Part shown: one piece after another, positions 1 to 64,000 of the stretch
How the letters are laid out: each line of letters opens with the position of its first letter
Position numbering within the stretch: position 1 is the first letter of the stretch
Source: Verrucomicrobiales bacterium
GTDB taxonomy: Bacteria; Verrucomicrobiota; Verrucomicrobiia; Verrucomicrobiales; DEV007
NCBI GenBank assembly: GCA_016795505.1
Contig: JAEUHH010000005.1
Span: 1 to 64,000, forward strand
Direction of reading: 5' to 3'
Length of the DNA stretch: 64,000 nt
The notes under the pieces: model-generated
What the model was told of the DNA's origin: nothing
The model's database searches: none
What the model saw: the letters and a program-made list of their open reading frames with translations, nothing else
Made by a program: the position numbers and the translations under genes

Positions 1-801
1 GTCGAGTCTTTGCTGGAACTGCTGCCGGTCCTCTACTCCGACACGCAGAGCCTGGGCATCCGGCAGGAGATCGAGCGCGCCCAAGCGGCTCGGGATGAGG
101 CCTGGCTGGCGCAGATTCTGGAGCGCTTCGAGCGGCGGCGCATTGATCTATCGATCTTCGTCCGCGAACTCAAACAGCGTTTCACCCGTTGGTACAATCG
201 CACGAACAACCGCCAAGGCACCCTGTGGGAAGATCGCTTCAAGAGCGTGCTGGTGGAGGGCTCGGAACGCGCCCTGCTGACGATCGCGGCTTACATCGAT
301 CTGAATCCCATCCGGGCGGGTTTGGTGAAAAATCCCGAGGACTATCGCTGGTGCGGCTACGCGGAGGCGGTGGCGGGCAAACAGGTGGCGCGCCGGGGGC
401 TGAAAGCGATCCTGGAGCACACGAGCCACGGGGTGAATCGCGACCTGACTTGGGAGTATGTGGCCGGCGTCTACCGGGTTCTGCTGTATGGAAAAGGGCT
501 GGAGCGCGAGGCCGATGCGCAGACAGGAGCGAAAGCGCGGCGCGGTTTCAGCGCGGAACGGATCGAGGCGGAAGAAAAGCGTGAGGGGCGATTGTCGATT
601 CCGGAGATCCTGCGCTGTCGGGTGCGGTATTTCTGTGATGGGGCGGTGTTTGGGACGGTGGAATTCGTAAACAGCGTATTCGAAGCCCATCTGGCGCGGC
701 TCCATCCCGGGCGAAAGACCGGAGCCCGCAAGCTACGGGGCGGAGCCGACTGGGGCGAACTGCGGACGCTGCGCGATTTGCAGGTGCGACCTGTCGGGTA
801 G
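1..801 (+). CDS. REP-associated tyrosine transposase (RAYT), 5' end outside window
   Basis: IS200/IS605-like Y1 transposase of the RAYT group, single-copy enzymes thought to mobilise REP palindromes. The frame is open to base 1, so the N-terminal HUH part lies outside the window. Visible family signatures are RQGTLWEDRFKSVLVE, AAYIDLNPIRAGLV and the YRWCGYAEA block, followed by a long C-terminal extension seen in RAYTs. No terminal inverted repeats or partner gene are visible, as is usual for RAYTs. Palindromic REP-like sequences occur elsewhere in the window (near 45.5 kb, 57.6 kb and beyond 63.4 kb), but a link to this enzyme is inference. Confidence 0.85.
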   Translation, partial: VESLLELLPVLYSDTQSLGIRQEIERAQAARDEAWLAQILERFERRRIDLSIFVRELKQRFTRWYNRTNNRQGTLWEDRFKSVLVEGSERALLTIAAYIDLNPIRAGLVKNPEDYRWCGYAEAVAGKQVARRGLKAILEHTSHGVNRDLTWEYVAGVYRVLLYGKGLEREADAQTGAKARRGFSAERIEAEEKREGRLSIPEILRCRVRYFCDGAVFGTVEFVNSVFEAHLARLHPGRKTGARKLRGGADWGELRTLRDLQVRPVG

Positions 802-971
802 GCTGGGGAGGCCGCCCCTGAGTTCAGCCGTTTCCGATTCCCGATCTCCGGACACGGAACCGGTTTGCCACGGCTCAGCCGTCGTGGCATTCTGTCGGCC
901 AAAGGAGGGACATTGAGGAAATTTTTGGCTGAAATCCACCCATCGCGCCTGTTTCCAGCGGCGGTCGGTGG

Positions 972-2441
972 TTGCGTCCGGCTGCCTCACGGTTTTCGGT
1001 TTCTCCCGGCCCCGCCCAACACATCGTTCCGCCCCGACTTCTGACCGCCACGCTGCCATTCGCCCTACGGCCACTCAGGCGCCTCGCCGGGGCGTTGCTG
1101 GGCGCCGTCGTGGCGGCGGGTCCGATGCTCGGGGAGGAGGAAGCCAAAAAAACTGTGCCCGGCGATCCGCCGCCTCAAGCCGATCCCGCGCCGGCTGCTC
1201 CGACACCTGCGCCACCGCCACCGCCACCGCCGGTTCCCGTCGTGCCGCCGGCCCCGGCTTTTGCGAAGCTCGCCCAGTTGGGTCATGTGCCCGACTGGCG
1301 CCAACTCGACCCCTACCAGCGCACCATCACCCGGCAGGAGTTCGTGCGCCTGCTCGACCACTGCTACGCCCGCAAACCGGATGACTACGCCGGTCTCATC
1401 GATTTGTGGCCCGACCGGGCCCGCATCCGCCGACAGTCGAATCACCCCGGTGCCGGCTTTTACGACTTTTACTTCCTCACGGACCGCCGCAAGCCCGTGG
1501 CGATCCCGCGCTACTGGAAAACGCCGTGGGAATTCAGCGCCCAGCCCGCGAATACCCATCGCGTGCTGGAGGGCATCCACATCGTCATCGATCCGGGTCA
1601 CATCGGCGGCGCGTGGGCCGATGCCGAGCAGCGGTATTATAAAATCGGAGCCGACACGATTCCGGTGCAGGAAGGCGACCTCACCCTGCAAACGGCCCGG
1701 TTCCTGGAACGCAACCTGACCGCCCTCGGCGCGAAAGTCAGCCTCACCCGCACGACGCTGGAGCCGGTCACCGACCTGCGGCCTGCCGATCTCATCGACG
1801 AGGCCCGCACTTACCTCATGCAGCGCAACAGCCTGCCGTCAGACGCGCTCGTAAAACGCACCGCCGAGCGCTTTTTCTACGTCAGCAGCGAGCTGCGGAC
1901 CCGCGCTGATCTGGTCAATGACCGCCTGAAGCCCGATCTGGTCCTCTGCCTGCATTACAATGCCTCGCCGTGGCGGAATCCCTACCGGCCCGCCTTCCGT
2001 CCGGAAAATCACCTGCATCTCATCGTCAACGGCTGCTACTCGCGGTCCGAGATCGAGGAGGACGACACGCGCCTTGAGATGCTGCTGCGTCTGGTGCAGC
2101 GAACCTATTATTACGAGCTGGCCCTTGCCGACGAGATCGCCAAAACCATGGCCCACGAGACGCGTCTGCCCAGCATGGGATACGATGGCTCCAACGGCAA
2201 AAGCGTGAACGACAACCCCTACGTGTGGGCCCGCAACCTGCTGGCGAACCGGAAATTTCTCTGTCCGGTGGTCTTTTTCGAGCCCTATTGCATGAACCAC
2301 CGCGAGGTCCACGCCCGCGTCCAGGCCGGCGCCTATCGCGGCCTGCGGGAGTTCAACGGGGTTTACAAAAAGAACATCTTTCAGGAGTATGCCGACAGCG
2401 TCACGGCCGGCGTGGTGCGGTATTTCCGCTCGGTCCGCTGA
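972..2441 (+). CDS. N-acetylmuramoyl-L-alanine amidase (Amidase_3), exported
   Basis: Zinc amidase that cleaves the bond between MurNAc and L-Ala in peptidoglycan. From about residue 200 the Amidase_3 core is clear: HIVIDPGHIGG with the first zinc-binding His, a Glu in VQEGDLTLQTA, the LGAKVSLTR strand, and LCLHYNASP with the second His. The N-terminus has a hydrophobic stretch (LRRLAGALLGAVVAAG) that looks like a signal peptide, then a Pro/Ala-rich linker. The frame opens with TTG at 972; no better start precedes the signal peptide, so the exact start is uncertain. The catalytic domain is longer than usual, with inserted segments. Confidence 0.8.
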   Translation: MRPAASRFSVSPGPAQHIVPPRLLTATLPFALRPLRRLAGALLGAVVAAGPMLGEEEAKKTVPGDPPPQADPAPAAPTPAPPPPPPPVPVVPPAPAFAKLAQLGHVPDWRQLDPYQRTITRQEFVRLLDHCYARKPDDYAGLIDLWPDRARIRRQSNHPGAGFYDFYFLTDRRKPVAIPRYWKTPWEFSAQPANTHRVLEGIHIVIDPGHIGGAWADAEQRYYKIGADTIPVQEGDLTLQTARFLERNLTALGAKVSLTRTTLEPVTDLRPADLIDEARTYLMQRNSLPSDALVKRTAERFFYVSSELRTRADLVNDRLKPDLVLCLHYNASPWRNPYRPAFRPENHLHLIVNGCYSRSEIEEDDTRLEMLLRLVQRTYYYELALADEIAKTMAHETRLPSMGYDGSNGKSVNDNPYVWARNLLANRKFLCPVVFFEPYCMNHREVHARVQAGAYRGLREFNGVYKKNIFQEYADSVTAGVVRYFRSVR

Positions 2442-2469
2442 GCGTGTCGGCCCGACTCCCTTTCCGACC

Positions 2470-2670
2470 ATGTCAGGTCAGCTTCATTTCATCGTCATCC
2501 TCATCGTCGTGTTCGGCATGACCTACCTGCTGTGCGACCTGCTGGAGCAGGCCGAAAAGCTGCCCTTTTGGATCACGCCCCGGCTGGCCGCGCTGTTTGT
2601 GACTTTCTTCGTGGCCATCTTCTGGATCCTGCGCGCCACCGCGCCGGTGGAATCCGTCGGCTTTGAGTGA
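2470..2670 (+). CDS. Small two-helix membrane protein
   Basis: A 66-residue protein starting at ATG 2470, 28 bases after the amidase stop. It contains two hydrophobic segments (about residues 7-24 and 40-60) separated by a short charged loop, so it is probably a small inner-membrane protein. Its end overlaps the frame preceding the next gene, suggesting co-transcription from the amidase through the epimerase. I recognise no family and cannot assign a function. Confidence 0.6.
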   Translation: MSGQLHFIVILIVVFGMTYLLCDLLEQAEKLPFWITPRLAALFVTFFVAIFWILRATAPVESVGFE

Positions 2671-2690
2671 AACGTAACGTCGCCGCTCCC

Positions 2691-3587
2691 ATGTCCCTGC
2701 CATCACCCCTCCTCATTGCCGGTCTCGGCTACGTCGGCGGCGCCCTCGCCGGGGCATTGGCCGCGCGGGGGGTGCGGGTGCTGGGGATGACGAAGTCCGG
2801 TTCCGATGCAACCCTGTCTGATCGGAGACCATACCCTGTTGCATCGTGCGACCTCGGCGACGGGGAGGCGGTGAAAGCGCTCGCCGAGCGTCTCGCCGCG
2901 ACCGGAGACAGTCCGGCGGGTGTCGTTCACTGTGCCAGCTCGGGCCGCGGTGGTCCGGAGGCTTACCGAGCTGTCTTTGTGGCTGGGACGCGGCACCTCA
3001 TCGAGGCGTTCCCGGGTGTGCCTGTTTTTTTCACGAGCAGCACGAGCGTCTATCCGCAGACCGACGGCTCGACTGTCACAGAGGACTCGGCCACGGAGCC
3101 TGACCGTGAGACAGGCCGACTGCTGCTGGCGGCGGAGGCCCAGGTGCTCGACGCGGGCGGCACGGTGCTGCGTCTGGCTGGTCTCTATGGTCCGGGCCGG
3201 TCGGTCCATCTGCAAAAATACCTCGCCGGCACCGCGACGATCGAGTCGGGGCCGGTCAGCCGCCTGCTCAACCAGTTGCACCGCGACGACGCGGTCGGCG
3301 CGATGCTGCATCTGCTGGCTTTGCCATCGGAACAGGTGGCGGGGCGGATTTTCAATGTCGTGGACGACACGCCGATCACTCAGCGGCAGTGCTACGAGAT
3401 CCTTGCGGCCCATTTCGCCGGTCCGCTGCCGCCGGAGTCGCCGCCCGATCCCGATCGCAAGCGGGGCTGGACGCACAAGGCGGTGTCGAATGCCCGGCTC
3501 CGCGACACGGGCTGGGTGCCGCGTTATCCGTCCTTTGCCGGCGCCCTCACCGCCGATCCGGAGTTGATCAGCAGTCAGCCGCGCTGA
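2691..3587 (+). CDS. NAD-dependent epimerase/dehydratase-like protein (extended SDR)
   Basis: Rossmann-fold protein with the dinucleotide motif GLGYVGGALAGALAARG at the N-terminus and a SSTSVYPQ segment where the SDR active site lies. The lysine of the usual YxxxK motif is not obvious, so activity is uncertain. ATG 2691 is chosen because it directly precedes the first beta strand. Residues around 40-55 are encoded by an interspersed repeat (about 2812-2856) also found elsewhere in the window, seemingly accommodated in a loop after the second beta strand. The 3' end overlaps the convergent membrane-protein gene by 13 bases. Substrate unknown. Confidence 0.75.
   Translation: MSLPSPLLIAGLGYVGGALAGALAARGVRVLGMTKSGSDATLSDRRPYPVASCDLGDGEAVKALAERLAATGDSPAGVVHCASSGRGGPEAYRAVFVAGTRHLIEAFPGVPVFFTSSTSVYPQTDGSTVTEDSATEPDRETGRLLLAAEAQVLDAGGTVLRLAGLYGPGRSVHLQKYLAGTATIESGPVSRLLNQLHRDDAVGAMLHLLALPSEQVAGRIFNVVDDTPITQRQCYEILAAHFAGPLPPESPPDPDRKRGWTHKAVSNARLRDTGWVPRYPSFAGALTADPELISSQPR
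2812..2856 (+). repeat. ACCCTGT/TGATCGG repeat inside an SDR gene
   Basis: Two ACCCTGT cores in direct orientation, about 21 bases apart, with TGATCGGAGA between them and GATGCA/TGCATC at the outer ends. The same arrangement appears at 17857-17901 between gmk and ndh. It is in frame and adds a stretch reading roughly ATLSDRRPYPVAS to the protein. Confidence 0.7.
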
Positions 3588-5080
3588 AATACCGGATCGA
3601 AGGCCAGTGGTAGCACCCGGATCAGGACCGCGAGGGCGATGAGGGCCTGCCCACCGAAGAGCAGCCGGTTCGCCAGGGTCGCGTAGTCGGTGCGCTGCAA
3701 CTGGCGGCGGAAACGCTCCGCCACCCAGACAAGCGTGACAGCCACGGGCAGGTAAAGTGCCACCATGAAGCGGTCACCCTTGCCGATGGGCTCGTAAAAG
3801 CCGAAGGCCAGGGCCGAAATGACGAAGGTGCCGGCGGCGAACAGCAGCATCCAGCGCGCGCTCTGCGAGCCGACCGGGTAGATCCAGCGGTCTTTCTGCC
3901 GCGACGCATGCCAGCGCAGCACCGCCATGGCGAGGAACAGGGCCACAAAGCCACCGAGCAGCCAGCCGCGGAAGGGCACCATCTCGCGACCGCTTTTCCG
4001 CCACTCGGCCGGGGCGAAGAAATCATCGAGTTTTTCAAAAGTGCCGTGGCGCAGGCGTTCGAGCGTTTCAGCCAGGCTGTGGGTGCGCAGATAGCGGCCG
4101 GGCGAGGGGCGCTCCGCCTCGGGCAGTCGGGCGAGGGCTTCGGCATTTGGGTAGCGCTGCATGAACTCGGCTCCCTGCGCGAAGTCGTCCATCCACATCC
4201 AGTAGCCGGGATAGCTGTGAAAGGGATCGCCGAAGGCGTCGTTCGCATAGCTCAACCGCGGCCCGGCGGTGGCGAAAAAGGCCATCGCGAGCACGGCGAG
4301 ACCGATGAAATGGTTGGCGAGGCTCCACCGCTCGTCGGCAGGCAGGCTGTCGGGCGACTCAGGCCGCCGTCCCCGCCACCAGTCGGCCACGCAGCGCAGT
4401 GTGGTGACGCCGATGAAGGCCAAGACAAAGGCCTGGATCGACGTTTTGGCGAGATAGCTGAGCCCCAGCAGCACCCCGAGGATTCCATAGAGCCAGAGCG
4501 TGTTGCGCCGGAGCAGGGAGAGGGCGCAGACCCAGGCGAGGAAGAAGCAGATGTAGTAAACCGGCTCCGGCTGGAAATAGACCGACCGCGGCAGCACGGC
4601 CGCGAGTCCACCGGCCAGCAGCAGGGCCACGGCGCTGGGGATGGAAAACGAGCGCGCCGTTACCAGGCCCAGTCCGATGAGGAAGACGCCGGAGAGGATG
4701 AGGTTGAACCACTTCCCCCGCACGAAGTAAGCCTCGTGATCCGCCGTGGCGAAGCGCGCGGCGATCCACGGCCAGAGGGGATTCACCACGCCGTCGGTGT
4801 AGTGGGGAAAGGAGCGCCACAGGGCGGCGGTGACGCTCTCGCCGGGGCCGATGGGTTGCTTTTCCCGCTCCAGGCTGCGCAGGGACATCACGATGTTGTG
4901 CTGCTGGTCCCAGTTGAGCCGGTCCTGGTTGGTCTGGTGGATCAGGTGGGTGCCGAGGTAAAAATACAGCCACACATAGCCGAACAGGAAAATCCCGAAG
5001 GCCAGCCAGGCCTGCCAGCCGCGGAAGGTGGCGGCGGATGACGGCTCCGGCGCGGCGGTGATGGGGGGAGTGTCGTTCAT
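3575..5080 (-). CDS. Polytopic membrane protein, GT-C glycosyltransferase-like
   Basis: A 501-residue protein with roughly ten hydrophobic segments. A first helix near residues 25-45 is followed by a large polar loop containing DRLNWDQQHN and a cluster of helices around residues 125-260, an arrangement resembling dolichyl-phosphate-mannose/ArnT-type GT-C enzymes that transfer sugars from lipid carriers. An acidic residue in the first external loop would fit the catalytic Asp of that fold, but I cannot prove homology by eye. The start codon directly follows the stop of the upstream gene, so the two are probably co-translated. Confidence 0.65.
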   Translation of the reverse strand: MNDTPPITAAPEPSSAATFRGWQAWLAFGIFLFGYVWLYFYLGTHLIHQTNQDRLNWDQQHNIVMSLRSLEREKQPIGPGESVTAALWRSFPHYTDGVVNPLWPWIAARFATADHEAYFVRGKWFNLILSGVFLIGLGLVTARSFSIPSAVALLLAGGLAAVLPRSVYFQPEPVYYICFFLAWVCALSLLRRNTLWLYGILGVLLGLSYLAKTSIQAFVLAFIGVTTLRCVADWWRGRRPESPDSLPADERWSLANHFIGLAVLAMAFFATAGPRLSYANDAFGDPFHSYPGYWMWMDDFAQGAEFMQRYPNAEALARLPEAERPSPGRYLRTHSLAETLERLRHGTFEKLDDFFAPAEWRKSGREMVPFRGWLLGGFVALFLAMAVLRWHASRQKDRWIYPVGSQSARWMLLFAAGTFVISALAFGFYEPIGKGDRFMVALYLPVAVTLVWVAERFRRQLQRTDYATLANRLLFGGQALIALAVLIRVLPLAFDPVFQRG

Positions 5081-5554
5081 TCAGAGGCCCGATTCATATT
5101 TGCCGAGTCGCGACTCGATCTGTTCGGCCGAGCGCGCCAGTTGGGCCTCGGATCGCTTGAATTCGACGAGCGCCGGGGCCTTGGCGGCCGCCGCCCGCGA
5201 ACCAGGCGCCACGACCAACTCCACCCGGCCCACGGCGGCGCCGGGAAAGTCGGTCAGCTTCGCCGGACTGGATGTCTCGAATACGAGCACCTTGGGGCGG
5301 AACCATCGGTCCTGATAGGAGACGCGGACGATCTCCAGGTAGTCGAAGGCTACCGTCTGCGGGGGGATTTTGCGGAAGGCGCGGTCTTTCTCGTCGAAAA
5401 AGAGCTCGGCCCCGTCGCGGCCAAACCGCAGGCAGCCGCCGACGTGCTCGTAGCCGAGGGCGTCGCGGGCGGGGTTTTCGAAATAGATGGCCAGTTCTTC
5501 GCCGATCATGGGGAGGATGACGCCGCCATCGTAAGACGGTTGCCGGGAATTCAC
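5081..5554 (-). CDS. Hypothetical protein upstream of the GT-C-like membrane protein
   Basis: A protein of up to 157 residues without signal peptide or membrane segment, with many beta-prone stretches in the first 110 residues and an Ala-rich C-terminal helix. It has no motif I recognise. The longest frame starts at GTG 5554; an ATG at 5509 (MIGEELAIYF) is an equally reasonable start. Its stop directly abuts the start of the following membrane protein, indicating an operon. Confidence 0.6.
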   Translation of the reverse strand: MNSRQPSYDGGVILPMIGEELAIYFENPARDALGYEHVGGCLRFGRDGAELFFDEKDRAFRKIPPQTVAFDYLEIVRVSYQDRWFRPKVLVFETSSPAKLTDFPGAAVGRVELVVAPGSRAAAAKAPALVEFKRSEAQLARSAEQIESRLGKYESGL

Positions 5555-5622
5555 AACCGGCGAGGCGGAAATCCAAAATCCGTGCGTCTGCGCGGGAAAC
5601 GGATTAGGATCGCCGCCGTCCC

Positions 5623-6942
5623 ATGAAATACGACCCCATCGATTCCCGGTTGTTTGTCGAAAACCGTCGCCATCTCGCCGCCCAGCTGAAACCTGGCAGC
5701 CTCGCGGTGGTCAACTCGGCCGACATCCCGTGGCGCTGTGCCGATGGGTCGATGAAATTCATCCAAAACAGCGACCTGTTTTACCTGACCGGCGTCGATC
5801 AGGAGGAATCGACCCTGATCCTGTGGCCAGACGCCCCGGACCCCGCCCAGCGCGAGATGCTGTTCGTCCGTGAGACCTCGGAGCTGATCGCCATCTGGGA
5901 GGGGGCGAAATTGACGCAGGCTGGCGCCACCGAGGTCTCCGGCATCGCGAACGTGCAGTGGAACGACCAACTCGAACCGGTCCTGCGGCGGGCGCTGCCC
6001 ACAGTGGAGCGCATCTACCTGAACCACAATGAGCACGCCCGGTCCTCGTCGAATGCGGTGACCCCCGACGACCGGTTCCGCGAGCGCATCCAGCTCCTGC
6101 ATCCGGGACTCAGCTGCGAGCGACTGGCGCCCATCCTGACCCGCCTGCGGACGGTGAAGTCCGACATCGAGATCGCCCTGCTCCAGCGCGCCTGCGACAT
6201 CACGGCCGATGGCTTTGCCCGGACCCTGCGCTGCCTCCGCCCGGGAATGAAGGAATACGAGGTCGAAGCCGAACTGCTCCACGAATTCGTGCGGCAGGGA
6301 TCGCGCGGCTTTGCCTACGAGCCCATCATCGCCAGTGGGCGCAATGCCTGCGTGCTTCACTACATCAGCAACGACCAGGTCTGCCGCGATGGCGACCTGC
6401 TGCTGATGGATGTGGCGGCCGAATACGCCAACTACAACGCCGACCTGACCCGCACGGTGCCGGTGAACGGCCGCTTCACCCCCCGCCAGCGGGCCGTCTA
6501 TGACGCCGTCCACCGGACCCTGCGGCATTGCATCGACGAACTGATCCGGCCGGGCGTGAAAATCCGCGAAGTCTATGCCAAACAGGTCGCCCGCTACGTC
6601 GAGGACGAACTGATCGCTCTGGGCCTCCTCGATGGAGCCGCCGTGCGCGAGGAACGGAAGGACGAGGGGAAAAAGGAGGAGGTGCGGCTTTACCGAAAGT
6701 ATTTCATGCACGGCGTCTCGCACAGTCTGGGCATCGACGTACACGACGTGGCGCCGCCCGAGGCGGAATTTGTCGACGGCATGGTCGTCACCGTCGAGCC
6801 GGGCATTTACCTGCCGGACGAGGGCTTCGGCATCCGGCTGGAGAATGACATCGTCGTCCGCGCCGGGGGCAATGTCGACTTGATGGGCCACATCCCCATC
6901 GATGCCGACGAGATCGAAGCCCTCATGGCCGCAGGTCGCTGA
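5623..6942 (+). CDS. pepP: Xaa-Pro aminopeptidase (M24B family)
   Basis: Cytoplasmic dimetal aminopeptidase that removes N-terminal residues preceding proline. The N-terminal third matches the aminopeptidase P N domain (RRHLAAQLKPGSLAVV, FYLTGVDQEES). The C-terminal pita-bread domain shows the metal ligands: Asp in LLMDVAAEY, Asp in NADLTRTVP, His in MHGVSHSLGIDVHD, Glu in VTVEPGIYLP and Glu in GIRLENDIVV. At 439 residues it is normal for the family. The stop codon abuts the convergent thioredoxin-like gene. Confidence 0.92.
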   Translation: MKYDPIDSRLFVENRRHLAAQLKPGSLAVVNSADIPWRCADGSMKFIQNSDLFYLTGVDQEESTLILWPDAPDPAQREMLFVRETSELIAIWEGAKLTQAGATEVSGIANVQWNDQLEPVLRRALPTVERIYLNHNEHARSSSNAVTPDDRFRERIQLLHPGLSCERLAPILTRLRTVKSDIEIALLQRACDITADGFARTLRCLRPGMKEYEVEAELLHEFVRQGSRGFAYEPIIASGRNACVLHYISNDQVCRDGDLLLMDVAAEYANYNADLTRTVPVNGRFTPRQRAVYDAVHRTLRHCIDELIRPGVKIREVYAKQVARYVEDELIALGLLDGAAVREERKDEGKKEEVRLYRKYFMHGVSHSLGIDVHDVAPPEAEFVDGMVVTVEPGIYLPDEGFGIRLENDIVVRAGGNVDLMGHIPIDADEIEALMAAGR

Positions 6943-7746
6943 TCAGCCGCCCGGGGCCTCGCCGACCGGCGGAAACGATTCGACAAGCACGCGGTCCGCA
7001 TCGCTCAGCGTGGCGAGTTGGATGGTCCACGCCTCGCCGTTCACCCCGCGCAGCGTGACCAAGCCGCCGCCCCAGCGGACAAAATGGGCGAAGAGGGTCT
7101 TTCCCTCCCGATTCCGCCAGTCCCGGTAGCCTTTCTTCCGCATCGCGGCCTTGCGCTCCTCCGTCGCCGCGACCACGGGCATCACCACTTCCTTGAGCTG
7201 GTTGAAGTAGGTCACCGGCTTTCCGGAGGTGTAGCCGGCGATCTCGCGGACGACGTTGCCCTCCGGATCGAATACGAGCAGATTGGGAAAGCCCATCACT
7301 TTGAACCGCTCCTTCCACTGGCGCAGGAGATCGTGGGCATCGGTCTGGTTGCGCGGGTAGTTCAGGTAGCAGATCACGACGTGCTGCTTGACGAACTCGT
7401 TGAAGGATTTCGTCGCAAAGACCTCCTCGCTGAGCTTCAGGCTGCGGGGATTCCAATCGGCGGTGAACAGCAGCAGCAGCGGGCGCTGCTCCCGCTGGGC
7501 GCGGGCAAAAGCGACACGCGGATCGACTTCCCACAGGGCGCTTTGCGGATCGTCGGGATACACCGGCACCCGCTGCGGCACCGGCGTCTCGATCGCATAG
7601 GCGCGGGCCTGCTCTTCGCCGACCCGGACGCCATTGTCCGTGGGGGACGGTGGAGGGGGTACAGGCGCTGAGTCCTGGGCGCGGCCGGGGTCGGCCCGGA
7701 GCACCCAGGCCAGGAAAATCACGGCGATGATGCGGTGGAATCGCAT
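6943..7746 (-). CDS. Exported thioredoxin-fold protein lacking the CxxC motif
   Basis: A 267-residue protein starting at ATG 7746, with signal peptide MRFHRIIAVIFLAWVL followed by a cleavage-like region. Residues around 85-200 resemble a thioredoxin domain (RPLLLLFTADWNPRSLKL, then KVMGFPNLLVFDPEG with the cis-Pro region). The position of the usual WCxxC reads WNPRS, so both redox cysteines are missing and thiol exchange is unlikely. It is divergent from the HtrA gene pair, which suggests a periplasmic protein-quality role, but that is inference. Confidence 0.75.
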   Translation of the reverse strand: MRFHRIIAVIFLAWVLRADPGRAQDSAPVPPPPSPTDNGVRVGEEQARAYAIETPVPQRVPVYPDDPQSALWEVDPRVAFARAQREQRPLLLLFTADWNPRSLKLSEEVFATKSFNEFVKQHVVICYLNYPRNQTDAHDLLRQWKERFKVMGFPNLLVFDPEGNVVREIAGYTSGKPVTYFNQLKEVVMPVVAATEERKAAMRKKGYRDWRNREGKTLFAHFVRWGGGLVTLRGVNGEAWTIQLATLSDADRVLVESFPPVGEAPGG

Positions 7747-7803
7747 GAGCGTGGAGAACGATAGGCCCACTTTGCGCTGCCGCAATCGCTCCCCGCAGCG
7801 GCG

Positions 7804-7831
7804 TTGACTTTGCAGGGGCCACCCGTACACT
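7804..7831 (+). promoter_or_regulatory. Candidate sigma70-type promoter for the HtrA pair
   Basis: TTGACT at 7804-7809 and TACACT at 7826-7831, separated by 16 bases, lie in the divergent intergenic region about 115 bases before the protease start. This is pattern matching only. Confidence 0.4.
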
Positions 7832-7945
7832 GACGGCTCGCTCCCGGGCACGGGGTCGTGGGGAGGCCCGCGGTCGCGGGTCGGGAGCGGAATCATCCTG
7901 CCCTCTGGTGTTCTCCACCGCCTCACCCCGACTCGATCGAACCCT

Positions 7946-9667
7946 ATGAGCCCGAAGCCGCTCCGTCGTCTCTACCCGCTGGCCGCCGCCTTCCTTTTCC
8001 TCACTTTTTCCCTCCTGCCAGCGCCGGCCGGGGCGCAACAGAAAGAGCCGGCCGCCCCTCCGGCCGCGGCTGATGCCGATGCTGGTGCCGACATGCCCGA
8101 GGCCGAGCAGGCCGATGTCTCCCAGATCGAGTTCGAAGCCATCATCCGGGTCGAGGTGGACACGAAACAGCCGAATTTCCGGGTGCCGTGGAACATCGGC
8201 GGCATGGGCAATGGCGTGGGCACCGGATTTCTGGTCGGGAAAAACCAGTTCCTCACCAACGCCCACGTGGTGAGCAACAACCGGCTCATCTACATCAAGA
8301 AAGTCAACGATCCCAAGCCCTACAAGGCCCGGGTGCTGCACGTCGCGCACGATTGCGACCTCGCCTTGCTCGAGGTGGAGAGCACCGATGAGTTCGAGTC
8401 GGGATTTGGCAAGGTCAAGCCGCTCCCGATCGGCGGCATTCCCAAGCTGAACACCACCGTCACCGCCATTGGCTACCCGATCGGCGGAGAGCGGATCTCC
8501 GTGACCCGCGGGGTGGTCTCGCGCGTCGATTTCCGCCCTTACAGCCACTCGGGCGTCGATTTCCACCTCACCATCCAGGTCGATGCCGCCATCAACCCCG
8601 GCAACTCGGGCGGCCCGGTGCTGCAAAACAACCAGGTGGTCGGCGTGGCTTTTCAGGGCTACTCCGGGGCTGTCGCCCAAAATACCGGCTATATGATCCC
8701 CGTGCCGGTCGTTTCGCGCTTCCTCAAGGATGTGAAAGACGGGCGCTATGATTACTACGTCGATCTGGCCACCCAGACGCTCAACGTGCTGAATCCCGCC
8801 CAGCGCATCGCCCTGGGCCTGCCGAACGACGACATCGGCGTGATGGTCTGCGAGGCCGATCCGGCTGGCTCCGCGGGGGGCGTGTTGAAGACCGAGGATG
8901 TTCTGCTGTCCATCGACGGCCACGAGATCGCCAGTGACGGCTTCATCGAGATCGAGGGTGAGCGGGTGAATCTCAATGAGATCATCGAGCGGAAATACGC
9001 AGGTGACACCGTGAAGTTGGAAATCTGGCGGAACCGGAAGCAGGAGACCGTCGAGGTCAAGTTGGACCGCTTCATCCCCTACCTCATCCAGGCGAACACC
9101 TACGACAAACAGCCGGAGTTCGTCCTGTTCGCCGGCATGCAATTCCAGCCCCTCGACCGGAACCTGATGGCGGCGCACAACATCAGCGACCTCCAGGTGC
9201 GCTACTTTTTCAGCTACTTCGCCAGCGAAGCCCTCTACAAGGAGCGCCCGCAGGTGATCGTGCTCACCGCCGTGTTGCCCGATTCGGCCAATACCTATCT
9301 GGAGCCCTACGTCCACAAGGTCATCGACACCATCAACGGCCGGAAGATCCGCACCCTGCAGGACGTTTACGATGCCCTTCACGGCGATGCCGCCGAGGAA
9401 GGCCATGGCGATTTTCACGTCATCCGCTGCCTCGGCGAGGGCCGTCCGCTCGTGATGGAGCGGGCCACGGCCAAGGAGGCGCATCAGCGCATCATGGCAA
9501 AATACAACGTGAACTTCGACAACCACATCGAGCGCCCCGAGATCCTCGATGTGAAGGGCCTGTTCGACGAAGCCGAGCCCGAAAAGGGCGGCAAAAAGGA
9601 CCAGGACACACCCAAGGCGGCTCCGGCGAAGGACGCGCCCAAACCCACCGCCCAAGCCGGAAACTGA
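7946..9667 (+). CDS. HtrA/DegP-type serine protease with PDZ domains
   Basis: Exported trypsin-like protease/chaperone of the HtrA family. A signal peptide (LAAAFLFLTFSLLPAPAGA) is followed by the protease domain with the full triad: His in LTNAHVVSN (about residue 107), Asp in HDCDLALLEVE (about 137), Ser in NPGNSGGPV (about 221). One PDZ-like domain is visible near residues 290-370; the remaining C-terminal region resembles the second PDZ-like part of plant Deg9-type proteins. The 573-residue length and the charged tail (EKGGKKDQD) fit that longer subtype. A degenerate paralogue follows 59 bases downstream. Confidence 0.88.
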   Translation: MSPKPLRRLYPLAAAFLFLTFSLLPAPAGAQQKEPAAPPAAADADAGADMPEAEQADVSQIEFEAIIRVEVDTKQPNFRVPWNIGGMGNGVGTGFLVGKNQFLTNAHVVSNNRLIYIKKVNDPKPYKARVLHVAHDCDLALLEVESTDEFESGFGKVKPLPIGGIPKLNTTVTAIGYPIGGERISVTRGVVSRVDFRPYSHSGVDFHLTIQVDAAINPGNSGGPVLQNNQVVGVAFQGYSGAVAQNTGYMIPVPVVSRFLKDVKDGRYDYYVDLATQTLNVLNPAQRIALGLPNDDIGVMVCEADPAGSAGGVLKTEDVLLSIDGHEIASDGFIEIEGERVNLNEIIERKYAGDTVKLEIWRNRKQETVEVKLDRFIPYLIQANTYDKQPEFVLFAGMQFQPLDRNLMAAHNISDLQVRYFFSYFASEALYKERPQVIVLTAVLPDSANTYLEPYVHKVIDTINGRKIRTLQDVYDALHGDAAEEGHGDFHVIRCLGEGRPLVMERATAKEAHQRIMAKYNVNFDNHIERPEILDVKGLFDEAEPEKGGKKDQDTPKAAPAKDAPKPTAQAGN

Positions 9668-9726
9668 CGGGAAATCCCCTGCCCGGAAAACACCGAAGCC
9701 AGCCAATCATACCCTGTTTGATCGCC

Positions 9727-11229
9727 ATGAAGACCCTGTTCCATCGCGCCGCCCTCCCCGTGCTCGCCGGTCTGGCCCTGCTCGCCCCGACCGGAGCGGC
9801 CGCCCAGCAGAAAGCCAAGCCGAGTCCCGAGAAATCCCTCGTCCGGGTCAATGCCACGCTGCAAAGCTACAACTTCGTCCGCCCCTGGGAGAAAGGCGCC
9901 CCCACGCCCCGCCGCGGTCTCGGAGCGGTGCTGGAGGGCGATCGCGTGCTCGTCACGGCCGAACTCATTGTCAATGCCACCTACATCGAGCTGGAGCACC
10001 CCTCCACGGGTGAAAAGACTCCCGCCCGCATCCTGGGCCGCGACTACGAGGCCAACCTCGCCGTGCTGGCTCCCTTCACCGACAAATCGGGCGTGCTGAA
10101 GGGCTTGGTGCCACTGGAACTCGACCTTTCCGTCACCTCCGACGACGAACTGGAAGTCTGGCAGATCGAGGACAATGGCGACGGTGTCACCACCACCGTG
10201 GATGTGCTCCGCGCGTCGGTCGGCGAGTATTTCATCGACGGCTCGGTGTTCCTCGTTTACCAGACGGTTGGGTCGCTCCAGGCCCGCGCGAACAGCTTCA
10301 CGCTGCCCGTGATCAAGAATGGCAAGCTGGCCGGCATGTTGTTGAGCTACAATGCCAAGGAGCAGATCAGCCAGATCCTCGCCGGCCCGATCATCCGCGC
10401 CTTTCTCGACGACTTGGAGGACGGAAAATACGCCGGCTTTCCCAATCTGGGTATCGCTTTCGACCAGACCATCGACGAGCAGTTGCGGCGCTTCGCCGGG
10501 GTCGCCGACAAAGAAGGCGGCGTTTTTGTCAGCAGCGTGCAGAAGGACAGCTCCGCCGACAAGGCCGGCATCGAGGTGGGCGACGTGATTCTGGCCATCA
10601 ACGGAAAGGCGATCGACTCGCGCGGTAACTACGAGCACCCGCAGTATGGCAAGCTTAACTTCAGCCATCTGGTACGCGGAGCGGCCAAGGTGGGCGATGA
10701 GGCGAAATTCAGCCTCATCCGGAAGGGTAAGGCCACCGAGGTCGCCGTGAAGCTGGAGCGGAAGGCGCCCGATGCCTACCTGATCGACGCCTACATGTTC
10801 GACCGCGGTCCGCGCTACCTCATCCTGGGCGGTCTGATCTTTCAGGAGCTGACGCTGCCCTACCTGGAGAGCTGGGGCGACGAATGGGACACCCGCGCCC
10901 CCTTCAAACTCGTCCACGCGCAGGCGCATCCCGAGCAGTACGAGGAGGAGGGGCGCGACAAGCTGGTCTTCCTGAGCAATGTCATCCGCACCCCGAGCAC
11001 GCTCGGCTACGAGGATCTGAACTCCGCGATCGTGACTCAGGTCAATGGGAAGCCGATCAAAAATATCCGCGACCTTGCGGCGGCCTTCGCCAAACCCTCG
11101 GCGGAAGGGCTTCATCGCATCGAGTTCGACGGTTTTCCGAACGTGATCTACATCGACGACCGGATGTCCCGGGCGGTGAATCAGCAGCTCGTCCAATATG
11201 GCATCAGCCTGTTGGAGAAGCTCGATTGA
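9727..11229 (+). CDS. Degenerate HtrA paralogue (predicted pseudoprotease) with PDZ domain
   Basis: A 500-residue exported protein (signal MKTLFHRAALPVLAGLALLA) aligned end to end with the preceding protease. The catalytic His is replaced (VTAELIVNA where the protease has TNAHVVSN), the Asp position reads YEANLAVL, and GNSGGP is replaced by ANSFTLP, so proteolysis is unlikely. A PDZ-like region around residues 245-340 (GVFVSSVQKDSSADKAGIEVGDVILAING) is well conserved. It probably acts as a partner or regulator of the upstream enzyme; that is inference. ATG 9727 is preferred over an upstream TTG lying in a repeat core (ATACCCTGTTTGATCG). Confidence 0.82.
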   Translation: MKTLFHRAALPVLAGLALLAPTGAAAQQKAKPSPEKSLVRVNATLQSYNFVRPWEKGAPTPRRGLGAVLEGDRVLVTAELIVNATYIELEHPSTGEKTPARILGRDYEANLAVLAPFTDKSGVLKGLVPLELDLSVTSDDELEVWQIEDNGDGVTTTVDVLRASVGEYFIDGSVFLVYQTVGSLQARANSFTLPVIKNGKLAGMLLSYNAKEQISQILAGPIIRAFLDDLEDGKYAGFPNLGIAFDQTIDEQLRRFAGVADKEGGVFVSSVQKDSSADKAGIEVGDVILAINGKAIDSRGNYEHPQYGKLNFSHLVRGAAKVGDEAKFSLIRKGKATEVAVKLERKAPDAYLIDAYMFDRGPRYLILGGLIFQELTLPYLESWGDEWDTRAPFKLVHAQAHPEQYEEEGRDKLVFLSNVIRTPSTLGYEDLNSAIVTQVNGKPIKNIRDLAAAFAKPSAEGLHRIEFDGFPNVIYIDDRMSRAVNQQLVQYGISLLEKLD

Positions 11230-11247
11230 GGCTGGCACTTTTCCCCC

Positions 11248-11943
11248 ATGACAGCCTCCCCGCGCGGACCCATCGGTGCCGTCTTCGATCTCGACGGCGT
11301 ACTGATCGATTCCCACGACCAGCACCAGCGGAGTTGGTTCCTGCTGGCCGACGAGTTGGGACGCCCCCTCACCGAGGAGCAGTTCAAGATCAGCTTTGGG
11401 ATGCGAAATGAGCAGGTCATCCCCGGCGTGTTCCGGTGGGCCGAGCCGGATGATCGGGCGCTGATTCAGGAATTGGGCGACCGCAAGGAAGCCCTCTACC
11501 GGGAGCTGCTCCGGGCCGAGGGTCTGGAGGCACTGCCCGGCGTGGCCACCTTTCTCACCGCCCTGCGCGACGCCGGCATCCCGGTGTCGCTCGGCTCCTC
11601 CACGCCGCGGCTGAACATCGAAGTCTGTCTGTCGCTCACGGGCCTGGCCGGATTTTTCGGCGCGGCCTACACTGGGGCCGAAGACGTCTCGCGCGGCAAG
11701 CCGGACCCTGAGGTGTTTCTCACCGCCGCCCGCAAGATCGAGCGCGATCCGGCCTGCTGTTTTGTCGTCGAGGACGCCCATGTCGGCATTCAGGCGGGCC
11801 GCCGCGCCGGCATGCGGACTTTGGCGGTGACGACCACGCATCCGGCCGGCACGTTTGTCGGCGACTTGGCCGCGGATTGGATCGTGTCTTCGCTGGGCGA
11901 GGTCACCGTTGATGGCGTGCTCGCCCTGTTCGAGCGGGCTTGA
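11248..11943 (+). CDS. HAD-family phosphatase (beta-phosphoglucomutase-like)
   Basis: A 231-residue haloacid-dehalogenase hydrolase. Motif I is AVFDLDGVLIDS with nucleophile Asp and acid Asp, motif II is SLGSSTPRLN, and motifs III/IV are the Lys in SRGKPDPEVF and the acidic pair in VVEDAHVGIQAG. The helical cap between motifs I and II and the KPDPEVF segment place it near beta-phosphoglucomutase or sugar-phosphate phosphatases; the substrate cannot be set from sequence. It starts 18 bases after the pseudoprotease and is likely transcribed with it. Confidence 0.85.
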   Translation: MTASPRGPIGAVFDLDGVLIDSHDQHQRSWFLLADELGRPLTEEQFKISFGMRNEQVIPGVFRWAEPDDRALIQELGDRKEALYRELLRAEGLEALPGVATFLTALRDAGIPVSLGSSTPRLNIEVCLSLTGLAGFFGAAYTGAEDVSRGKPDPEVFLTAARKIERDPACCFVVEDAHVGIQAGRRAGMRTLAVTTTHPAGTFVGDLAADWIVSSLGEVTVDGVLALFERA

Positions 11944-11952
11944 AGGCCTCCA

Positions 11953-12672
11953 TCACCAGCGGCGCAGGCGGCTGTCGAGTTGGAACACCTGGCCCGAAAC
12001 CGCCGGCAGCGTGTCGAGGAAGGCGATGAAGCGACCCGCATCGGCCGCCGTATTGAAGCGACCCAGCACGTGGGCTTGGCGGGCTCTTTCGACCGTTTCC
12101 GGGGAGAGGTCGCGGGTCATGCCGGTCTCTTCGAGAAAGCCCGGTAGTACACAATTCACCCGGATCTGACGGCCGCCGACTTCCTCAGCGAGGCTTTGGG
12201 TCAGGCCGATCAGCCCCGCCTTGGCCGCCGCATAGGCCGCCTGTCCGGACGGAGGCCGCAGGGCCGAGAACGAACCGATCTGGACGATGTGTCCGCACCG
12301 CTGGCGGATCATCGGCCGCAGCGCTGCCCGGGAGCAGAGAAAGGCCCCGCGGAGATGGGTGTCCACGACGACATCCCAACTGGCCTCGTCCAGACGCAGC
12401 ATCGGCGCGTCGCGGGTGACTCCGGCGTTGTTCACCAGCAGGTCGATCCGGTCAAGCCCGGAGAAATAAGCCGCCACCGACTCCGGTGAGGTGACATCCA
12501 GCTCCGCTCGTCCCGGCGCGAGGACCCGGTCAAAGGCGCCGCCATCGAGCAGGGCCTGCGCGATTGCCCGGCCCAGTGTGCCCGCGCCACCGGTGACCAG
12601 CGCGACCCGCCCGACCGGCGGTGCGGAGGCGGCGTCGCGGGTGGCGGGATCGGTCATGCGGGAGCGCGGCAC
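11953..12672 (-). CDS. Short-chain dehydrogenase/reductase (FabG-like)
   Basis: Classical SDR: ALVTGGAGTLGRAIA cofactor motif, NNAGV, the Ser of IGSFSAL and the YxxxK pair in AAYAAAKAG, then NCVLPGF. The order and the length near 240 residues match 3-oxoacyl-ACP reductases and related NADPH alcohol dehydrogenases. A second ATG five codons in (12657) is an alternative start. It lies just downstream of, and on the same strand as, the TPR/STN-like gene. Substrate not assigned. Confidence 0.85.
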   Translation of the reverse strand: MPRSRMTDPATRDAASAPPVGRVALVTGGAGTLGRAIAQALLDGGAFDRVLAPGRAELDVTSPESVAAYFSGLDRIDLLVNNAGVTRDAPMLRLDEASWDVVVDTHLRGAFLCSRAALRPMIRQRCGHIVQIGSFSALRPPSGQAAYAAAKAGLIGLTQSLAEEVGGRQIRVNCVLPGFLEETGMTRDLSPETVERARQAHVLGRFNTAADAGRFIAFLDTLPAVSGQVFQLDSRLRRW

Positions 12673-12690
12673 GCGGCAGGACTCGACCCG

Positions 12691-13389
12691 TCAGGGATTT
12701 TTCGAAAACGGATCCTTCACCGGTTGCACCGGCGGATCGAACTTCGACTCTGCGGGCTGGGCCGGCTGGCTGGCCGGTGCAAGGGCCGGCGTGGCCTGGA
12801 CAGCAGATCCGGCTGGCGTGGCCACGATGGCGAACTCCTCGTATTTGAATTGCGTATTGGTCAGTTGCCCCACGTAGCGCAGCACTTCGCGGAAGGGGGC
12901 ATTGCGCAGGCTCAGCGTCACCGTGGTGCCGTTCTTCTGCTCGTCGGTGCCCTTGTAGATGAAATTGGCCACCGCCTTGCCGCCGCTCAGTTCCTCGGAC
13001 TTCTGGGTCAGGTACTCCATCACCATGCCCAGACTGGTGCCCTCGAAGCTCACGCTCGGCAGCACGAGATTCGCCAGACTGGCCTCCAGTGTGGGGCGGG
13101 GGGCACCCTGGCCCTGTTTGATGGCCTCGATGCATTTCGCCGCGTAGCTGCGGGCGTAGACGAAGTTCGGCTGGTATTTCAGCACAGTCTGGAAGCCGCC
13201 CAGAGCCTGCTGGAACTGGCCGGCTTCGAAGAGCTTGACTGATTCGTTGTACACATCCTGCACCGTCTTTTTCTCCTGGCCCAGCACGGCTGGCGGAGTC
13301 AGCAGCCCGCCGACGATGATGGCGGCGGCGGCGAGGAGGGAGAGGAGTCCGGCGGCGGCTTGGCGGACTGGGGAGGCGGGGCTTTTCAT
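12691..13389 (-). CDS. Exported TPR protein with a secretin STN-like domain
   Basis: A 232-residue protein with a clear signal peptide (hydrophobic residues 9-35). Residues about 43-90 form a TPR-like helix pair (YNESVKLFEAGQFQQALGGFQTVLKYQPN). The region near residues 105-205 (LPSVSFEGTSLGMVMEYL, then LRNAPFREVLRYVGQLTN) resembles the short N-terminal STN domain of secretins and TonB receptors. No secretin channel follows. It is probably a periplasmic accessory or scaffold protein; the precise role is unknown. Confidence 0.65.
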   Translation of the reverse strand: MKSPASPVRQAAAGLLSLLAAAAIIVGGLLTPPAVLGQEKKTVQDVYNESVKLFEAGQFQQALGGFQTVLKYQPNFVYARSYAAKCIEAIKQGQGAPRPTLEASLANLVLPSVSFEGTSLGMVMEYLTQKSEELSGGKAVANFIYKGTDEQKNGTTVTLSLRNAPFREVLRYVGQLTNTQFKYEEFAIVATPAGSAVQATPALAPASQPAQPAESKFDPPVQPVKDPFSKNP

Positions 13390-13615
13390 GGCGGACGGGG
13401 TCGGTTTGGTGGGGAGGCGGGGTGAACAATGGTTGGGACTTCGGCTTCCGGCCTGATCCCACCGCGCGGACAGCGGCGGTGAACCCCGGATTCCGACTAT
13501 CTGCCGTCAGGCTATCAAAAATCGGATTGGGTGTAAATGCCGATCTCGCCAATTCACCGGGGAAAATGCGCGGCGCGGTCGAATGCGCTCCGTGTCACCG
13601 CCTCGGCCGGATCCC

Positions 13616-13933
13616 TTAGGAATACTTCAGGTTCTTTCCCGGCTCGGTCTCGTAGACCATCTCCACCCCGCTGCTGGTGACGGGCGAGATGTGGTCGTGC
13701 TGGAACTTCAGCCAGACCGGGTCGTCGCGGAACATCATCAGCTTGTCGAGGCTCTCGAAATCGATTGAGATGAAGAAGGGATACTCCATCCCGGCGTCGA
13801 TGCGTTTCCCCGAGCGGGCATTGTGGGCCTCCTGGATGCGGAACAGAAAGCTCCGGCTGCTGCGCATCAGGTCGTCGACCGCCGACTCGTCGACACCCTT
13901 CGCGAGCTTGTAGAGGGCGATGTAGTGGACCAT
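13616..13933 (-). CDS. Dabb (stress-responsive alpha/beta barrel) domain protein
   Basis: A 105-residue ferredoxin-like fold protein. It starts with MVHYIALYKLAKG, has the SIDFESLDKLMMF middle helix and ends with a DPVWLKFQHDHISP segment, typical of Dabb domains that form small barrel dimers. The family has varied and mostly unknown roles, so no reaction is proposed. It is on the same strand as nuoA with an 84-base gap. Confidence 0.75.
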   Translation of the reverse strand: MVHYIALYKLAKGVDESAVDDLMRSSRSFLFRIQEAHNARSGKRIDAGMEYPFFISIDFESLDKLMMFRDDPVWLKFQHDHISPVTSSGVEMVYETEPGKNLKYS

Positions 13934-14017
13934 GGCGACGACGTTCGGCGGGATGAATGGGTGAAGGTGCCGCGCGCTGCCGCTGCCGGGCCGGGGGGCG
14001 CCGCGACGGCTGCCGGA

Positions 14018-14395
14018 TCAATCCTTCCACTCGAGCGCCCCTTTGCGCAGGGCGTAGAGGTAGGCGACAAAGAGGATCACGATGAAGCTCAGGGCGCTGA
14101 AAAAGACCACCAGTTGCCCGCCATCGACCGCGAGCCGCTTGAAGGAGACCGCCCAGGGATAGAGGAAGACCACTTCGATGTCGAAGAGGACGAAGAGCAT
14201 CGCCACGAGGTAGAATTTCACACTGAACCGCGCCTGACCCTCTCCGATGGGGAGCATCCCGCACTCGTAGGCCGAGTCCTTCATCTGGTTCCGCTTGGCG
14301 CGCTTGCCCAGCAACACGCTGGCGATCAGGGTGGCCACGGCGAAACCGGTGGCGATCACGATCTGGATGAGGACGGGGATGAACTCCTGTTGCAT
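14018..14395 (-). CDS. nuoA: NADH-quinone oxidoreductase subunit A
   Basis: A 125-residue membrane subunit of respiratory complex I with three hydrophobic helices. The conserved loop KDSAYECGMLPIGEGQARFSVKFY and the acidic FDIEVVFLYPWA in helix 2-3 are diagnostic. ATG 14395 gives the usual length; the frame opens further upstream but the extra residues are not family-like. No other nuo gene follows within the window, which is unusual because nuoA normally begins a nuoA-N operon. Confidence 0.9.
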   Translation of the reverse strand: MQQEFIPVLIQIVIATGFAVATLIASVLLGKRAKRNQMKDSAYECGMLPIGEGQARFSVKFYLVAMLFVLFDIEVVFLYPWAVSFKRLAVDGGQLVVFFSALSFIVILFVAYLYALRKGALEWKD

Positions 14396-14644
14396 GTCGG
14401 CGAGGGGCGGGATCCGGGACGGCGACCGTCCTGAAGTCCGGGCAAATGTATGGACAAACGTCCGATCGTCCACCCGAAAAGACCGGGCCTGTCACTCCGG
14501 CGTTTCCGCCTCGGCGGAACGGAAAATGGTGTCGATTTCGACAGCCAGACGGCACTTGCAATACGCCGCCGATCGGCGACAGTCCCGCCCCCCGCTGGTT
14601 TGCAGACGCGAACCGGCGGTTTGTTTTTTTTCACCACGACGACC

Positions 14645-16477
14645 ATGTCCACCCTGCTTCCCAGCGATATCCGCAATATCGCCATCATCGCCCACGTCGA
14701 TCACGGCAAGACGACGCTGGTCGATCAATTGCTGCGCCAGAGCGGCGTCTTCCGTGAAAACCAGGCCATCGAAGAGCGCGCCATGGACTCCATGGACCTC
14801 GAAAAGGAAAAAGGCATCACCATCAAGGCCAAGAACACCTCCGTGGTGTGGGACGGCCGCGTGCTGAACATCGTAGACACTCCCGGCCACGCCGACTTCG
14901 GCGGCGAGGTGGAGCGCGTCATGAAAATGGTCGACGGCGTGCTGCTGCTCGTCGACGCCTACGAGGGACCGCAGGCCCAGACCCGCTTCGTGCTCCGCAA
15001 GGCGCTGGCCGAGGGCCTCACCCCGGTAGTCTTCGTCAACAAGATCGACCGCCCCAATGCCGATCCGCAGCGCGTCCACGACCGCGTGCTCGAGCTGTTC
15101 CTGGAGCTTGACGCCAACGAGGAGCAGTTCAACGCCCCCTTCATTTACGGCAGCGCCCGCGATGGCTACGCCGTGCGCCATTTTGATGACGAGAAATCGG
15201 ACATGCACCCGCTGTTCGACCTCATCATGGAGGTCATCCCGCCGCCCCAGGCTCAGCCTGACGCGCCCTTCCAGATGCTGGTGTCGAATATCGACTGGAG
15301 CGACTACGTGGGCCGGATCGCCATCGGCAAAATCACCGGCGGTCAGGTCAAGGCCGGCGACACCATCTGGCGCATCGGCAAAGACGGTCAAAAAGAGCGC
15401 GCCAAGGTCACCAAGGTCTTCGAATACAGCGCCCTCGCCACCCGCGACTCCGAAGGCGGCGTCGCCGGGAACATCGTCGGCCTGTCCGGCTTCGAGGAAG
15501 TGGACATCGGCGACACGCTCGGCGCCTCCGAGGACACCGAAGCCCTGCCCTTCGTCGAGATCGACCCGCCCACGGTGCAGATGCAGTTCTGCGTCAACGA
15601 CGGCCCCTTCGCCGGCCGCGAGGGCAAGCGCGTGACCTCGCGCGAGATCCGCGACCGCCTGCTCCGCGAGGCCCGGACCAATATTTCCCTCCAGATCGAG
15701 GACACCGACCAGGCCGGCGTCTTCACCGTGAGCGCCCGCGGCGCCATGCAGGTGGCCGTGCTCGTCGAGCAGATGCGCCGCGAAGGCTACGAGGTGCTCG
15801 TCTCCCGGCCCGTGGTCATCGAGAAAACCATCGACGGCCGCCGCTGCGAGCCCTTCGAGACCCTCTACGTCGAGGTGCCCGACGAAGCCAGCGGTGGCGT
15901 GATGAGCAACCTCGCCGGTCGCCGCGCCATCGTCGAAGCCATCACCCCGCACAACGGCCGCACCACCATCGAGGCCACCATTTCCACCCGCGGCCTCATC
16001 GGCTTCGAGTTCGAATTGCTCAACCTCACCAGTGGCGAGGGCATCATGTCCCACTTGTTCAAGGAATACGCCCCCTACGCCGGTGAGATCCGCACCCGCA
16101 ACACCGGTACCCTCGTCTCCATGGAGACCGGCACCGCCATGGCCTACGCCCTCGACGCCCTCGAGTCCCGCGGTCGCCTCTTCATCGGCCCCAGCGACGA
16201 GATCTACGAGGGCATGATCGTCGGAGAAAATCCCCGCACCGACGACCTCCCGGTGAATCCCACCAAAGCCAAGCAGCTCACCAACCACCGCTCCACCGGC
16301 GATGGCAAGGGCATCCAGCTTTCCCCGCCGGTGCGGTTCTCCCTCGAGCGCGCCATCGAATACATCGCGCCCGACGAACTCGTCGAAGCCACGCCCAAAT
16401 CCATCCGCCTGCGCAAGCGCATCCTCTGTCCGCACGAGCGCAAACGCCTTCAGAAAAAGCTGGCTTCGGCCGTTTGA
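14645..16477 (+). CDS. typA: Ribosome-associated GTPase TypA/BipA
   Basis: Translational GTPase of 610 residues that binds the 70S ribosome and supports 50S assembly and stress growth. G1 is AHVDHGKTTLVDQLL, the switch region contains EKEKGITIKAKNTSV, G3 is DTPGHADFGGEVER, G4 NKIDRPNADP, with the G5-like region GSARDGYAV. The BipA C-terminal part ends in KRILCPHERKRLQKK. ATG 14645 begins the conserved N-terminus. The leader before it is T-rich (TTTGTTTTTTTTCACC) and lacks a Shine-Dalgarno sequence. Confidence 0.95.
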   Translation: MSTLLPSDIRNIAIIAHVDHGKTTLVDQLLRQSGVFRENQAIEERAMDSMDLEKEKGITIKAKNTSVVWDGRVLNIVDTPGHADFGGEVERVMKMVDGVLLLVDAYEGPQAQTRFVLRKALAEGLTPVVFVNKIDRPNADPQRVHDRVLELFLELDANEEQFNAPFIYGSARDGYAVRHFDDEKSDMHPLFDLIMEVIPPPQAQPDAPFQMLVSNIDWSDYVGRIAIGKITGGQVKAGDTIWRIGKDGQKERAKVTKVFEYSALATRDSEGGVAGNIVGLSGFEEVDIGDTLGASEDTEALPFVEIDPPTVQMQFCVNDGPFAGREGKRVTSREIRDRLLREARTNISLQIEDTDQAGVFTVSARGAMQVAVLVEQMRREGYEVLVSRPVVIEKTIDGRRCEPFETLYVEVPDEASGGVMSNLAGRRAIVEAITPHNGRTTIEATISTRGLIGFEFELLNLTSGEGIMSHLFKEYAPYAGEIRTRNTGTLVSMETGTAMAYALDALESRGRLFIGPSDEIYEGMIVGENPRTDDLPVNPTKAKQLTNHRSTGDGKGIQLSPPVRFSLERAIEYIAPDELVEATPKSIRLRKRILCPHERKRLQKKLASAV

Positions 16478-16541
16478 GCTGGAGGCTCCCGGCGGAGCGC
16501 ATCATGGCGTCCAAAAGGTGCGGTGATCGGCGGAGTTGCCG

Positions 16542-17828
16542 TCAAGACCGGTCCTGCGGCCGGTCCATGCCCGTGATGATTCGCGCTCCGCGCCGGTAGC
16601 GGACATAGGCGTAGAACCATTGCAGCAGCACGGCGATGCGGTTGCGGAAGCCGATCAGGAACAGCAGATGGATGAAAAGCCACATCAGCCAGGCGACGAA
16701 GCCGCGGACTTTCAGGCCCATGCTCTCGGCGACCGCCGCACTGCGGCCGATGGTGGCCATGCTGCCCTTGTCGAAATAGCGGAACTGCCGGCGCACCGCG
16801 TAGCGACCCCCGCGCGCCGGACCCGCCAGATCATCCGCGATGACCGACGCCGCGTGGCGACCCATCTGGATCGCTGCCGGGCAGAGACCGGGCACCCGCA
16901 CGCCTCCCTGGTCGATGCAGTGCGCGATGTCGCCGACGGCGAACACATTCGGGTGACCGGGTAAACTGAGATCCGTCTCGACCACGATCCGTCCCGCCGG
17001 ATCGGTTGGCACGCCCAACTGGCGTGCGATCGGCACCGCCTCGACTCCGGCGGCCCAGATCAGGTTCTCCGCCTCGATGACGCGGTCCCCGAGTTCGACC
17101 GCCTTTTCGCGCACCGCTTTCACCGGCGCGCCCGTCAGCACGGTTACGCCGAGACTTTCCAGACGCTCCCGCGTGTAGGCCGAGAGATCCTCGTCATACA
17201 TCGACAGCAGGCGCGGGGCGCCCTCGATCAGGACAATGTGGGCCTTTTCGGTGTCGATGTGCCGGAAATCGCGCCGCAGCACATGGCGCGCGAGTTCGGC
17301 AAAGGCGCCTGCGAGTTCCACCCCCGTGGGGCCACCGCCGACGATGGCGATGGTCATCAAGCGCGCCTTTTCCACCGGGTCCTCGCACATTTCGGCCCGC
17401 TCGAATGCCAGCAGCACCCGGCGACGGATCTCTGTGGCGTCGTCGAGGCTTTTCAGCCCGATGGCATGGCGTTCCCAGTCCGAATGGCCGAAATAGCCCG
17501 TCTTCACGCCCAAGGCGATCACCAGATAGTCGTAATCCAGATGCCGCTCACCAACAGTCACGCGTCGGGCGGCCAGGTCGATGTCGCCGACATCGCCCAT
17601 CAGCACGGTGACATTTTCCTGATCCGCGAAGACACTGCGCACCGGATGCGCGATCTCCGGCGCCGCGAGGCCGGCCGAAGCCACCTGATAGAGCAGCGGC
17701 TGGAAGAGATGGTGATTCTGCCGGTCCACCAAGGTCACGCGCACCTCCCGGCCGCGCAGGGCCTTGGCGCATTCCAATCCGGCGAAGCCGGCACCGAGGA
17801 CAACTATGTGGGGATGGCTTTCGATGAT
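16542..17828 (-). CDS. ndh: Type II NADH dehydrogenase; no canonical start codon found
   Basis: Single-subunit, non-proton-pumping NADH:quinone oxidoreductase. FAD-binding GAGFAGLECAKALRG opens the protein, the second Rossmann motif is IVGGGPTGVELAGAFAELA, and VFAVGDIAH is the FAD ribityl motif. The C-terminal hydrophobic helix pair (AWLMWLFIHLLFLIGF) is the membrane anchor. In frame, no ATG, GTG or TTG lies between the conserved start and the upstream gmk stop; ATC 17828 is used here as a placeholder. An out-of-frame ATG at 17833 is close, so an indel may have occurred. A repeat element fills most of the gap to gmk. Confidence 0.85.
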   Translation of the reverse strand: MIESHPHIVVLGAGFAGLECAKALRGREVRVTLVDRQNHHLFQPLLYQVASAGLAAPEIAHPVRSVFADQENVTVLMGDVGDIDLAARRVTVGERHLDYDYLVIALGVKTGYFGHSDWERHAIGLKSLDDATEIRRRVLLAFERAEMCEDPVEKARLMTIAIVGGGPTGVELAGAFAELARHVLRRDFRHIDTEKAHIVLIEGAPRLLSMYDEDLSAYTRERLESLGVTVLTGAPVKAVREKAVELGDRVIEAENLIWAAGVEAVPIARQLGVPTDPAGRIVVETDLSLPGHPNVFAVGDIAHCIDQGGVRVPGLCPAAIQMGRHAASVIADDLAGPARGGRYAVRRQFRYFDKGSMATIGRSAAVAESMGLKVRGFVAWLMWLFIHLLFLIGFRNRIAVLLQWFYAYVRYRRGARIITGMDRPQDRS

Positions 17829-17851
17829 GCCATCAGGATAGTGGCGCCGGC

Positions 17852-17903
17852 GGTCCGATGCAACCCTGTCTGATCGGAGATGATACCCTGTCTGATCGGA
17901 AAC
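17852..17903 (+). repeat. Tandem ACCCTGTCTGATCGG repeat between gmk and ndh
   Basis: Two copies of a roughly 22-base unit, ACCCTGTCTGATCGGA followed by GATGAT, in direct orientation. The element occupies most of the 83 bases between the gmk stop and the ndh coding frame, exactly where the ndh translation start region should lie. Similar units are at 2812 and in other contexts at 35111 and 57590. Confidence 0.75.
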
Positions 17904-17911
17904 CGGCCGGC

Positions 17912-18577
17912 TCAGGCGTCCGCAAACAAATCCGGATGCTCCTCGCCCGTTGCGGCGGCGTGCCCGTCTTCGCCCCGCAGGCGGTGGGTGCGGCAGCGCT
18001 CGGCTTCGACGATGGCCCGGAAGCGCCGCAGATCCTGCTCCGGCGAGCCGCTCACGATCGCATAGCCATAGTCCCGCCAGTGCCGCATTTCCTCCAGCGC
18101 ATTGTGCAGCCGCAGGGCCACTTGCTCCGGTGTCTCCGTGCCCCGACCGCTGAGACGCTTGATCATCTCGTCCCGGCCCGGGAGGAGGATGAAAATGTCG
18201 ATCAACGAATCGCGGATCGCCGGATCCGCGATCTGCCGCACCAACGCCGCGCCCTGGACATCGATGTCCATCAGCACGTCGCGGCCGGTCTCGATGAGGT
18301 CCAGCACGGAGCGCTTCAGCGTGCCATACAGATTCCCATGCACTTCGGCCCATTCGAGGAATTCCCCCCGCAGCGCCCGCGCCTCGAAGTCCGCCCGGCT
18401 GAGGAAGTGGTAGTCGCGCCCGTCCACCTCTCCGCCACGGGGCGCCCGTGTCGTGCAGGAGACGGCGTAGTCGCACTGGTCATCCGAGGCGCTCAGGGCG
18501 CGACACAGTGTCGTCTTTCCCGACCCGCTCGGGCCGGAAACGATGCACAGGATGCCGCGTCGATGCAGGGGACTCAT
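17912..18577 (-). CDS. gmk: Guanylate kinase
   Basis: Converts GMP to GDP using ATP. P-loop is VSGPSGSGKTTLCRAL; the GMP-binding part has SCTTRAPRGGEVDGRDYHFLS and EFLEWAEVHGNLYGT; VLMDIDVQGAALVRQ and a PGRDEMIKRLSGRG lid follow. Length 221 residues from ATG 18577 is standard apart from a slightly longer C-terminal tail. It follows yicC with a short gap, the classical yicC-gmk pairing. Confidence 0.93.
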   Translation of the reverse strand: MSPLHRRGILCIVSGPSGSGKTTLCRALSASDDQCDYAVSCTTRAPRGGEVDGRDYHFLSRADFEARALRGEFLEWAEVHGNLYGTLKRSVLDLIETGRDVLMDIDVQGAALVRQIADPAIRDSLIDIFILLPGRDEMIKRLSGRGTETPEQVALRLHNALEEMRHWRDYGYAIVSGSPEQDLRRFRAIVEAERCRTHRLRGEDGHAAATGEEHPDLFADA

Positions 18578-18599
18578 GGTGGGGGAAAGGTCGGTGGGA

Positions 18600-19475
18600 T
18601 TATTGCAGGTTCTGGATCTGCTCGCGGATCTTCTCCAACTCCGTCTTCGCATCCACCACCCGCTGGGCGATGCCCGCGTCGTTGGCCTTGCTGCCGATGG
18701 TGTTGAATTCGCGGTTCAGCTCCTGGCAGAGGAAATCCAGGGGCCGCCCGGCCGGCTCGGCTCCTTCGAGGTAACGGCGAAATTGTGCCAGGTGGCTCCC
18801 GATGCGTGTCAGTTCCTCGCTCACGTCGCAGCGCTCCGCGTAGAGCGCCATCTCGCGCAGCAGCCGCTCGTCGCTCATGTCGATCGTCAGGCCGCTGGAT
18901 GCGAGGCGCGCGTGCAGGTGGCGACGATGGCTTTCCACCACCTCGGGCGCCTGGTCGCGTACGGTCGCCATGTGGCGCTCGATGGTATCGAGCCGTGCCT
19001 CGAGATCGCGGCGCAGGTGGGCACCTTCCTCCTCCTGCATCGCGATGAGGTGGGACAGTGCCACCTCCACCGCATGGATCACCAGGCCGCGCACGGCATC
19101 GGGATCGGCCACGGCTTCGTCGATGCGAAACACGCCGGGCGCGCGGAACAGGTCCGCCGCCGCCATGCGCAGGTCGGCTCCGGTCGCCTCGCTGACCTGG
19201 CGGGCAGCCTCGACGTATTGCCGTGCCAACCCTTCGTCCACCAGCAGCGTGGTCGTGCCGCCGCCGCGCCGCTCCAGAGTGATCCGGGCATTCACCCGGC
19301 CCCGCGACAGCCGGTCGGCGATCTGCTTGCGCACCTCGCCCTCCAGTTCATTCAGGCTGGACGGCAGGTTGATGGCGATGTCCGTCTGCTTGCGATTCAC
19401 CCCCGACAACTCGGCGGTCACCGTCCAACGGTCGTCGGCGGCCTCGCCATGGCCGTATCCAGTCATGCTTCTCAT
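18600..19475 (-). CDS. yicC: YicC-family endoribonuclease/stress protein
   Basis: A 291-residue YicC/YloC protein, a family linked to stationary-phase survival and RNA cleavage. The N-terminus MRSMTGYGHGEA and the C-terminal segment FLCQELNREFNTIGSKAND followed by VDAKTELEKIREQIQNLQ are diagnostic. ATG 19475 gives the standard start; a second ATG three codons later is possible. Its leader has the pyrimidine run TTTTTTCCTCCTCCCCCACCC instead of a Shine-Dalgarno sequence. It is divergent from the enolase-superfamily gene. Confidence 0.92.
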   Translation of the reverse strand: MRSMTGYGHGEAADDRWTVTAELSGVNRKQTDIAINLPSSLNELEGEVRKQIADRLSRGRVNARITLERRGGGTTTLLVDEGLARQYVEAARQVSEATGADLRMAAADLFRAPGVFRIDEAVADPDAVRGLVIHAVEVALSHLIAMQEEEGAHLRRDLEARLDTIERHMATVRDQAPEVVESHRRHLHARLASSGLTIDMSDERLLREMALYAERCDVSEELTRIGSHLAQFRRYLEGAEPAGRPLDFLCQELNREFNTIGSKANDAGIAQRVVDAKTELEKIREQIQNLQ

Positions 19476-19613
19476 CGGCTTTGTAGGGTGGGGGAGGAGG
19501 AAAAAAGCAAAGCCACGACGGTAGCCGCGTGCGGCCCGGAGACAAGCGCGAATGGCCCGGCCGGCGTTCCGCGTTTGACCCCGGCCCGACCCATGTCGTA
19601 TATCCCTGCCATC

Positions 19614-21038
19614 ATGTCCCAACCCGCAGACCGCGCCATCCGCATCGACGAAGTCGCCCTCCACCTCCTGCCCGTGGAGATGCGCGTGCCCCTGAAATTC
19701 GGCACCCAGGTCGTCACCGCCGCCACTTGTGCCCGCGCCCGCGTGCGTGTGGTCGATGCCGCCGGCCGCACCGCCACGGGCTGGGGCGAGACGCCGCTTT
19801 CCGTCGCCTGGGTCTGGCCGGCTCCCATCGGCTACGAGGATCGCCTCGCCGCGATGCAGGATTTCACCGCCCGCATCGCCGCCGACCTGCCCGGCTTCGA
19901 TGCCTCGGGGCACCCGCTCGAGGTCGGCCACGCCTACATCGAGCATCGCCTGGAGAGCCTCCGTCGCGATTTCAATGCCACCCGACCCGCCGAGGCCGCC
20001 CTGCCCCATCTGGCGGCGCTTGTCAGCTATTCGCTGTTCGACATCGCCACCCACGATGCCTATGGCCGGCTCCATGGCGTGCCCACCTACCAGACCTACG
20101 GCCGCGACTGGCTGCGCCACGACCTGTCCCACTACCTCGAGCCCGCCGACGACACCGCCGGGCGGATCAGCTTTGCCGGAAAGTTTCCCGCTGACTTTTT
20201 CGACCCGGCGCCGCCTGCCACGCTGCCGGTCTGGCATCTCGTCGGCGGCCTCGACCCCCTTTCCCCCGAAGACCTCACCGGCAGCGAGCCGGATGACGGC
20301 TACCCGGTCCTGTTGCGCGACTGGATCCGCCGCGACGGCCTCGACTGCCTGAAGATCAAGCTCCGCGGCAACGACCGCGACTGGGACTACGATCGCCTGC
20401 TCGCCATCGGCCGCATCGCCGAGGAGGAGGGCGTCACCTGGCTCACGGCGGACTTCAACTGCACCGTCACCGACCCGGCGTATGTCGAATCCATCCTCGA
20501 TCAGTTGAAGACCGACGCCCCCCGCACCTACCAGCGCACCCTCTACGTCGAGCAGCCTTTTCCCTACGACCTCGAAGCCCATCGCATCGACGTGCACAGC
20601 GTCAGCGCCCGCAAGCCTCTCTTCATGGACGAAAGCGCCCACGACTGGCGTTTCGTCCGCATGGGCCGCGCCCTCGGGTGGACCGGTGTCGCGCTGAAAA
20701 CGTGCAAGACGCAGACCGGTGCCCTGCTCAGCCTCTGCTGGGCCAAGGCTCATGGCATGACGCTCATGGTGCAGGACCTTACCAACCCCATGCTCGCCCA
20801 GATCCCCCATTTCCTTCTCGCCGCCCACGCCGGCACCATCATGGGGGTCGAAAGCAATGCGATGCAGTTCTATCCCGACGCGTCCCTGCCCGAGGCGGCT
20901 GTCCATCCGGGTCTCTACACGCGGCGCGGCGGTGGGCTCGACGGCAGCACCCTGCTCGGCCAGCCCGGCTTCGGCTACCGGGAGGACCAGATCGTTCGCG
21001 ACTTGCCCGCGCCCGTCGCCGTCCACACCCGGGCGTGA
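19614..21038 (+). CDS. Enolase-superfamily protein (mandelate racemase/muconate lactonizing type)
   Basis: A 474-residue enzyme of the superfamily that abstracts a proton alpha to a carboxylate, with Mg2+. The barrel shows the KxK pair in CLKIKLRG, metal ligands Asp in LTADFNCT, Glu in LYVEQPFP and Asp/Glu in LFMDESAHD, and a later Lys in LKTCKTQTG. It is longer than typical MR/MLE enzymes by about 80 residues, with an insert before the KxK strand. Substrate is unknown; the following gluconokinase suggests sugar-acid metabolism. ATG 19593 seven codons upstream is an alternative start. Confidence 0.82.
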   Translation: MSQPADRAIRIDEVALHLLPVEMRVPLKFGTQVVTAATCARARVRVVDAAGRTATGWGETPLSVAWVWPAPIGYEDRLAAMQDFTARIAADLPGFDASGHPLEVGHAYIEHRLESLRRDFNATRPAEAALPHLAALVSYSLFDIATHDAYGRLHGVPTYQTYGRDWLRHDLSHYLEPADDTAGRISFAGKFPADFFDPAPPATLPVWHLVGGLDPLSPEDLTGSEPDDGYPVLLRDWIRRDGLDCLKIKLRGNDRDWDYDRLLAIGRIAEEEGVTWLTADFNCTVTDPAYVESILDQLKTDAPRTYQRTLYVEQPFPYDLEAHRIDVHSVSARKPLFMDESAHDWRFVRMGRALGWTGVALKTCKTQTGALLSLCWAKAHGMTLMVQDLTNPMLAQIPHFLLAAHAGTIMGVESNAMQFYPDASLPEAAVHPGLYTRRGGGLDGSTLLGQPGFGYREDQIVRDLPAPVAVHTRA

Positions 21039-21051
21039 TTTCTCACCACCC

Positions 21052-21573
21052 ATGACACGCCCGACCTTCATCCTCCTCATGGGCCCCTCCGGCTGTGGCA
21101 AATCCACCGTCGGCCCCCAGCTCGCCGGTCGTCTCGCCGGGCTGTATCTCGAGGGCGACGACTTCCATCCTCCGGCCAACAAGGCCAAAATGGCCACCGG
21201 CACGCCCCTCGACGATGCCGACCGCTGGCCCTGGTTCGACCTGTTGCGCGAGGCGGTTGCCCGAGCCTTGGCTGACCAGCCGGACCGACCCGTCGTGCTC
21301 GCCTGTTCGGCCCTGCGCCGACGCTACCGCGATTATCTGCTCGCCGGACATCCGCCCGGCACGGCCCGCATCGTGTTCCTCAGCGGCACCCGCGATCTTA
21401 TCGCCAGCCGGCTCAGCGACCGCGTCCACGAATACATGCCCGCCACCCTGCTCGACAGCCAGTTCGCCGCGCTGGAGGCTCCCGACCCGGACGAACAAGC
21501 CATCATCGCCGAGATCGGGAGGACCCCGGACGCCCTCGTGGATGCCATCGTGCGGGAATTGGGCGCCCGGTGA
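21052..21573 (+). CDS. gntK: Gluconokinase
   Basis: Phosphorylates gluconate to 6-phosphogluconate. The P-loop LLMGPSGCGKSTVG and the family block EGDDFHPPANKAKMATG with LDDADRWPW are diagnostic, followed by VLACSALRRRYRDYL and VFLSG. At 173 residues it has the usual length. It starts 13 bases after the enolase-superfamily gene, suggesting a small operon for sugar-acid use. Confidence 0.93.
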   Translation: MTRPTFILLMGPSGCGKSTVGPQLAGRLAGLYLEGDDFHPPANKAKMATGTPLDDADRWPWFDLLREAVARALADQPDRPVVLACSALRRRYRDYLLAGHPPGTARIVFLSGTRDLIASRLSDRVHEYMPATLLDSQFAALEAPDPDEQAIIAEIGRTPDALVDAIVRELGAR

Positions 21574-21632
21574 GGAGCGTCGGCGGCAACGCGGCCTTGC
21601 GGCTCAGGGGGCGGGGCTTCTATGATGGGGCG

Positions 21633-23633
21633 ATGAAACGTTTCCGTCTGCTGTTTCTCTGCTTTTTAGGCTTTCTTCCGTTCGTCACGCCGGCGCAAGC
21701 CGATGAGGTGCGCGTGCGGATCGACCGGCGCGAACTCTTTGCCAGCGGCCAGACATTCGGTGGGACGGGGGCGTACGAGATCATCGAGGGGCGGCTTTTT
21801 TTCGAAACCGATCCGGAGGCGCCGGCGAACGCCCGGGTCGTCGATCTCAAGCTGGCGCCGCGGAACGCGGAGGGAAAGGTGGAGTCATGGCAGGATTTTT
21901 TCCTCCTGATCCCAGTGGACCGGTCGAAAGGCAACGGCTGCCTGCTCTACGATGTGCATAACCGGGGAAACAAGCTCGCGCTGTGGACATTCAACGACGG
22001 TGAGCGCACCAACGACCCCGCCACGGCGGCCCACGCCGGCAACGGCTTCCTGCTCCGAGAGGGCTATGCGCTGCTCAGCACCGGCTGGAGCGGCGATGTG
22101 ATCGCGGACGACACCCACCGGCTCCTCGCCGGCCTGCCCATCGCGATGGGACAGGGTGGCGCGCCGGTGACGGGCCGGAATCATGTCGAGATCTCGGTGG
22201 ATGCACCAACTCGGAGCCAGCCCTTCTACGGCAGCCCGTGGGGAACCTCGGCCGCCTACCCGGCGATCTCGACCGACCACGCAGATGCCGTCCTGACGAG
22301 GCGGCCCAGCCGCTCCGAGCCGGCGACGGAGGTGCCGCACGGGGAGTGGGCCTTCGGCCGCTGGGAAGACGGACGCGTGGTGCCGGACGCGACCAGTCTG
22401 TATCTCGAAGGCGGGTTGCAACCGGGCTGGCTCTACGATCTCGTCTACACCGCCCGCGATCCCCGCGTATCGGGCCTGGGACTGACGGGACTGCGGGATG
22501 CGGTGGCGTTTTTCCGTCATCATGAGGGCGAAAGCAATCCGCTGGCCGGCGCGATCGATCGGGCGATCATCTTCGGCGTTTCCCAGTCGGGTCGTTTGGT
22601 GAATCACTTTCTGTACGAGGCCTTCAATGTCGATACATCGGGCCGGCGGGTCTTCGACGGGGCGCTGATTCACGTGGCCGGTGCCGGCAGGGGGCTGTTC
22701 AACGCCCGATTCGGCATGGCGACGGTTTACACCACGGCACACCGCGGTCATCTCGCGCCGGCGGATGCCTTTCCCTTCGCTCCGGTGGCGGTAACCGATC
22801 CCCTCACAGGCGAAACCGGCGATTCCCTGGCCCGGCTGCGCGTGGCGAAGGCGGTGCCGAAGATTTTCTATGTGCAGACCTCGACGGAATACTGGAATCG
22901 CGCGGCTTCGCTGCTGCATACCGATGCGGAGGGAAAGACCGACCTTACGCTCGATCCCGACGTGCGCCTCTATCTCATCGCGGGGACGCAGCACCTCGAC
23001 GGCGGCCCGACCGACCCGGGGATCTGCCGGCACCCGCGGAATCCGCTGAAGCATCGCGGCCCCATCCTGCGGGCTCTACTGACCGGGCTGGACCGGTGGA
23101 TCGCCGACGGCTCAGAACCGCCGGCCAGCCGCTATCCGCGGATCGACGATGGCACTCTGGTGACGCTGGAGGCTTTTCGCGGTCAATTTCCCGCCATCCC
23201 AGGGGTCGGGCTGCCCACCATGCTGAACCGCCCCCGGCGGCTCGATCTGGGGCCCCGTTGGCGCGACGAGGGCATCGCCGAGGTGGTGCCGCCCCGGACC
23301 GGCGAGCCCTACGCGACGCGGGTGCCGGCGGTGGATGCAGACGGCAACGAGATCGCGGGCATCCGGCTGCCGGAGATTGCTGTCCCGGAAGCGACCTATA
23401 CCGGCTGGAACCAACGCGCCGACCTGCCCGGCGTGCTGTCCGACCTGGACGGGGGGTATTTTCCGTTTTCCGCGACCCAGACCGAGCGCCTCGCGTCGGG
23501 CGATCCGCGGCTCTCGATCGAGGAGCGGACCGGGGGCTCGCCGGAGCGGAAAGCGCGGGTCGCTGAAGTGCTGCGGGACCTGCAGGCGGGCGGCTATCTG
23601 CTGGAGGAGGACGTGAAGCGCCTGGGCAACTAA
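21633..23633 (+). CDS. Exported alpha/beta hydrolase domain protein
   Basis: A 666-residue protein with signal peptide MKRFRLLFLCFLGFLPFVTPAQA. The region near residues 300-450 has a hydrolase elbow GVSQSGRLVNHF (GxSxG nucleophile), with a candidate His in the AGTQHLDGGP segment. The protein resembles the large secreted alpha/beta hydrolase domain family of unknown substrate (possibly Abhydrolase_10) common in Proteobacteria and Verrucomicrobiota. It ends with a 4-base convergent overlap with cmk. ATG 21633 precedes the signal peptide directly. Confidence 0.75.
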   Translation: MKRFRLLFLCFLGFLPFVTPAQADEVRVRIDRRELFASGQTFGGTGAYEIIEGRLFFETDPEAPANARVVDLKLAPRNAEGKVESWQDFFLLIPVDRSKGNGCLLYDVHNRGNKLALWTFNDGERTNDPATAAHAGNGFLLREGYALLSTGWSGDVIADDTHRLLAGLPIAMGQGGAPVTGRNHVEISVDAPTRSQPFYGSPWGTSAAYPAISTDHADAVLTRRPSRSEPATEVPHGEWAFGRWEDGRVVPDATSLYLEGGLQPGWLYDLVYTARDPRVSGLGLTGLRDAVAFFRHHEGESNPLAGAIDRAIIFGVSQSGRLVNHFLYEAFNVDTSGRRVFDGALIHVAGAGRGLFNARFGMATVYTTAHRGHLAPADAFPFAPVAVTDPLTGETGDSLARLRVAKAVPKIFYVQTSTEYWNRAASLLHTDAEGKTDLTLDPDVRLYLIAGTQHLDGGPTDPGICRHPRNPLKHRGPILRALLTGLDRWIADGSEPPASRYPRIDDGTLVTLEAFRGQFPAIPGVGLPTMLNRPRRLDLGPRWRDEGIAEVVPPRTGEPYATRVPAVDADGNEIAGIRLPEIAVPEATYTGWNQRADLPGVLSDLDGGYFPFSATQTERLASGDPRLSIEERTGGSPERKARVAEVLRDLQAGGYLLEEDVKRLGN

Positions 23634-24295
23634 GCCGCACGGCGCGGTGTCACGCCATCGGCGTCGAGGCGCTCCAGCACGAGGTCGACGACCTCGTCGA
23701 TGCCGCGGTCGGAGCTGTCGATGACCACGGCGTCGTCGGCCACGGCCAGCGGCGCGGTGTCGCGGGAGGAATCCTGTCGGTCGCGATCGGTCACGGAGTC
23801 TTCCATTCCCTGGGAGCGACGGCGGGCCTGACGGATCTCCGGGGAGGCGTCGATGTAGAACTTGTGGGGCGTGTCGGGAAACACCACGGTGCCGATGTCA
23901 CGCCCTTCCATCACCACATCCGCGGTTTCGGCATAGGCCCGGAGCGCTCCAAGGAGGCGGGAGCGGACCTCGGGGATGGCCGCGATGGCCGAGACATTCG
24001 CGTTCACGGCGGGTGAGTGAATTTCGTCTCCTGCCTCCCGTCCATCGAGGCGGATGACTCCCGCGCCGCCGCTTTCGCCACAATCGACGACGGCCGAGTC
24101 GAGCATGGCCACCACGGCGGCCCGGTCCCGGCAATCGATGCCGCGCTCCAGTGCCAGCCAGGTGAAGGCGCGGTACATGGCGCCGGAGTTCACATACAAA
24201 AAGCCGAGCCGTCCAGCGACGAGCCGCGCCACGGTGCTTTTGCCCGAAGCGGCCGGGCCATCGATGGCGACCACGAGGTGCGGGGTGGCATTCAT
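23630..24295 (-). CDS. cmk: Cytidylate kinase
   Basis: Phosphorylates CMP and dCMP. VVAIDGPAASGKSTVARLVA is the P-loop; SGAMYRAFTW, VMEGRDIGTVVFPD and FYIDASPEIRQARR are CMP-kinase signatures, and DRDRQDSSRDTAPL matches the NMP-binding region. Length 221 residues is typical. Last gene of the tyrA-aroA-cmk run; the leader is the pyrimidine tract CCCCCCTTTCCTCC directly before ATG. Confidence 0.95.
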   Translation of the reverse strand: MNATPHLVVAIDGPAASGKSTVARLVAGRLGFLYVNSGAMYRAFTWLALERGIDCRDRAAVVAMLDSAVVDCGESGGAGVIRLDGREAGDEIHSPAVNANVSAIAAIPEVRSRLLGALRAYAETADVVMEGRDIGTVVFPDTPHKFYIDASPEIRQARRRSQGMEDSVTDRDRQDSSRDTAPLAVADDAVVIDSSDRGIDEVVDLVLERLDADGVTPRRAA

Positions 24296-24334
24296 GGAGG
24301 AAAGGGGGGATGCGGCCGGGCCGGCGGAAACAGC

Positions 24335-25660
24335 TCAGCTTTTCATGATCTGCTCCAACTCGGCACCGAAGCCGGGGTAGGAGGTGTTCACGCAGTCCGT
24401 GTCGCGCACGATGGTCTCGCCCTCGGCGTAGAGACCCGCGATGGCAAAGGCCATGGCGATGCGGTGATCGCCGAGACTGTCCACGGTGGCTCCCTTCAAC
24501 TGGGCACCGCCGGTGATCTCCATGCCGTCGGCGAACTCGTCGACGGTCACACCCATGCGGCGCAGGTTTTCGGCCACGGCGGAAATGCGGTCGCTTTCCT
24601 TCACTCGCAGCTCGCGGGCGTCGCGGATGATCGTCTTGCCCTCGGCGAGGGCTCCGGCCACGGCCAAGATGGGGATCTCGTCGATGAGTTTCGGGATGTC
24701 GTCGCCGCCGATCTCGATGGCGCGCAACTTGTGGCCGACCACCTCGACCGAACCAACCGGCTCCCCGTTTTCCTCGTCAATCGACTCGCTGAGGCGGGCT
24801 CCCATGCGGGTGAGGGCGCTGAGAATGCCGGTGCGGGTGGGGTTGAGGCCCACGTTCTTCACGCGGAGCCGCGATCCCGGCCGGGCGGCTGCGGCGACGA
24901 TCCAGAAAGCGGCGCTGGAGATGTCACCCGGCACGCGCATGTCGCGGGATTCGGGTGTCTGCCCGCCCCAGATCGACACGGTGTTGCCCTCGCGGACGGT
25001 TTTGACGAGGAGATACTTCAGCAGGCGCTCGGTATGGTCGCGGGACAGGTAGGGCTCCGAGACGGAGGTTTTTCCTTTGGCGTAGAGACCGGCGAGGAGG
25101 ACGGCGCTTTTCACCTGGGCACTGGCCACGGGCGACTCGTAGGCGATGGGAGTGAGATCCTGCGTTCCCCGAATCCGGATGGGCGCGGTGCAACGCTCCC
25201 CGCGGCCCTCGATCTCGGCGCCCATCAGCCGCAACGGCGCGGCGATGCGGTCCATCGGTCGCCGGGAGAGGGATTCATCACCATACAGCTCGGTTTCGAA
25301 GGGCTGGGCGGCCAGAATGCCGGCCAGCAGCCGCATGGTGGTGCCGGAATTGCCGCAATTGATCGGCGCGGACGGTGCCTCGAACTTGCCGCCTTTGCCA
25401 TGGACCAAGAGCTTTGACGGACCCCACTCGGTCTCCTCGAGCACCTCGATCTCAATGCCGAGCGCGCGCATGGCCTCCACCGTACACCAACAATCGGCGC
25501 TCGGGAGGAATCCGGAGATCTCGCAGGGACCGTTCGACAGGGCGCCGAACATCACGGCGCGATGGGACAGGCTCTTGTCGCCGGGCACCTGCAGTTCGGC
25601 AGAGAAAGGCGCGATGGCACGTACTTTGTACATCGAGAGTGCGGATGACGATGAGGACAT
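24335..25660 (-). CDS. aroA: 3-phosphoshikimate 1-carboxyvinyltransferase (EPSP synthase)
   Basis: Sixth step of the shikimate pathway: joins phosphoenolpyruvate to shikimate-3-phosphate. ELQVPGDKSLSHRAVMFGAL near the N-terminus, the NCGNSGTTMRLLAGIL block and RELRVKESDRISAVAENL near residue 350 are diagnostic. Length 441 residues is normal. An ATG nine codons in (MYKVRAI) may be the true start, since the preceding SSSSSALS is not family-like. Lies 52 bases after tyrA and 39 before cmk. Confidence 0.95.
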   Translation of the reverse strand: MSSSSSALSMYKVRAIAPFSAELQVPGDKSLSHRAVMFGALSNGPCEISGFLPSADCWCTVEAMRALGIEIEVLEETEWGPSKLLVHGKGGKFEAPSAPINCGNSGTTMRLLAGILAAQPFETELYGDESLSRRPMDRIAAPLRLMGAEIEGRGERCTAPIRIRGTQDLTPIAYESPVASAQVKSAVLLAGLYAKGKTSVSEPYLSRDHTERLLKYLLVKTVREGNTVSIWGGQTPESRDMRVPGDISSAAFWIVAAAARPGSRLRVKNVGLNPTRTGILSALTRMGARLSESIDEENGEPVGSVEVVGHKLRAIEIGGDDIPKLIDEIPILAVAGALAEGKTIIRDARELRVKESDRISAVAENLRRMGVTVDEFADGMEITGGAQLKGATVDSLGDHRIAMAFAIAGLYAEGETIVRDTDCVNTSYPGFGAELEQIMKS

Positions 25661-25712
25661 GTCTGACGGTAGGCTGTGGGGGAGTGGTAAAAGGGAGGGG
25701 AGGAGATCCGGC

Positions 25713-26582
25713 TCAGCGGCGGCCGTAGATGTGGTCGCGGCGCTCCTTGGCTCCGGAGAGGAACCGGTGGAGGTCTTCTTCCCTCCGGTCTCTCAAAAAC
25801 GCAAGCATTTCGCCGGTCAGGGCGTGAAATTGCTCGAGCCGGGCGAGGACGGCGTCACGGTTTTCCAGCAGGATCTCGGTCCACATCTCGGGCGGTCCGG
25901 ACGCGACCCGGGTCGTGTCGCGGAAACCACCTCCCGCATAGATCGCGGCATCCGGCGACTCGCGCAGGGCCGCCTCGACCACAAGCGAGGCCACCACATG
26001 GGGCAGATGGCTGATCCGGGAGACCGTCTCATCGTGACGCTCCGGGCTCATCCGGGCCGTGCGGCAGCCCAGCCAGCGCCAAAAGTCCTCCACGCGGTCC
26101 ACCGCCCCCGGATCGCTGGTCGTCGTCGGTGTGATGAGGCAAGCCGCGTCGGTGAACAAGTCGGCAGTGGCATGGTCGAGCCCTTTTTGCTCCGAACCGG
26201 CCATGGGATGACTGCCGACAAAATACCCGCCCGCCGCTGTGACCGGTGCCTCCAGCGCGGCCACCACGGAGCCCTTCACGCTGCCCACATCAGTGACAAT
26301 CGCGCCCGGCGCCAGCGCTCCGGCGGCAAGAACGGGCTCCAGCGTGGCGCGCATCGCGCCGATGGTCATGGCGAGAACGATGAGATCTGCCCCGTCGGCC
26401 ACCTCCGCGGCATTGGTCGAGGCAAAAGTCGCCGCGCCTTCGTCGCGCAGGCACTGCAGGGGCTCCTCGCGGCGCCCCCACACCCGCACTTCCACGGACC
26501 CCGCCGACTGTCGGTGGATGGCCCGAACCAGCGAACCTCCCAGCAGTCCGGGGCTGAATATGGCGATACGCGAGAACAGCAT
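25713..26582 (-). CDS. tyrA: Prephenate dehydrogenase
   Basis: NAD(P)-dependent oxidative decarboxylation of prephenate to hydroxyphenylpyruvate in tyrosine synthesis. The Rossmann motif IFSPGLLGGSLVRAIH begins the protein, TDVGSVKG and VGSHPMAGSEQKGLDHA are the prephenate-binding blocks, and the helical C-terminal domain has ISHLPHVVASLV and GGGFRDTTRVASG. ATG 26582 gives 289 residues, the length of the monofunctional form. First gene of the tyrA-aroA-cmk run. Confidence 0.93.
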   Translation of the reverse strand: MLFSRIAIFSPGLLGGSLVRAIHRQSAGSVEVRVWGRREEPLQCLRDEGAATFASTNAAEVADGADLIVLAMTIGAMRATLEPVLAAGALAPGAIVTDVGSVKGSVVAALEAPVTAAGGYFVGSHPMAGSEQKGLDHATADLFTDAACLITPTTTSDPGAVDRVEDFWRWLGCRTARMSPERHDETVSRISHLPHVVASLVVEAALRESPDAAIYAGGGFRDTTRVASGPPEMWTEILLENRDAVLARLEQFHALTGEMLAFLRDRREEDLHRFLSGAKERRDHIYGRR

Positions 26583-26736
26583 GACGTTGGAAAGACACAG
26601 ACGAAGCCTCACCGGCTCCTTCCGAAGCGTTGGCGGTGTGGCGGTCCGATGTATTCCCCCGCTTTTGATCGGGAGCAACGCGGATTTGAGCTTCCGCGCC
26701 CAACCAGCCTCGTTGGATTCCTGTTCGCGAAAGGCG

Positions 26737-27690
26737 TCATGGCCCTGGCGGTGGGGGCGCGTCGGTCGGCATCCCTGTTTTGCTCAGATAAAAGATCTTC
26801 GCGGCTTCCACGGCCCGCATCACTTCGTCCCTCTTGCCTGCGGAGTAGAGCCGGATCGCGGCCCTCACGCAGCCGGCGTGATCGATCTTCAGCGAATACT
26901 CCCGTTGCACGGCCGACCAAGCGGCGGCTTTCCCAGCTTCCGGCGCTGCCTCGTATTCCCGCAGCCGATCGCCCAGAAACATCAGCCGACGCGCTCTCGC
27001 GAGGAGCAGTTGATCCTGCCGCGAAGGGTCGTTGAGGCCGAAAAAATGGATCGTCACATAGGCGCGTTTCCAAGCCACCGTGCGGGTGGACTGGTTCACC
27101 GGGACGGCCAGGAATCCGTCGAAACCCACGATGGTCTCAGGATCGTCGTCGTTTTCATCGAGGGGATGAATGAGGTAGGGCTTTTCCTGACTCAGCAGCG
27201 GGGCGGGATCTTCGGCTTCAAACTGGTGGCCCTCGGACCGAATCGGAAAATAATTCGCCTTGAAGCGGGCATTGCAGGTCTTGCAGGAAACGAGGTAGTT
27301 CGATTCGTGGAATGCCAGCCGCAGATAGCCCGCGCCTCCTTTTTTCGACTTCGGGATATCGGCAGGCAGCGGATCGGTGCCCACAGATGCCTCTGGCGGC
27401 CACGGGTTCACCGCTTTTTTCGGTCGGAAATGTTCGATGTCCTGCTCGTTGGAGATCACGTCATCTTCACCGATCAACCGTTCGCAAAAGCCGCATTTTC
27501 CCGCCTGCAGATGGGCATATACCGGTTTGATCTCGCTCCAGAGCGAGGGCACGTCTTTGGACGGATCGGCCAGCAGCTTGTCCAACGCCTCAGAGGATCT
27601 CTCCTTCCACGACTTCCGCCTTCGCTGAGCCTGGTCGTGCTCGTCGATCAGGGCGATCAATTCGTCGTGGCTGATGGGGTATCCGACCAT
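26737..27690 (-). CDS. HNH endonuclease of a Septu-like two-gene system (PtuB-like)
   Basis: A 317-residue HNH nuclease. The core is C-G-F-C-E in KCGFCERLIG, the HNH strand DIEHFRPKKAV with catalytic His, and SNYLVSCKTCNARFKANYF with the Asn and the second Cys pair. It follows the AAA ATPase by 12 bases, on the same strand; this ATPase-HNH order is that of Septu anti-phage loci (PtuA-PtuB). The C-terminal half is helical with no second domain I recognise. The pair sits between tyrA and a lipoprotein gene, a housekeeping context. Confidence 0.75.
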   Translation of the reverse strand: MVGYPISHDELIALIDEHDQAQRRRKSWKERSSEALDKLLADPSKDVPSLWSEIKPVYAHLQAGKCGFCERLIGEDDVISNEQDIEHFRPKKAVNPWPPEASVGTDPLPADIPKSKKGGAGYLRLAFHESNYLVSCKTCNARFKANYFPIRSEGHQFEAEDPAPLLSQEKPYLIHPLDENDDDPETIVGFDGFLAVPVNQSTRTVAWKRAYVTIHFFGLNDPSRQDQLLLARARRLMFLGDRLREYEAAPEAGKAAAWSAVQREYSLKIDHAGCVRAAIRLYSAGKRDEVMRAVEAAKIFYLSKTGMPTDAPPPPGP

Positions 27691-27702
27691 AGACTGCCGA
27701 GT

Positions 27703-29085
27703 TCACCTCTTCCGAATGCGCGCTCTTTTTGCCGGGCCGGGCTTCTTCGAAACCATGGCAGGGGGCTCCGGTGGAGCGGGAGCAACATCGTATCGATCGA
27801 CCAGGGCTCTCAGCGCTTTCCCAATACCCGCTTTGGCGGCGCGACCTTTTCCGCCGGAGGTGCCGTACTTTCCGGCCTCCAGACCCGTTGACAGCTCGCG
27901 CATAAAACTCGCCGCCGCTTCTGGATCGCCCCGTTGCGCCCGCGTTTCAAGCTCTCGCAACCGCTCCATTTTGACATCCGCCCGCGTGGCGCGAACTCCG
28001 AAATAGGGGCTGAGCAATACCTGATCCGCGCTCAAACCATTGATCGGCTCGTCCGGAAGTTGAACGGGGGTCCCGTCCCGCATCACCCAAATATTCGGCC
28101 ACTCCAGGCTGCCGGTGATGAGCGGGCTGTGACTGGTGAAGATGAATTGCAACCGTCGAAAAGTGGATGCCAGAGTCAGAATGATCGAACGCTGCCAGTC
28201 CGGATGCAGATGGAGATCGATCTCATCGACCATGACGACGCCTTCGATGTCGCGGAGTTTCGCACCCGACTTGCTCCAAAAACAAACGTGATAGAGGAGG
28301 TCGCTGATCCAACCGATGAAGGCCCGGTAGCCGTCGGATAGAGCGGCAAAGGGAATCTCCGTGCCATCCTTCTCGACGAAGTACTCGCCGCCCCGGTAAA
28401 TCCCGGTGAAACGATACTGGTTGCCCAACAACTCGTCCATCAGGTGGATGACTTGTTTGGTGCGCCCGGCATTGGAGAATTGGGGCAGCCAGTGGGCCAG
28501 CTGGACCATCGTCAACTCCTCGTCAAACAGGCTCTGCACCCGCTGGTAGCGGAGATTGGTGTGCTTGGATCGGGTGGTGATGAACTCCTTGGCGGGAGCC
28601 ATTCGCCGCGTGGCGCCGTAGCCGAGGACCAGAAATGCCGGCGATTCTTTCGACTGCATGGGCGCGAACAATCCACCCCGTGGAGTCGTGTCCACGATGG
28701 TGTCCTCGTCGCCATCGCGGCTTAGTAGCGTGAAGAGTTCCGCCTCCTGGGCGGCCTGTTTGCCGGTGTCCTGCCTGGTCAGGACCACCCGCGCCCGCGC
28801 CTCAGTCAACGGGAGGGAGCGATTGGCCGCCGCATGGAAGTCTCTGCGGACCAGGGAATAGGCGAAAAAGCCGGAGTTCTGGAGTGCTGGAGCCAGCAGG
28901 GCCAGGGCAGACCCCTTTAGGATCGTGGATTTTCCCGCGCCATTGTTGCCGAGGATCAGATTGACATTGTCCAACGTGGCGACCGGTGGCTCGCCGACTT
29001 TCGCCTTCCTCCCCGGAAACTGGAATTGCAACGATGCCGACTCGAAGCAACGCAGGTTCCGAAGTTCGAGGGTTCGGAGATACAC
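27703..29085 (-). CDS. AAA ATPase of a Septu-like two-gene system (PtuA-like)
   Basis: A 460-residue SMC/ABC-type ATPase of the AAA_15/21 group. Walker A is LILGNNGAGKSTIL (about residue 47), the ABC-like signature is ALSDGYRAFIGW, Walker B GVVMVDEIDLHLHPDW, and the H-switch FTSHSPLI. No long coiled coil or TOPRIM domain follows, in contrast to OLD nucleases. With the HNH gene directly downstream it matches the Septu arrangement, where the ATPase controls the nuclease. The start is GTG 29085; family assignment is by motif and order only. Confidence 0.78.
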   Translation of the reverse strand: MYLRTLELRNLRCFESASLQFQFPGRKAKVGEPPVATLDNVNLILGNNGAGKSTILKGSALALLAPALQNSGFFAYSLVRRDFHAAANRSLPLTEARARVVLTRQDTGKQAAQEAELFTLLSRDGDEDTIVDTTPRGGLFAPMQSKESPAFLVLGYGATRRMAPAKEFITTRSKHTNLRYQRVQSLFDEELTMVQLAHWLPQFSNAGRTKQVIHLMDELLGNQYRFTGIYRGGEYFVEKDGTEIPFAALSDGYRAFIGWISDLLYHVCFWSKSGAKLRDIEGVVMVDEIDLHLHPDWQRSIILTLASTFRRLQFIFTSHSPLITGSLEWPNIWVMRDGTPVQLPDEPINGLSADQVLLSPYFGVRATRADVKMERLRELETRAQRGDPEAAASFMRELSTGLEAGKYGTSGGKGRAAKAGIGKALRALVDRYDVAPAPPEPPAMVSKKPGPAKRARIRKR

Positions 29086-29169
29086 TGGATCGGAGGGGTG
29101 GGAGACGAGGACCGGAAATCGTTCCGGGACGTGATCCCTGGCGGCTCGCCCGATTCGGGGCGATCCAAG

Positions 29170-29760
29170 TCAGGGCACGCGGAAATAGATCTTCTTCCCG
29201 GGATTGCCCGGATCGGGGATCTCCACCGGCGTGCCGGGCGGGAGGGGCTTGCCGGATGGCTTGCCGCCCTCGAACTGCTCGATGGAAATCTCGCCGAGCT
29301 TGTCATTCGGCGAGGGCAAAGTCACTGAAAGAGGCTTGCCGGGCACCCCTTTGGCGAAGGGCATCTGCGAGACCGAGGGCGGGCCGCTGGGCTTCTTTTC
29401 CTCCTTCGGCGGTTCGGCGGCGGGTTTGTCGGCGGCGGCAGTTGTCTGTCCGTCGCGGGGACGCTCGGCCGGGGTGTCGGTGGGAGCCGGGTTGTTCGCA
29501 TTCGATCCCGGGGCGCCGGCCTCGTCGCCGGAATAGCCGAAACGGCTGCCGGAGGCGCCTTGATTTTGTTGGTTGCCGGGCTTGGCCTTGGTGTTGCCCC
29601 CGGGCAGTTTGGGCGCCTGTTCGGTGCCACCGTGACCGTAGCGGGGCGGCCGCTGCCAGATCTGCGATTCGCTGCCGGGCGGCGGCTCGACGCAACTGGC
29701 GAGCAGCGTCAGCAAAGCCGCGCCAGCCAGGGAAAGGGTGAGGGAACGGAGAATCTTCAT
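29170..29760 (-). CDS. Proline-rich lipoprotein of unknown function
   Basis: A 196-residue protein with signal peptide and lipobox LLASC (Cys at about residue 23), so probably outer-membrane or envelope anchored. The middle is low-complexity (Pro, Gly, Asn, Lys) and the C-terminal 50 residues form a short beta-rich segment (KIYFRVP end). No known domain. Located downstream of gatB on the same strand. Confidence 0.65.
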   Translation of the reverse strand: MKILRSLTLSLAGAALLTLLASCVEPPPGSESQIWQRPPRYGHGGTEQAPKLPGGNTKAKPGNQQNQGASGSRFGYSGDEAGAPGSNANNPAPTDTPAERPRDGQTTAAADKPAAEPPKEEKKPSGPPSVSQMPFAKGVPGKPLSVTLPSPNDKLGEISIEQFEGGKPSGKPLPPGTPVEIPDPGNPGKKIYFRVP

Positions 29761-29986
29761 GTTTCGCGAGGGATTCGACCCGCGATCCAGATCTCCCGGC
29801 GAGAGGGTACCTCCCCCCATCCACCGCAGAAAGCCGGACCGCTCAGGTCCACCTTTTTCAAACGACAAACGTAGAAAGGCCGCGACGTAAACTCAAGTGG
29901 TAATGCGGCGGATTTGAGCGATCCGGCGGAAAATCCGTCGCCCCGGATGCGGACGGTGCCGGGGAGGACCTCGGCGTCGGCCCGAA

Positions 29987-31450
29987 TCACCCGCGCAGCT
30001 TGGCGAGAATGGCTTCCGTCACGAGCTTGGGGTTGGCCTTTCCCTTGGAGAGCTTCATCACCTGACCGGTGAGGAAATTCGCCGCCTTGTCGTTGCCGTC
30101 CCGGATCTCCTGAGCGGGGCCGGCATGGGCGGCGATGACCTGATCGATGAAGGCATCGATCTCACCGGTGTCCGCGGGCTCGAAGCCTTTGGCTTTGGCG
30201 ATCGCGGCAGGGTCCCCCGCGGGATCGGCAAACAGGTCGGCGAACACCTCGCGGGCCTGCGTCCCTGACAGGGCGCCGGACTCGACCAGATCGACGAGGG
30301 CGCGGATCTTCTCCGGAACGACGGGACAGTCGGCGATGCCGAGGGAGTGCTCGTTGAGGTAGGCGAGCAGGGTGTTGATGATCCAGTTGGCGACCTTTTT
30401 CGGGGCGGTGGCGCCGCGGGCGGCCGCCTCGTAGTAGTCGGCGAGGGCGCGATCGCTGGCGAGGACGGAGGCGTCGTAGTGGGTGATGCCGTAGTCGCTC
30501 TCGAAGCGGGCGACCTTGGCATGGGGCAGCTCGGGGAGACCCTCGCGCTCGCGGGCCACCAGATCGGGCGTGCGAACGGGCAGCAGATCGGGGTCGGGGA
30601 AATACCGGTAGTCGTGCGCCTGCTCCTTGGTGCGCATCTCGGACGTCTCACCGAGGTCGTCATCCCAGCGCCGGGTCGACTGGATCAGCGGGATGCCGGT
30701 GCGCAGGCACTCGATCTGGCGGCCGATCTCGTAGTGGAGGGCGCGGCGCACGGCGGAGACGGAATTGAGGTTTTTCAGCTCGATCTTGGTCCCCAACTCG
30801 GTCTGGCCGACGGGACGCACCGAGACATTCACGTCGCAGCGCATCTGGCCCTTTTCCATGTCGGCATCGGACAGGTCGCCATAAACGAGAATCTGGCGCA
30901 GCGAATTCAGGTAGGCGGCGGCCTCCTCGGGCGAGTCGATGTCGGGCTCCGAGACGATCTCCATCAGCGGAGTGCCGGCGCGGTTGAAGTCAATGGTGGT
31001 GAAAGAGGAATGATGGGTGGATTTGGCGACATCCTCCTCCAGATGGATGCGGGTGAGCTGGACCACCTTGCCGGGGCGGGCGATGGACTTTTGCGCATCT
31101 TTCGGGTAAGCCAGATCGTACAGGGGCACGCCGCCGCCGAGGCAGAGGGGCAGATCGTACTGGGAGATCTGGTAATTCTTCGGCATGTCGGGGTAGAAGT
31201 AGTTTTTCCGGTCCCACTTGACCACCGGCGGCGTTTCACAGCCGAGGAGGAGACCGGCGCGGATGGTCATCTCGATGGCGCCGCGGTTCAGCACCGGCAG
31301 GGCACCGGGCAGCCCGAGGCAGGTGGGACAGGTCAGGGTATTCGGCGGCTCGCCGAAGCGCACCTCGCAGCCGCAGAACATCTTGGTGCGGGTCTTGAGC
31401 TGGACGTGGACTTCGAGACCGATGCTCGTGATGTACTCTGTCTGTGACAT
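29987..31450 (-). CDS. gatB: Asp/Glu-tRNA(Asn/Gln) amidotransferase subunit B
   Basis: tRNA-binding subunit of the GatCAB complex that amidates mischarged Glu-tRNA(Gln) and Asp-tRNA(Asn). SIGLEVHVQLKTRTKMFCGC with the zinc-site cysteines, CPTCLGLPGALPVLN, FYPDMPKNYQISQYD and the C-terminal YqeY-like tail (NFLTGQVMKLSKGKANP) are diagnostic. 487 residues is standard. Not adjacent to gatA or gatC here. Downstream of the aroC and CvpA-like genes on one strand. Confidence 0.95.
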   Translation of the reverse strand: MSQTEYITSIGLEVHVQLKTRTKMFCGCEVRFGEPPNTLTCPTCLGLPGALPVLNRGAIEMTIRAGLLLGCETPPVVKWDRKNYFYPDMPKNYQISQYDLPLCLGGGVPLYDLAYPKDAQKSIARPGKVVQLTRIHLEEDVAKSTHHSSFTTIDFNRAGTPLMEIVSEPDIDSPEEAAAYLNSLRQILVYGDLSDADMEKGQMRCDVNVSVRPVGQTELGTKIELKNLNSVSAVRRALHYEIGRQIECLRTGIPLIQSTRRWDDDLGETSEMRTKEQAHDYRYFPDPDLLPVRTPDLVAREREGLPELPHAKVARFESDYGITHYDASVLASDRALADYYEAAARGATAPKKVANWIINTLLAYLNEHSLGIADCPVVPEKIRALVDLVESGALSGTQAREVFADLFADPAGDPAAIAKAKGFEPADTGEIDAFIDQVIAAHAGPAQEIRDGNDKAANFLTGQVMKLSKGKANPKLVTEAILAKLRG

Positions 31451-31483
31451 GATGGATGGAAAAAGGGGGGGCGGGATTGGCGG

Positions 31484-32401
31484 TCACTGACCGGTTCCCG
31501 AGCCGGCGGCCCGCTCCTCGGCGGTGGGAGCGGTGTCCTCCGGGTCGCGTTGGTAGCTCTCGAGGACCGCCTGCCACTCGGGCGAAAGGAGAAACTCGTC
31601 GATGAGCCGTGGCAGCTCCAGCGAGCTGAGCAGGGGCCGCAGCGTCGGGTCGATCGCGGCCGACCGCACGTCGGGATGCCGCAACAGGCCGATCCGGTCG
31701 CCTTTTTCATTGAGCGCCTTCACCCCTGCGTTGCCCAGGAGCGCCTGGAAGGCGGGCGCGGCGATGACGGCCTTGGACTCCGGGTCCTCCGTGAGGTGCT
31801 TGAAAAGCGGCTCCTTCTTCGAGGCGATGAGCAGTCCGACGAGCGCGCGCTCCTGGGTGCGACCGACCGGCTCGATGAGGTCGAGCGCGTCACGCACGCC
31901 CGGCAGGGACTCGATGCTGTCCCGCCACTGGGCCGGCATGGGACGCTGGGGATAGTTCTTGGCGAGGAAGTCCCGGCCCGGGGACGCCAGCAACTCGAAG
32001 CGCCGCAGATCCACCAGCGTCCCGCCGACCCGCAGGCCCATGGCGAGGATGGCGATGGTGAGCAGGCTGGGCACCAGGGAAACCAGTGCACCACCGAAAC
32101 CCTCGGCGAAAAAGTGGAGCGGCCCATCCGGCTCGAACAGGGCGAGCAACGCCGCCTTCACCACCGCGCGGATGATCAGGTAAACGATCAGCCCGGCCAC
32201 GAAGGCGATGGCGAGCTTCACCCCCAGGCTGAAGGCGAGCCCGGCGATGACGAAATTGTAGAGCAGCATGCCGCCCACGATGCCCCCCAGCGCGCCGGTG
32301 ACGCCCCAGATCATGCCCAGCACGCCATTTCGCCATGCCTGGGCGGCAAAGGCGATGACGAGGCCAACGGAGAGGAGGAGGAAGAAGTGCTCGGCGTACA
32401 T
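31484..32401 (-). CDS. CvpA-like multi-pass membrane protein
   Basis: A 305-residue protein with four hydrophobic segments in the first 125 residues (for example VGLVIAFAAQAW, LAIAFVAGLIVYLIIRAVV), glycine-rich between helices as in the CvpA/colicin V production family, followed by a soluble helical tail of about 180 residues. The relation to CvpA is by topology and composition and needs profile confirmation. Sits between aroC and gatB in one orientation. Confidence 0.55.
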   Translation of the reverse strand: MYAEHFFLLLSVGLVIAFAAQAWRNGVLGMIWGVTGALGGIVGGMLLYNFVIAGLAFSLGVKLAIAFVAGLIVYLIIRAVVKAALLALFEPDGPLHFFAEGFGGALVSLVPSLLTIAILAMGLRVGGTLVDLRRFELLASPGRDFLAKNYPQRPMPAQWRDSIESLPGVRDALDLIEPVGRTQERALVGLLIASKKEPLFKHLTEDPESKAVIAAPAFQALLGNAGVKALNEKGDRIGLLRHPDVRSAAIDPTLRPLLSSLELPRLIDEFLLSPEWQAVLESYQRDPEDTAPTAEERAAGSGTGQ

Positions 32402-32477
32402 GGAGGTGGGAGGGTGTGGAGTGGAGTTGTTCGACTGGCTCCCCGGTGGTTAAAAGAGGGCCATCCGACCGCGTTAG

Positions 32478-33575
32478 TCAACCCCCATTACCTCCGCACT
32501 GGGCACGCTGCCGCAGCGCGTGGTCGCAGAGCACCAGGGCCGCCATCGCCTCGACCATGGGCACGGCCCGGGGCAGCACACAGGGGTCGTGACGCCCGCG
32601 GCCGGTGAGCTGCGTGTCCTCGCCAGTGGCCGAGACAGTCTCCTGCGCGGTCATGATGGTGGCTGTGGGTTTGAAGGCGACCCGAAAAACGATCGGCTCA
32701 CCGTTCGAGATGCCGCCCTGGATGCCGCCGGAGCGGTTCGTCCGGGTGCGCACCCGCTCCCCGTCCATATAAAAGGCATCATTGTGCTCGCGGCCGGTCA
32801 GTCGGGTGCCCGCAAAGCCGGACCCGATCTCAAAGCCCTTGGTGGCTGGCAGGCTGAGCATGCCTTTCGCCAGTTCGGCCTCCAGTTTGTCGAAAACGGG
32901 CTCGCCGAGACCCGCCGGCACCCCGCGGATCACGCACTCCACGACTCCGCCGACGGAATTGCCCTCGCTGCGCATGGCTTTGATCAGGTCGATCATGGGC
33001 TCCACGGCGTTCGGGTCCGCGGTGCGGACGATGTTCGACTCGACTTGGTCGAAGGTGACGCGATCCGGATCGACAGCGGCCTCGATGCCCTGGATCGACT
33101 TCACGTAGGCCACGATCTCGAGTGAGGGCGCGAACTGGGCGACGAGCACTTTTTTGGCGACCGCCGCCGCCGCGACGCGGCCGATGGTCTCGCGGGCCGA
33201 CGCCCGGCCCCCGCCCTGCCAGTTTCGCAGGCCATACTTGGCATCGTAGGTGAAATCCGCGTGGGAAGGCCGGTATTTTTCCGCCATTTCGGTGTAGGCC
33301 TCGGGCCGGGCGTCCTTGTTCCGCACCACCACGGCGATGGGAGTGCCCAGCGTCACGCCCCCGAATACGCCCGACAGGATCTCGCAGCGGTCTTCCTCCG
33401 CCCGCGGAGTCACGATCTCCGACTGGCCGGGCTTGCGCCGGTCGAGATCGATCTGGATGTCGGACTCGGAGAGCGGAATCCGGGGCGGACAACCGTCGAT
33501 GATCGCGCCGACGCCGCCTCCGTGCGATTCGCCGAAAGTGTGGACGCGAAAGAGCTGGCCGAAAGTCGAGGACAT
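32478..33575 (-). CDS. aroC: Chorismate synthase
   Basis: Last step of the shikimate pathway: eliminates phosphate from EPSP to form chorismate, with reduced [20 protein letters not shown] near the N-terminus, [14 protein letters not shown] with [16 protein letters not shown], and [15 protein letters not shown] plus [17 protein letters not shown] are the three family signatures. 365 residues is standard. Probably first gene of a run through the CvpA-like protein to gatB. Confidence 0.96.
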
Positions 33576-33644
33576 GAGGCGCCCAATAGAGCGGGAAAAC
33601 GGCCAAACCGCAACCGTTTCAAGCCTTCGCCGGGACCGGCTCCG

Positions 33645-34400
33645 TCACGAAAAGGACGACAGCAGATAGCGCAGCTCCTCCTCGGCATTCTCCCCCGGCT
33701 TCAGCGTCTCCGTGACCATTTCCAGGAGCGTTTCGCGATATCTCTGCCGGAGCCGATGGACCGCCACCCGGAAAGCCCCCGGCGTCATGCCCAATTTCGC
33801 CGCCACCTCAGCGCTCTGCGGGCGACCAGCCCGACTTCCGGGTTCGATGAAATCCTTCAGATAGAAAAAGTGATCGATCGCCCCTTCGCTGCGGTATTTC
33901 TCGGACAGAACATCGATCACCTTGTCGAGCAGGGAAAGCGCCCACTGCCGGTCGAAGGCCATTTCCGGCGTCAGGCTCTCTCCCGCCTGGATTCGGCCCA
34001 GTTCGGCTTCGATTGGGGCGGAATCGATCGACACGCCGATCAGCGAGCCGCCCCGCTTCTGCCGGTGCTGCCGATGCCACTCGCTGGCGAGGTGGCGCTT
34101 CACGGCCCTGAGGAGGTAGTTCCGCAGGCGGCCCTTTTCGGCATCCAAATCATCCACATGGTTCAGCCTGAGGAAGCGGGCAAAAAAATCCTGGGTCAGA
34201 TCCTCGGCATCCTCGGGCGAATGCCCGCGAAGGCGGATGTAGGAGTAAATCGGCCGCCAATAAAGCCGGCACAACTCCGTGACTGCCTCGCGTCGGAAAG
34301 CCGTGGAATCACCCAATTGGGCCTGCCAGACGAGCGTCCATTTCGTCTCCGGGAATGGCTCCCTCTCTGTCCCGATCATCGCCATGTCGATGAGTATCAT
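33645..34400 (-). CDS. ECF-like RNA polymerase sigma factor
   Basis: A 251-residue sigma-70 family protein with region 2 (LYWRPIYSYIRLRGHSPEDAEDLTQDFFARFL) and region 4 (PQSAEVAAKLGMTPGAFRVAVHRLRQRYRETL). The DAEDLTQDFF core and the large spacer between regions 2 and 4 resemble ECF groups expanded in Planctomycetes and Verrucomicrobia. No anti-sigma gene adjoins. Start chosen at ATG 34400; ATG 34385 is an alternative. Divergent from the cysteine desulfurase. Confidence 0.78.
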   Translation of the reverse strand: MILIDMAMIGTEREPFPETKWTLVWQAQLGDSTAFRREAVTELCRLYWRPIYSYIRLRGHSPEDAEDLTQDFFARFLRLNHVDDLDAEKGRLRNYLLRAVKRHLASEWHRQHRQKRGGSLIGVSIDSAPIEAELGRIQAGESLTPEMAFDRQWALSLLDKVIDVLSEKYRSEGAIDHFFYLKDFIEPGSRAGRPQSAEVAAKLGMTPGAFRVAVHRLRQRYRETLLEMVTETLKPGENAEEELRYLLSSFS

Positions 34401-34781
34401 GACAGAAAATCCGATCTCGGCGCTGGCGAAATCCCGTCTCGGGCGCTTTCCGGCGGAAAAAAGCGCAAAATTTTCTCTCCACCTCGTAACATTCCAGCAA
34501 AAACACCGTAGGTAAATGTTGTCGACGTCTCGGGACTGACGGCTAACGCGCTTCCAGGGGGGAACCACCGGCGGCCCGATTCGTCGACACTGCCTGGCGC
34601 CGGGGCCATTTTTAGGTTCGGCAGCAAGTTTCCAGGGGGCTGACGTTCCTACGAGGACCATCAGATGTCACCCCGGCGCCAGGCGATCGTTTCCCTGCCG
34701 GAAAGCGACGGCAGGCCGGCTTCGCGCCCGGCCGGGCTTGGCAATACAGCCGCCATCCGCGATAGTTCCGGACTCCAAGCC
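34401..34781. other. Divergent intergenic region between sigma factor and cysteine desulfurase
   Basis: About 380 bases. A longer reading of the desulfurase from ATG 34665 is possible but its extra 39 residues are not family-like. The part nearest the sigma factor is relatively AT-rich (for example GCAAAATTTTCTCT), compatible with promoters. I see no RNA gene or repeat. Confidence 0.4.
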
Positions 34782-35969
34782 GTGATCTATCTCGACAACA
34801 ACGCCACCACCCGCATCCATCCCGCCGTCCGCGACGCGATGCTGCCGTGGTTGTCCGAAGAAGGCTACGGCAATCCCTCGGCCGGCTACCGATTCGGCAA
34901 AGCCGCGCGCCAGGCCGTCGACCGGGCGCGGGAGCAGGTCGCCGCGCTCATCGATGCCGATCCGGAGGAGATCGTCTTCACCAGCGGGGGCACGGAGTCG
35001 AACAATACCGCCCTCCTCTCGGCTCTGCGCACCTATCCAGACCGGCGGCGCCTAGTCACCAGCACGGTCGAGCACAGCGCGGTGGAAAACCCCTGCGCCT
35101 TTTTCGATGAGACAGGGTATCATCTCCGACGCAACCCTGTTGATGCGTCAGGCCGGCTCGATCTCGACGCCCTGCGCGACGCCATCACCCCGGGAGAGAC
35201 AGCCATCGTCAGCGTGATCTGGGCGAACAACGAGACCGGCGTCCTGTCCCCGGTGGCGGAGGCCGCCGCGATCGCCCGCGAGGCCGGCGCCCTGTTCCAT
35301 ACCGACGCGGTGCAGGCCGTGGGCAAGTTGCCCGTCTCCGTGCGTGTAGCCGGCGTCGACCTGCTCTCGCTGTCGGGCCACAAATTCCACGCCCCCAAGG
35401 GCATCGGCGCCCTCTACGTGAGCCGGCGCATCCGTTTCGCCCCGATGCTGCTCGGCGGCGGACAGGAGGGAGGCCGCCGCTCCGGCACGGAAAATGTCGC
35501 CGGCATCGTCGCCCTCGGCGCGGCGGCGGAGTTGATGCGCGGCCATCTCGCTGACGGCCTGACCGGGAGGCTGGAAATGCTCCGCGACCGGTTCGAAGCC
35601 GGCGTGCGGGCCGCCGTCGACGGAGTCGAGGTGAATGGTGATGCCTCGCCCGGCGCGCGGGTGACGAATACCAGCAACCTGTACTTTCCCGGCGTCGATG
35701 GTGAGGGCCTGCTCATCCTGCTCGATGAGGCCGGCGTGTGCTGCTCCCCGGGCTCGGCCTGTGGCAGTGGATCGGTCAAGCCGTCCCGGGTGCTCAAGGC
35801 GATGGGCCACTCGACGGCCCGGGCGCGCGGCAGTGTGCGGTTTTCGGTGTCGCTTTTCACCACCGGGGAAGAGATCGATGCCGCCGTCGCCGCCGTGGCG
35901 AAGGCCGTCGGCAAGCTGCGGGTCGTCATGCCGACCGGCGGCAGCCGGGTCGTGTCGCGATCGCGGTGA
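34782..35969 (+). CDS. Cysteine desulfurase (NifS/IscS family)
   Basis: PLP enzyme that takes sulfur from cysteine for Fe-S clusters and tRNA thiolation. GTG 34782 begins the canonical IYLDNNATTRIHP. FTSGGTESNN, the HTDAVQAVGKLP Asp, the PLP lysine in LSLSGHKFHAPKGIG, the RSGTENVAG block and the active cysteine in CCSPGSACGSG are all present. 395 residues is normal. The codons at 35111-35150 coincide with an interspersed repeat, but the protein length there matches the family (GYHLRRNPVDASGRLDL), so the repeat appears adapted to the frame. Confidence 0.92.
   Translation: MIYLDNNATTRIHPAVRDAMLPWLSEEGYGNPSAGYRFGKAARQAVDRAREQVAALIDADPEEIVFTSGGTESNNTALLSALRTYPDRRRLVTSTVEHSAVENPCAFFDETGYHLRRNPVDASGRLDLDALRDAITPGETAIVSVIWANNETGVLSPVAEAAAIAREAGALFHTDAVQAVGKLPVSVRVAGVDLLSLSGHKFHAPKGIGALYVSRRIRFAPMLLGGGQEGGRRSGTENVAGIVALGAAAELMRGHLADGLTGRLEMLRDRFEAGVRAAVDGVEVNGDASPGARVTNTSNLYFPGVDGEGLLILLDEAGVCCSPGSACGSGSVKPSRVLKAMGHSTARARGSVRFSVSLFTTGEEIDAAVAAVAKAVGKLRVVMPTGGSRVVSRSR
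35111..35150 (-). repeat. ACCCTGT-family inverted repeat inside the cysteine desulfurase gene
   Basis: ACAGGGT at 35112 and ACCCTGT at 35134 form 7-base inverted arms 15 bases apart. The intervening part contains ATCATCTCCGA, the complement of the TCGGAGATGAT unit seen beside ndh at 17874. It lies in frame within the coding sequence. Confidence 0.6.
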
Positions 35970-36047
35970 CCGGGATGACAGGCGCGGTTTCTTTGAAAAT
36001 CCCCGCCGCCGCCGTATGGTGCCGTTTTTCGCCCTGCTTCCGGAATC

Positions 36048-37367
36048 ATGTTCGACGTTCGTGAGAAACCCCAGATGGTCGAGCGCGCCTTCCTCATCGG
36101 CGTCTACTTCGACCGTGCCGACGCGGACGACGCGCGCAGCCTGCTCGAGGAGTTGGCCGAATTGGTCGGCACGCTCGGCATCGGCGTGGCCGGTACGGCC
36201 TGCGTCTTTGTACGTGACCGGAACGCCCGCTATCTGACCGGCTCGGGCAAGTGCATCGAGCTGATCGAGGAGGCTCGGTCGATCGGTGCGGACTGCATCG
36301 TCTTCGACAACGAACTGGCTCCGATGCAGCAGCGGGCCTGGGAGGAGGAGTCGGGCATCACCGTGATCGACCGCGAGGAAGTCATCCTGGATATCTTCAA
36401 AATGCGTGCCCAGACCAGCGAAGCCCGGCTCCAGGTGGAGCTGGCGCGCATGGAGTACTCCCTGCCCCGGCTGGCCCGCATGTGGGGCCACCTCGACCGC
36501 CAGCGCGGCGGTTCCGGCGGGGGCAAGGGCGGCGGCGGCGCGGCCCGTGGCGAGGGCGAGCAGCAGATCGAGGTCGACCGGCGCCTGGCCCGCAAACGCA
36601 TCGACCGGGTGCGCCGCGAGCTGGAGTCTGTGCGCCAGAATCGTGAGACTCAGCGCAAACAGCGCACCGACACGGGCATCCCCCATGCCGCCATCGTCGG
36701 CTATACCAACGCGGGCAAGTCCAGCCTGCTCAACAAGCTGTCCGGATCCGACGTGCTGGCTGAGGACAAGTTGTTTGCCACTCTGGACCCGACCACGAGG
36801 CGCATCCAGTTGCCCGACGGCCAGCCGCTCCTGCTCACCGACACGGTGGGATTTGTCCGCAATCTGCCCCACCGGCTCGTCGAGGCGTTCAAGGCGACGC
36901 TGGAAGAGGCCGTGCTGGCCGATTTCCTCATCCACGTGCTCGATGCCAGCGCGCCGCGGATCTACGACTTCTATCAAACCACGGTGGATGTCCTCGGCGA
37001 ACTCGGCGCCGGCGACAAGCCGACCATCGTGGTGCTCAACAAGATCGACCTGCTCGCCGACGATCCCGACCGGCTCCACGAACTGAAGGCGCACTTCAAT
37101 GGCAGCGCCGTTTTCGCCTCCATCCACACGGGTGAGGGGCTTGATCGCCTGATCGACAAGCTCAGCGACCAACTGGTCCACCGGGTCGGTCGGATGACGC
37201 TGCGCATCCCCCAGGCCCGCCGGGATCTCGTCGCCCTGCTGCACCGCGAAGGCAAAATCCTCAAGGAAGACTACGAGGACAACGACGTGCTGCTCACCGC
37301 AGTGGTGCCGCACGCGATGCGGCATCAATTCGCCCCATTCGAAGAAACGGCCAATGCCGGTGCCTGA
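36048..37367 (+). CDS. hflX: Ribosome-associated GTPase HflX
   Basis: GTPase that splits stalled or hibernating ribosomes. The N-terminal HflX domain has GADCIVFDNELAPMQQR and the Gly-rich linker with the coiled-coil helix (RRLARKRIDRVRRELESVR). G1 is AIVGYTNAGKSSLLNKLSG, G3 LLTDTVGFVRNLPHRLVEAF, G4 VVLNKIDL. 439 residues is normal. The last 127 coding bases belong to a 168-bp sequence duplicated beyond the vapBC module; the gene itself is intact. Confidence 0.94.
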   Translation: MFDVREKPQMVERAFLIGVYFDRADADDARSLLEELAELVGTLGIGVAGTACVFVRDRNARYLTGSGKCIELIEEARSIGADCIVFDNELAPMQQRAWEEESGITVIDREEVILDIFKMRAQTSEARLQVELARMEYSLPRLARMWGHLDRQRGGSGGGKGGGGAARGEGEQQIEVDRRLARKRIDRVRRELESVRQNRETQRKQRTDTGIPHAAIVGYTNAGKSSLLNKLSGSDVLAEDKLFATLDPTTRRIQLPDGQPLLLTDTVGFVRNLPHRLVEAFKATLEEAVLADFLIHVLDASAPRIYDFYQTTVDVLGELGAGDKPTIVVLNKIDLLADDPDRLHELKAHFNGSAVFASIHTGEGLDRLIDKLSDQLVHRVGRMTLRIPQARRDLVALLHREGKILKEDYEDNDVLLTAVVPHAMRHQFAPFEETANAGA

Positions 37368-37408
37368 GCCGTTGCCGGCGAAGCGGGTGCGTTGGGCAGG
37401 TGATGCGG
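37241..37408 (+). repeat. 168-bp direct repeat, copy 1 (3' end of hflX)
   Basis: Matches 38096-38263 at a constant offset of 855 bases with about ten mismatches, nine of them in the first 75 bases. Includes the final codons of hflX and 41 bases after its stop. Confidence 0.95.
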
Positions 37409-37433
37409 GGTTCGGCCCGCTGCGCCCTGCCAT

Positions 37434-37829
37434 TTACCCATACGCTTCCACCAACAGTCCGGGCACGCGGCTGAACTCATCGACATTGTTTGTGACCACA
37501 CCATGGCCGTTGGCCAGGGCGGCGGAGGCAATCCATAAGTCATTGGTGCCGATGAGCTGCCCGCTGGCGGCGAGAGCGCGGTAGATCTCGCCGTAATGCC
37601 ACGAAACTTCGATCGTCCAGGGAAGGATCGGATACGGGCGGCACAATTGTTCCCAGTCCCGCCGAGCGGACGCGGACTGTCCGCAGGCGAGTTCGCCCAC
37701 GATCGTGAAGGTGAGGTAAAACGTGTCGCTGGGGTGAGCAGCGAGAAACGCGTGGGCTTTGCCTGGCACTCCGCGCCGGGCATCACGCTCGGCCGTGATG
37801 ACGAAATTCGTGTCGAGGATCAGGCCCAT
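37434..37829 (-). CDS. vapC: PIN-domain toxin VapC
   Basis: A 131-residue PIN ribonuclease. Acidic site residues: Asp in LILDTNFVI (about residue 6), Glu in IVGELACGQ (about 45), Asp in GTNDLWIASAA (about 97) and Asp in NNVDEFSR. It overlaps the antitoxin gene by 10 bases, the normal order antitoxin then toxin. Located between two copies of the hflX 3' end. Likely target is a tRNA or rRNA as for other VapCs; not determinable here. Confidence 0.9.
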   Translation of the reverse strand: MGLILDTNFVITAERDARRGVPGKAHAFLAAHPSDTFYLTFTIVGELACGQSASARRDWEQLCRPYPILPWTIEVSWHYGEIYRALAASGQLIGTNDLWIASAALANGHGVVTNNVDEFSRVPGLLVEAYG

Positions 37830-38059
37830 GGATCGTCTGGGATCGGGTCATGCTTGGCCGCTGCTTCGACGGACTCCAGATAGCGCTCGCTGACCCCACT
37901 GCCGCCGGCGTCCAAGTAGGCAAGCAGGCGCGCGCCAGTCAGTGGCGCATCGGTGAACTCGGCACGGCGAACGACTTCTGTGAAGGATTCACCAGCCTTT
38001 TTCGCCGCCCGCAGCTTTTCGTAAGCGTCCAACTCCAGCGTGATCGTCTTGGTTGCCAT
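37820..38059 (-). CDS. vapB: VapB-family antitoxin
   Basis: A 79-residue protein starting at ATG 38059. The N-terminal MATKTITLELDAYEKLRAAK is a ribbon-helix-helix-like DNA-binding segment, and the acidic C-terminus (KHDPIPDDPWA) would wrap the toxin. The closest resemblance is to the DUF217-type antitoxins that pair with PIN toxins. Stop overlaps the toxin start, so translation is coupled. Confidence 0.85.
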   Translation of the reverse strand: MATKTITLELDAYEKLRAAKKAGESFTEVVRRAEFTDAPLTGARLLAYLDAGGSGVSERYLESVEAAAKHDPIPDDPWA

Positions 38060-38065
38060 GCACGA

Positions 38066-38094
38066 AAAATACACGAAGTGATCACCCCCTGCAA
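38066..38094 (-). promoter_or_regulatory. Candidate vapBC promoter and operator
   Basis: On the minus strand, TTGCAG (38094-38089) and TATTTT (38071-38066) are 17 bases apart. The palindrome GTGATCAC (38078-38085) lies between them, a natural operator position for autoregulation. The predicted transcription start falls close to the vapB ATG at 38059, so the mRNA could be almost leaderless. Confidence 0.5.
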
Positions 38095-38095
38095 T

Positions 38096-38263
38096 GCACC
38101 GGGAGGGCAAAACCCTCAAGGAAGACTACGAGGACAACGACGTGTTGCACACTCCGGTGATGCCGCACGCGATGCGGCATCAATTCGCCCCATTCGAAGA
38201 GACGGCCAATGCCGGTGCCTGAGCCGTTGCCGGCGAAGCGGGTGCGTTGGGCAGGTGATGCGG
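38096..38263 (+). repeat. 168-bp direct repeat, copy 2 (remnant of hflX 3' end)
   Basis: Second copy of the 37241-37408 sequence, lying after the vapBC module. Its right half also encodes, on the minus strand, the last 28 residues of the sulfotransferase and is almost identical to copy 1; its left half codes for nothing and has diverged. Confidence 0.95.
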
Positions 38264-39232
38264 AGCCGCCGTCCGGCTCAGGCTCGGCTCGTTCCAATGC
38301 GACAGATCGCGGCCGATCAGGGCGCCGAGACGCTCGACTTCGGGGCGGAACTCTTCCACCAATGCCTCGCGGAGCGCGGGATCGATGTCCTTGTCTGACA
38401 GCGGAGGCAGCAGTTTCAGCATCGCGCTCCGATACCACCGGCCGGGCGATTGGATCAGGCGCCCCGCCCAGCGCTCGGTCAGTGACAGGCTTTGGAGTTT
38501 TCGCTTCAGCCGGAATTCCCACAGGTGCGTGCGGGTCAGCTTCGCAGAGTCGTTCTGCCGCTCAATGGAGGACACGGCTTCGGGAGAAATGTCGAGAAAT
38601 GCCGCGATTTCGCCCAGGACCCGGCCCGGATCGGCATTCAGATCCTCCATCAGGAAGACCCGCACCCGCTCGCGGCCGAACACACGGAAGTAACGCTCCA
38701 CAGCCACGGAAAAATGAGCCGCCTGCCGGTAGTTGAGACAGCCTTTGAACCCGCAGTGCCGCGGCAGTTTCTGGCCGAATTGACGCAGCGGCTCCGCTGC
38801 CAGCGCCTCGCGGAAATCGGCGATGGTTTCATGCGCATAGCGCAGGCAGTCGTGATGCCATGAGCGCATCCAGTCCACCGGCGGGCGGAGCAGGATGATG
38901 ATACGCAGATCGGGATCGTCGCCGGAGAAATCCTGGATCCGGCGCGGCGCATTGGGCGACAGCAGGTAGAGCGCCGACACCTCGCCCACCCGGCGCTTGT
39001 CGCGGGCCTCGGCAAACAGGGCTCGGTAGTCTTCCTCCCGGCTCACCCGGATCCAGTCCTCGATCCCCAGATCGTCACTGAAAAACATCGGCTCCTTTTG
39101 CAGCCAGTAGTCTTGGGGACGTTCGGAGTGTGGCAAAAACACCTCAGGATGCGCCAAAAGCGCATGATAAAGGGCCGTGGTACCGCACTTCGGCGCACCG
39201 ACGATGAAAAAATTCGGCTGACAGCTGGGCAT
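38180..39232 (-). CDS. PAPS-dependent sulfotransferase-like protein
   Basis: A 350-residue sulfotransferase. The 5'-phosphosulfate loop is FIVGAPKCGTTALYHALL at the N-terminus, and the 3'-phosphate-binding region is RIIILLRPPVDWMRSWHH with the Arg and a Ser. The C-terminal part is helical as in heparan or polysaccharide sulfotransferases. The final 28 residues (from about APHHLPNAP) are encoded antisense to an hflX-derived duplicate and are probably not part of the fold. Substrate unknown. Confidence 0.85.
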   Translation of the reverse strand: MPSCQPNFFIVGAPKCGTTALYHALLAHPEVFLPHSERPQDYWLQKEPMFFSDDLGIEDWIRVSREEDYRALFAEARDKRRVGEVSALYLLSPNAPRRIQDFSGDDPDLRIIILLRPPVDWMRSWHHDCLRYAHETIADFREALAAEPLRQFGQKLPRHCGFKGCLNYRQAAHFSVAVERYFRVFGRERVRVFLMEDLNADPGRVLGEIAAFLDISPEAVSSIERQNDSAKLTRTHLWEFRLKRKLQSLSLTERWAGRLIQSPGRWYRSAMLKLLPPLSDKDIDPALREALVEEFRPEVERLGALIGRDLSHWNEPSLSRTAAPHHLPNAPASPATAQAPALAVSSNGAN

Positions 39233-39374
39233 GGAAAGGTGCCCGGCAGGGAGGCGGCCCGGTCATCGCTCACCTCTCGGGAGGTGGCATTTCAACCGAG
39301 CCACTGACAGGCACGGCTTCAAAATTACCATAAAATCTATCGAAAGAGCAAATTCTTTTCAGAAATTTGACCCA

Positions 39375-40580
39375 TTATAGCAAATATCTCGAAGCCTGTT
39401 CCACATCCTTGTCTCCGCGGCCCGAGAGATTGACCACGATGATCTGGTCCTTGCCCATGGTCGGCGCCACTTTGCGGACTTCGGCCAGGGCGTGGCTGCT
39501 CTCCAGCGCCGGAATGATGCCCTCGCACTCGCACAGTTCGCGAAAGGCGGCCAGCGCCTCATCGTCCGTGGCATAGGTGTAGTTCACCCGGCCCTCGCTT
39601 TGCAGATAGGCATGCTCCGGACCGACCGCGGCATAGTCCAGACCGGCCGAGACGGAGTGCGTCAGCTCGATCTGGCCGTCGGCGTTGGCCAGCAGCCATG
39701 TCTTCGTGCCCTGCAACACGCCCAGCTTGCCGCCTTGGAAACGGGCGGCGTGTTCGCCGTGGCGGATGCCGTGGCCGCCGGCTTCCACGCCGGTCATCCG
39801 CACCTCGGCATCGTTTAGAAAGGGATGGAACAGGCCGATCGAGTTGCTCCCGCCGCCCACGCACGCCACCAACAGGTCGGGTAGCCGCTCCTCACGCTCC
39901 AGCAGTTGGCGCCGGGCTTCCTGGCCGATGACACGATGGAAATCCCTCACCATCATCGGGTAAGGATGCGGCCCCAGAGCGCTGCCGAGGATGTAGTGGG
40001 TGGTGCGGACATTGGTCACCCAGTCGCGCAAAGCCTCGTTCACGGCTTCCTTCAGCGTTTTCTGGCCGGCTTCCACTCCGACGACTTCGGCCCCGAGCAG
40101 GCGCATGCGCACCACGTTCAGGTGCTGGCGCTCCATGTCCACTGCTCCCATGTAGACCCGGCATTTCAGGCCGAAACGGGCCGAAACCGTCGCCGTGGCG
40201 ACCCCATGCTGGCCGGCTCCCGTCTCGGCGATGATGCGTTCCTTGCCCAGCCGTTTCGCGAGCAGGATCTGGCCGAGGGCGTTGTTGATCTTGTGAGCGC
40301 CGGTGTGGAGCAAGTCCTCACGCTTGAGATAGATCCGCGCCCCGCCGAGCCGCTCCGTCCAGCGTTCCGCGAAATACAGCGGTGTCGGCCGGCCCACATA
40401 CTCCTGCAACAGCCGGTCCAGTTCGGCCTGGAAAGCCGGGTCTTCCTTGGCCCGGAAATACTCCGCCGTCAGTTCATCCAGCGCCGCGACCAGCGTCTCC
40501 GGCACGAAACGGCCCCCGAAGGTGCCGAAGTGGCCGCCCTCGTCGGGCAGGGTGGGAAGGGGAGTCTGCGTCTCACTCAT
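39375..40580 (-). CDS. trpB: Tryptophan synthase beta chain
   Basis: Last step of tryptophan synthesis: condenses indole with serine on [19 protein letters not shown] opens the protein; the PLP lysine is in [43 protein letters not shown] and [14 protein letters not shown] are typical. 401 residues from ATG 40580 is standard. No trpA adjoins. Confidence 0.96.
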
Positions 40581-40732
40581 GGAAAAAGATTCTAGCCGGA
40601 AGGGCCGGCACGATAACCCCGCTTCAGGCTGCTTCCCACCGGATTTTCGGGTTGTTACGGGCCGGCACCGATTCGTGGGCGCCAAAAACGCTCGCACCGG
40701 CGGCTTTTCCGGATTCCATTCGCCCGACCATC

Positions 40733-41623
40733 ATGATCCTGCCCGATCCTGCCCAGGCCGCCGAGCCGCTGATCGATCTCGCCCTCGCCGAGGACCTTGG
40801 CGACGCCGGTGACATCACCGCCCAATGCTTTGTGCCCGCCGGGCACTGCTCCCGCGGCCGCATCGTGGCGCGACAGCCGCTCGTGGTGTGCGGCACCACC
40901 ATCGCCGCGGCGGTTTTTGCCAAAGTCGACCCCCGGCTCTCCGTCGACATCCACCACGCCGATGGCGAGGCCGTGCCTGCCGGAGCCACCGTGCTCACTG
41001 TCACCGGTCCCACCCGCGGCATCCTCACTGGCGAGCGCACCGCGTTGAATTTCCTCCAGCGTCTCAGCGGCATCGCCACCCAGACCCGCGCCTTTGTCCG
41101 GGCCGCCGCCGGGCCGTCCGGACAGACCCGTGCCGACGTGCTCGACACCCGCAAGACCACGCCCGGATGGCGCCTGCTGGAAAAAGCCGCCGTTCTCGCC
41201 GGCGGCGGTCGCAATCACCGGCTCGGCCTCCACGATGCGGTCATGGTCAAGGACAACCACCTCGTCGCCGAGCACCGCGCCGCCGCCCTCGCCGCCGGCA
41301 TCCGCGCCGTACGCGAGCAGTTTCCCGGCGTCGCCTTCATCGAAGTCGAGGCCGACCACCTCGATCAGGTGCGCACCTTCCTCACCCTCGAAGGCGTCGA
41401 CGTCATCCTGCTCGACAACATGAGCTGCGACGACTTGCGCGCCGCCGTCGCCCTGCGCGACGCCCTCGCCCCCCGCGTGCGCCTCGAAGCCAGCGGCGGT
41501 GTCACCCTCGATACCATTGCCGCCATCGCCGCGACGGGAGTCGATGCCGTGTCCGTCGGGGCGCTGACCCACTCGGTCAAAGCCGCCGATCTCGCCCTCG
41601 ATCTCGAGTCCCTCGACACCTGA
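40733..41623 (+). CDS. nadC: Nicotinate-nucleotide pyrophosphorylase (carboxylating)
   Basis: Quinolinate phosphoribosyltransferase, which makes nicotinate mononucleotide for NAD synthesis. ALAEDLGDAGDITA at the N-terminus, ERTALNFLQRLSGIATQT, VLDTRKTTPGWRLLEK, GGGRNHRLGLHDAVMVKDNH and the C-terminal EASGGVTLDTIAAIA are diagnostic. 296 residues is standard. The start (ATG 40733) follows a long open frame that is a shadow of the divergent trpB leader. Forms an operon with birA. Confidence 0.95.
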   Translation: MILPDPAQAAEPLIDLALAEDLGDAGDITAQCFVPAGHCSRGRIVARQPLVVCGTTIAAAVFAKVDPRLSVDIHHADGEAVPAGATVLTVTGPTRGILTGERTALNFLQRLSGIATQTRAFVRAAAGPSGQTRADVLDTRKTTPGWRLLEKAAVLAGGGRNHRLGLHDAVMVKDNHLVAEHRAAALAAGIRAVREQFPGVAFIEVEADHLDQVRTFLTLEGVDVILLDNMSCDDLRAAVALRDALAPRVRLEASGGVTLDTIAAIAATGVDAVSVGALTHSVKAADLALDLESLDT

Positions 41624-41629
41624 CCACCG

Positions 41630-42457
41630 ATGCACGGCGGCGCCCTTGATGCCCTCGCGATCCGGTCCGCGCTCACCGACCGGCTCGGCCCCCGCCTGGC
41701 GGGGCGCTTCGAGCCCCGCGTGCTCGCCGTCACCTGCTCCACCAACGACGACGCCCTCGCCCTCGGGCACGGCGGCGCCTCCGAGGGCACCGTCGTCCTC
41801 GCCGAGCACCAGACCGCCGGTCGCGGCCGTCGCGGCGATGCCTGGGTCTCGCCACCGGGGACCAACCTGCTCTTCAGCCTGCTCCTCCAGCCCACCGTCG
41901 GCCTCGCCACTTGGACCCGTCTGCCCCACCTCGCTGGACTGGCCGTCTGCCGCGCCCTTGAGAGCCAGTTCCCCGCCCTGACCGAGCCGCACCTGAAATG
42001 GCCCAACGATCTCTATCTCGACGACCGCAAGCTCGCCGGCATCCTCGTCGAGTCCCGCTCCACCGGCGGCCGGCCGCCCTGTGCCGTGGTCGGCATCGGA
42101 CTGAATGTCAACGGCCTGCCCGCCGAGTTTCCCGAGGACCTCAGACCCATCGCCACCACCCTGCGCGAGCACACCGGCCACCTGATCGATCGCAATACCC
42201 TCGTCGCCGCCATTCTGGCCGAGTGGGCCGCCCTCTACCCCACAGGATTGTGCTCCGATTTCGCACCCGTTCGGGATGAACTGCGTCGGCGCAGTTGGCT
42301 CATCGGTCGCGAGATCGTCGTCCTCGCCAACGGCAACGAACTCGCCGGTCGCGCCCACGACATCGGCCCCGAGGGCGAATTGCACCTCCTCACCCCCGGC
42401 GGAGCCATCGAGACCATCCGCAGCGCCGACCGTGTCATCTGGCGCACAGTCCGCTGA
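41630..42457 (+). CDS. birA: Biotin-[acetyl-CoA-carboxylase] ligase
   Basis: Attaches biotin to the carboxylase carrier protein. The catalytic part has STNDDALALGHGG, the biotinyl-AMP loop EHQTAGRGRRGDAWVSPPGTNL, LKWPNDLYLDDRKLAGILVE and VVGIGLNVN; the C-terminal SH3-like domain follows (GREIVVLANGNELAGRAHD). There is no N-terminal helix-turn-helix, so it is a class I, non-regulatory ligase. Starts 6 bases after nadC. Confidence 0.93.
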   Translation: MHGGALDALAIRSALTDRLGPRLAGRFEPRVLAVTCSTNDDALALGHGGASEGTVVLAEHQTAGRGRRGDAWVSPPGTNLLFSLLLQPTVGLATWTRLPHLAGLAVCRALESQFPALTEPHLKWPNDLYLDDRKLAGILVESRSTGGRPPCAVVGIGLNVNGLPAEFPEDLRPIATTLREHTGHLIDRNTLVAAILAEWAALYPTGLCSDFAPVRDELRRRSWLIGREIVVLANGNELAGRAHDIGPEGELHLLTPGGAIETIRSADRVIWRTVR

Positions 42458-42929
42458 GCGCCTGCGGTGAGATGATGGCGCTTCGCGCTCGCGTGCCTTT
42501 CCGCCGCGTCCTCCCATCGCAGATCATGCTGATCTCCCTCAGAAGAGAAACGCAAATAGCCAATGACGAGCGACACTCGCCGCGTTGGAATTGTCGTCGT
42601 CACGGGCGAGAAGCTCGTGAACAGGCGAAATCTCGCTTGATGCATTGTCGTTGCTATCATCGTCCCAATTACCCGGATGAAGGGCTTGATTACTGAAGTT
42701 GCTGAGGTAGGCATGAGGGTCGAAGTGGCCTCTTATCCTCTCGGTCGGACCGCCCTCGAAATCCTCAGTGGTATTCGCTCGTCAAGTGTCGTGAGGTGAT
42801 CTTAACCCGGCTGGAGCCAGCCCGGAGCGCCGGATGTTTGCCTGGGTCCATTACCAGGTTGAGGCTCTGGAATTCGAGAAATTGACATCCGCGCATGTCC
42901 GGCACGATGAATCAAAAAATGGCGTGGAT
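42458..42929. other. 472-bp gene-free stretch between birA and the TOTE helicase
   Basis: Lower GC than the flanks, with no convincing ORF, repeat or structured RNA. Convergent gene ends on both sides mean no promoter is needed. It may be decayed sequence at the edge of the accessory region. Confidence 0.4.
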
Positions 42930-45302
42930 TCAGATCAAGCGTCTTTCTTCCCCGGGCTCGCGGTAGCCCAATTCCCGGTAGGCGGTCATCCGCTTGCGGC
43001 GCATGGAGGCGGTCAAAGGGTAGTCAGGTTCGGCATAGTCGTAAATTCGGGTCTCCATTTTACCGGCTCTGGCACGATGCAAACGGCCGGCATACTGAAT
43101 GATCCGCCCTTTGAATGAGGCGGGCAAAGTGAGAAAGAGCGTGTCAAGTGCCGGTAGGTCAAACCCCTCGCCGATCAAGGACGAAGTGGCGAATAGAGCA
43201 AATCCTCTTCGTTCGGCTGCGAGGCCCTCCACTTGGGCGAGCACCGCCGCCCTCGCCTTCTTTCCGAAACTGCCTTCGATACGGCAGATGCGATCGGATG
43301 ATCCGGGATCAAGGGATAACAACTCCCTCTCGAGCAAAGCCAAATGCTCCTTCCGATCGCTGAGTACGGCGCAGCAGCGATGCTCTCCAAGAGCAGCAGA
43401 GAGGTCGGAAATGATCATGCGGTTCCGCTCCTCATGATTGGCGAGAAGGTGCCAGACTTCATGTACCGGCATGCGAAGTTCCTCTGGAGGCAGGCCGAGC
43501 GGAATATCACGAAGAACGAGCACGCGATCAAACCCAGGCTCGGCCGGGGTGTCGAGACGGTATCTCACGGGACCACACTGGTGGAAGAGCAGCCTTTGCA
43601 ATCCGTCCTTGCGCGTCGGAGTCGCCGTCAGGCCGAGAACATGACGGGCTTCGAATGCCTTCATGACTGCCTCAAAAGAAGCCGCGGGCACGTGGTGGCA
43701 TTCATCGATCACGATATGGGAAAACGGCCGGAGCAAGGCACCCGGGTGCGCGGATTTCGCCAAAGTCTGGATCATACCGACAACCACCGCAGGATCACCG
43801 GAGAAGCCATGCGCGGTGAGAGTGCCGATTTCCTTTCGGGAAAGGCCGAGGAACCCGGCGATCCGTGAGTGCCACTGATCCATCAGGGATTTCCGATGAA
43901 CCAATACCAAGGTCGGCTCCTTGCGGGCGGCGATGATCGCGCATCCCATGACGGTCTTTCCAGCTCCCGGGGGCGCGACCAAAACACCGTCATCCTGTTC
44001 CAGCATGGCATCGACCGCCGTTTGCTGTTCGGCAGTCAATTGACCCCGGAAATCCAGATCCACCGGTCGGGTGATGGGCCGCAGGTCTTCGATCTCCATA
44101 CGACCTCCCGCCTTCCGGACCAACTCGAGCGCTGCCTCGACACAGCCGCGAGGCAGGACCAGACGATCGTCATGGATTTCTCCGCAGAACAAGAAGCGCG
44201 GGATGTTCCAAGTCCCGAATCGAAGGCGTTGTTTTTCGAAAAACTCCGGATTCGCCAGTGTCGCCAATCGCTTCAGGGCCGCGACCAACGAACCGGGCAG
44301 TTTCGTGGTGGGTATCGTGATCTGCGCCCGCCGGATCGCCCGGATCGTGCCGGTGAAATCCCCCTTCCGGATCGCGGCGGGAATGACATCGAGAACACGG
44401 TCCTCGAATCGGAAATCGACCTCGCTTCCTGACTCGGGCAGCTCTTTTTCCAGCAAGCCATCCAGTCGGGCGCGGTCGAGGGATGGAAATTGGGAAAGAA
44501 AGGCCCATTGATCGGGATGAGGCGCGAAGTCATCGTCCAAGAAGACGGTGTTTCCGGTTTCCCGTGCTTTCGATTGGAGCGGCATTGCGATCAAATTGCC
44601 AAAGCCGCCGGGTGGCAGGGAATCCTGATTCGGAAAAAACCGGTCGTAGGAGCCGAGCGGCATTGTGGGCCGCAAGGCGGTGGCTTTGGCCATGAGCCAG
44701 GTGCCGAAGCGCCGCGCCAGCCACGCCGGAACCGGTTCGCCGAAAAAAATCCACGCATGACCGCCTTCGCCGGAACGGGAACGCTCCACCGCCACCGCGA
44801 TCCCATGGCTCCGGGCCCCGTTTCGGTAAGCGGCGACATCCTCTTTCCATCCCGGACCGTCGAAATCGGCGGCCAGGAAGACGCAGGTGTTGTCCTCGCG
44901 GATGGCATAGGTGCCGATGACCGCTTTTCCCGTGAGATGCTCTCGTGCGGCTGTTTCATCGAGTGGCGGAAAGGCCTGATGCGGACACTCGGAGCATTTG
45001 ACGCGGGGCTTCTCGCAGACACCCCGGACCCATTCGTTCCGGCAAGCCGGTGAGTAGCCCTTGCGTCCGGTTTTCAGGTTCTCCCAAAGGCGCGGATAGA
45101 CATCCTCCCGGCACCGGAAGCGCGAGAGGAAGAGGGCGATCTTGTCGCCGGGTGAAAGCGTTGAGGATTCGGCGCCCTCGTTTGGCGCGGGTTCGGTTGG
45201 GAGGCTTTCCACCGCCAACAACCGCTCCCGTTCCCGGATCAGCTCGGACCGGCGTTCATCGAGTGCGCGGAGTTCGGACTCGATCTGGTGGAGGCGGTTC
45301 AT
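42930..45302 (-). CDS. TOTE-type archaeo-eukaryotic primase fused to SF2 helicase
   Basis: A 790-residue two-domain protein. A short coiled coil (LHQIESELRALDERRSELIRE) is followed by a Cys-rich segment (CSECPHQAF) and an AEP-type primase region with the metal motif FLAADFDGPG (about residue 145) and SRSGEGGHAWIFF. The C-terminal half is a superfamily 2 helicase: Walker A LVAPPGAGKTVMG (about 442), DECH box HIVIDECHHVP (about 532), LGLTATPTR and QYAGRLHRARAG. This layout matches the primase-helicase of TOTE conflict systems, linked to mobile elements and defence. Start at ATG 45302. No partner effector is adjacent. Confidence 0.75.
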   Translation of the reverse strand: MNRLHQIESELRALDERRSELIRERERLLAVESLPTEPAPNEGAESSTLSPGDKIALFLSRFRCREDVYPRLWENLKTGRKGYSPACRNEWVRGVCEKPRVKCSECPHQAFPPLDETAAREHLTGKAVIGTYAIREDNTCVFLAADFDGPGWKEDVAAYRNGARSHGIAVAVERSRSGEGGHAWIFFGEPVPAWLARRFGTWLMAKATALRPTMPLGSYDRFFPNQDSLPPGGFGNLIAMPLQSKARETGNTVFLDDDFAPHPDQWAFLSQFPSLDRARLDGLLEKELPESGSEVDFRFEDRVLDVIPAAIRKGDFTGTIRAIRRAQITIPTTKLPGSLVAALKRLATLANPEFFEKQRLRFGTWNIPRFLFCGEIHDDRLVLPRGCVEAALELVRKAGGRMEIEDLRPITRPVDLDFRGQLTAEQQTAVDAMLEQDDGVLVAPPGAGKTVMGCAIIAARKEPTLVLVHRKSLMDQWHSRIAGFLGLSRKEIGTLTAHGFSGDPAVVVGMIQTLAKSAHPGALLRPFSHIVIDECHHVPAASFEAVMKAFEARHVLGLTATPTRKDGLQRLLFHQCGPVRYRLDTPAEPGFDRVLVLRDIPLGLPPEELRMPVHEVWHLLANHEERNRMIISDLSAALGEHRCCAVLSDRKEHLALLERELLSLDPGSSDRICRIEGSFGKKARAAVLAQVEGLAAERRGFALFATSSLIGEGFDLPALDTLFLTLPASFKGRIIQYAGRLHRARAGKMETRIYDYAEPDYPLTASMRRKRMTAYRELGYREPGEERRLI

Positions 45303-45595
45303 TCCTTTGGGGAAAAGGTGTCTGCCAAATTTGGCTTCCCAACCATCGATTGGCCGGAGCACACGCTAATCTGAGCAATGGTTTCTTTGCGCAACAATTT
45401 CATTGCACGTTCAAGGAGCCTTCCCCCGGCTCCCGGACTTGCCCGATTGGTGGCCGAGTTGCTGGAGGATCGCTCACCTCACTCCGAAACCAAAAGGCAA
45501 AACGTCACACGGAGAGTTCCCCAGACTCGAATGGCAGGCAGGTGGGACCGGCGTCTCGCCGGTCGATGACTGGCGAAATGCCAGTCCCACGCGGC
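45303..45595. other. Intergenic region between helicase genes, with palindrome
   Basis: About 290 bases upstream of the TOTE helicase and downstream of the SNF2 gene. It holds the palindrome at 45542-45590, listed separately, and otherwise no recognisable feature; a TOTE promoter is expected here. Confidence 0.4.
45542..45590 (+). repeat. Three-way palindromic REP-like element
   Basis: Outer arms GTGGGAC and GTCCCAC enclose two hairpins, ACCGGCG-tct-CGCCGGT and ACTGGCG-aaat-GCCAGT. The design gives a cruciform or three-way junction. It ends 5 bases past the SNF2 stop codon (on the minus strand), so it could also act as an mRNA 3' end structure. Confidence 0.7.
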
Positions 45596-48205
45596 TCAAT
45601 CCCGTGGCATCCCACCAGACTCCATCCCCTCCGCCTCCGCCATCGCCCTTTCCGCAGCTTTCCGGTGCGGCTCGGCTTCCTCGTCCAAGCCTTCCGCGGC
45701 GAGGACTCGCGCCACCTTTTCCTTCTTCGCCGCAAAAGCGCGCAGATCGGCGATACGCTGCAATTGCTCGGGCGTCAGGGCGGGCTTCGCGGGTTCGGGC
45801 GGCGCCTCGCCGGCGAGGTGCCGGGTGGCGCGGGTGTTCAGGGTGAGCAGCCCGGTTTCGGCGAGTTGCTGGATCGCGGTCCAGGTCGCGGGATCGAGGA
45901 CTTGGAGCCGGGGTCGATCGCCCCGCCAGTCCGTTTCGTGGAAAAGATTGGAGACCAGTCCGGCTCGCGAGGGATCGCGGAGGACGGCGAGGATGACCGG
46001 GGTGGCGTCGCCCGGCAGCAGGGCCTCCTGACAATGGAGGATCGCCGAGCCCAGCGCTCCGCGGAGGCGCTCGGCGAAATGGAGGGCCGGATCGGCGGGC
46101 GGCACCTTCGTATCGGCCGGCTTGCCAACGGCCGGGATGCTGAGGAACTGCCGGAGTCGGGCGAGGTGCGCTTCGCTCCCGCGTTTCAACTTTGCCTGCG
46201 AGAGCGAGTCGTCGGAACCGTCGAGAACACCCATGGCGAGGTTCATCTTGTTCGCCAGGGTATCCAACATCGCGTGTTCCAGGGTGTTCTCGGCGACGAG
46301 GTTGATCACGGTGACCGGCCGGGTCTGGTGTTTCCGCCAGGCGCGGGCGATGCGCTGCTCGAGGCGGGCCGGATTCCACGGCAGGTCGCAGTTGATGACG
46401 ACGCTGGCATTCTGGAGGTTCAGCCCGACGCCACCGGAGTCGGTGCTGAGGAAAAGCCGGCAGCCGGGGTCGGTGCGGAAGGCAAGGATCTCGGCGCGGC
46501 GCTTTTGCTGCGGCACGGTGCCGGTGTGCCAGGCATAACCGATGCCCCGAGCCTCGGCATGGTCGCGGACCTTCCGCAGCATGCCTTCCCATTCGGAAAA
46601 GACGATGATCTTCACATCGGGATCGGCCAACGCCTCGTCGAGGATGCCGGCGAGTTCGTCGAGCTTGGGACAGTCGGGACAATCGTGGTCTTTGATGATG
46701 GAGGGCGAATCGCAGATCATCCGCATGATGCCGAGGTAGATCATGAGCCGGTCGGACTCCTCCTTCTTCAACGGCCGTTTCAGCGAAATCTGGACGAGCT
46801 TCGAGGCGAGTTGCTTGTATCCGTCGTAATCCGCCTGCATCGCAGGCGTCAGCTTGACGAAGAGGTTGCGGTCAGTACGGTCGGGCAGTTCGGTCTCGAC
46901 CTGGTGTTTGCGACGACGCAGCAGGACCGGGCGGACCCGCTCGCGGAGGGCGGGGAGGTTCTTGTAGCTCTCCGGCCGGCCTTTGTCATCGAGATGGTAG
47001 TACTCCCTGTTGAAACGGAAGAGCGGCCCGAGCAGCGAGGGGTCGAGGAAATCGACGATGGAATAGAGTTCGTCGATGCGGTTCTCGATCGGCGTGCCGG
47101 TCAGGACGAAGGCGTAGCGGCTTTGCAGGCGCTTCACGGCCTGGGCCGTCTTGGTGGCCCAGTTCTTGATGCGCTGGGCTTCGTCCAGCACGACGATGTC
47201 AGGCCGGAGATGAGTGTTGATGTCGAGACTGTCCCCCACGACCTGCTCGTAGTTGACGAGGGTGAAAAAGGGCGCGCCGGGGTCCGCGTAATGTTTCACG
47301 CGGGCGGAGCGCGGACCGAAGACGAGCTGGTGTCCCAACGTGGTAAACTTCCGGATCTGCTCCTCCCACTCCGCCTTCAGCGAGGCCGGCGTGACGACGA
47401 GGACCCGCTTCGCTTTTCGCAGATAATGCAGCAGGGAGCAGGCGGCCACGGCCTGGATCGTCTTGCCGAGGCCCATCTCGTCGGCGAGCAGGGCGCGTTC
47501 GCCGAAGGCGAGGTGTAGCATGCCCTCGCGCTGGTACGGGTAGAGCGGATGGAGCGTGACATGCTCGGGATGGCGTCCCTCGACCACGCCGGTCTCGTAG
47601 TCCCGGCGGAGAGCGCGTCGCTCCGCAGCGCGGCGGCGGGACTCCAGGAAAGGCTCGACATCCTGGGAAACGCGGATCTTTGGCGAGCGTCGTAGCTTGG
47701 GCAGGACTTCGTCCGGATCGCCGATAAGGCCTCCTGCGTCGTCAAAAAAGGCGCGGAAAGCGCCAGGGATCGCCGCCGGGTTGCGCTCGATCCGCAGCGT
47801 GTCGCCCGAGGGGACGAGATCAATGAGCGGCGAGCCAAACGTCTCGGCCACGCGGTACTCGGTTTTGAACCGCCGTTTCAGCCAGATCAGGGTCGCCTCG
47901 ACATGCTTGCACGTGCCCAGACCGGCTGTGCGGAAGTCGGGGCAGGTGCAGGAAAAGGAACGGTCCTTCAGATCGCGGATCTCGACCTGATAGGTCTGGC
48001 CGCTCGGCGATTTGACTGAGAACCGTGAAAAGACAGGTTGTTCGGGGTCGAGATTCTCGATGGCGGGCTTTTCCTCGCGGGCGCGCTGGATGCGACGCAG
48101 CACCTCCTGCTCATCGGTGCTGCGCCAGTCTCCGGCCGGTGGCAGGGGGATCGCTTCGCGCTTCTTGCGGGGACGTTTGGCACGGGTGGACTTCTTGGCG
48201 GGCAT
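45596..48205 (-). CDS. SNF2-family helicase with N-terminal SWIM zinc finger
   Basis: An 869-residue protein. A basic N-terminus (MPAKKSTRAKRPRKKRE) precedes a SWIM zinc finger, CTCPDFRTAGLGTCKHVE (about residues 85-102). The SNF2 ATPase core has LADEMGLGKTIQAVAA (about 240), VVLDEAQRIKN (about 345), VLTGTPIENR and the later FLSTDSGGVGLNLQNA with RAWRKHQTRPV. A further C-terminal region of about 220 residues has no known domain. Such proteins act in DNA translocation or repair and are frequent in bacterial accessory islands; function here is not fixed. Confidence 0.83.
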   Translation of the reverse strand: MPAKKSTRAKRPRKKREAIPLPPAGDWRSTDEQEVLRRIQRAREEKPAIENLDPEQPVFSRFSVKSPSGQTYQVEIRDLKDRSFSCTCPDFRTAGLGTCKHVEATLIWLKRRFKTEYRVAETFGSPLIDLVPSGDTLRIERNPAAIPGAFRAFFDDAGGLIGDPDEVLPKLRRSPKIRVSQDVEPFLESRRRAAERRALRRDYETGVVEGRHPEHVTLHPLYPYQREGMLHLAFGERALLADEMGLGKTIQAVAACSLLHYLRKAKRVLVVTPASLKAEWEEQIRKFTTLGHQLVFGPRSARVKHYADPGAPFFTLVNYEQVVGDSLDINTHLRPDIVVLDEAQRIKNWATKTAQAVKRLQSRYAFVLTGTPIENRIDELYSIVDFLDPSLLGPLFRFNREYYHLDDKGRPESYKNLPALRERVRPVLLRRRKHQVETELPDRTDRNLFVKLTPAMQADYDGYKQLASKLVQISLKRPLKKEESDRLMIYLGIMRMICDSPSIIKDHDCPDCPKLDELAGILDEALADPDVKIIVFSEWEGMLRKVRDHAEARGIGYAWHTGTVPQQKRRAEILAFRTDPGCRLFLSTDSGGVGLNLQNASVVINCDLPWNPARLEQRIARAWRKHQTRPVTVINLVAENTLEHAMLDTLANKMNLAMGVLDGSDDSLSQAKLKRGSEAHLARLRQFLSIPAVGKPADTKVPPADPALHFAERLRGALGSAILHCQEALLPGDATPVILAVLRDPSRAGLVSNLFHETDWRGDRPRLQVLDPATWTAIQQLAETGLLTLNTRATRHLAGEAPPEPAKPALTPEQLQRIADLRAFAAKKEKVARVLAAEGLDEEAEPHRKAAERAMAEAEGMESGGMPRD

Positions 48206-48322
48206 GGAGCGTCGGTAGGGCGGGCGGATGGCAGGACCATTCCGACAGGGAGCCATCGGATGATGGCCCAGCTTTAGCGCAGCCAGCCAGTCGGATCAAG
48301 CTCCCTCCCGCCATACCTGCCC

Positions 48323-50065
48323 TCACTCCGCCGCCGCATAGACCCGCTTCCCGCCCAGCCAGGTCTGGCGCACCTGGATGTCCTTCACCTCGTCGATGGG
48401 ACAGCTCAGGATGTCGCGGTCGAGGATGATGAAGTCGGCCAGCTTGCCGGCTTCGAGCGAGCCCTTTTCCTTTTCTTCAAAAGTCAGCCACGCATTGTTG
48501 ATCGTGTAGAGCCGGATCGCCTCGGCGCGGTCGATGATCTGCTGCGGGTGGATCGGCTCGCCCATCCAGCGCGGATGCCGCGTCAGCGTGGTCCACATGC
48601 CGAGGAAGGGATTGTAGGGATTCACCGAGCGCAGACTGCCGATCTTCTGCATGTGGTCCGAGCCGCCGCCGGCCTTCACGCCTTTTTCCGCCAGCGTCTT
48701 GTAGGGTTGGAAGTACTCCAGCCGCTCGGGGCCGAACTGTTTCAGCAGCGTCCTGCCATCCAGATAGAGCCAGGCGGGCTGGAGGTCGGCGACGATGCCG
48801 TGCTTCGCCATCTTGTCGATCGCAGCGGCGGTCATGAAGTTGCAATGCGTCACACAGGGCCGCATTTCGTTTACCGGAAAGTCCTGTTCCCCGATCCGCG
48901 CATACGTGTCCACCAGCCGCTCGACCGCGCCATCGCCGACCGAGTGGGCGGTGAATTGCAGGTCCTTCGACAGCGCGTGCCGGGCCATCGTGTAGAGCTT
49001 GTCCGGCTCCACATAGACCATCCCGCGATACTCCGGATCCTCGATCCCGTAAGCCGCGCTCACGCCCCAGGGCCGCTTCATGAAGGCGCTGCCGGTCAGC
49101 ATCCCGCCGTCGAGGAAGACCTTGACGCCCCGCAGCCAGATCTGGTTGCTGTAGGCGTGGAGCGGGTGGGCCGCGACCTTGTCGATGTTGGCCAGCACCT
49201 TGTCGATCGGCTCCTGCGCATTCACACCGTAGTAGAGGTAGACGCGGCACGTCAGCCGGCCCGCGTCGCGCAGCGCCGTGTACAGCTCGATGCCGCCATC
49301 GCCCGCATTGCGGTCCGAAATGCCGGTGATGCCCACCCGGTTGTAGTCGGCGAGCAGCTCGGCCAGCGCGGCAACTTTCTCCTCCGCATTCGGGCTTTTC
49401 GTGCCCGAGTTACCGCGTTTGATCAGCCCCGTGGCCGAGCCGCGAAGGATGCCGGTCGGCTCCCCCGTGGCTGGGTCGCGCTCGATGCGGCCGTTGCCCC
49501 CCACCGGGTCCGGCGTGTCGCGGGTGATGCCCGAGAGTTGGAGCACCAGCGAATTCACCGCCGCATCCGGTCCCGTGCGGAAAGTCACCGGATGCCGCGG
49601 CGCCGCCTCGTCCAGCTCCGCCCGCGTCGGGAACCGCTGCTCCCGCAGCCGGGTGATGAACACCTGCGACAGCCCGATGTAGGTGCCCTCCGGCACCTTC
49701 GTCGTCCGGTCGCGGATGTAGGCCAGCACATCGGCCACCGTCTCCATCTCCGGGATGACATGGTCGAACTCATGCGTCGCCGCACCCGTGCTGTGGACAT
49801 GGGAGTCGATCAGGCCCGGCAGCACCGTCGCACCCTTGAGATCGATCACGGTCGCACCGGCGGGCAGACCCTCCCGGATCGCCTCGTTGCTGCCCACCTT
49901 GAGCAGGCGCTCGCCGTCCACCAGCATCGCTTGGGCGATGGAAAACCGGCTGTCGACCGTGACGATGTGTCCATTGATGAACGCCGTCGGCTCGGCGTGG
50001 AGCGGAGCGAGGGCTAGGAGCGGCGTCGCCAGGAGCAGGAGCAAAGTGGTGCGGATCGATTTCAT
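48323..50065 (-). CDS. Exported amidohydrolase (Amidohydro_3, YtcJ-like)
   Basis: A 580-residue metal-dependent hydrolase with signal peptide MKSIRTTLLLLLATPLLALA. Metal motif HxH is LIDSHVHSTGAATHEF (about residues 89-92); later ligands include the His in LQFTAHSVGDGA and THCNFM and Asp in GGGSDHMQKIGS. The N-terminal FINGHIVTVDSRFSIAQAM is typical of YtcJ-like enzymes. Family members act on varied amide or C-N bonds, so no substrate is proposed. Confidence 0.85.
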   Translation of the reverse strand: MKSIRTTLLLLLATPLLALAPLHAEPTAFINGHIVTVDSRFSIAQAMLVDGERLLKVGSNEAIREGLPAGATVIDLKGATVLPGLIDSHVHSTGAATHEFDHVIPEMETVADVLAYIRDRTTKVPEGTYIGLSQVFITRLREQRFPTRAELDEAAPRHPVTFRTGPDAAVNSLVLQLSGITRDTPDPVGGNGRIERDPATGEPTGILRGSATGLIKRGNSGTKSPNAEEKVAALAELLADYNRVGITGISDRNAGDGGIELYTALRDAGRLTCRVYLYYGVNAQEPIDKVLANIDKVAAHPLHAYSNQIWLRGVKVFLDGGMLTGSAFMKRPWGVSAAYGIEDPEYRGMVYVEPDKLYTMARHALSKDLQFTAHSVGDGAVERLVDTYARIGEQDFPVNEMRPCVTHCNFMTAAAIDKMAKHGIVADLQPAWLYLDGRTLLKQFGPERLEYFQPYKTLAEKGVKAGGGSDHMQKIGSLRSVNPYNPFLGMWTTLTRHPRWMGEPIHPQQIIDRAEAIRLYTINNAWLTFEEKEKGSLEAGKLADFIILDRDILSCPIDEVKDIQVRQTWLGGKRVYAAAE

Positions 50066-50339
50066 CGGTGCCCATTCTGCCAGATACCGCCGCCTCCGGC
50101 CATCACGCGTATCCGCAGGCCGGGAAGCTGACTGAAAATCTCCAAAGTACCCATTCGGCGAAAGAGCAAAGCCCTGAAACCCATGACCGTTCTTTCCGGT
50201 ACGGTGTCCAATCCCAGTCCCTCCTATCGGGTCAACTCAATAGACCGAGTCACCCGCAATGGTTCGTCGTCGCTTCAGTTCCGGCTTTTCCAAGGTCGGC
50301 TCTACGTTTGGTGCTCTGAGATCGGCTTTGGAGGCGGAG
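50066..50339. other. Short gene-free stretch upstream of the amidohydrolase
   Basis: About 270 bases between the amidohydrolase start and the end of the Hhe-like gene. Short frames here do not look coding. It should contain the amidohydrolase promoter on the minus strand. Confidence 0.35.
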
Positions 50340-53300
50340 CTAAAAAACTTTGGGCCCTTGTGGGTCGCATGCGATTGCTGCTTCGATGCGTTCACGACCA
50401 GCAGAAGTCAGTCGCTGGATACCGAATATCCTCGCGATTTCGATAGCTGGATCGCCTTTGCCGCGAAAGGCGTGGGCAGCATAAATTTCCTCTGAGGGAA
50501 TGCAGTCAAGGGGGCGTACGGAATCTTCCCCAACCGGCACCCGAACCGGAACGGGCATTGCGCATTGATCTGCCTGCATCCAGATAAAATTCCCACCGAT
50601 GGGATCTTCGCGGAGATGGAAATGCGAATCGACAAGTTCGAGAACTCGATGGCGGATGAGACGTCCCGTTCTCATAAAGCCATGAGCCCGCGCGACTCGT
50701 TGGATGAGTAGTTCGTCGGCGATTGGAGCCTCGCACTCCAGAGCATGCCGGACGAGATCCAAAAGGACCGGGGTATACGTCTCCTTCTGGAAATCATCAG
50801 GTCGTATCCGTTCGGCAAATTCGCTGAAGTCACTGACGCGGTAGGTCGTCCTACCATCCTCGCCAAACAGGGTCGCCTGATTCTGCTCGATGGGAAATGC
50901 GTCGGATGCGGTGTTATCAGTTGGAGAAACGGATGAATTCTCTCCTTCTCTGGCCTCGGACCTGTTCTGTGTCTCCGAGGTCGCCCGATGGCTGCGGTCG
51001 GCCTCCAGCAATTCTCGCAAAGCCTTGTCCAATCGCATGGCTTCTCCGTTGGGATTGACAAACCAGTCCGTTGACCAGACTCGAAGCAGGGTCCAGCCAA
51101 GGCCCTCCAGCACTGCGGCTCTGACTTTGTCGCGGTCGCGGGCCGTTGCCGCCCGATGGTAGGTGGCGCCGTCGCATTCCACGCCGACGAGGTAGTCCCC
51201 GGGCCGGTCCGGATGGACGATACCCAGATCTATACGGAAACGGGAGACCCCTACCTGTGGAATGACTTCCCAGCCCCGATCCCGGAGCCTTTGGGCGACA
51301 GCCTCTTCAAACGGGGAGTCATACCCGCCCACCGAGCCTTGTACGGCCTCGCCGAGAGCGCGGGGACCACGTTCGGCAAATTCGAGGAAGTGCTTCAGGT
51401 CCCGGACAGCTCGCGCACTGGTGCGGTTCAGATCGATCATGGATGGATCGAACGAAGTAAAGACGACCATTTCCCGACGGGAGCGGGTGACAGCCACATT
51501 GAGTCGTCGCTCACCGCCGTCGCGGTTCAGAGGACCGAAATTCATGGACATGGTCTTGGCTCCCGGCTCCGTCGGACCGTAACCGATGCCCAGCAAGATG
51601 ATATCGCGCTCGTCGCCTTGGACGGTCTCAAGGTTTTTGACGAAAACCGGTTCGTGGAGCGTCTCGTCGAAGAAAGGCTCGATCTCCGGATGCTGCCGTC
51701 GTGCTGCGTCGAGAAGGTCCTCGATGAGACCCTGCTGGTCGGTGTTGAGGGTGATGATGCCGATGGTCTGTTTCGATTCCCGGAAAGCCGGATCGAGCAG
51801 GCGTCTTATTGCCTCATCAACGATGGCCTTCGCCTCGACCTGATTCGTGCGGCCCGTGCCTTTGGCGTAAAGACCGTCGACTTTGCGCCAGATGACGGCA
51901 CTTTCCCGCGTCTCCGAAGCCGGAAAGGTAATGAGGTTGCCATCGTAATAGCGGAGGTTTGAAAACGCGATGAGGCTTTCGTGGCGGCTCCGATAGTGCC
52001 AACTGAGACTGCGTCGAGGAATGCCGACGGCGAGGCATTCATCCAGAATGCTTTCGAGGTCTTCTCCGACCGTATCGTCTGAAGACCCTTCCGTGGTGCC
52101 CCGCTGGAAGAAGTTCGTGGGTGGCATCTGTCGGGGATCGCCGGCGATGACAACCTGTCTCCCTCGGGCGATAGATCCTACCGCGTCCCAAGGGGCAATT
52201 TGTGAAGCTTCATCGAAAATGACCAGATCGAACATCTGCAATTCGACCGGGAGATACTGGGCAATCGATAGGGGACTCATCAACATGCACGGTGCCAGCA
52301 GCCCGAACGATTCGCCCATTTCGCTGATCAACTGGCGCAGTGGCTTGTGACGACGCTTTTTCTGAAGTTCGTGTTTGAGGATGCCGTAGCCGTCCTTCTT
52401 ACCCACGGCGGACTTATCCGGTAGGCGGCCACCAAGAGCCGTACGGGCATACTCGATGGAGAGCTCTGCAACGCGATCATCGAGGGAGCGGAATTCCTCA
52501 ATGCAGTCCATGTGCTCAGCGGACACAAATTCGCGCAAGATCGGATCGCGATCGATCATCTCGGCGGCGAACCACTTGGCGTAGCCTGTCAAAAAGGCCG
52601 CGTCGATCGAACCCTTGTTGAGACTGCCACTTTCGATCGCGCAAACGACTGGCTCCAGACGCCACTGAATGGCCTCTCTGCGGACCCGGCGCCAAGCGCA
52701 CCAATTCCGCAGTCGGGCCTCATGAGTGACGATGTTCGCGCACGCCTCTCGCAGGGGCGCCAGGACGAGACGATCAGGCGCGGAAAGGCCCGCCAGTTCG
52801 GAGAAAGTCGCGTAGCTCGCTTGGAAGTCATTCAGCACGCCCTCCAATCGCTCCGTTGCGGTAGCGATCGAGCCCGTGGGATCGAGGAGTTCGTTGGCAT
52901 CGACGACGAGCTGCCGCACGGTCCCCTTCAAGGCCACCAGTTCCTCCGGGGAGCCCGAGAATCGGGAAAAGCCCTGCGACAACGTGCCGGCGATGGCGAT
53001 CGCCTCCTCGATGGCAGCCGACTGGGTGCGGAGATCGGCATAGCCGGGCAGGCCAATCAAGAGTGGTGCCAGGCTATCCATCTCTGCGAGCAACCGCTTC
53101 AAGCGTTCGAGTCTGGGCATATCGGCAGCCACATCAGGAAGCGTGCTAGTGCCGCCGGCGGCTGCGAGGCTCTTTGTGACCTTCTTTTTGGCAAAGTTGG
53201 CGAGCAACCAGAACTTGCCGCTAGCCGCCTTCCACTGGGTGGCGATCTCATCGGGATCGATTCGCCGGGCGGCATCTTCAGCATAGCGGACCGAAAGGCC

Positions 53301-56162
53301 GTTCTCTGTCTCCCGGTAATCCTTGAGCTTTTGTAAATACGCCTCGGCTGCCTCGAGGCGGTCATACAGGTTGGCAGAAAAGACGAAGCCAAAATCCTTG
53401 CGATGCGTCTGGAGGATGGCGCGCGCGAACTGCGCGAGCAGTTGCGCGTCGGAAGATCGTTCGATCGACCTTTGGATCTGCAATTGCTCCATGACATGTC
53501 CCGCAGCTTCGGTGACGGAGTCCACCTTTGCGAGCATGAGCTTGGCGATGGCAAGCAGTCTTTCTTGCCAGCCGTTCGACCATTCCGTTTGTTCAATGAT
53601 GGAGAATTGGGATGGGGAGTCGCGGTAGGCTTCAAAGTTGAGGTCCAGGCGGTGGGCGACTTCGCGGAGCTTTTCGAAATCCTCCCGGCTGTGGGTCGTG
53701 CCACTCGCCCAGGAGAGACCGGGTGTGGCCGGGCCAAAATCCCGAGTAACCAGACCGATCGCCCTGTGTATCGACAGTCCGTTCGGATGACGCTCGTGGA
53801 GGTGTGTGCAAACGAGGTTCAAGCGATCTCGGAGCACTCGGAGTCGGTTTGTCTCCTCGTCCCACTGCTCTTGGGTCAGGTCTCCCCGGACATTCCACGC
53901 ACGATCGAGTTGGCGGAGGATTTCCAACTTCGAAGCCTTGTGCGAATGGACCTCCAGGCAGAAGTCGCCCAAGCCCCTTTCTTCCAAGCGTCGATAGACG
54001 ACATCGAGAGCTGCCATCTTCTCCGCGACGAACAGCACCCTTTTACCCTTGAGGATGTTGTGGACGATCATGTTGGCGATCGTCTGCGACTTCCCCGTGC
54101 CAGGCGGACCGTCGAGGACAAAGTCGCAACCGGCCTCGGCGGCCACTACAGCGGCAAGTTGGGACGAGTCCGCCGGGAGCGGGGTGAAAAGATGGGCCGG
54201 ACCGGTCACCTGATCGAGATCCCCTTCCGTGGCGTCCCAAGCATTGCCCGAATAGCCTTCCTCTCCGCCCTCAATGAGATGTTTCACCACCGGATTGGCG
54301 ATGAGTTGATCACGCCGGTCTACGAGGTCTTTCCACATGAGATACTTGGCAAAGGAGAAGGTGCCGATCGCAGTCTCCGTGGTAACCTCAAATCCCGGGA
54401 TTTCCTTCACCACGAGTCGCAAGCGGTTCCAGATTCCGACTACATCAATGCCGCTTTCGTCCTCGGGCAGCTCACCGTCGAGGCCTGGGATTGCCAGATC
54501 GAAGTCCTGACGCAGTAGCTCAAGCAGCGTAAGATTGAAGCGGGGCTCGTCTTCGTGCGCCGACATGGTGATGCCCGATCGCGCGCTCTTCCGCGTCAGT
54601 TTGACCGGGTAGAGAATCAGAGGGGCGCGATAGACGCGGGTGTCCTCGGCACCTTTCTTCCAATTAAGGAATCCCAGTGCCAGAAAGAGCGTGTTCGCTC
54701 CACCCTCCGATATGTCAGCGTTCGCCTTCCGGTAAAGGTCGACGAGTTCTGCTTCCAGTTTCTTAGCTGTCAAAGGAGATAACACCTCGTGGGAATTGAG
54801 GGCATCAGTCGCGTACTGCTGGATCAGGTCCGTCTTGTTGCTCTGCTGATAGAGGTCCATGTCCCGGCCGCCAGCCTCGAACTCCGGCACTGCAGAGATG
54901 CGGACCGACTTCCCAGCGGCGAGGATGTCCTCCAGCAGACTCGGGTCGGGGCAGATTAGTGGTATGTGCTTGCTGCGTTCCGGGAGGTGTAGCAGCCGGT
55001 TGCGCGCCGTCAGATCGAGCAGCTTGCGTTGCCAAAGGTCGATTCGATCCTTGGCCGACTTTGGCTCGGTCGTGACTTCTATATCGAAGCCAGGCAATTG
55101 AGGTGCCTCTTCGAGAGCCTCCGAGGGCAAAGGCGCGGATGTCCCGTCGGACGCAGCGGATGAGGCCTGATCGATAAAACCGAGCGGGCGGATCTTGCGC
55201 ATGCGGGCCCGCCGGATATCGATCGCCATGACGAAGTCCTCGTCATTCAGTTGCTTCCTGGCTATGTCGATTGCGGCGCTGAACGACGCCGGAGGCGATT
55301 GGGAGACCAGAGTCGTTTCGAAGACGATGATTTCCTGCAACTCGATGCGCTTCCGTATAGCCGCCGCCTCCGAGACGATCAATTGGGAAAACTCCTGCGG
55401 CTGGAGCCACACACCTGTGAAGGCGTGGCCCTTCGTCAGGATGATGATCGGGTTCAGGCCCGCCTGTTCCAGAGCGGATGCAAAAAGGGTCGCCGTGTCG
55501 AGACAGGTCGCCACCTTGTTCTCAAGGATCGAGCCAGGCGTGCGCACCTTTTGGCCCTCGATCTCAAAACTTGCCGGTGGATAGGTGTAGCTGAGCCCGA
55601 TGCCAGCGACCGATGACCAGAGGGCAGAGGCGATTTCCCAACTGCGACTGCGCGACCGTTCACCGTATCCGTCGATGCCGGCCTTCTTCCCGGCACGTTG
55701 CAGGATGTCGCTCGCACCCTTCAGGATCCTGTCCACCGCCGGGTCGTTTGGCATGCAGAAAGCAGGGAGCAGTTCAGGCATCGATCCAGAGCCACCCCAC
55801 TGGGTCTTGGACAGCAGTTCTATTGGATGTGTTGCGGAGGCGATGGGAGGACGGTCCGGTTCACCGGCGCGAATCTGGAGGACCACATGCCCGTTGACGC
55901 TCTCCACCAATTCGGAAAGGAAAGTGCCCGACAAACGGATCTCCCGATCGGAGATCCGAATCTCGGCGCCCGGACGGATCGCGTCGATCTTCCAGATCTT
56001 CTTTTCGAGGAACGGAGGGTCTGCCTCCAACGAAACGGTCAATTCGGCGAGCGGTTCCCCGCTCCCGTTTTGGACCGTCAGATCGTGGAGGATCGGAACG
56101 GCGTTCTGATGCGAGGCAAAACCGACCTTCTGAGCGACGGTCGCGTTGATGGTGGGTGGCAT
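50340..56162 (-). CDS. DUF4011-helicase-Vsr multidomain protein (Hhe-like defence)
   Basis: A 1940-residue protein. In order: N-terminal beta-rich region; transglutaminase-like part (ATCLDTATLFASAL and KGHAFTGVWL, about 215-260); DUF4011-like RIDLWQRKLLDLTARNRLLHL (about 371); SF1 helicase with Walker A LDGPPGTGKSQTIA (about 683), Walker B VIFDEASQIAPWD (about 1312), VQGDERDIILLG and LNVAVTRSRREM; Vsr-type nuclease segment FEEAVAQRL with RIDLG and VECDGATYH (from about 1616); DUF3320-like C-terminus (from about 1770). This composition matches the single-gene anti-phage system called Hhe (DUF4011-helicase-Vsr). All ATPase and nuclease motifs look intact. ATG 56162 begins MPPTINATVAQ. Confidence 0.85.
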   Translation of the reverse strand: MPPTINATVAQKVGFASHQNAVPILHDLTVQNGSGEPLAELTVSLEADPPFLEKKIWKIDAIRPGAEIRISDREIRLSGTFLSELVESVNGHVVLQIRAGEPDRPPIASATHPIELLSKTQWGGSGSMPELLPAFCMPNDPAVDRILKGASDILQRAGKKAGIDGYGERSRSRSWEIASALWSSVAGIGLSYTYPPASFEIEGQKVRTPGSILENKVATCLDTATLFASALEQAGLNPIIILTKGHAFTGVWLQPQEFSQLIVSEAAAIRKRIELQEIIVFETTLVSQSPPASFSAAIDIARKQLNDEDFVMAIDIRRARMRKIRPLGFIDQASSAASDGTSAPLPSEALEEAPQLPGFDIEVTTEPKSAKDRIDLWQRKLLDLTARNRLLHLPERSKHIPLICPDPSLLEDILAAGKSVRISAVPEFEAGGRDMDLYQQSNKTDLIQQYATDALNSHEVLSPLTAKKLEAELVDLYRKANADISEGGANTLFLALGFLNWKKGAEDTRVYRAPLILYPVKLTRKSARSGITMSAHEDEPRFNLTLLELLRQDFDLAIPGLDGELPEDESGIDVVGIWNRLRLVVKEIPGFEVTTETAIGTFSFAKYLMWKDLVDRRDQLIANPVVKHLIEGGEEGYSGNAWDATEGDLDQVTGPAHLFTPLPADSSQLAAVVAAEAGCDFVLDGPPGTGKSQTIANMIVHNILKGKRVLFVAEKMAALDVVYRRLEERGLGDFCLEVHSHKASKLEILRQLDRAWNVRGDLTQEQWDEETNRLRVLRDRLNLVCTHLHERHPNGLSIHRAIGLVTRDFGPATPGLSWASGTTHSREDFEKLREVAHRLDLNFEAYRDSPSQFSIIEQTEWSNGWQERLLAIAKLMLAKVDSVTEAAGHVMEQLQIQRSIERSSDAQLLAQFARAILQTHRKDFGFVFSANLYDRLEAAEAYLQKLKDYRETENGLSVRYAEDAARRIDPDEIATQWKAASGKFWLLANFAKKKVTKSLAAAGGTSTLPDVAADMPRLERLKRLLAEMDSLAPLLIGLPGYADLRTQSAAIEEAIAIAGTLSQGFSRFSGSPEELVALKGTVRQLVVDANELLDPTGSIATATERLEGVLNDFQASYATFSELAGLSAPDRLVLAPLREACANIVTHEARLRNWCAWRRVRREAIQWRLEPVVCAIESGSLNKGSIDAAFLTGYAKWFAAEMIDRDPILREFVSAEHMDCIEEFRSLDDRVAELSIEYARTALGGRLPDKSAVGKKDGYGILKHELQKKRRHKPLRQLISEMGESFGLLAPCMLMSPLSIAQYLPVELQMFDLVIFDEASQIAPWDAVGSIARGRQVVIAGDPRQMPPTNFFQRGTTEGSSDDTVGEDLESILDECLAVGIPRRSLSWHYRSRHESLIAFSNLRYYDGNLITFPASETRESAVIWRKVDGLYAKGTGRTNQVEAKAIVDEAIRRLLDPAFRESKQTIGIITLNTDQQGLIEDLLDAARRQHPEIEPFFDETLHEPVFVKNLETVQGDERDIILLGIGYGPTEPGAKTMSMNFGPLNRDGGERRLNVAVTRSRREMVVFTSFDPSMIDLNRTSARAVRDLKHFLEFAERGPRALGEAVQGSVGGYDSPFEEAVAQRLRDRGWEVIPQVGVSRFRIDLGIVHPDRPGDYLVGVECDGATYHRAATARDRDKVRAAVLEGLGWTLLRVWSTDWFVNPNGEAMRLDKALRELLEADRSHRATSETQNRSEAREGENSSVSPTDNTASDAFPIEQNQATLFGEDGRTTYRVSDFSEFAERIRPDDFQKETYTPVLLDLVRHALECEAPIADELLIQRVARAHGFMRTGRLIRHRVLELVDSHFHLREDPIGGNFIWMQADQCAMPVPVRVPVGEDSVRPLDCIPSEEIYAAHAFRGKGDPAIEIARIFGIQRLTSAGRERIEAAIACDPQGPKVF

Positions 56163-56364
56163 GGTGGAGAGCGGGAGATTGGAGAGGACTTTATGAGTTC
56201 GGAACGTCAGAAAGACAACCGTAAACAAGTGCCTGCCCGCTGGGCGGTAGCGTGAACGCCCGAAGTCAGAAAGGCCAACTGGAAAGGCCGGCGCCAGCCA
56301 ACAGGCTCTTTCACTCCCCCGGGGAGCCACCGCCCCATCGATCCGACACCCGCGCCCCGGCTGC

Positions 56365-56988
56365 TCACGGCGCCATCCGGAACAGCGGGCCGGCCCAGGG
56401 ACTCGGGCCGGCGGTGCCGATCGCGGCCACGCGGAAGGCGTATTCCACCCCGGACTCCAGGTCCACCGTCCAGATCTTTGCCGCCGTGGGGCTGCCCAGC
56501 GGCTGCCATGCATCGTCCGGCTCATCGCGGCGGCGAAACTCTGCCTGATAGATGGCCGCCCCGCGCACCCGCTTCCACCGCAGGCGGATCTGGCCGGGGC
56601 GGTCGCCCATGACCGCGGTGAGCCGCGCCGGCGCCGGCAGCGTGCCCACCGGTTGGCCATCCCGGCGCAGGTCGAAGCCGGCGGATAGGATCTTCCCCGC
56701 GTCTCCGCCGCTCGCGGCATCGATGTGACTGGCCCGCTGTCGCAGGATGCCCTCGTAAGTCGTCCGGCCCGCCGCCTTGGCGGCGATGGCTTCGCGGTAG
56801 GCTGTCAGGGCGTGCTGGACCGCCATCACCTGTCCCTCCCACGTGTCCGTCGCGGCGATGAAGGCCGCCTCGTCGGGGACGGGGTCCGGAAAGTTCGGAT
56901 TATCGTCCATCGCCCGTTCATGCTTCCGCCCGATCGCGAGCAATTCCAGATCGGGCAGCCCGTTCAATGTGAGTCGTACCTTGGCCAT
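56365..56988 (-). CDS. Small fibronectin type III domain protein
   Basis: A 207-residue protein without signal peptide. The N-terminal half is helical (AIGRKHERAMDDNPNFPDPVPD, WEGQVMAVQHALTAYREAI) and the C-terminal half is an FN3 domain (IRLRWKRVRGAAIYQAEFRRRD, WTVDLESGVEYAFRVAAIGTAGPSPW). It belongs to a type of small FN3 protein I associate with Verrucomicrobiota genomes; the role is unknown. ATG 56988 is chosen. The curved AT-rich array begins 80 bases upstream, so it occupies the promoter side of this gene. Confidence 0.7.
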   Translation of the reverse strand: MAKVRLTLNGLPDLELLAIGRKHERAMDDNPNFPDPVPDEAAFIAATDTWEGQVMAVQHALTAYREAIAAKAAGRTTYEGILRQRASHIDAASGGDAGKILSAGFDLRRDGQPVGTLPAPARLTAVMGDRPGQIRLRWKRVRGAAIYQAEFRRRDEPDDAWQPLGSPTAAKIWTVDLESGVEYAFRVAAIGTAGPSPWAGPLFRMAP

Positions 56989-57068
56989 GGCAGTCGTCTT
57001 CGCCGGTTTACCCTGCCGCCGGGCGGCAGTCGGCAAAAGCATGGGGGATTTCCGTCCTAACCGCAATC

Positions 57069-57324
57069 AAAAATGTCCATTTTAAAGGAAAAAATCTGCC
57101 TTTTTATGTGGGAAAATTGATTTTGTCAGTCAAAAATACTAGTTTTGTTGTTGGAATGATCTGTTTTGCTAGCAAAACGCCTCCTTTTGCTATTGGAAAA
57201 ATAGAATGTGATAAAAGAATGACCAATTTTGACTTAAAGATGAATAAATTTGATTTGATAAATGAACATTTTTGAGTTCGAAATTGAGACTTGTGATGTA
57301 AAAATACCATTTTTACCTGCAAAA
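57069..57324. promoter_or_regulatory. Helically phased A/T-tract array (intrinsically curved DNA)
   Basis: About 23 runs of A or T (3-6 bases), alternating strands, with centres near 57071, 57081, 57091, 57103, 57114, 57123, 57134, 57144, 57165, 57175, 57186, 57199, 57228, 57237, 57248, 57261, 57271, 57282, 57302, 57312 and 57322. Counting skipped positions, 24 steps cover about 251 bases, that is close to 10.5 bases per step, the DNA helical repeat. Seen as units, it is a degenerate 21-base repeat of the form AAAA-N5-ATTTTT-N6. It is strikingly AT-rich in a GC-rich genome. Confidence 0.75.
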
Positions 57325-57589
57325 CCTTGGCTTTCTGCTGCGGCTGGCTCCGTTCCGAGAAGGGGTTTATGCGGGTGCGCTGTCAGACGGGCGGCGCCCC
57401 ATCCGCATGGGACAACCCCATCCGGGGTTGCTGGCAAAGGGACCGGGAGACCCGGAGTTTCACTCCGGGCTATTCATGGAGCATCCCTCCGGGATGCGCG
57501 TGGCGGGCGCACGGTCGAATAATGCCTCCGGGATGCGCGTGGGCGATCTCACGATTTCAATCCCTCATCATCCCATGGCTTGGCGATGC
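57325..57589. other. Gene-free stretch with short repeats
   Basis: No convincing ORF. Two copies of CTCCGGGATGCGCGTGG lie about 41 bases apart (near 57488 and 57529), and the first is preceded by GGAGCATCCCTCCGGGATGC, which can form a hairpin. This is non-coding repeat-bearing spacer between the curved array and the palindrome doublet. Confidence 0.5.
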
Positions 57590-57641
57590 GACAGGGTCTG
57601 ATCGCCGATCAGACCCGGTTTGATCGGCGATCGAACCGGGT
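57590..57641. repeat. Palindrome doublet, REP/BIME-like, ACCCGGT/TGATCG family
   Basis: Two adjacent palindromes. The first has GGGTCTGATCG (57594-57604) and CGATCAGACCC (57606-57616) with a one-base loop. The second has ACCCGGTTTGATCG (57613-57626) and CGATCGAACCGGGT (57628-57641) with 13 of 14 pairs. They share the TGATCGG core of the repeats at 2812, 17852 and 35111. Located past the 3' end of the ceramidase-like gene. Confidence 0.75.
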
Positions 57642-57711
57642 CTCATCGGAGCAGGCGGCGGAGGCGGCGGAGGCCCTTGGCGGGTCGGAGCGTTCGGTGG
57701 TGGGCGGCAGG

Positions 57712-59181
57712 TCAGAGCGCCTTCAACTCGCCGAGCATTTCCAGCAGGGCTCGGGTGAGCTTGACCGAGGCGTCCTTTTCAAACCGCGAGACGCCGAGCC
57801 AGCTCTCGTAGCCACCCAGCTCGAGCTGATGGGGCGGGGGCAGGTAGCCGTAGCCGCCGTTGGCGAGTTCGATGAGAAAGGTGTGGGGGAAGGGGCTCTT
57901 TTCTTTGATCTCAAGGCCGATCTCGACCAGCACCTCGAAGGGCATCGAGACGATGGCCTGGTCGCCGATGCGGATGGCCTGCACGATGACGTCTTCGCTG
58001 CCGGGGGGCTCGGCGCCGCCGTAGGCGACGGTGTTGGCGGCGACGGAGGCGGTGCGCTCATGGATGGCGGCCTGCTCCTTGCGGGGCAGGGCGAGCAACT
58101 GGGTCGCCTTTTCGATCTCGGCCGCTGTCGGTACCCGGTAGTCGAGGGTGACGAGACGCTGGCGCATGGCGACGACGGGGTCCGCGTGGTAGGTGTCGAT
58201 TTTCTTCACGGCCCGCCAGGCGGTGTCGGCGGCTTTTGCGGCGACGATGCGCACTTGCTCGAAGGGGGCGCGGGGCGGCCGTTTCTGGTCGAAGTCGATA
58301 TTGTTGATGTCGCCGGCGGCGCCGTTGGTCATGAAGGCGACGAAGGTGGCGGGGGGCTTCGATCCGCCGATGCGATAGGGCATGACGCGGGCGAATTCGC
58401 CGAAGTAGTCCGCCGATGCCATGCCGACGACTTTGCCATTCTCCTCGGTGACGGTGGGGATGCCGCCGACGTAGTGGAGTGCCCAGTTGGCGATGAGTCC
58501 GAGGGGGCGGCGGCCTTTGCGGGTGCGCACGTCGACGATGCACAGCTCGGGATCGGTGGGGCCGGCGGGCTTGAGCAGGTTTTCGCGCGGGGCATTGGTC
58601 CGGACCTGATCGAGGCCGCCGAGGGGATTCGGGGTCATGGTGCCGGGCTTGAGAAACCACCGGCGGTTGTAAACCTCGGTGGGTTCCTCGTCGGAGGCGT
58701 AGCCGACCTCGGCAGGCTGGAGGGACTCGATGGCGCGGGTCAGGGCCTCGGCGAGTCCGTCGCGGCGCTTTTTCTCGTAGGCGATCCGGCCGGGCGAGGA
58801 GTCGCCGCCTTTGGGCGCGGAATGGGTGTGGGTGGCGCAGACGAGCATCTCCTCGGGCTTCCAGCCGGTCTGGGCGGCGACGGCGGCATTGACTTCGTCG
58901 GACATCTCGCGCCCGACTCCGATGTCGTCGATGAGGGCGATGACGGCGCGGCCCTCACCATTTTGGAAGGCCACGGCGCGGACATGCAGGGGGTCGTGGA
59001 CGTGGTTCGAGCGGCCGGATCGCAGGTCGATGGGAAACACGTCGGGTGAGATGTCGACCGCGGCGACGCCGGCGAGCAGTCCGTCTGCGGGCGGTGGCAC
59101 CTCGGCGGCGGTCAGTGGCTGGGAGACCGCGGCAATGGCGATGGCGGTGGCGAGGAGGATGGGCAGGCTGGGTGGTCTCAT
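57712..59181 (-). CDS. Neutral/alkaline ceramidase-like protein, exported
   Basis: A 489-residue protein starting at ATG 59181 with signal peptide (LPILLATAIAIAAVSQPLTAA). The fold resembles the neutral/alkaline non-lysosomal ceramidase N-terminal domain: GVAAVDISPD opening, LIDDIGVGREMSDEV, CATHTHSAPKGG with candidate zinc His residues, NWALHYVGG and TNGAAGDINNIDF. Bacterial paralogues in Verrucomicrobiota and Planctomycetes are numerous and seldom act on ceramide, so substrate is open. Divergent from the PEP-hydrolase fragment. Confidence 0.78.
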   Translation of the reverse strand: MRPPSLPILLATAIAIAAVSQPLTAAEVPPPADGLLAGVAAVDISPDVFPIDLRSGRSNHVHDPLHVRAVAFQNGEGRAVIALIDDIGVGREMSDEVNAAVAAQTGWKPEEMLVCATHTHSAPKGGDSSPGRIAYEKKRRDGLAEALTRAIESLQPAEVGYASDEEPTEVYNRRWFLKPGTMTPNPLGGLDQVRTNAPRENLLKPAGPTDPELCIVDVRTRKGRRPLGLIANWALHYVGGIPTVTEENGKVVGMASADYFGEFARVMPYRIGGSKPPATFVAFMTNGAAGDINNIDFDQKRPPRAPFEQVRIVAAKAADTAWRAVKKIDTYHADPVVAMRQRLVTLDYRVPTAAEIEKATQLLALPRKEQAAIHERTASVAANTVAYGGAEPPGSEDVIVQAIRIGDQAIVSMPFEVLVEIGLEIKEKSPFPHTFLIELANGGYGYLPPPHQLELGGYESWLGVSRFEKDASVKLTRALLEMLGELKAL

Positions 59182-59288
59182 GGGGAGCGATGGGCGGGTG
59201 ATGCGTGGGCCGCCATGAAAACACGGAAAGGCCCCACCGCGCAGGCACGGGATGACGCGGGGGCGCCGATGGGGGGCGAACGGGGAGG

Positions 59289-59428
59289 TTGCGGCGGGAA
59301 TTTTCTGGTTTACCGGAGCCGCATGCCAAATCCATGGACCGGGGTGGGAAACCCCTACACACGCCAGGAAGTCCTCGACCGGCTCCGCGACACGCTCTCG
59401 CGGGGCGAGGCGATCATCGCCGCGGGTG
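59289..59428 (+). repeat. 140-bp direct repeat, copy 1 (5' end of PEP-hydrolase-family gene)
   Basis: Identical, base for base, to 61169-61308 (constant offset 1880). It carries 34 bases of leader plus the first 35 codons of the gene. The sequence diverges abruptly after GCGGGTG. Confidence 0.97.
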
Positions 59429-59475
59429 GTTTGACGGGCGCTACGATTCACGGCAGATTCTCGTTGTCGGCATGA
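59323..59475 (+). pseudogene. Truncated copy of the PEP-hydrolase-family gene, stop overlaps ATPase start
   Basis: The first 35 codons equal those of the intact gene at 61203, then the frame continues for about 15 unrelated codons (GLTGATIHGRFSLSA) and ends at TGA 59473-59475. This TGA forms ATGA with the ATPase start ATG at 59472. The fragment keeps the original upstream side, so it may supply transcription and coupled translation to the inserted ATPase gene; that is inference. Confidence 0.85.
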
Positions 59476-60584
59476 TTAATCGTCTTTACGTCAACAATTT
59501 TCGCTGTCTCGTCGCCTTCGAGACGCAATTCGATTCATTCGGGGTGCTGTGTGGGCCCAACGGATCGGGAAAAAGCTCCGTGTTTGACGCGTTGAGACTG
59601 GTTCAGAGCCTGGCGACCGGCGAGGGCGTGCTGGGAGGGGACGGCGAACGGGATGTACCCCACCTTGACTTCACCAACTGGCTTTCTTCGAAAGTTCAGG
59701 AATTCGAGATCGACGTAGACTCTGGAGGACAGCGCTTTGGCTATGTCCTGCATATCGAGCAAACCGCCGAATTTGAGAAGCCCCGAATCGTGAAGGAACA
59801 GGCCAGCTGTGATGGCAGGCTCCTTTTCGAACGGGATTTGGACGGTGTCAGGTTCCGCACCGAGGGCGGCAGGGAGGTCGGGTTTCCGCTCGACTGGCGA
59901 CAGGCGGCCCTCTCGTCAATCCAGCCGAGAGGGGCGCTCGGAGACATTGAGACTCTCCAACAGACGATGGCCCGTCTCCTCATCCTGCGCCCAAATCCGC
60001 GAGCCATGGAGCGAGAAAGCAAATCAAAGGCGAAGCATCCCGACCTCCATCTGGGCAACTTGACGTCTTGGTACCGTTCACTGGCCCAAGACGACGAATT
60101 TCGCGCTCCGCTCGGAGATGCTCTTCGTGAGGTTTGGCCGGACTTTCGGTCATTTAAACTGGAGGATGTGGGTCTCAACACCGAGGCGCTGCGTCTGCGC
60201 TTTGGCGACTTGGGGGGCAGTGCCTCGAGCGACCTGTTCTTCCATCAACTATCGGATGGTGAAAAGGGCATCATCGGACTCTACATGATTCGCGCCGCCT
60301 TGATGATCGGCGCAGTGGAAACCGTTTTGATTGACGAGCCAGATAACTATGTTGGTCTTCCGGAATTGCAGCCTTGGGTCCTCTCCATGCGAGAACTCCT
60401 CGCAGAGACCCGTCAGGCAGTTTTGATCACTCATCATCCCGAGGTTTTGAGCAGCGCCGGGGCGGCCGCGGGTCGCTATCTCTGGCGGGACAATCACACA
60501 TCCCCCACCCGGATCGGGCCCTTGGATGTGCCGGAAGGGTTGACGCCGGGAGAAGCTGTAGCGAGGGGGTGGGTCCGTGGCTAG
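59472..60584 (+). CDS. AAA ATPase (AAA_15/21, RecF/OLD-like) of a two-gene cassette
   Basis: A 370-residue ABC-type ATPase without TOPRIM domain. It opens with INRLYVNNFRCL; Walker A is CGPNGSGKSS (28-35), the signature QLSDGEKGIIGLY (about 258), Walker B VLIDEPDNYVGLP (about 285), and the His switch LITHHPEVL. Proteins of this build pair with TOPRIM or nuclease partners in defence systems such as PARIS, and relate to Septu and Gabija ATPases. It overlaps the next gene by 8 bases. The start sits in an ATGA junction with a truncated host ORF. Lower codon regularity than its neighbours suggests transfer. Confidence 0.85.
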   Translation: MINRLYVNNFRCLVAFETQFDSFGVLCGPNGSGKSSVFDALRLVQSLATGEGVLGGDGERDVPHLDFTNWLSSKVQEFEIDVDSGGQRFGYVLHIEQTAEFEKPRIVKEQASCDGRLLFERDLDGVRFRTEGGREVGFPLDWRQAALSSIQPRGALGDIETLQQTMARLLILRPNPRAMERESKSKAKHPDLHLGNLTSWYRSLAQDDEFRAPLGDALREVWPDFRSFKLEDVGLNTEALRLRFGDLGGSASSDLFFHQLSDGEKGIIGLYMIRAALMIGAVETVLIDEPDNYVGLPELQPWVLSMRELLAETRQAVLITHHPEVLSSAGAAAGRYLWRDNHTSPTRIGPLDVPEGLTPGEAVARGWVRG

Positions 60585-61140
60585 TCGAACCCGGATCATC
60601 TGTTTGCACGAAGGAGTGAAGGGCAGAAGCATCGATCCCCTTTTCATCAACGTGCTGATCAAAAGACTCAATCCGGCTTGGCTCCGACCCTGGCCGGGCA
60701 GCAACGCGGTCCACACCGTGGATTGTGGAGGAAGGCCAACATTGATGGCCAGATTGCCAGACGAGATCCGGGCTGCGGAGCGGGCGGGAGGCGACACCAC
60801 GGTGATGGTTTGGGCTGATGTGGACGATGACATGGATGGTCCAGAAGCGCTGAAGGACGCATTTTGGAAGGCTTCTGAAGCGGCAGGCATTGCCCGAAAC
60901 CAGTTCGACCGGGTCGTATTCGCCTTCGCAAAAGACAGGCTGGAGAACTGGATCCAGTTCCTCAACGAGGGTGCCACCGACGAATCGCTGGAGGGCCCCC
61001 GCGTCAGGGACGGCGATGCGGTCAGGGCGGCAAGGGCGCTCGCCGACCGATGCTTGCGCGGAGAGACGGGTGGCGACTTTCCGCCCTCTCTGGGTTGGTC
61101 ATGCCATAACTGGAGGGTGTTGCGTCGTCGCATGCCCTGA
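60577..61140 (+). CDS. Putative TOPRIM-like partner protein
   Basis: A 187-residue protein starting at GTG 60577 inside the ATPase 3' end. The first strand ends in an acidic motif RIICLHEGVKG (Glu near residue 11) and a central strand has VMVWADVDDDMDG (Asp cluster near 80), the spacing expected of a small TOPRIM (Glu, then DxD) fold, as in DUF4276 or DUF4435 proteins. The C-terminal part is helical. As effector or regulator of the ATPase it would fit a PARIS-like arrangement, but I cannot confirm the family by eye. Confidence 0.6.
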   Translation: MASRTRIICLHEGVKGRSIDPLFINVLIKRLNPAWLRPWPGSNAVHTVDCGGRPTLMARLPDEIRAAERAGGDTTVMVWADVDDDMDGPEALKDAFWKASEAAGIARNQFDRVVFAFAKDRLENWIQFLNEGATDESLEGPRVRDGDAVRAARALADRCLRGETGGDFPPSLGWSCHNWRVLRRRMP

Positions 61141-61168
61141 AGCAGGAACGGTGAGACGATTTGTCCGA

Positions 61169-61308
61169 TTGCGGCGGGAATTTTCTGGTTTACCGGAGCC
61201 GCATGCCAAATCCATGGACCGGGGTGGGAAACCCCTACACACGCCAGGAAGTCCTCGACCGGCTCCGCGACACGCTCTCGCGGGGCGAGGCGATCATCGC
61301 CGCGGGTG
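61169..61308 (+). repeat. 140-bp direct repeat, copy 2
   Basis: Second, identical copy of 59289-59428, here at the start of the intact PEP-hydrolase-family gene. The gene thus keeps only 34 bases of its original leader and now follows the TOPRIM-like gene by 62 bases. Confidence 0.97.
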
Positions 61309-62072
61309 CGGGCACGGGGATCAGCGCCAAGTTCATCGAACGCGGCGGCGCCGATCTCATCATCATCTACAACTCGGGCCGCTACCGCATGATGGGCCAC
61401 GGCTCCATCGCGGGGATCATGGGCTACGGCGATGCCAATGCCACGGCGATGGAGATCGGGGAGTACGAGGTGCTGCCGGTGGTGAAGGAGATCCCGGTGA
61501 TCTGTGGGGTGCACTGCACCGATCCGCGCCGCCGCATGTGGCACTGGCTGCAGCAGGTGAAGGCGATGGGCTTCTCGGGGATGAACAACTTTCCCACCCA
61601 CACCATCATCGACGGGTCCTTCCGCCAGCAGCTGGAGGAGACCGGCATGGGCACGGACAAGGAAATCGAAACGGTCGCCCTCGCCCGCCGCATGGATCTC
61701 TTCACCATCGTCTACGTGGCTTCGCCGGCCGAGGCCAGGGCCATGGCCGAGGCCGGAGCCGATGTCATCATCGCGCACGTCGGCTGCACCGTGGGTGGAT
61801 CCATCGGCGTGACGAATGCGGCGATGTCGCTCGCGGACGCGGCGGTGGCGACGCAGGCCATCATCGATGCCGGCAAATCGGTGCGCGACGATGTGATCTA
61901 TCTTTCCCACGGTGGCCCCATCGCGACGCCGTCCGATGCGGCCTATATCAACGAGCGCACGGACGCGGTCGGCTTTGTCGGGGCGTCGAGCCTCGAGCGC
62001 ATGGCGGTGGAGGAGTCGCTGACGCAGCTGACCCGCGAGTTCAAGTCGATCCCCCTGCACCGCACGAAGTGA
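61203..62072 (+). CDS. Phosphoenolpyruvate hydrolase-family (TIM-barrel) protein
   Basis: A 289-residue TIM-barrel protein. N-terminal NPYTRQEVLDRLRDTL, the loop IIAAGAGTGISAKFIERGGADLIIIYNSGRYRM, and ADVIIAHVGCTVGGSIG with YLSHGGPIATPSDA near the end are typical of the family annotated as phosphoenolpyruvate hydrolase or TIM-barrel signal-transduction protein. It nearly abuts the Tm-1-like gene; in fungi and bacteria the two domains are often fused or adjacent. Physiological reaction is not established. ATG 61203 is the natural start. Confidence 0.85.
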   Translation: MPNPWTGVGNPYTRQEVLDRLRDTLSRGEAIIAAGAGTGISAKFIERGGADLIIIYNSGRYRMMGHGSIAGIMGYGDANATAMEIGEYEVLPVVKEIPVICGVHCTDPRRRMWHWLQQVKAMGFSGMNNFPTHTIIDGSFRQQLEETGMGTDKEIETVALARRMDLFTIVYVASPAEARAMAEAGADVIIAHVGCTVGGSIGVTNAAMSLADAAVATQAIIDAGKSVRDDVIYLSHGGPIATPSDAAYINERTDAVGFVGASSLERMAVEESLTQLTREFKSIPLHRTK

Positions 62073-62073
62073 C

Positions 62074-63291
62074 ATGGCCGGGAAACGCATCGCCGTCATC
62101 GGCACCCTCGACACGAAGGGTGCGGAGCATGCCTATGTCGCCGATTGCCTGCGCGAGTTCGGGCACAGACCGCTCCTGATCGACCTCGGCACCGGAGGTC
62201 CCGCCACAGTGACACCGGAAATCACCCGCGCGGAAGTCGCAGCGACCGGGGGACTCGATCTCGCCGCGCTGGTCGCGACGGGTGACCGCGGCACCTGTGT
62301 CGCTGCGATGTGCGAAGCCGCGCCCGTGCTGCTCGCGAGGCTGGCCGCAGAGGGCCTCATCGACGGCGTCATCTCCCTGGGCGGTGGCGGTGGCACGGCG
62401 TTGGGCACGGCGGCGATGCGCGCGCTGCCGGTCGGCTTTCCGAAGCTGATGGTCTCAACGATGGCGAGCGGCCACACGGCGCCGTATGTCGGCAGCAAGG
62501 ACATCGTGATGTTTCCCAGCATCGTGGATGTGTCGGGACTGAACCGCATCTCCCGCCCCCTTTTCCGCCAGGCGGCGGCGGCGATCGCCGGGATGGTCGA
62601 TGCGGGCCGGGCGGAAGCCCCGGAAGACCGACCGCTCATCGCGGCGAGCATGTTCGGCAACACGACCCGCTGTGTCGAGCTGGCCCGCGCGGTGATGGAG
62701 CGGGCCGGCTACGAGGTGCTGGTCTTCCACGCCACCGGCACGGGCGGCCGCACCCTGGAGACGCTCATCGGAGACGGGCTCATGCGTGGTGTCCTCGACA
62801 TCACGACCACGGAATGGGCCGACGAACTGGTGGGCGGGGTCCTGACGGCGGGACCGCATCGTCTCGAGGCGGCCGCCCGCGCCGGTGTGCCGGCCATCGT
62901 GGTGCCGGGCTGTCTCGACATGGTCAACTTTGGCGCCCGCGACACGGTGCCGGCGCGCTTCGCAGGGCGGACTTTCCACCTGCACAATCCCCAGGTCACC
63001 CTGATGCGGACCACGCCCGAGGAATGTGCCGAACTCGGCCGCATCGTCGCGGAAAAGGTCAACGCCTCGACGGGACCGGTGCGTGTGTTGGTGCCGACGC
63101 GGGCCATCAGCCTGATCTCGGCGCCGGGGCAGCCATTCCATGATCCGGAGGCGGATGCGGCGCTCTTCGAGTCGCTCCGGCGCCATCTCGATCCCGCCAT
63201 CCCGCTGGTGGAAATGGACGCCGCGATCAACGATGAGGTGTTTGCGGAGGCTTGTGCGGAGAGTTTGCTGGAGTTGTTGAGGCGCGATTGA
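62074..63291 (+). CDS. Tm-1-like ATP-binding domain protein (UPF0261)
   Basis: A 405-residue protein of the UPF0261 family, related to the plant Tm-1 virus-resistance protein N-terminal part. IAVIGTLDTKGAEHAYVADCL opens the protein; GVISLGGGGGTALGTAAM, VSTMASGHTAPYVGSKDI, FHATGTGGRTLE and PGCLDMVNFGARDTVP are family blocks. It starts one base after the stop of the PEP-hydrolase-family gene and forms an operon with it. The reaction is unknown. Confidence 0.88.
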   Translation: MAGKRIAVIGTLDTKGAEHAYVADCLREFGHRPLLIDLGTGGPATVTPEITRAEVAATGGLDLAALVATGDRGTCVAAMCEAAPVLLARLAAEGLIDGVISLGGGGGTALGTAAMRALPVGFPKLMVSTMASGHTAPYVGSKDIVMFPSIVDVSGLNRISRPLFRQAAAAIAGMVDAGRAEAPEDRPLIAASMFGNTTRCVELARAVMERAGYEVLVFHATGTGGRTLETLIGDGLMRGVLDITTTEWADELVGGVLTAGPHRLEAAARAGVPAIVVPGCLDMVNFGARDTVPARFAGRTFHLHNPQVTLMRTTPEECAELGRIVAEKVNASTGPVRVLVPTRAISLISAPGQPFHDPEADAALFESLRRHLDPAIPLVEMDAAINDEVFAEACAESLLELLRRD

Positions 63292-63426
63292 AGTGAGGCT
63301 TTGGAGGGGAAGGAAAAAGGTGGGAAGGGGGGCGTCCGTGGGGACTTGGGCGTCCGCTCCGCGTTGGCTGGGCGATGGGAGTACGTACGGGGGATGATGG
63401 GGATGTTTGAGGGAAAGGCGTGCTTT

Positions 63427-64000
63427 GGGGAGATTCGCGTCATTCGCGTTCATTCTTTTCCATTCGTGTAAAGGTTTGGAAGATCTGGGGGCCGGGGCTG
63501 GGACCTCGGAAACGCTGGGCGCGACCCGATCCGGCTGGAAGATCGGAACGCGAATGTAAAGGAATGGCCGCGAATGACGCGAATGGTGGATCGAGAGGCG
63601 CGCGTTTGGGGAGATTCGCGTCATTCGCGTTCATTCTTTTCCATTCGTGTTAAAAATTGAAGGGCAGAAAGACCTGGAGCTTGAGCAACTGGGGACTTGA
63701 AAGCCAGCCATGCCGCTCCAACTCGGCTGGATGATCGGGACGCGAATGTAAAGGAATGGCCGCGAATGACGCGAATGGTGGAGGGAAACACACCCTCTGG
63801 GGAGATTCGCGTCATTCGCGTTCATTCTTTTCCATTCGTGTTAAAAATTGAAGGGCAGAAAGACCGGGAGCTTGAGCAACTGGGAACTTGAAAGCCAGTC
63901 ATGCCGCTCCAACTCGGCTGGATGATCGGGACGCGAATGTAAAGGAATGGCCGCGAATGACGCGAATGGTGGAGGGAAACACACCCTGTGGGGAGATTCG
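63427..64000. repeat. Tandem 181-191 bp units each with a long inverted repeat
   Basis: Units begin with GGGGAGATTCGCGTCATTCG at 63427, 63608, 63799 and 63990 (last one cut by the window edge). In each, ATTCGCGTCATTCGCG near the start is matched by its exact complement CGCGAATGACGCGAAT about 135 bases later; the flanking 20 bases pair imperfectly, giving stems of about 37 bases. Units two and three are almost identical, the first is more divergent in its loop. No coding content. The stretch 63292-63426 before it shows nothing recognisable. Confidence 0.85.

Follow-up and report, generated by a model that had tools for sequence, protein, structure and literature searches.

A vapBC module between two copies of the hflX 3' end in a Verrucomicrobiales bacterium, and repeat-flanked toxin-antitoxin pairs at unrelated genes

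Insertions with long target duplications

Insertion with long target duplication was reportedly described for restriction-modification genes by Nobusato et al. in 2000 (Gene 259:99). For genes of this kind such insertions are documented in further work (PMC3874152, PMC1643837), whereby the relevant passage of PMC3874152 gives the target duplications a variable length on the order of 100 bp, and restriction-modification systems are the only ones which that passage names for long target duplication. From Arabidopsis, transposed genes with flanking repeats were described in the corresponding part of another report (PMC2869330). The locus considered here resides in the window, i.e., the whole stretch of 64,000 nucleotides that was analysed, and the insert found at its hflX gene likewise lies between direct copies of its target in this size range (169 nt, 94% identical). 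We regard it as rather probable that a bare vapBC module, consisting of operator, vapB and vapC (about 0.68 kb), inserted at the hflX 3' end and thereby duplicated about 170 bp of its target.

The duplicated hflX end and its insert

The locus comprises the following features.

36048 to 37367, plus strand: hflX, intact, with its last codons in copy 1 (TIGR03156 GTP_HflX, 404 bits, cut-off 217)
37240 to 37408, plus strand: copy 1 of the duplicated target, i.e., the hflX 3' end and 41 nt downstream
37409 to 38094, no strand: insert with vapBC only, 686 bp (678 bp with the gapped extension of the repeat)
37434 to 37829, minus strand: vapC toxin, 131 aa, PIN domain (PF01850, 34.9 bits, cut-off 23.6)
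37820 to 38059, minus strand: vapB antitoxin (VAPB_antitox), 79 aa (PF02697, 34.5 bits, cut-off 27.9)
38060 to 38079, minus strand: TTCGTGTATTTTTCGTGC-like element directly upstream of vapB, as read from the sequences of vapBC relatives
38095 to 38263, plus strand: copy 2 of the target, its hflX frame out of use, its left part decayed and its right part serving as sulfotransferase tail on the other strand
38180 to 39232, minus strand: sulfotransferase, 350 aa (PF00685, 40.6 bits, cut-off 22)

The recurrence of the hflX 3' end at an offset of 855, which had been noticed in the initial annotation, was confirmed as a direct repeat of 169 nt (37240-37408 and 38095-38263) with 10 mismatches, and a gapped alignment with one 2-nt gap lengthens it to 37234-37408 and 38087-38263 (177 columns, 93.2% identity, E about 1e-70), which is far above chance expectation. 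When the 6.55-Mb genome was scanned with positions 37200-38300 nothing else similar was found, and when hflX was compared with its own genome copy 2 was the sole other strong match among the matches listed. An isolated match to the hflX C-terminus in genome G025 was considered as a second such fragment and rejected, as it sits at the end of a contig of 3,067 bases. At two mismatched positions copy 2 carries private changes where hflX is invariant in all 29 relatives, and at a third where the residue is kept in 26 of 29; since copy 1 retains the relatives' letter at these three sites and copy 2 does not, copy 1 is identified as the working hflX end.

That only vapBC lies between the copies, as had been proposed, holds true: the insert contains no recombinase ORF, the stretches outside vapB and vapC being short, and no inverted ends were found at it. 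The antitoxin gene is located upstream and overlaps the start of vapC by 10 nt, and vapBC is predicted to be an ordinary chromosomal type II toxin-antitoxin module, the unusual feature being its seat in the target. Against the curated NCBIfam VapC models the toxin reached 60.6 bits at best (cut-off 140), and neither a named VapC subfamily nor a tRNA target is claimed for it. The TTCGTGTATTTTTCGTGC-like element, common to many vapBC relatives at different loci, is likely to be a promoter or operator, and on the vapB-upstream side the similarity between modules stops about at this element. A foreign composition of the insert was considered and found unremarkable (G+C 61.8% versus 64.3% in window segments, s.d. 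3.8%). Shared cassette ends were likewise rejected, as upstream of vapB only the operator-like element is common to the modules, and downstream of vapC nothing is, except for a zeta-like third gene at some loci. This P-loop gene (MNPTLCILGGCNGAGKTTLARE; named by eye) directly follows vapC in L088, L089, L090, L096, L098, L058 and L107, which suggests a three-gene module. In L155, a 444-nt direct repeat of 83% identity (667-1110 and 4993-5436) has its right copy within a zeta-like gene beside vapC.

The sulfotransferase on the other strand was supposed to take its last 28 residues from copy 2; the tail does derive from there, but comprises 27 residues (324-350) plus the stop (38180-38263). When the flanks were joined by script, hflX and the 350-aa sulfotransferase were both intact and overlapped by 43 nt. 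The proposed overlap of 43 bases before insertion is thus what the joined flanks give, but it was seen in no relative: among the hflX loci of 29 relatives, including the three genomes of the same genus, neither vapBC nor the sulfotransferase was located in the covered DNA around hflX in any (0/29). A further genome, G034, belongs to the same family as the window genome. The relatives' hflX genes possess one 3' end, but other downstream neighbours, and therefore no true empty site at hflX was found among these relatives. Homologues of the sulfotransferase either stop close behind DLSHWNE or continue with unrelated tails, the last 27 residues not being conserved, and a scan of the genomes' contigs gave 6 homologues, none with the shared tail. 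Hence, these residues are to be taken as a lineage-private read-through into hflX antisense. With the overlap seen in no relative and the tail not conserved, the order of events at hflX is one which we infer, namely sulfotransferase read-through first and duplication second.

The divergence of the copies is indeed uneven, as had been reported: 9 of the 10 mismatches fall to the left of the sulfotransferase stop at 38180 (chance 0.011), and six mismatches lie within 16 nt. Coding constraint does not fully explain this, since no mismatch occurs in the 41 nt that follow the hflX stop of copy 1 and carry no hflX codons (chance about 0.010 at the rate of the free part), whereas constraint on the sulfotransferase alone would have let copy 1 drift there. 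Besides constraint, the pattern therefore requires either a clustered change on the left or gene conversion between the two copies. The same clustering would be expected if an incoming vapBC, joined to the hflX end of another strain, had recombined with the resident gene, either by single crossover of a circle or by one homologous and one illegitimate join, so as to give two ends of which one is partly foreign. This homologous integration is judged unlikely, as the changes in copy 2 at residues otherwise invariant in 29/29 hflX resemble decay and not a functional foreign allele.

Recurrence of the layout within the order

Through relatives of vapC, the repeat-flanked toxin-antitoxin layout was found again at unrelated genes, i.e., pnp, a 3-keto-disaccharide hydrolase gene, a 244-aa gene and a sigma factor, and through ParE loci at asparagine synthetase.

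G022: vapBC; repeat of 258 nt, 78%; 3' end of the 3-keto-disaccharide hydrolase gene
G275: vapBC with a 227-aa ORF in the insert; 279 nt, 88.5%; pnp 3' end
G295: insert of vapBC alone; 241 nt, 90.9%; pnp 3' end
G113: vapBC; 73 nt, 92%; 3' end of a 244-aa gene lacking a Pfam match
G076: ParD and ParE between the copies; 104 nt, 98%; asparagine synthetase 3' end
G012 (weaker case): PIN toxin of another kind; 75 nt, 87%; 5' part of a sigma-factor-like gene
G172 (weaker case): vapBC; 73 nt, 81%

Eight other pnp loci (L217-L223 and L226, the count leaving out L224, L225, L227 and L228) have a single 3' end. Among 30 ParE loci examined G076 was clear, and one second match, L241 (parE, 67 nt, 79%), was set aside as doubtful, its repeated stretch resembling a dispersed intergenic motif. 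A pair in L169 (58 nt) consists of the 5' parts of two vapB genes and contains no target copy, and one in L095 (30 nt) is under the 50-nt limit. After the G172 vapBC repeat, a second toxin-like ORF (ParE/RelE-like by eye) is located at 4595-4834 of L174.

For G113 the site without insert could be identified. In G170 and G124 the target gene end is present once and vapBC is absent, the right flank being 94% (G170) and 93% (G124) identical to G113, the left flank 87% (G170), and parts of the intergenic region 82-88% (G124). Next to the target, these genomes differ in the arrangement of their intergenic repeats, and therefore the left side does not match base for base. In the alignment both G113 copies carry derived letters that are missing from the G170 and G124 sites, and hence the duplication arose in the G113 lineage. 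As these siblings possess one copy without vapBC, insertion with target duplication is documented at G113, which, judged by sequence comparison, is direct evidence for this process, though for a sister insertion and not for the one at hflX. The earlier claim that vapBC inserted with a long target duplication is thereby supported, both by the recurrence at unrelated genes and by these empty sites.

The remaining observations on homologous integration are of two kinds. In its favour, the copies at loci other than hflX differ by 2-22%, and in L089-L092 and L185 vapBC lies right after the apparently single 3' end of one gene family, from which it follows that donors with vapBC next to the end of a host gene exist. 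On the other side, both G113 copies share their lineage-private letters, and the process requires vapBC to have been inserted earlier at the same gene in every case, which contrasts with the diversity of the targets. In L089, L090, L091 and L092, vapB follows the 3' end of apparently the same gene family as the G113 target; this gene may be a favoured neighbour, or the insertion may be old and shared.

In a further genome, G091, the 3' end of the G113 target gene is duplicated over 127 nt (L184), and between the copies lie just three tandem units of an intergenic repeat, each about 165 bp, and no toxin-antitoxin; such ends can therefore duplicate without an insert. This, together with the toxin-free repeat pairs of the scan described below, is what would be expected if the hflX end had been tandemly duplicated for unrelated reasons and vapBC had landed between the copies later. 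We consider such an order improbable, since it does not predict a PIN toxin inside half of the stand-alone repeat pairs, and the empty sites of G170 and G124 have one copy.

Genomic islands often use the 3' ends of genes and regenerate them. The copies might hence be the attachment sites of an integrase-borne island, or the target-site duplication of a transposon, whose recombinase was lost. Apart from the insert's lack of a recombinase ORF and of inverted ends, the repeat lengths vary from 73 to 279 nt and the target genes differ between loci; as to integrases, no such ORF is contained in the insert, and in place of a shared attachment core the loci examined have different targets. Such a remnant appears very improbable. 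The least credible account is an artefact of assembly: the genome, metagenome-like, is in 120 contigs, but the site lies well inside a 165-kb contig, the copies are not identical, and independent genomes have the same structure, with an empty site in others.

The frequency of the layout was determined in 68 stretches (1.11 Mb, 71 PIN loci), where a stand-alone pair was defined as a direct repeat of >=50 nt and >=75% identity, with a gap of 250-2000 and no ORF spanning both copies. In a first count 20 of 35 repeat pairs were dropped, as they overlapped with other repeats or one ORF ran across both copies; in the final count gaps >2 kb were dropped as well, which removed the L169 pair, kept at first, and left 12. 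Six of these 12 enclose a PIN toxin, as compared to 0.59 expected with toxins placed at random (P<=2e-5), and, with the window left out, 5 of 10 as compared to 0.57 (P<=4e-5), whereby for G022, G012 and G275 the repeats had been noticed before the stretches were taken, and seven left-out VapC loci were added as an offset. The other 6 of the 12 pairs contain no toxin. In a comparison of loci as returned by the search (+-1.5 kb), 4/35 VapC loci outside the window had a flanking repeat versus 0/59 control loci (Fisher P 0.017; hflX 0/29, sulfotransferase 0/19, PEP hydrolase 0/11); with the window, the values are 5/36 for VapC and 0/17 for other PIN loci of the own genome. The majority of VapC loci thus lack a flanking repeat (31/36 in the similarity set, 17/17 of the other own-genome PIN loci), and such repeat-free modules could be of greater age or have arrived by another route.

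A second bracketing duplication is located within the window.

59289 to 59428, plus strand: copy A, corresponding to the 5' end of a PEP-hydrolase-like gene and matching 61169-61308 at 100% over 140 nt
59429 to 61168, no strand: insert, 1,740 bp
59472 to 60584, plus strand: AAA ATPase (AAA_21), weakly similar to PADLOC HEC-01A, AriA and PDC-M25A
60577 to 61140, plus strand: partner ORF (187 aa) without a match in Pfam, PADLOC or NCBIfam
61169 to 61308, plus strand: copy B, lying in the PEP-hydrolase-like gene at 61161-62072, which is intact (PF09370, 358.9 bits)

The PEP-hydrolase loci of relatives carry no bracketing duplication (0/11), and it is possible that the ATPase and the 187-aa ORF are a new defence pair which inserted in the 5' end of the gene. 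Elsewhere on the contig (L139, 18599-19588, own contig C71) a 98-nt direct repeat of 92% surrounds a lone Uma2-family gene. Counting vapBC, the ATPase pair and Uma2, three bare cassettes thus lie in such duplications within the 124 kb of the contig that were read. A tandem array of units of about 190 bp occupies window positions 63394-64000 and continues into L139.

Mechanism and relation to known systems

Considering the recurrence, toxin-antitoxin pairs of this type probably insert by duplicating the DNA of their landing site. For the joining itself, a break or a pair of nicks with ends staggered over a long distance (tens to hundreds of nt) might capture the module, the ends then being filled in on both sides, or alternatively replication might switch template; either course would leave one target copy on each side of vapBC and would need no dedicated recombinase. 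Ku was not found in the genome, rendering classical bacterial end-joining unlikely and leaving alternative joining or replication. Capture at a staggered break or template switching would be the most likely form of the joining chemistry. That hflX and the sulfotransferase are both intact is explained by each flank having retained a full target copy, whereby the old hflX frame of copy 2 would be decaying while part of it still serves as sulfotransferase tail. The preference for gene ends can be survivorship, because a gene remains whole only if the insertion lies no farther from its end than the length of the duplication. RecA could delete the module cleanly by way of the direct repeats, a loss that toxin addiction would presumably oppose. 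Whether type II toxin-antitoxin modules share with other small cassettes for addiction or defence one recombinase-free mobility, i.e., bare capture at long staggered breaks with 70-280 bp of target duplicated, survival at gene ends and a RecA-reversible state held by addiction, is a tentative extension to which we give slightly less than even credence.

The flanking-copy signature bears on the spread of bare toxin-antitoxin modules that have neither transposase nor integrase, and target duplication explains how they land inside gene ends, even of overlapping genes, without breaking either. Flanking target copies combined with empty sites in siblings allow each insertion to be dated and polarised, and insertions to be counted across genomes.

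As a chromosomal type II module, the vapBC described here conforms to its kind, with a PIN toxin, a VapB-type antitoxin and overlapping genes of which the antitoxin comes first. The Arabidopsis case, as outlined in the part of PMC2869330 that bears on it, resembles the present one in that direct repeats flank a moved gene and derive from a target of which a sibling species has one copy; it is unlike it in being from a plant and without addiction modules, and its authors propose that circles from tandem duplicates insert. Within the passages that a literature search yielded, no description of toxin-antitoxin modules with such target duplications was found. As far as the cited passages on restriction-modification insertions go, these share with the present loci a bare gene pair, direct target copies of variable length and of the order of 100 bp, the lack of a recombinase and a sibling genome with one copy (here G170 and G124 for G113). 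They differ in cargo, which is here VapBC and once ParDE, with no restriction-modification complex in the insert, in host, which is there Helicobacter and here Verrucomicrobiia, and in the length of the copies, which here reach up to 279 nt. According to these sources, long target duplication is known mainly for restriction-modification genes, and toxin-antitoxin cargo appears to be new to it.

What the first reader, a model, noticed from the sequence alone, without database searches (positions are those of the whole stretch)
57069..57324. A 255-bp array of A/T tracts phased at the DNA helical repeat
A- and T-runs alternate with centres averaging close to 10.5 bases apart over about 24 positions. 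Tracts of either orientation phased this way bend DNA in the same direction, so this should be strongly curved. In a GC-rich genome such a sequence is unlikely by drift. It lies just upstream of the FN3 gene and next to the Hhe-like defence gene, so it may be a promoter-curvature element, nucleoid-protein (H-NS-like/Lsr2-like) site or packaging mark. It resembles eukaryotic periodic An/Tn clusters.
Basis: seen in the sequence. Interest (0 to 1): 0.75.

Follow-up and report, generated by a model that had tools for sequence, protein, structure and literature searches.

The report
Helically phased palindrome array before gene
The A/T-rich stretch is thirteen 21-base units in perfect register, one example of a fast-changing class of repeat arrays that always step by about two DNA turns and sit in front of one small gene family in Verrucomicrobiota, probably a landing strip for an unidentified DNA-binding protein.

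Summary
AA/TT power at 10.5 bp is about twice the maximum of 2,000 dinucleotide shuffles, and a wedge model predicts the strongest curvature in the window. It is not a plain curvature or PATC-like element, however. A-tracts and T-tracts each repeat at 21 bp, offset by half a unit. The array is 13 x 21 bp (57061-57333) without an indel, and its consensus is palindromic (about CAAAAnnnnnnATTTTnnnnn). The gene downstream belongs to a patchy FN3 family in 42 of 289 sampled genomes of the order, up to ten copies each. Of 82 loci with enough upstream sequence, 63 carry arrays of 21 bp (46) or 22 bp (17), with units that mostly differ between loci and are often palindromic. At a stricter cutoff: 47/82, against 0/84 downstream and 12/1,235 random segments. 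Curvature, H-NS/Lsr2 sites, RNA hairpins and coding do not explain the class. Helical spacing, not sequence, is conserved. Best guess: a cooperative one-face binding array, analogous to iterons or sopC, controlling the FN3 gene. In the window member the half-sites happen to be A-tracts, so the DNA is also bent. The binding protein was not identified, and a mutational origin is not excluded.

The parts
57061..57333 (-). The array: 13 units x 21 bp, no indels; consensus in FN3 sense ~ C-A-A-A-A-n6-A/T-T-T-T-T-n5, a palindromic unit (best copies read CAAAAATGnnCATTTTTG)
   Evidence: Register and column counts: A 13/13, T 13/13, T 12/13, A 11/13, spacers near background; column heterogeneity P<1/5000; six columns at or above 75% at period 21, shuffle maximum 2; A/T alternation test
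57069..57324 (.).
   Evidence: Spectrum, wedge model
56365..56988 (-). FN3-family gene (207 aa): long helical hairpin plus one FN3 domain, no Pfam-significant N-terminal domain
   Evidence: Family alignment and search; AlphaFold2 model pLDDT 90, pTM 0.48, helices 13-27 and 40-93 then 7 strands; Foldseek best hits are FN3-domain proteins
56989..57060 (-). Region between array and start codon; contains a GCCGCC/GGCGGC inverted repeat (~57015-57028); no sigma-70 promoter match
   Evidence: Sequence, scan
50340..56162 (-). Helicase-nuclease defence gene (Hhe / PDC-S37; DUF4011, AAA_11/12, MTES_1575 nuclease), same strand, ~200 bp downstream of FN3
   Evidence: Pfam, PADLOC, translation from the plausible start MPPTINATV
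57582..57649 (.). Short 22-bp repeat (GATCGaaCCGGGTCTgATCGGC) on the far side of the array; similar motifs occur near other arrays in this genome
   Evidence: TRF; similar text at C20 (L025 9784) and in L037/L038

Best explanation
The stretch is a diverged, A/T-rich member of a class of tandem arrays built of palindromic units repeated every two helical turns (21 or 22 bp), placed 0.1-1 kb upstream of an FN3-family gene in Verrucomicrobiota. Shown here: the unit, the register, the class, its association with the gene family, and loss of spacer sequence while half-sites and spacing are kept. Inferred: a symmetric DNA-binding protein lays down copies on one face of the helix, cooperating from unit to unit, to form a large nucleoprotein complex that silences or gates transcription of the FN3 gene. 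In this member the half-sites are A- and T-tracts, so the DNA is also intrinsically bent. The binding protein is unknown. An XRE-type regulator accompanies the 22-bp subclass but not this locus.
For: 13 units in perfect 21-bp register although only ~59% identical to consensus, with conservation confined to palindromic half-sites. 63/82 FN3 loci have arrays (score >=0.5), periods 21 (46) and 22 (17), with 12 and 14 seen once each; at >=0.6, 47/82 upstream vs 0/84 downstream and 12/1,235 random 1.5-kb segments. 36/63 arrays are palindromic at P<=0.05, 25 at P<=0.01. Three related loci (L042, L082, L120) keep half-sites TCCGTTCG/CGAACGGA at the same distances from the ATG while spacers diverge. 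No within-unit compensatory changes (207 vs 216 expected), as expected for protein half-sites rather than hairpins. XRE gene between array and FN3 in 12/17 of the 22-bp loci vs 2/46 (Fisher 1.7e-7, not corrected for relatedness).
Against: No binding protein was identified; this locus has no regulator nearby. XRE proteins with near-identical HTH regions sit beside unrelated arrays (L099/L102: 76% identity, array similarity at background), so XRE is not a simple reader of the unit sequence. Unit sequence turns over faster than the gene, which a mutational array-generating process could also give. 27 of 63 arrays show no significant palindrome. No expression or binding data.
Confidence: 0.5

Rival explanations
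1. Intrinsic-curvature element: the phased A/T tracts act through DNA bending alone (promoter upstream curvature or nucleoid folding), without a sequence-specific array-binding protein.
For: Very strong predicted bend of this member; 11/63 arrays are more bent than permuted controls at P<0.05, a modest excess. Phased A-tracts are widespread in bacteria (PMC3431218, PMC3940949, PMC516772; abstracts).
Against: Class median bend equals the permuted controls, and the 22-bp subclass is nearly straight in the model; strict A/T alternation at 21 bp is not required for bending.
Confidence: 0.15
2. Mutational product: slippage or a repair process that favours two-turn units creates arrays at these loci repeatedly, with little or no function.
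For: Unit sequence differs between loci whose proteins are 78-83% identical; near-perfect young arrays coexist with diverged ones; this genome has other 21/22-bp arrays away from FN3 genes.
Against: Neutral decay would erode all columns alike and add indels; the window array conserves only half-site columns and has no indel in 273 bp. The strong enrichment before one gene family, with none after it, needs another cause.
Confidence: 0.22
3. RNA-level element: the transcribed array forms tandem hairpins in the 5' leader of the FN3 mRNA.
For: Palindromic units upstream of the gene.
Against: No compensatory changes between arms; many palindromes have no loop (ACCCTAGCTAGGGT, TGTCAGCTGACA); helical-turn spacing is irrelevant for RNA; no Rfam match at gathering level.
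Confidence: 0.05
4. Coding: 21 bp = 7 codons, so the arrays encode heptapeptide repeats.
For: Long open frames cross several 21-bp arrays.
Against: All six frames of the window array contain stops (1-10 each); the 22-bp subclass cannot be heptad coding; conserved columns follow a dyad, not codons.
Confidence: 0.03
5. Partition or centromere-like site (parS/sopC-like) or another chromosome-organising site rather than a gene regulator.
For: Tandem palindromes at integral helical turns resemble sopC of plasmid F (12 x 43 bp with inverted repeats; PMC6238139).
Against: Many different arrays per genome, often before an FN3-type gene; no partition gene seen next to the window array; no plasmid or viral relatives of the gene.
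Confidence: 0.05

Closest known systems
Plasmid iterons (R6K, pPS10, F, P1, RK2)
   Same: Tandem protein-binding repeats of ~17-22 bp; cooperativity is lost when sites are moved by half a helical turn (PMC4980987)
   Different: Iterons are direct, not palindromic, 2-7 copies, in replication origins beside rep genes; here 5-25 often palindromic units in a chromosome before an FN3 gene
sopC / parS of plasmid F
   Same: Tandem repeats (12 x 43 bp, about four turns) carrying inverted-repeat sites (PMC6238139); SopB-mediated silencing of genes linked to sopC is a cited title there
   Different: One sequence bound by one ParB; here the unit differs between loci and no par genes were seen
BldC operator arrays (Streptomyces)
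   Same: AT-rich motifs repeated along the DNA, bound by a cooperative multimer that bends DNA (PMC5859096)
   Different: BldC binds direct repeats head-to-tail; here half-sites alternate in orientation; 2-4 repeats rather than 26 half-sites
Periodic An/Tn clusters (PATCs) of C. elegans
   Same: A and T runs phased at the helical repeat (PMC7725773 abstract; details from general knowledge)
   Different: PATCs are eukaryotic; here the 21-bp alternating unit and GC-rich siblings show a different basis
Phased A-tracts in bacterial genomes
   Same: A-tract periodicity of 10-11 bp linked to curvature (PMC3431218, PMC3940949 abstracts)
   Different: Those are diffuse genome-wide biases, not a discrete 13-unit register-perfect array tied to a gene family

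Membership tests
Class of two-turn arrays upstream of the FN3 family (defined here) | Period 21 or 22 bp in the 1.5 kb upstream of an FN3-family gene | tested here: met
   Window period 21 and its double only; 63/82 loci; controls
Class of two-turn arrays upstream of the FN3 family (defined here) | Palindromic unit | tested here: met
   Window dyad P=0.046 on 6 units; A/T phase offset by half a unit, 0/20,000; class 36/63 at P<=0.05
Class of two-turn arrays upstream of the FN3 family (defined here) | WD/YD-repeat leader ORF before the gene (frequent companion, not required) | tested here: not met
   Absent at the window; present in 38/85 FN3 loci, so not a defining feature
PATC / pure curvature element | A/T tracts phased at the helical repeat | tested here: met
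PATC / pure curvature element | Tract orientation irrelevant | tested here: not met
   Alternation at 21 bp, 0/20,000 shuffles
H-NS / Lsr2 xenogeneic silencing site | Genome encodes the protein | tested here: not met
   PF00816 and PF11774 absent from the 96.6% complete assembly; control genomes rang
Iteron array | Direct repeats next to a replication initiator gene | tested here: not met
   Units are palindromic; neighbours are FN3, Hhe and a ceramidase-like gene
Centromere (parS/sopC) | ParB-type protein binds; parA/parB adjacent | tested here: inconclusive
   No such gene among the immediate neighbours; binding not testable here
XRE operator array | XRE gene adjacent and unit sequence follows XRE specificity | tested here: not met
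   No XRE at the window; array similarity does not follow XRE identity at L099/L102/L095, only a weak overall trend (Spearman 0.35)

The most novel reading that the evidence does not exclude
A chromosomal regulatory architecture in which helical spacing is conserved and sequence is free: each FN3-type gene carries its own rapidly replaced array of palindromes fixed at two helical turns, read by a protein (or protein pair) that recognises the phased geometry or co-evolves with each array.
Probability: 0.3. Interest if true: 0.85.

Novelty: new variant of a known kind. Interest (0 to 1): 0.66.

Why it matters
No description of this array class turned up in the literature searched. It gives many natural replicates, nearly all different in sequence yet nearly all stepping by 21 or 22 bp, so it makes a general question directly testable: can a bacterium conserve the helical geometry of a binding array while letting its sequence drift? 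It also gives a functional lead on a patchy, multi-copy FN3 family with unusual WD/YD-repeat leader peptides.

Tried and rejected
Curvature as class function: not above permuted controls. H-NS/Lsr2: no homologue. Hairpins: no covariation. Coding: stops in all frames. XRE as reader of unit sequence: not supported. Phage or plasmid origin of the gene: no relatives in viral contigs or plasmids; PHROG and BFVD hits are FN3-domain hits. Promoter and terminator scan: nothing. Rfam: only sub-threshold miRNA matches. Literature on Verrucomicrobia tandem palindromes, FN3/collagen genes, and 21/22-bp repeats: nothing describing this.

Full report
Observation. The stretch was tested directly. AA/TT spectral power at 10.5 bp is 29.3 against a shuffled mean of 3.5 and maximum of 14.0. 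It is the strongest such signal in the window and in 1.21 Mb sampled from the same 6.55-Mb genome. A wedge model with parameters from memory predicts a nearly closed bend (end-to-end/contour 0.12; shuffles 0.88 +/- 0.07).

What the unit is. If the element only had to be curved, A- and T-tracts could come in any order. They do not: A-tracts and T-tracts are each phased at about 21 bp and offset by 10.9 bp, which no identity shuffle reproduces (0/20,000). Read in the sense of the FN3 gene and cut at 21, the stretch 57061-57333 gives 13 units without an indel. Some columns are invariant or nearly so (A 13/13, T 13/13, T 12/13) while the spacers are close to background. Uniform neutral decay of a perfect repeat does not give that contrast (P<1/5000), and only period 21 and its double 42 show this pattern. 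The unit is palindromic, approximately CAAAAnnnnnnATTTTnnnnn.

Related loci. The gene 72 bp away (56365-56988, minus) has weak FN3 scores, several paralogues in this genome and relatives in 42 of 289 sampled genomes of the order, with up to ten copies, but in only 6 of 387 in a sample of the phylum. The organism is assigned to Verrucomicrobiota from the record titles of relatives. 87 distinct full-length loci were collected. Of 82 with enough upstream sequence, 63 carry an array (combined lag score >=0.5) of period 21 (46) or 22 (17); the only other periods found at that score were 12 and 14, once each. With the same detector at score >=0.6 the figures are 47/82 upstream, 0/84 downstream, and 12 of 1,235 random 1.5-kb segments from three genomes. 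The units mostly differ from locus to locus: TTGGGAnnTCCCAA, TGTCAGCTGACA, TGAGCTAGCTCA, ACCCTAGCTAGGGT and others. 36 of 63 are palindromic at P<=0.05.

Selection and turnover. In three related loci half-sites stay at the same distances from the ATG while spacers diverge. Yet other loci whose proteins are 78-83% identical have unrelated units at the same period. Spacing is conserved better than sequence.

Mechanism. Sites on one face of the helix, alternating in orientation, are what cooperative binding by a symmetric protein needs. For iterons, half-turn displacement abolishes cooperativity (PMC4980987). Lack of compensatory change within units argues against hairpins. An XRE gene lies between array and FN3 gene in 12 of 17 22-bp loci but in 2 of 46 21-bp loci (relatedness not corrected). 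Because near-identical XRE proteins sit beside unrelated arrays, XRE is not a simple reader of the unit. At the window no regulator is adjacent. Binding and effect on transcription are inferred, not shown.

Why not curvature. Across 63 arrays the predicted bend is no larger than in column-permuted versions (median 8.0 vs 7.5 degrees per 21 bp). A few members, this one above all, are strongly bent because their half-sites are A-tracts. No H-NS or Lsr2 homologue was found.

Wider occurrence. In this genome 21/22-bp arrays also occur away from FN3 genes. Some precede other genes with the same WD/YD-repeat leader. In two relatives the background is nearly nil.

Limits. The genome was sampled, not read whole. 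Statistics across loci do not correct for shared ancestry. The wedge model is approximate. The dyad test for the window array used only 6 of the 13 units. FN3 loci are drawn from the best profile matches, so the most distant family members are under-represented.

Noticed in passing
L178 3992-4800 (C3), L180 18775-19660 (C9), L028 17669-17710 (C50), and 38 of 85 FN3 loci: A short leader ORF with repeated WD/YD motifs (e.g. MPAPLTWDTPGLTWDSGLTWDG) precedes the FN3-family gene and also other, unrelated genes; apparently a shared leader or tag of unknown function.
   Followed up: partly
L026 1067-1657 (C30), L028 16312-16764, L037, L038, L045: Collagen-like genes (MPFDPSLPAPNSPL...) accompany the FN3 and array loci.
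   Followed up: partly
L026 631-991 (C30): Another 21-bp array, AAAAAGCTCCGACCTCGGAGC, with A-tracts inside GC-rich palindromes; second strongest A/T phasing in the sampled genome.
   Followed up: partly
FN3 loci, downstream 1.5 kb: Five loci have 14-bp tandem repeats downstream of the gene; not explained.
   Followed up: no
L025 8490, L178 3610, L195 9572: Three tandem arrays with a 41-bp period (about four helical turns) in the same genome.
   Followed up: no
window 63532-64000: 191-bp tandem repeat, 2.5 copies at 94%, with ATTCGCGTTC-type sub-repeats.
   Followed up: no
G000:C76:46, G000:C38:46, L085, L090, L101: Several FN3-family genes start within ~300 bp of a contig end, suggesting that arrays break assemblies and copy number is underestimated.
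   Followed up: no
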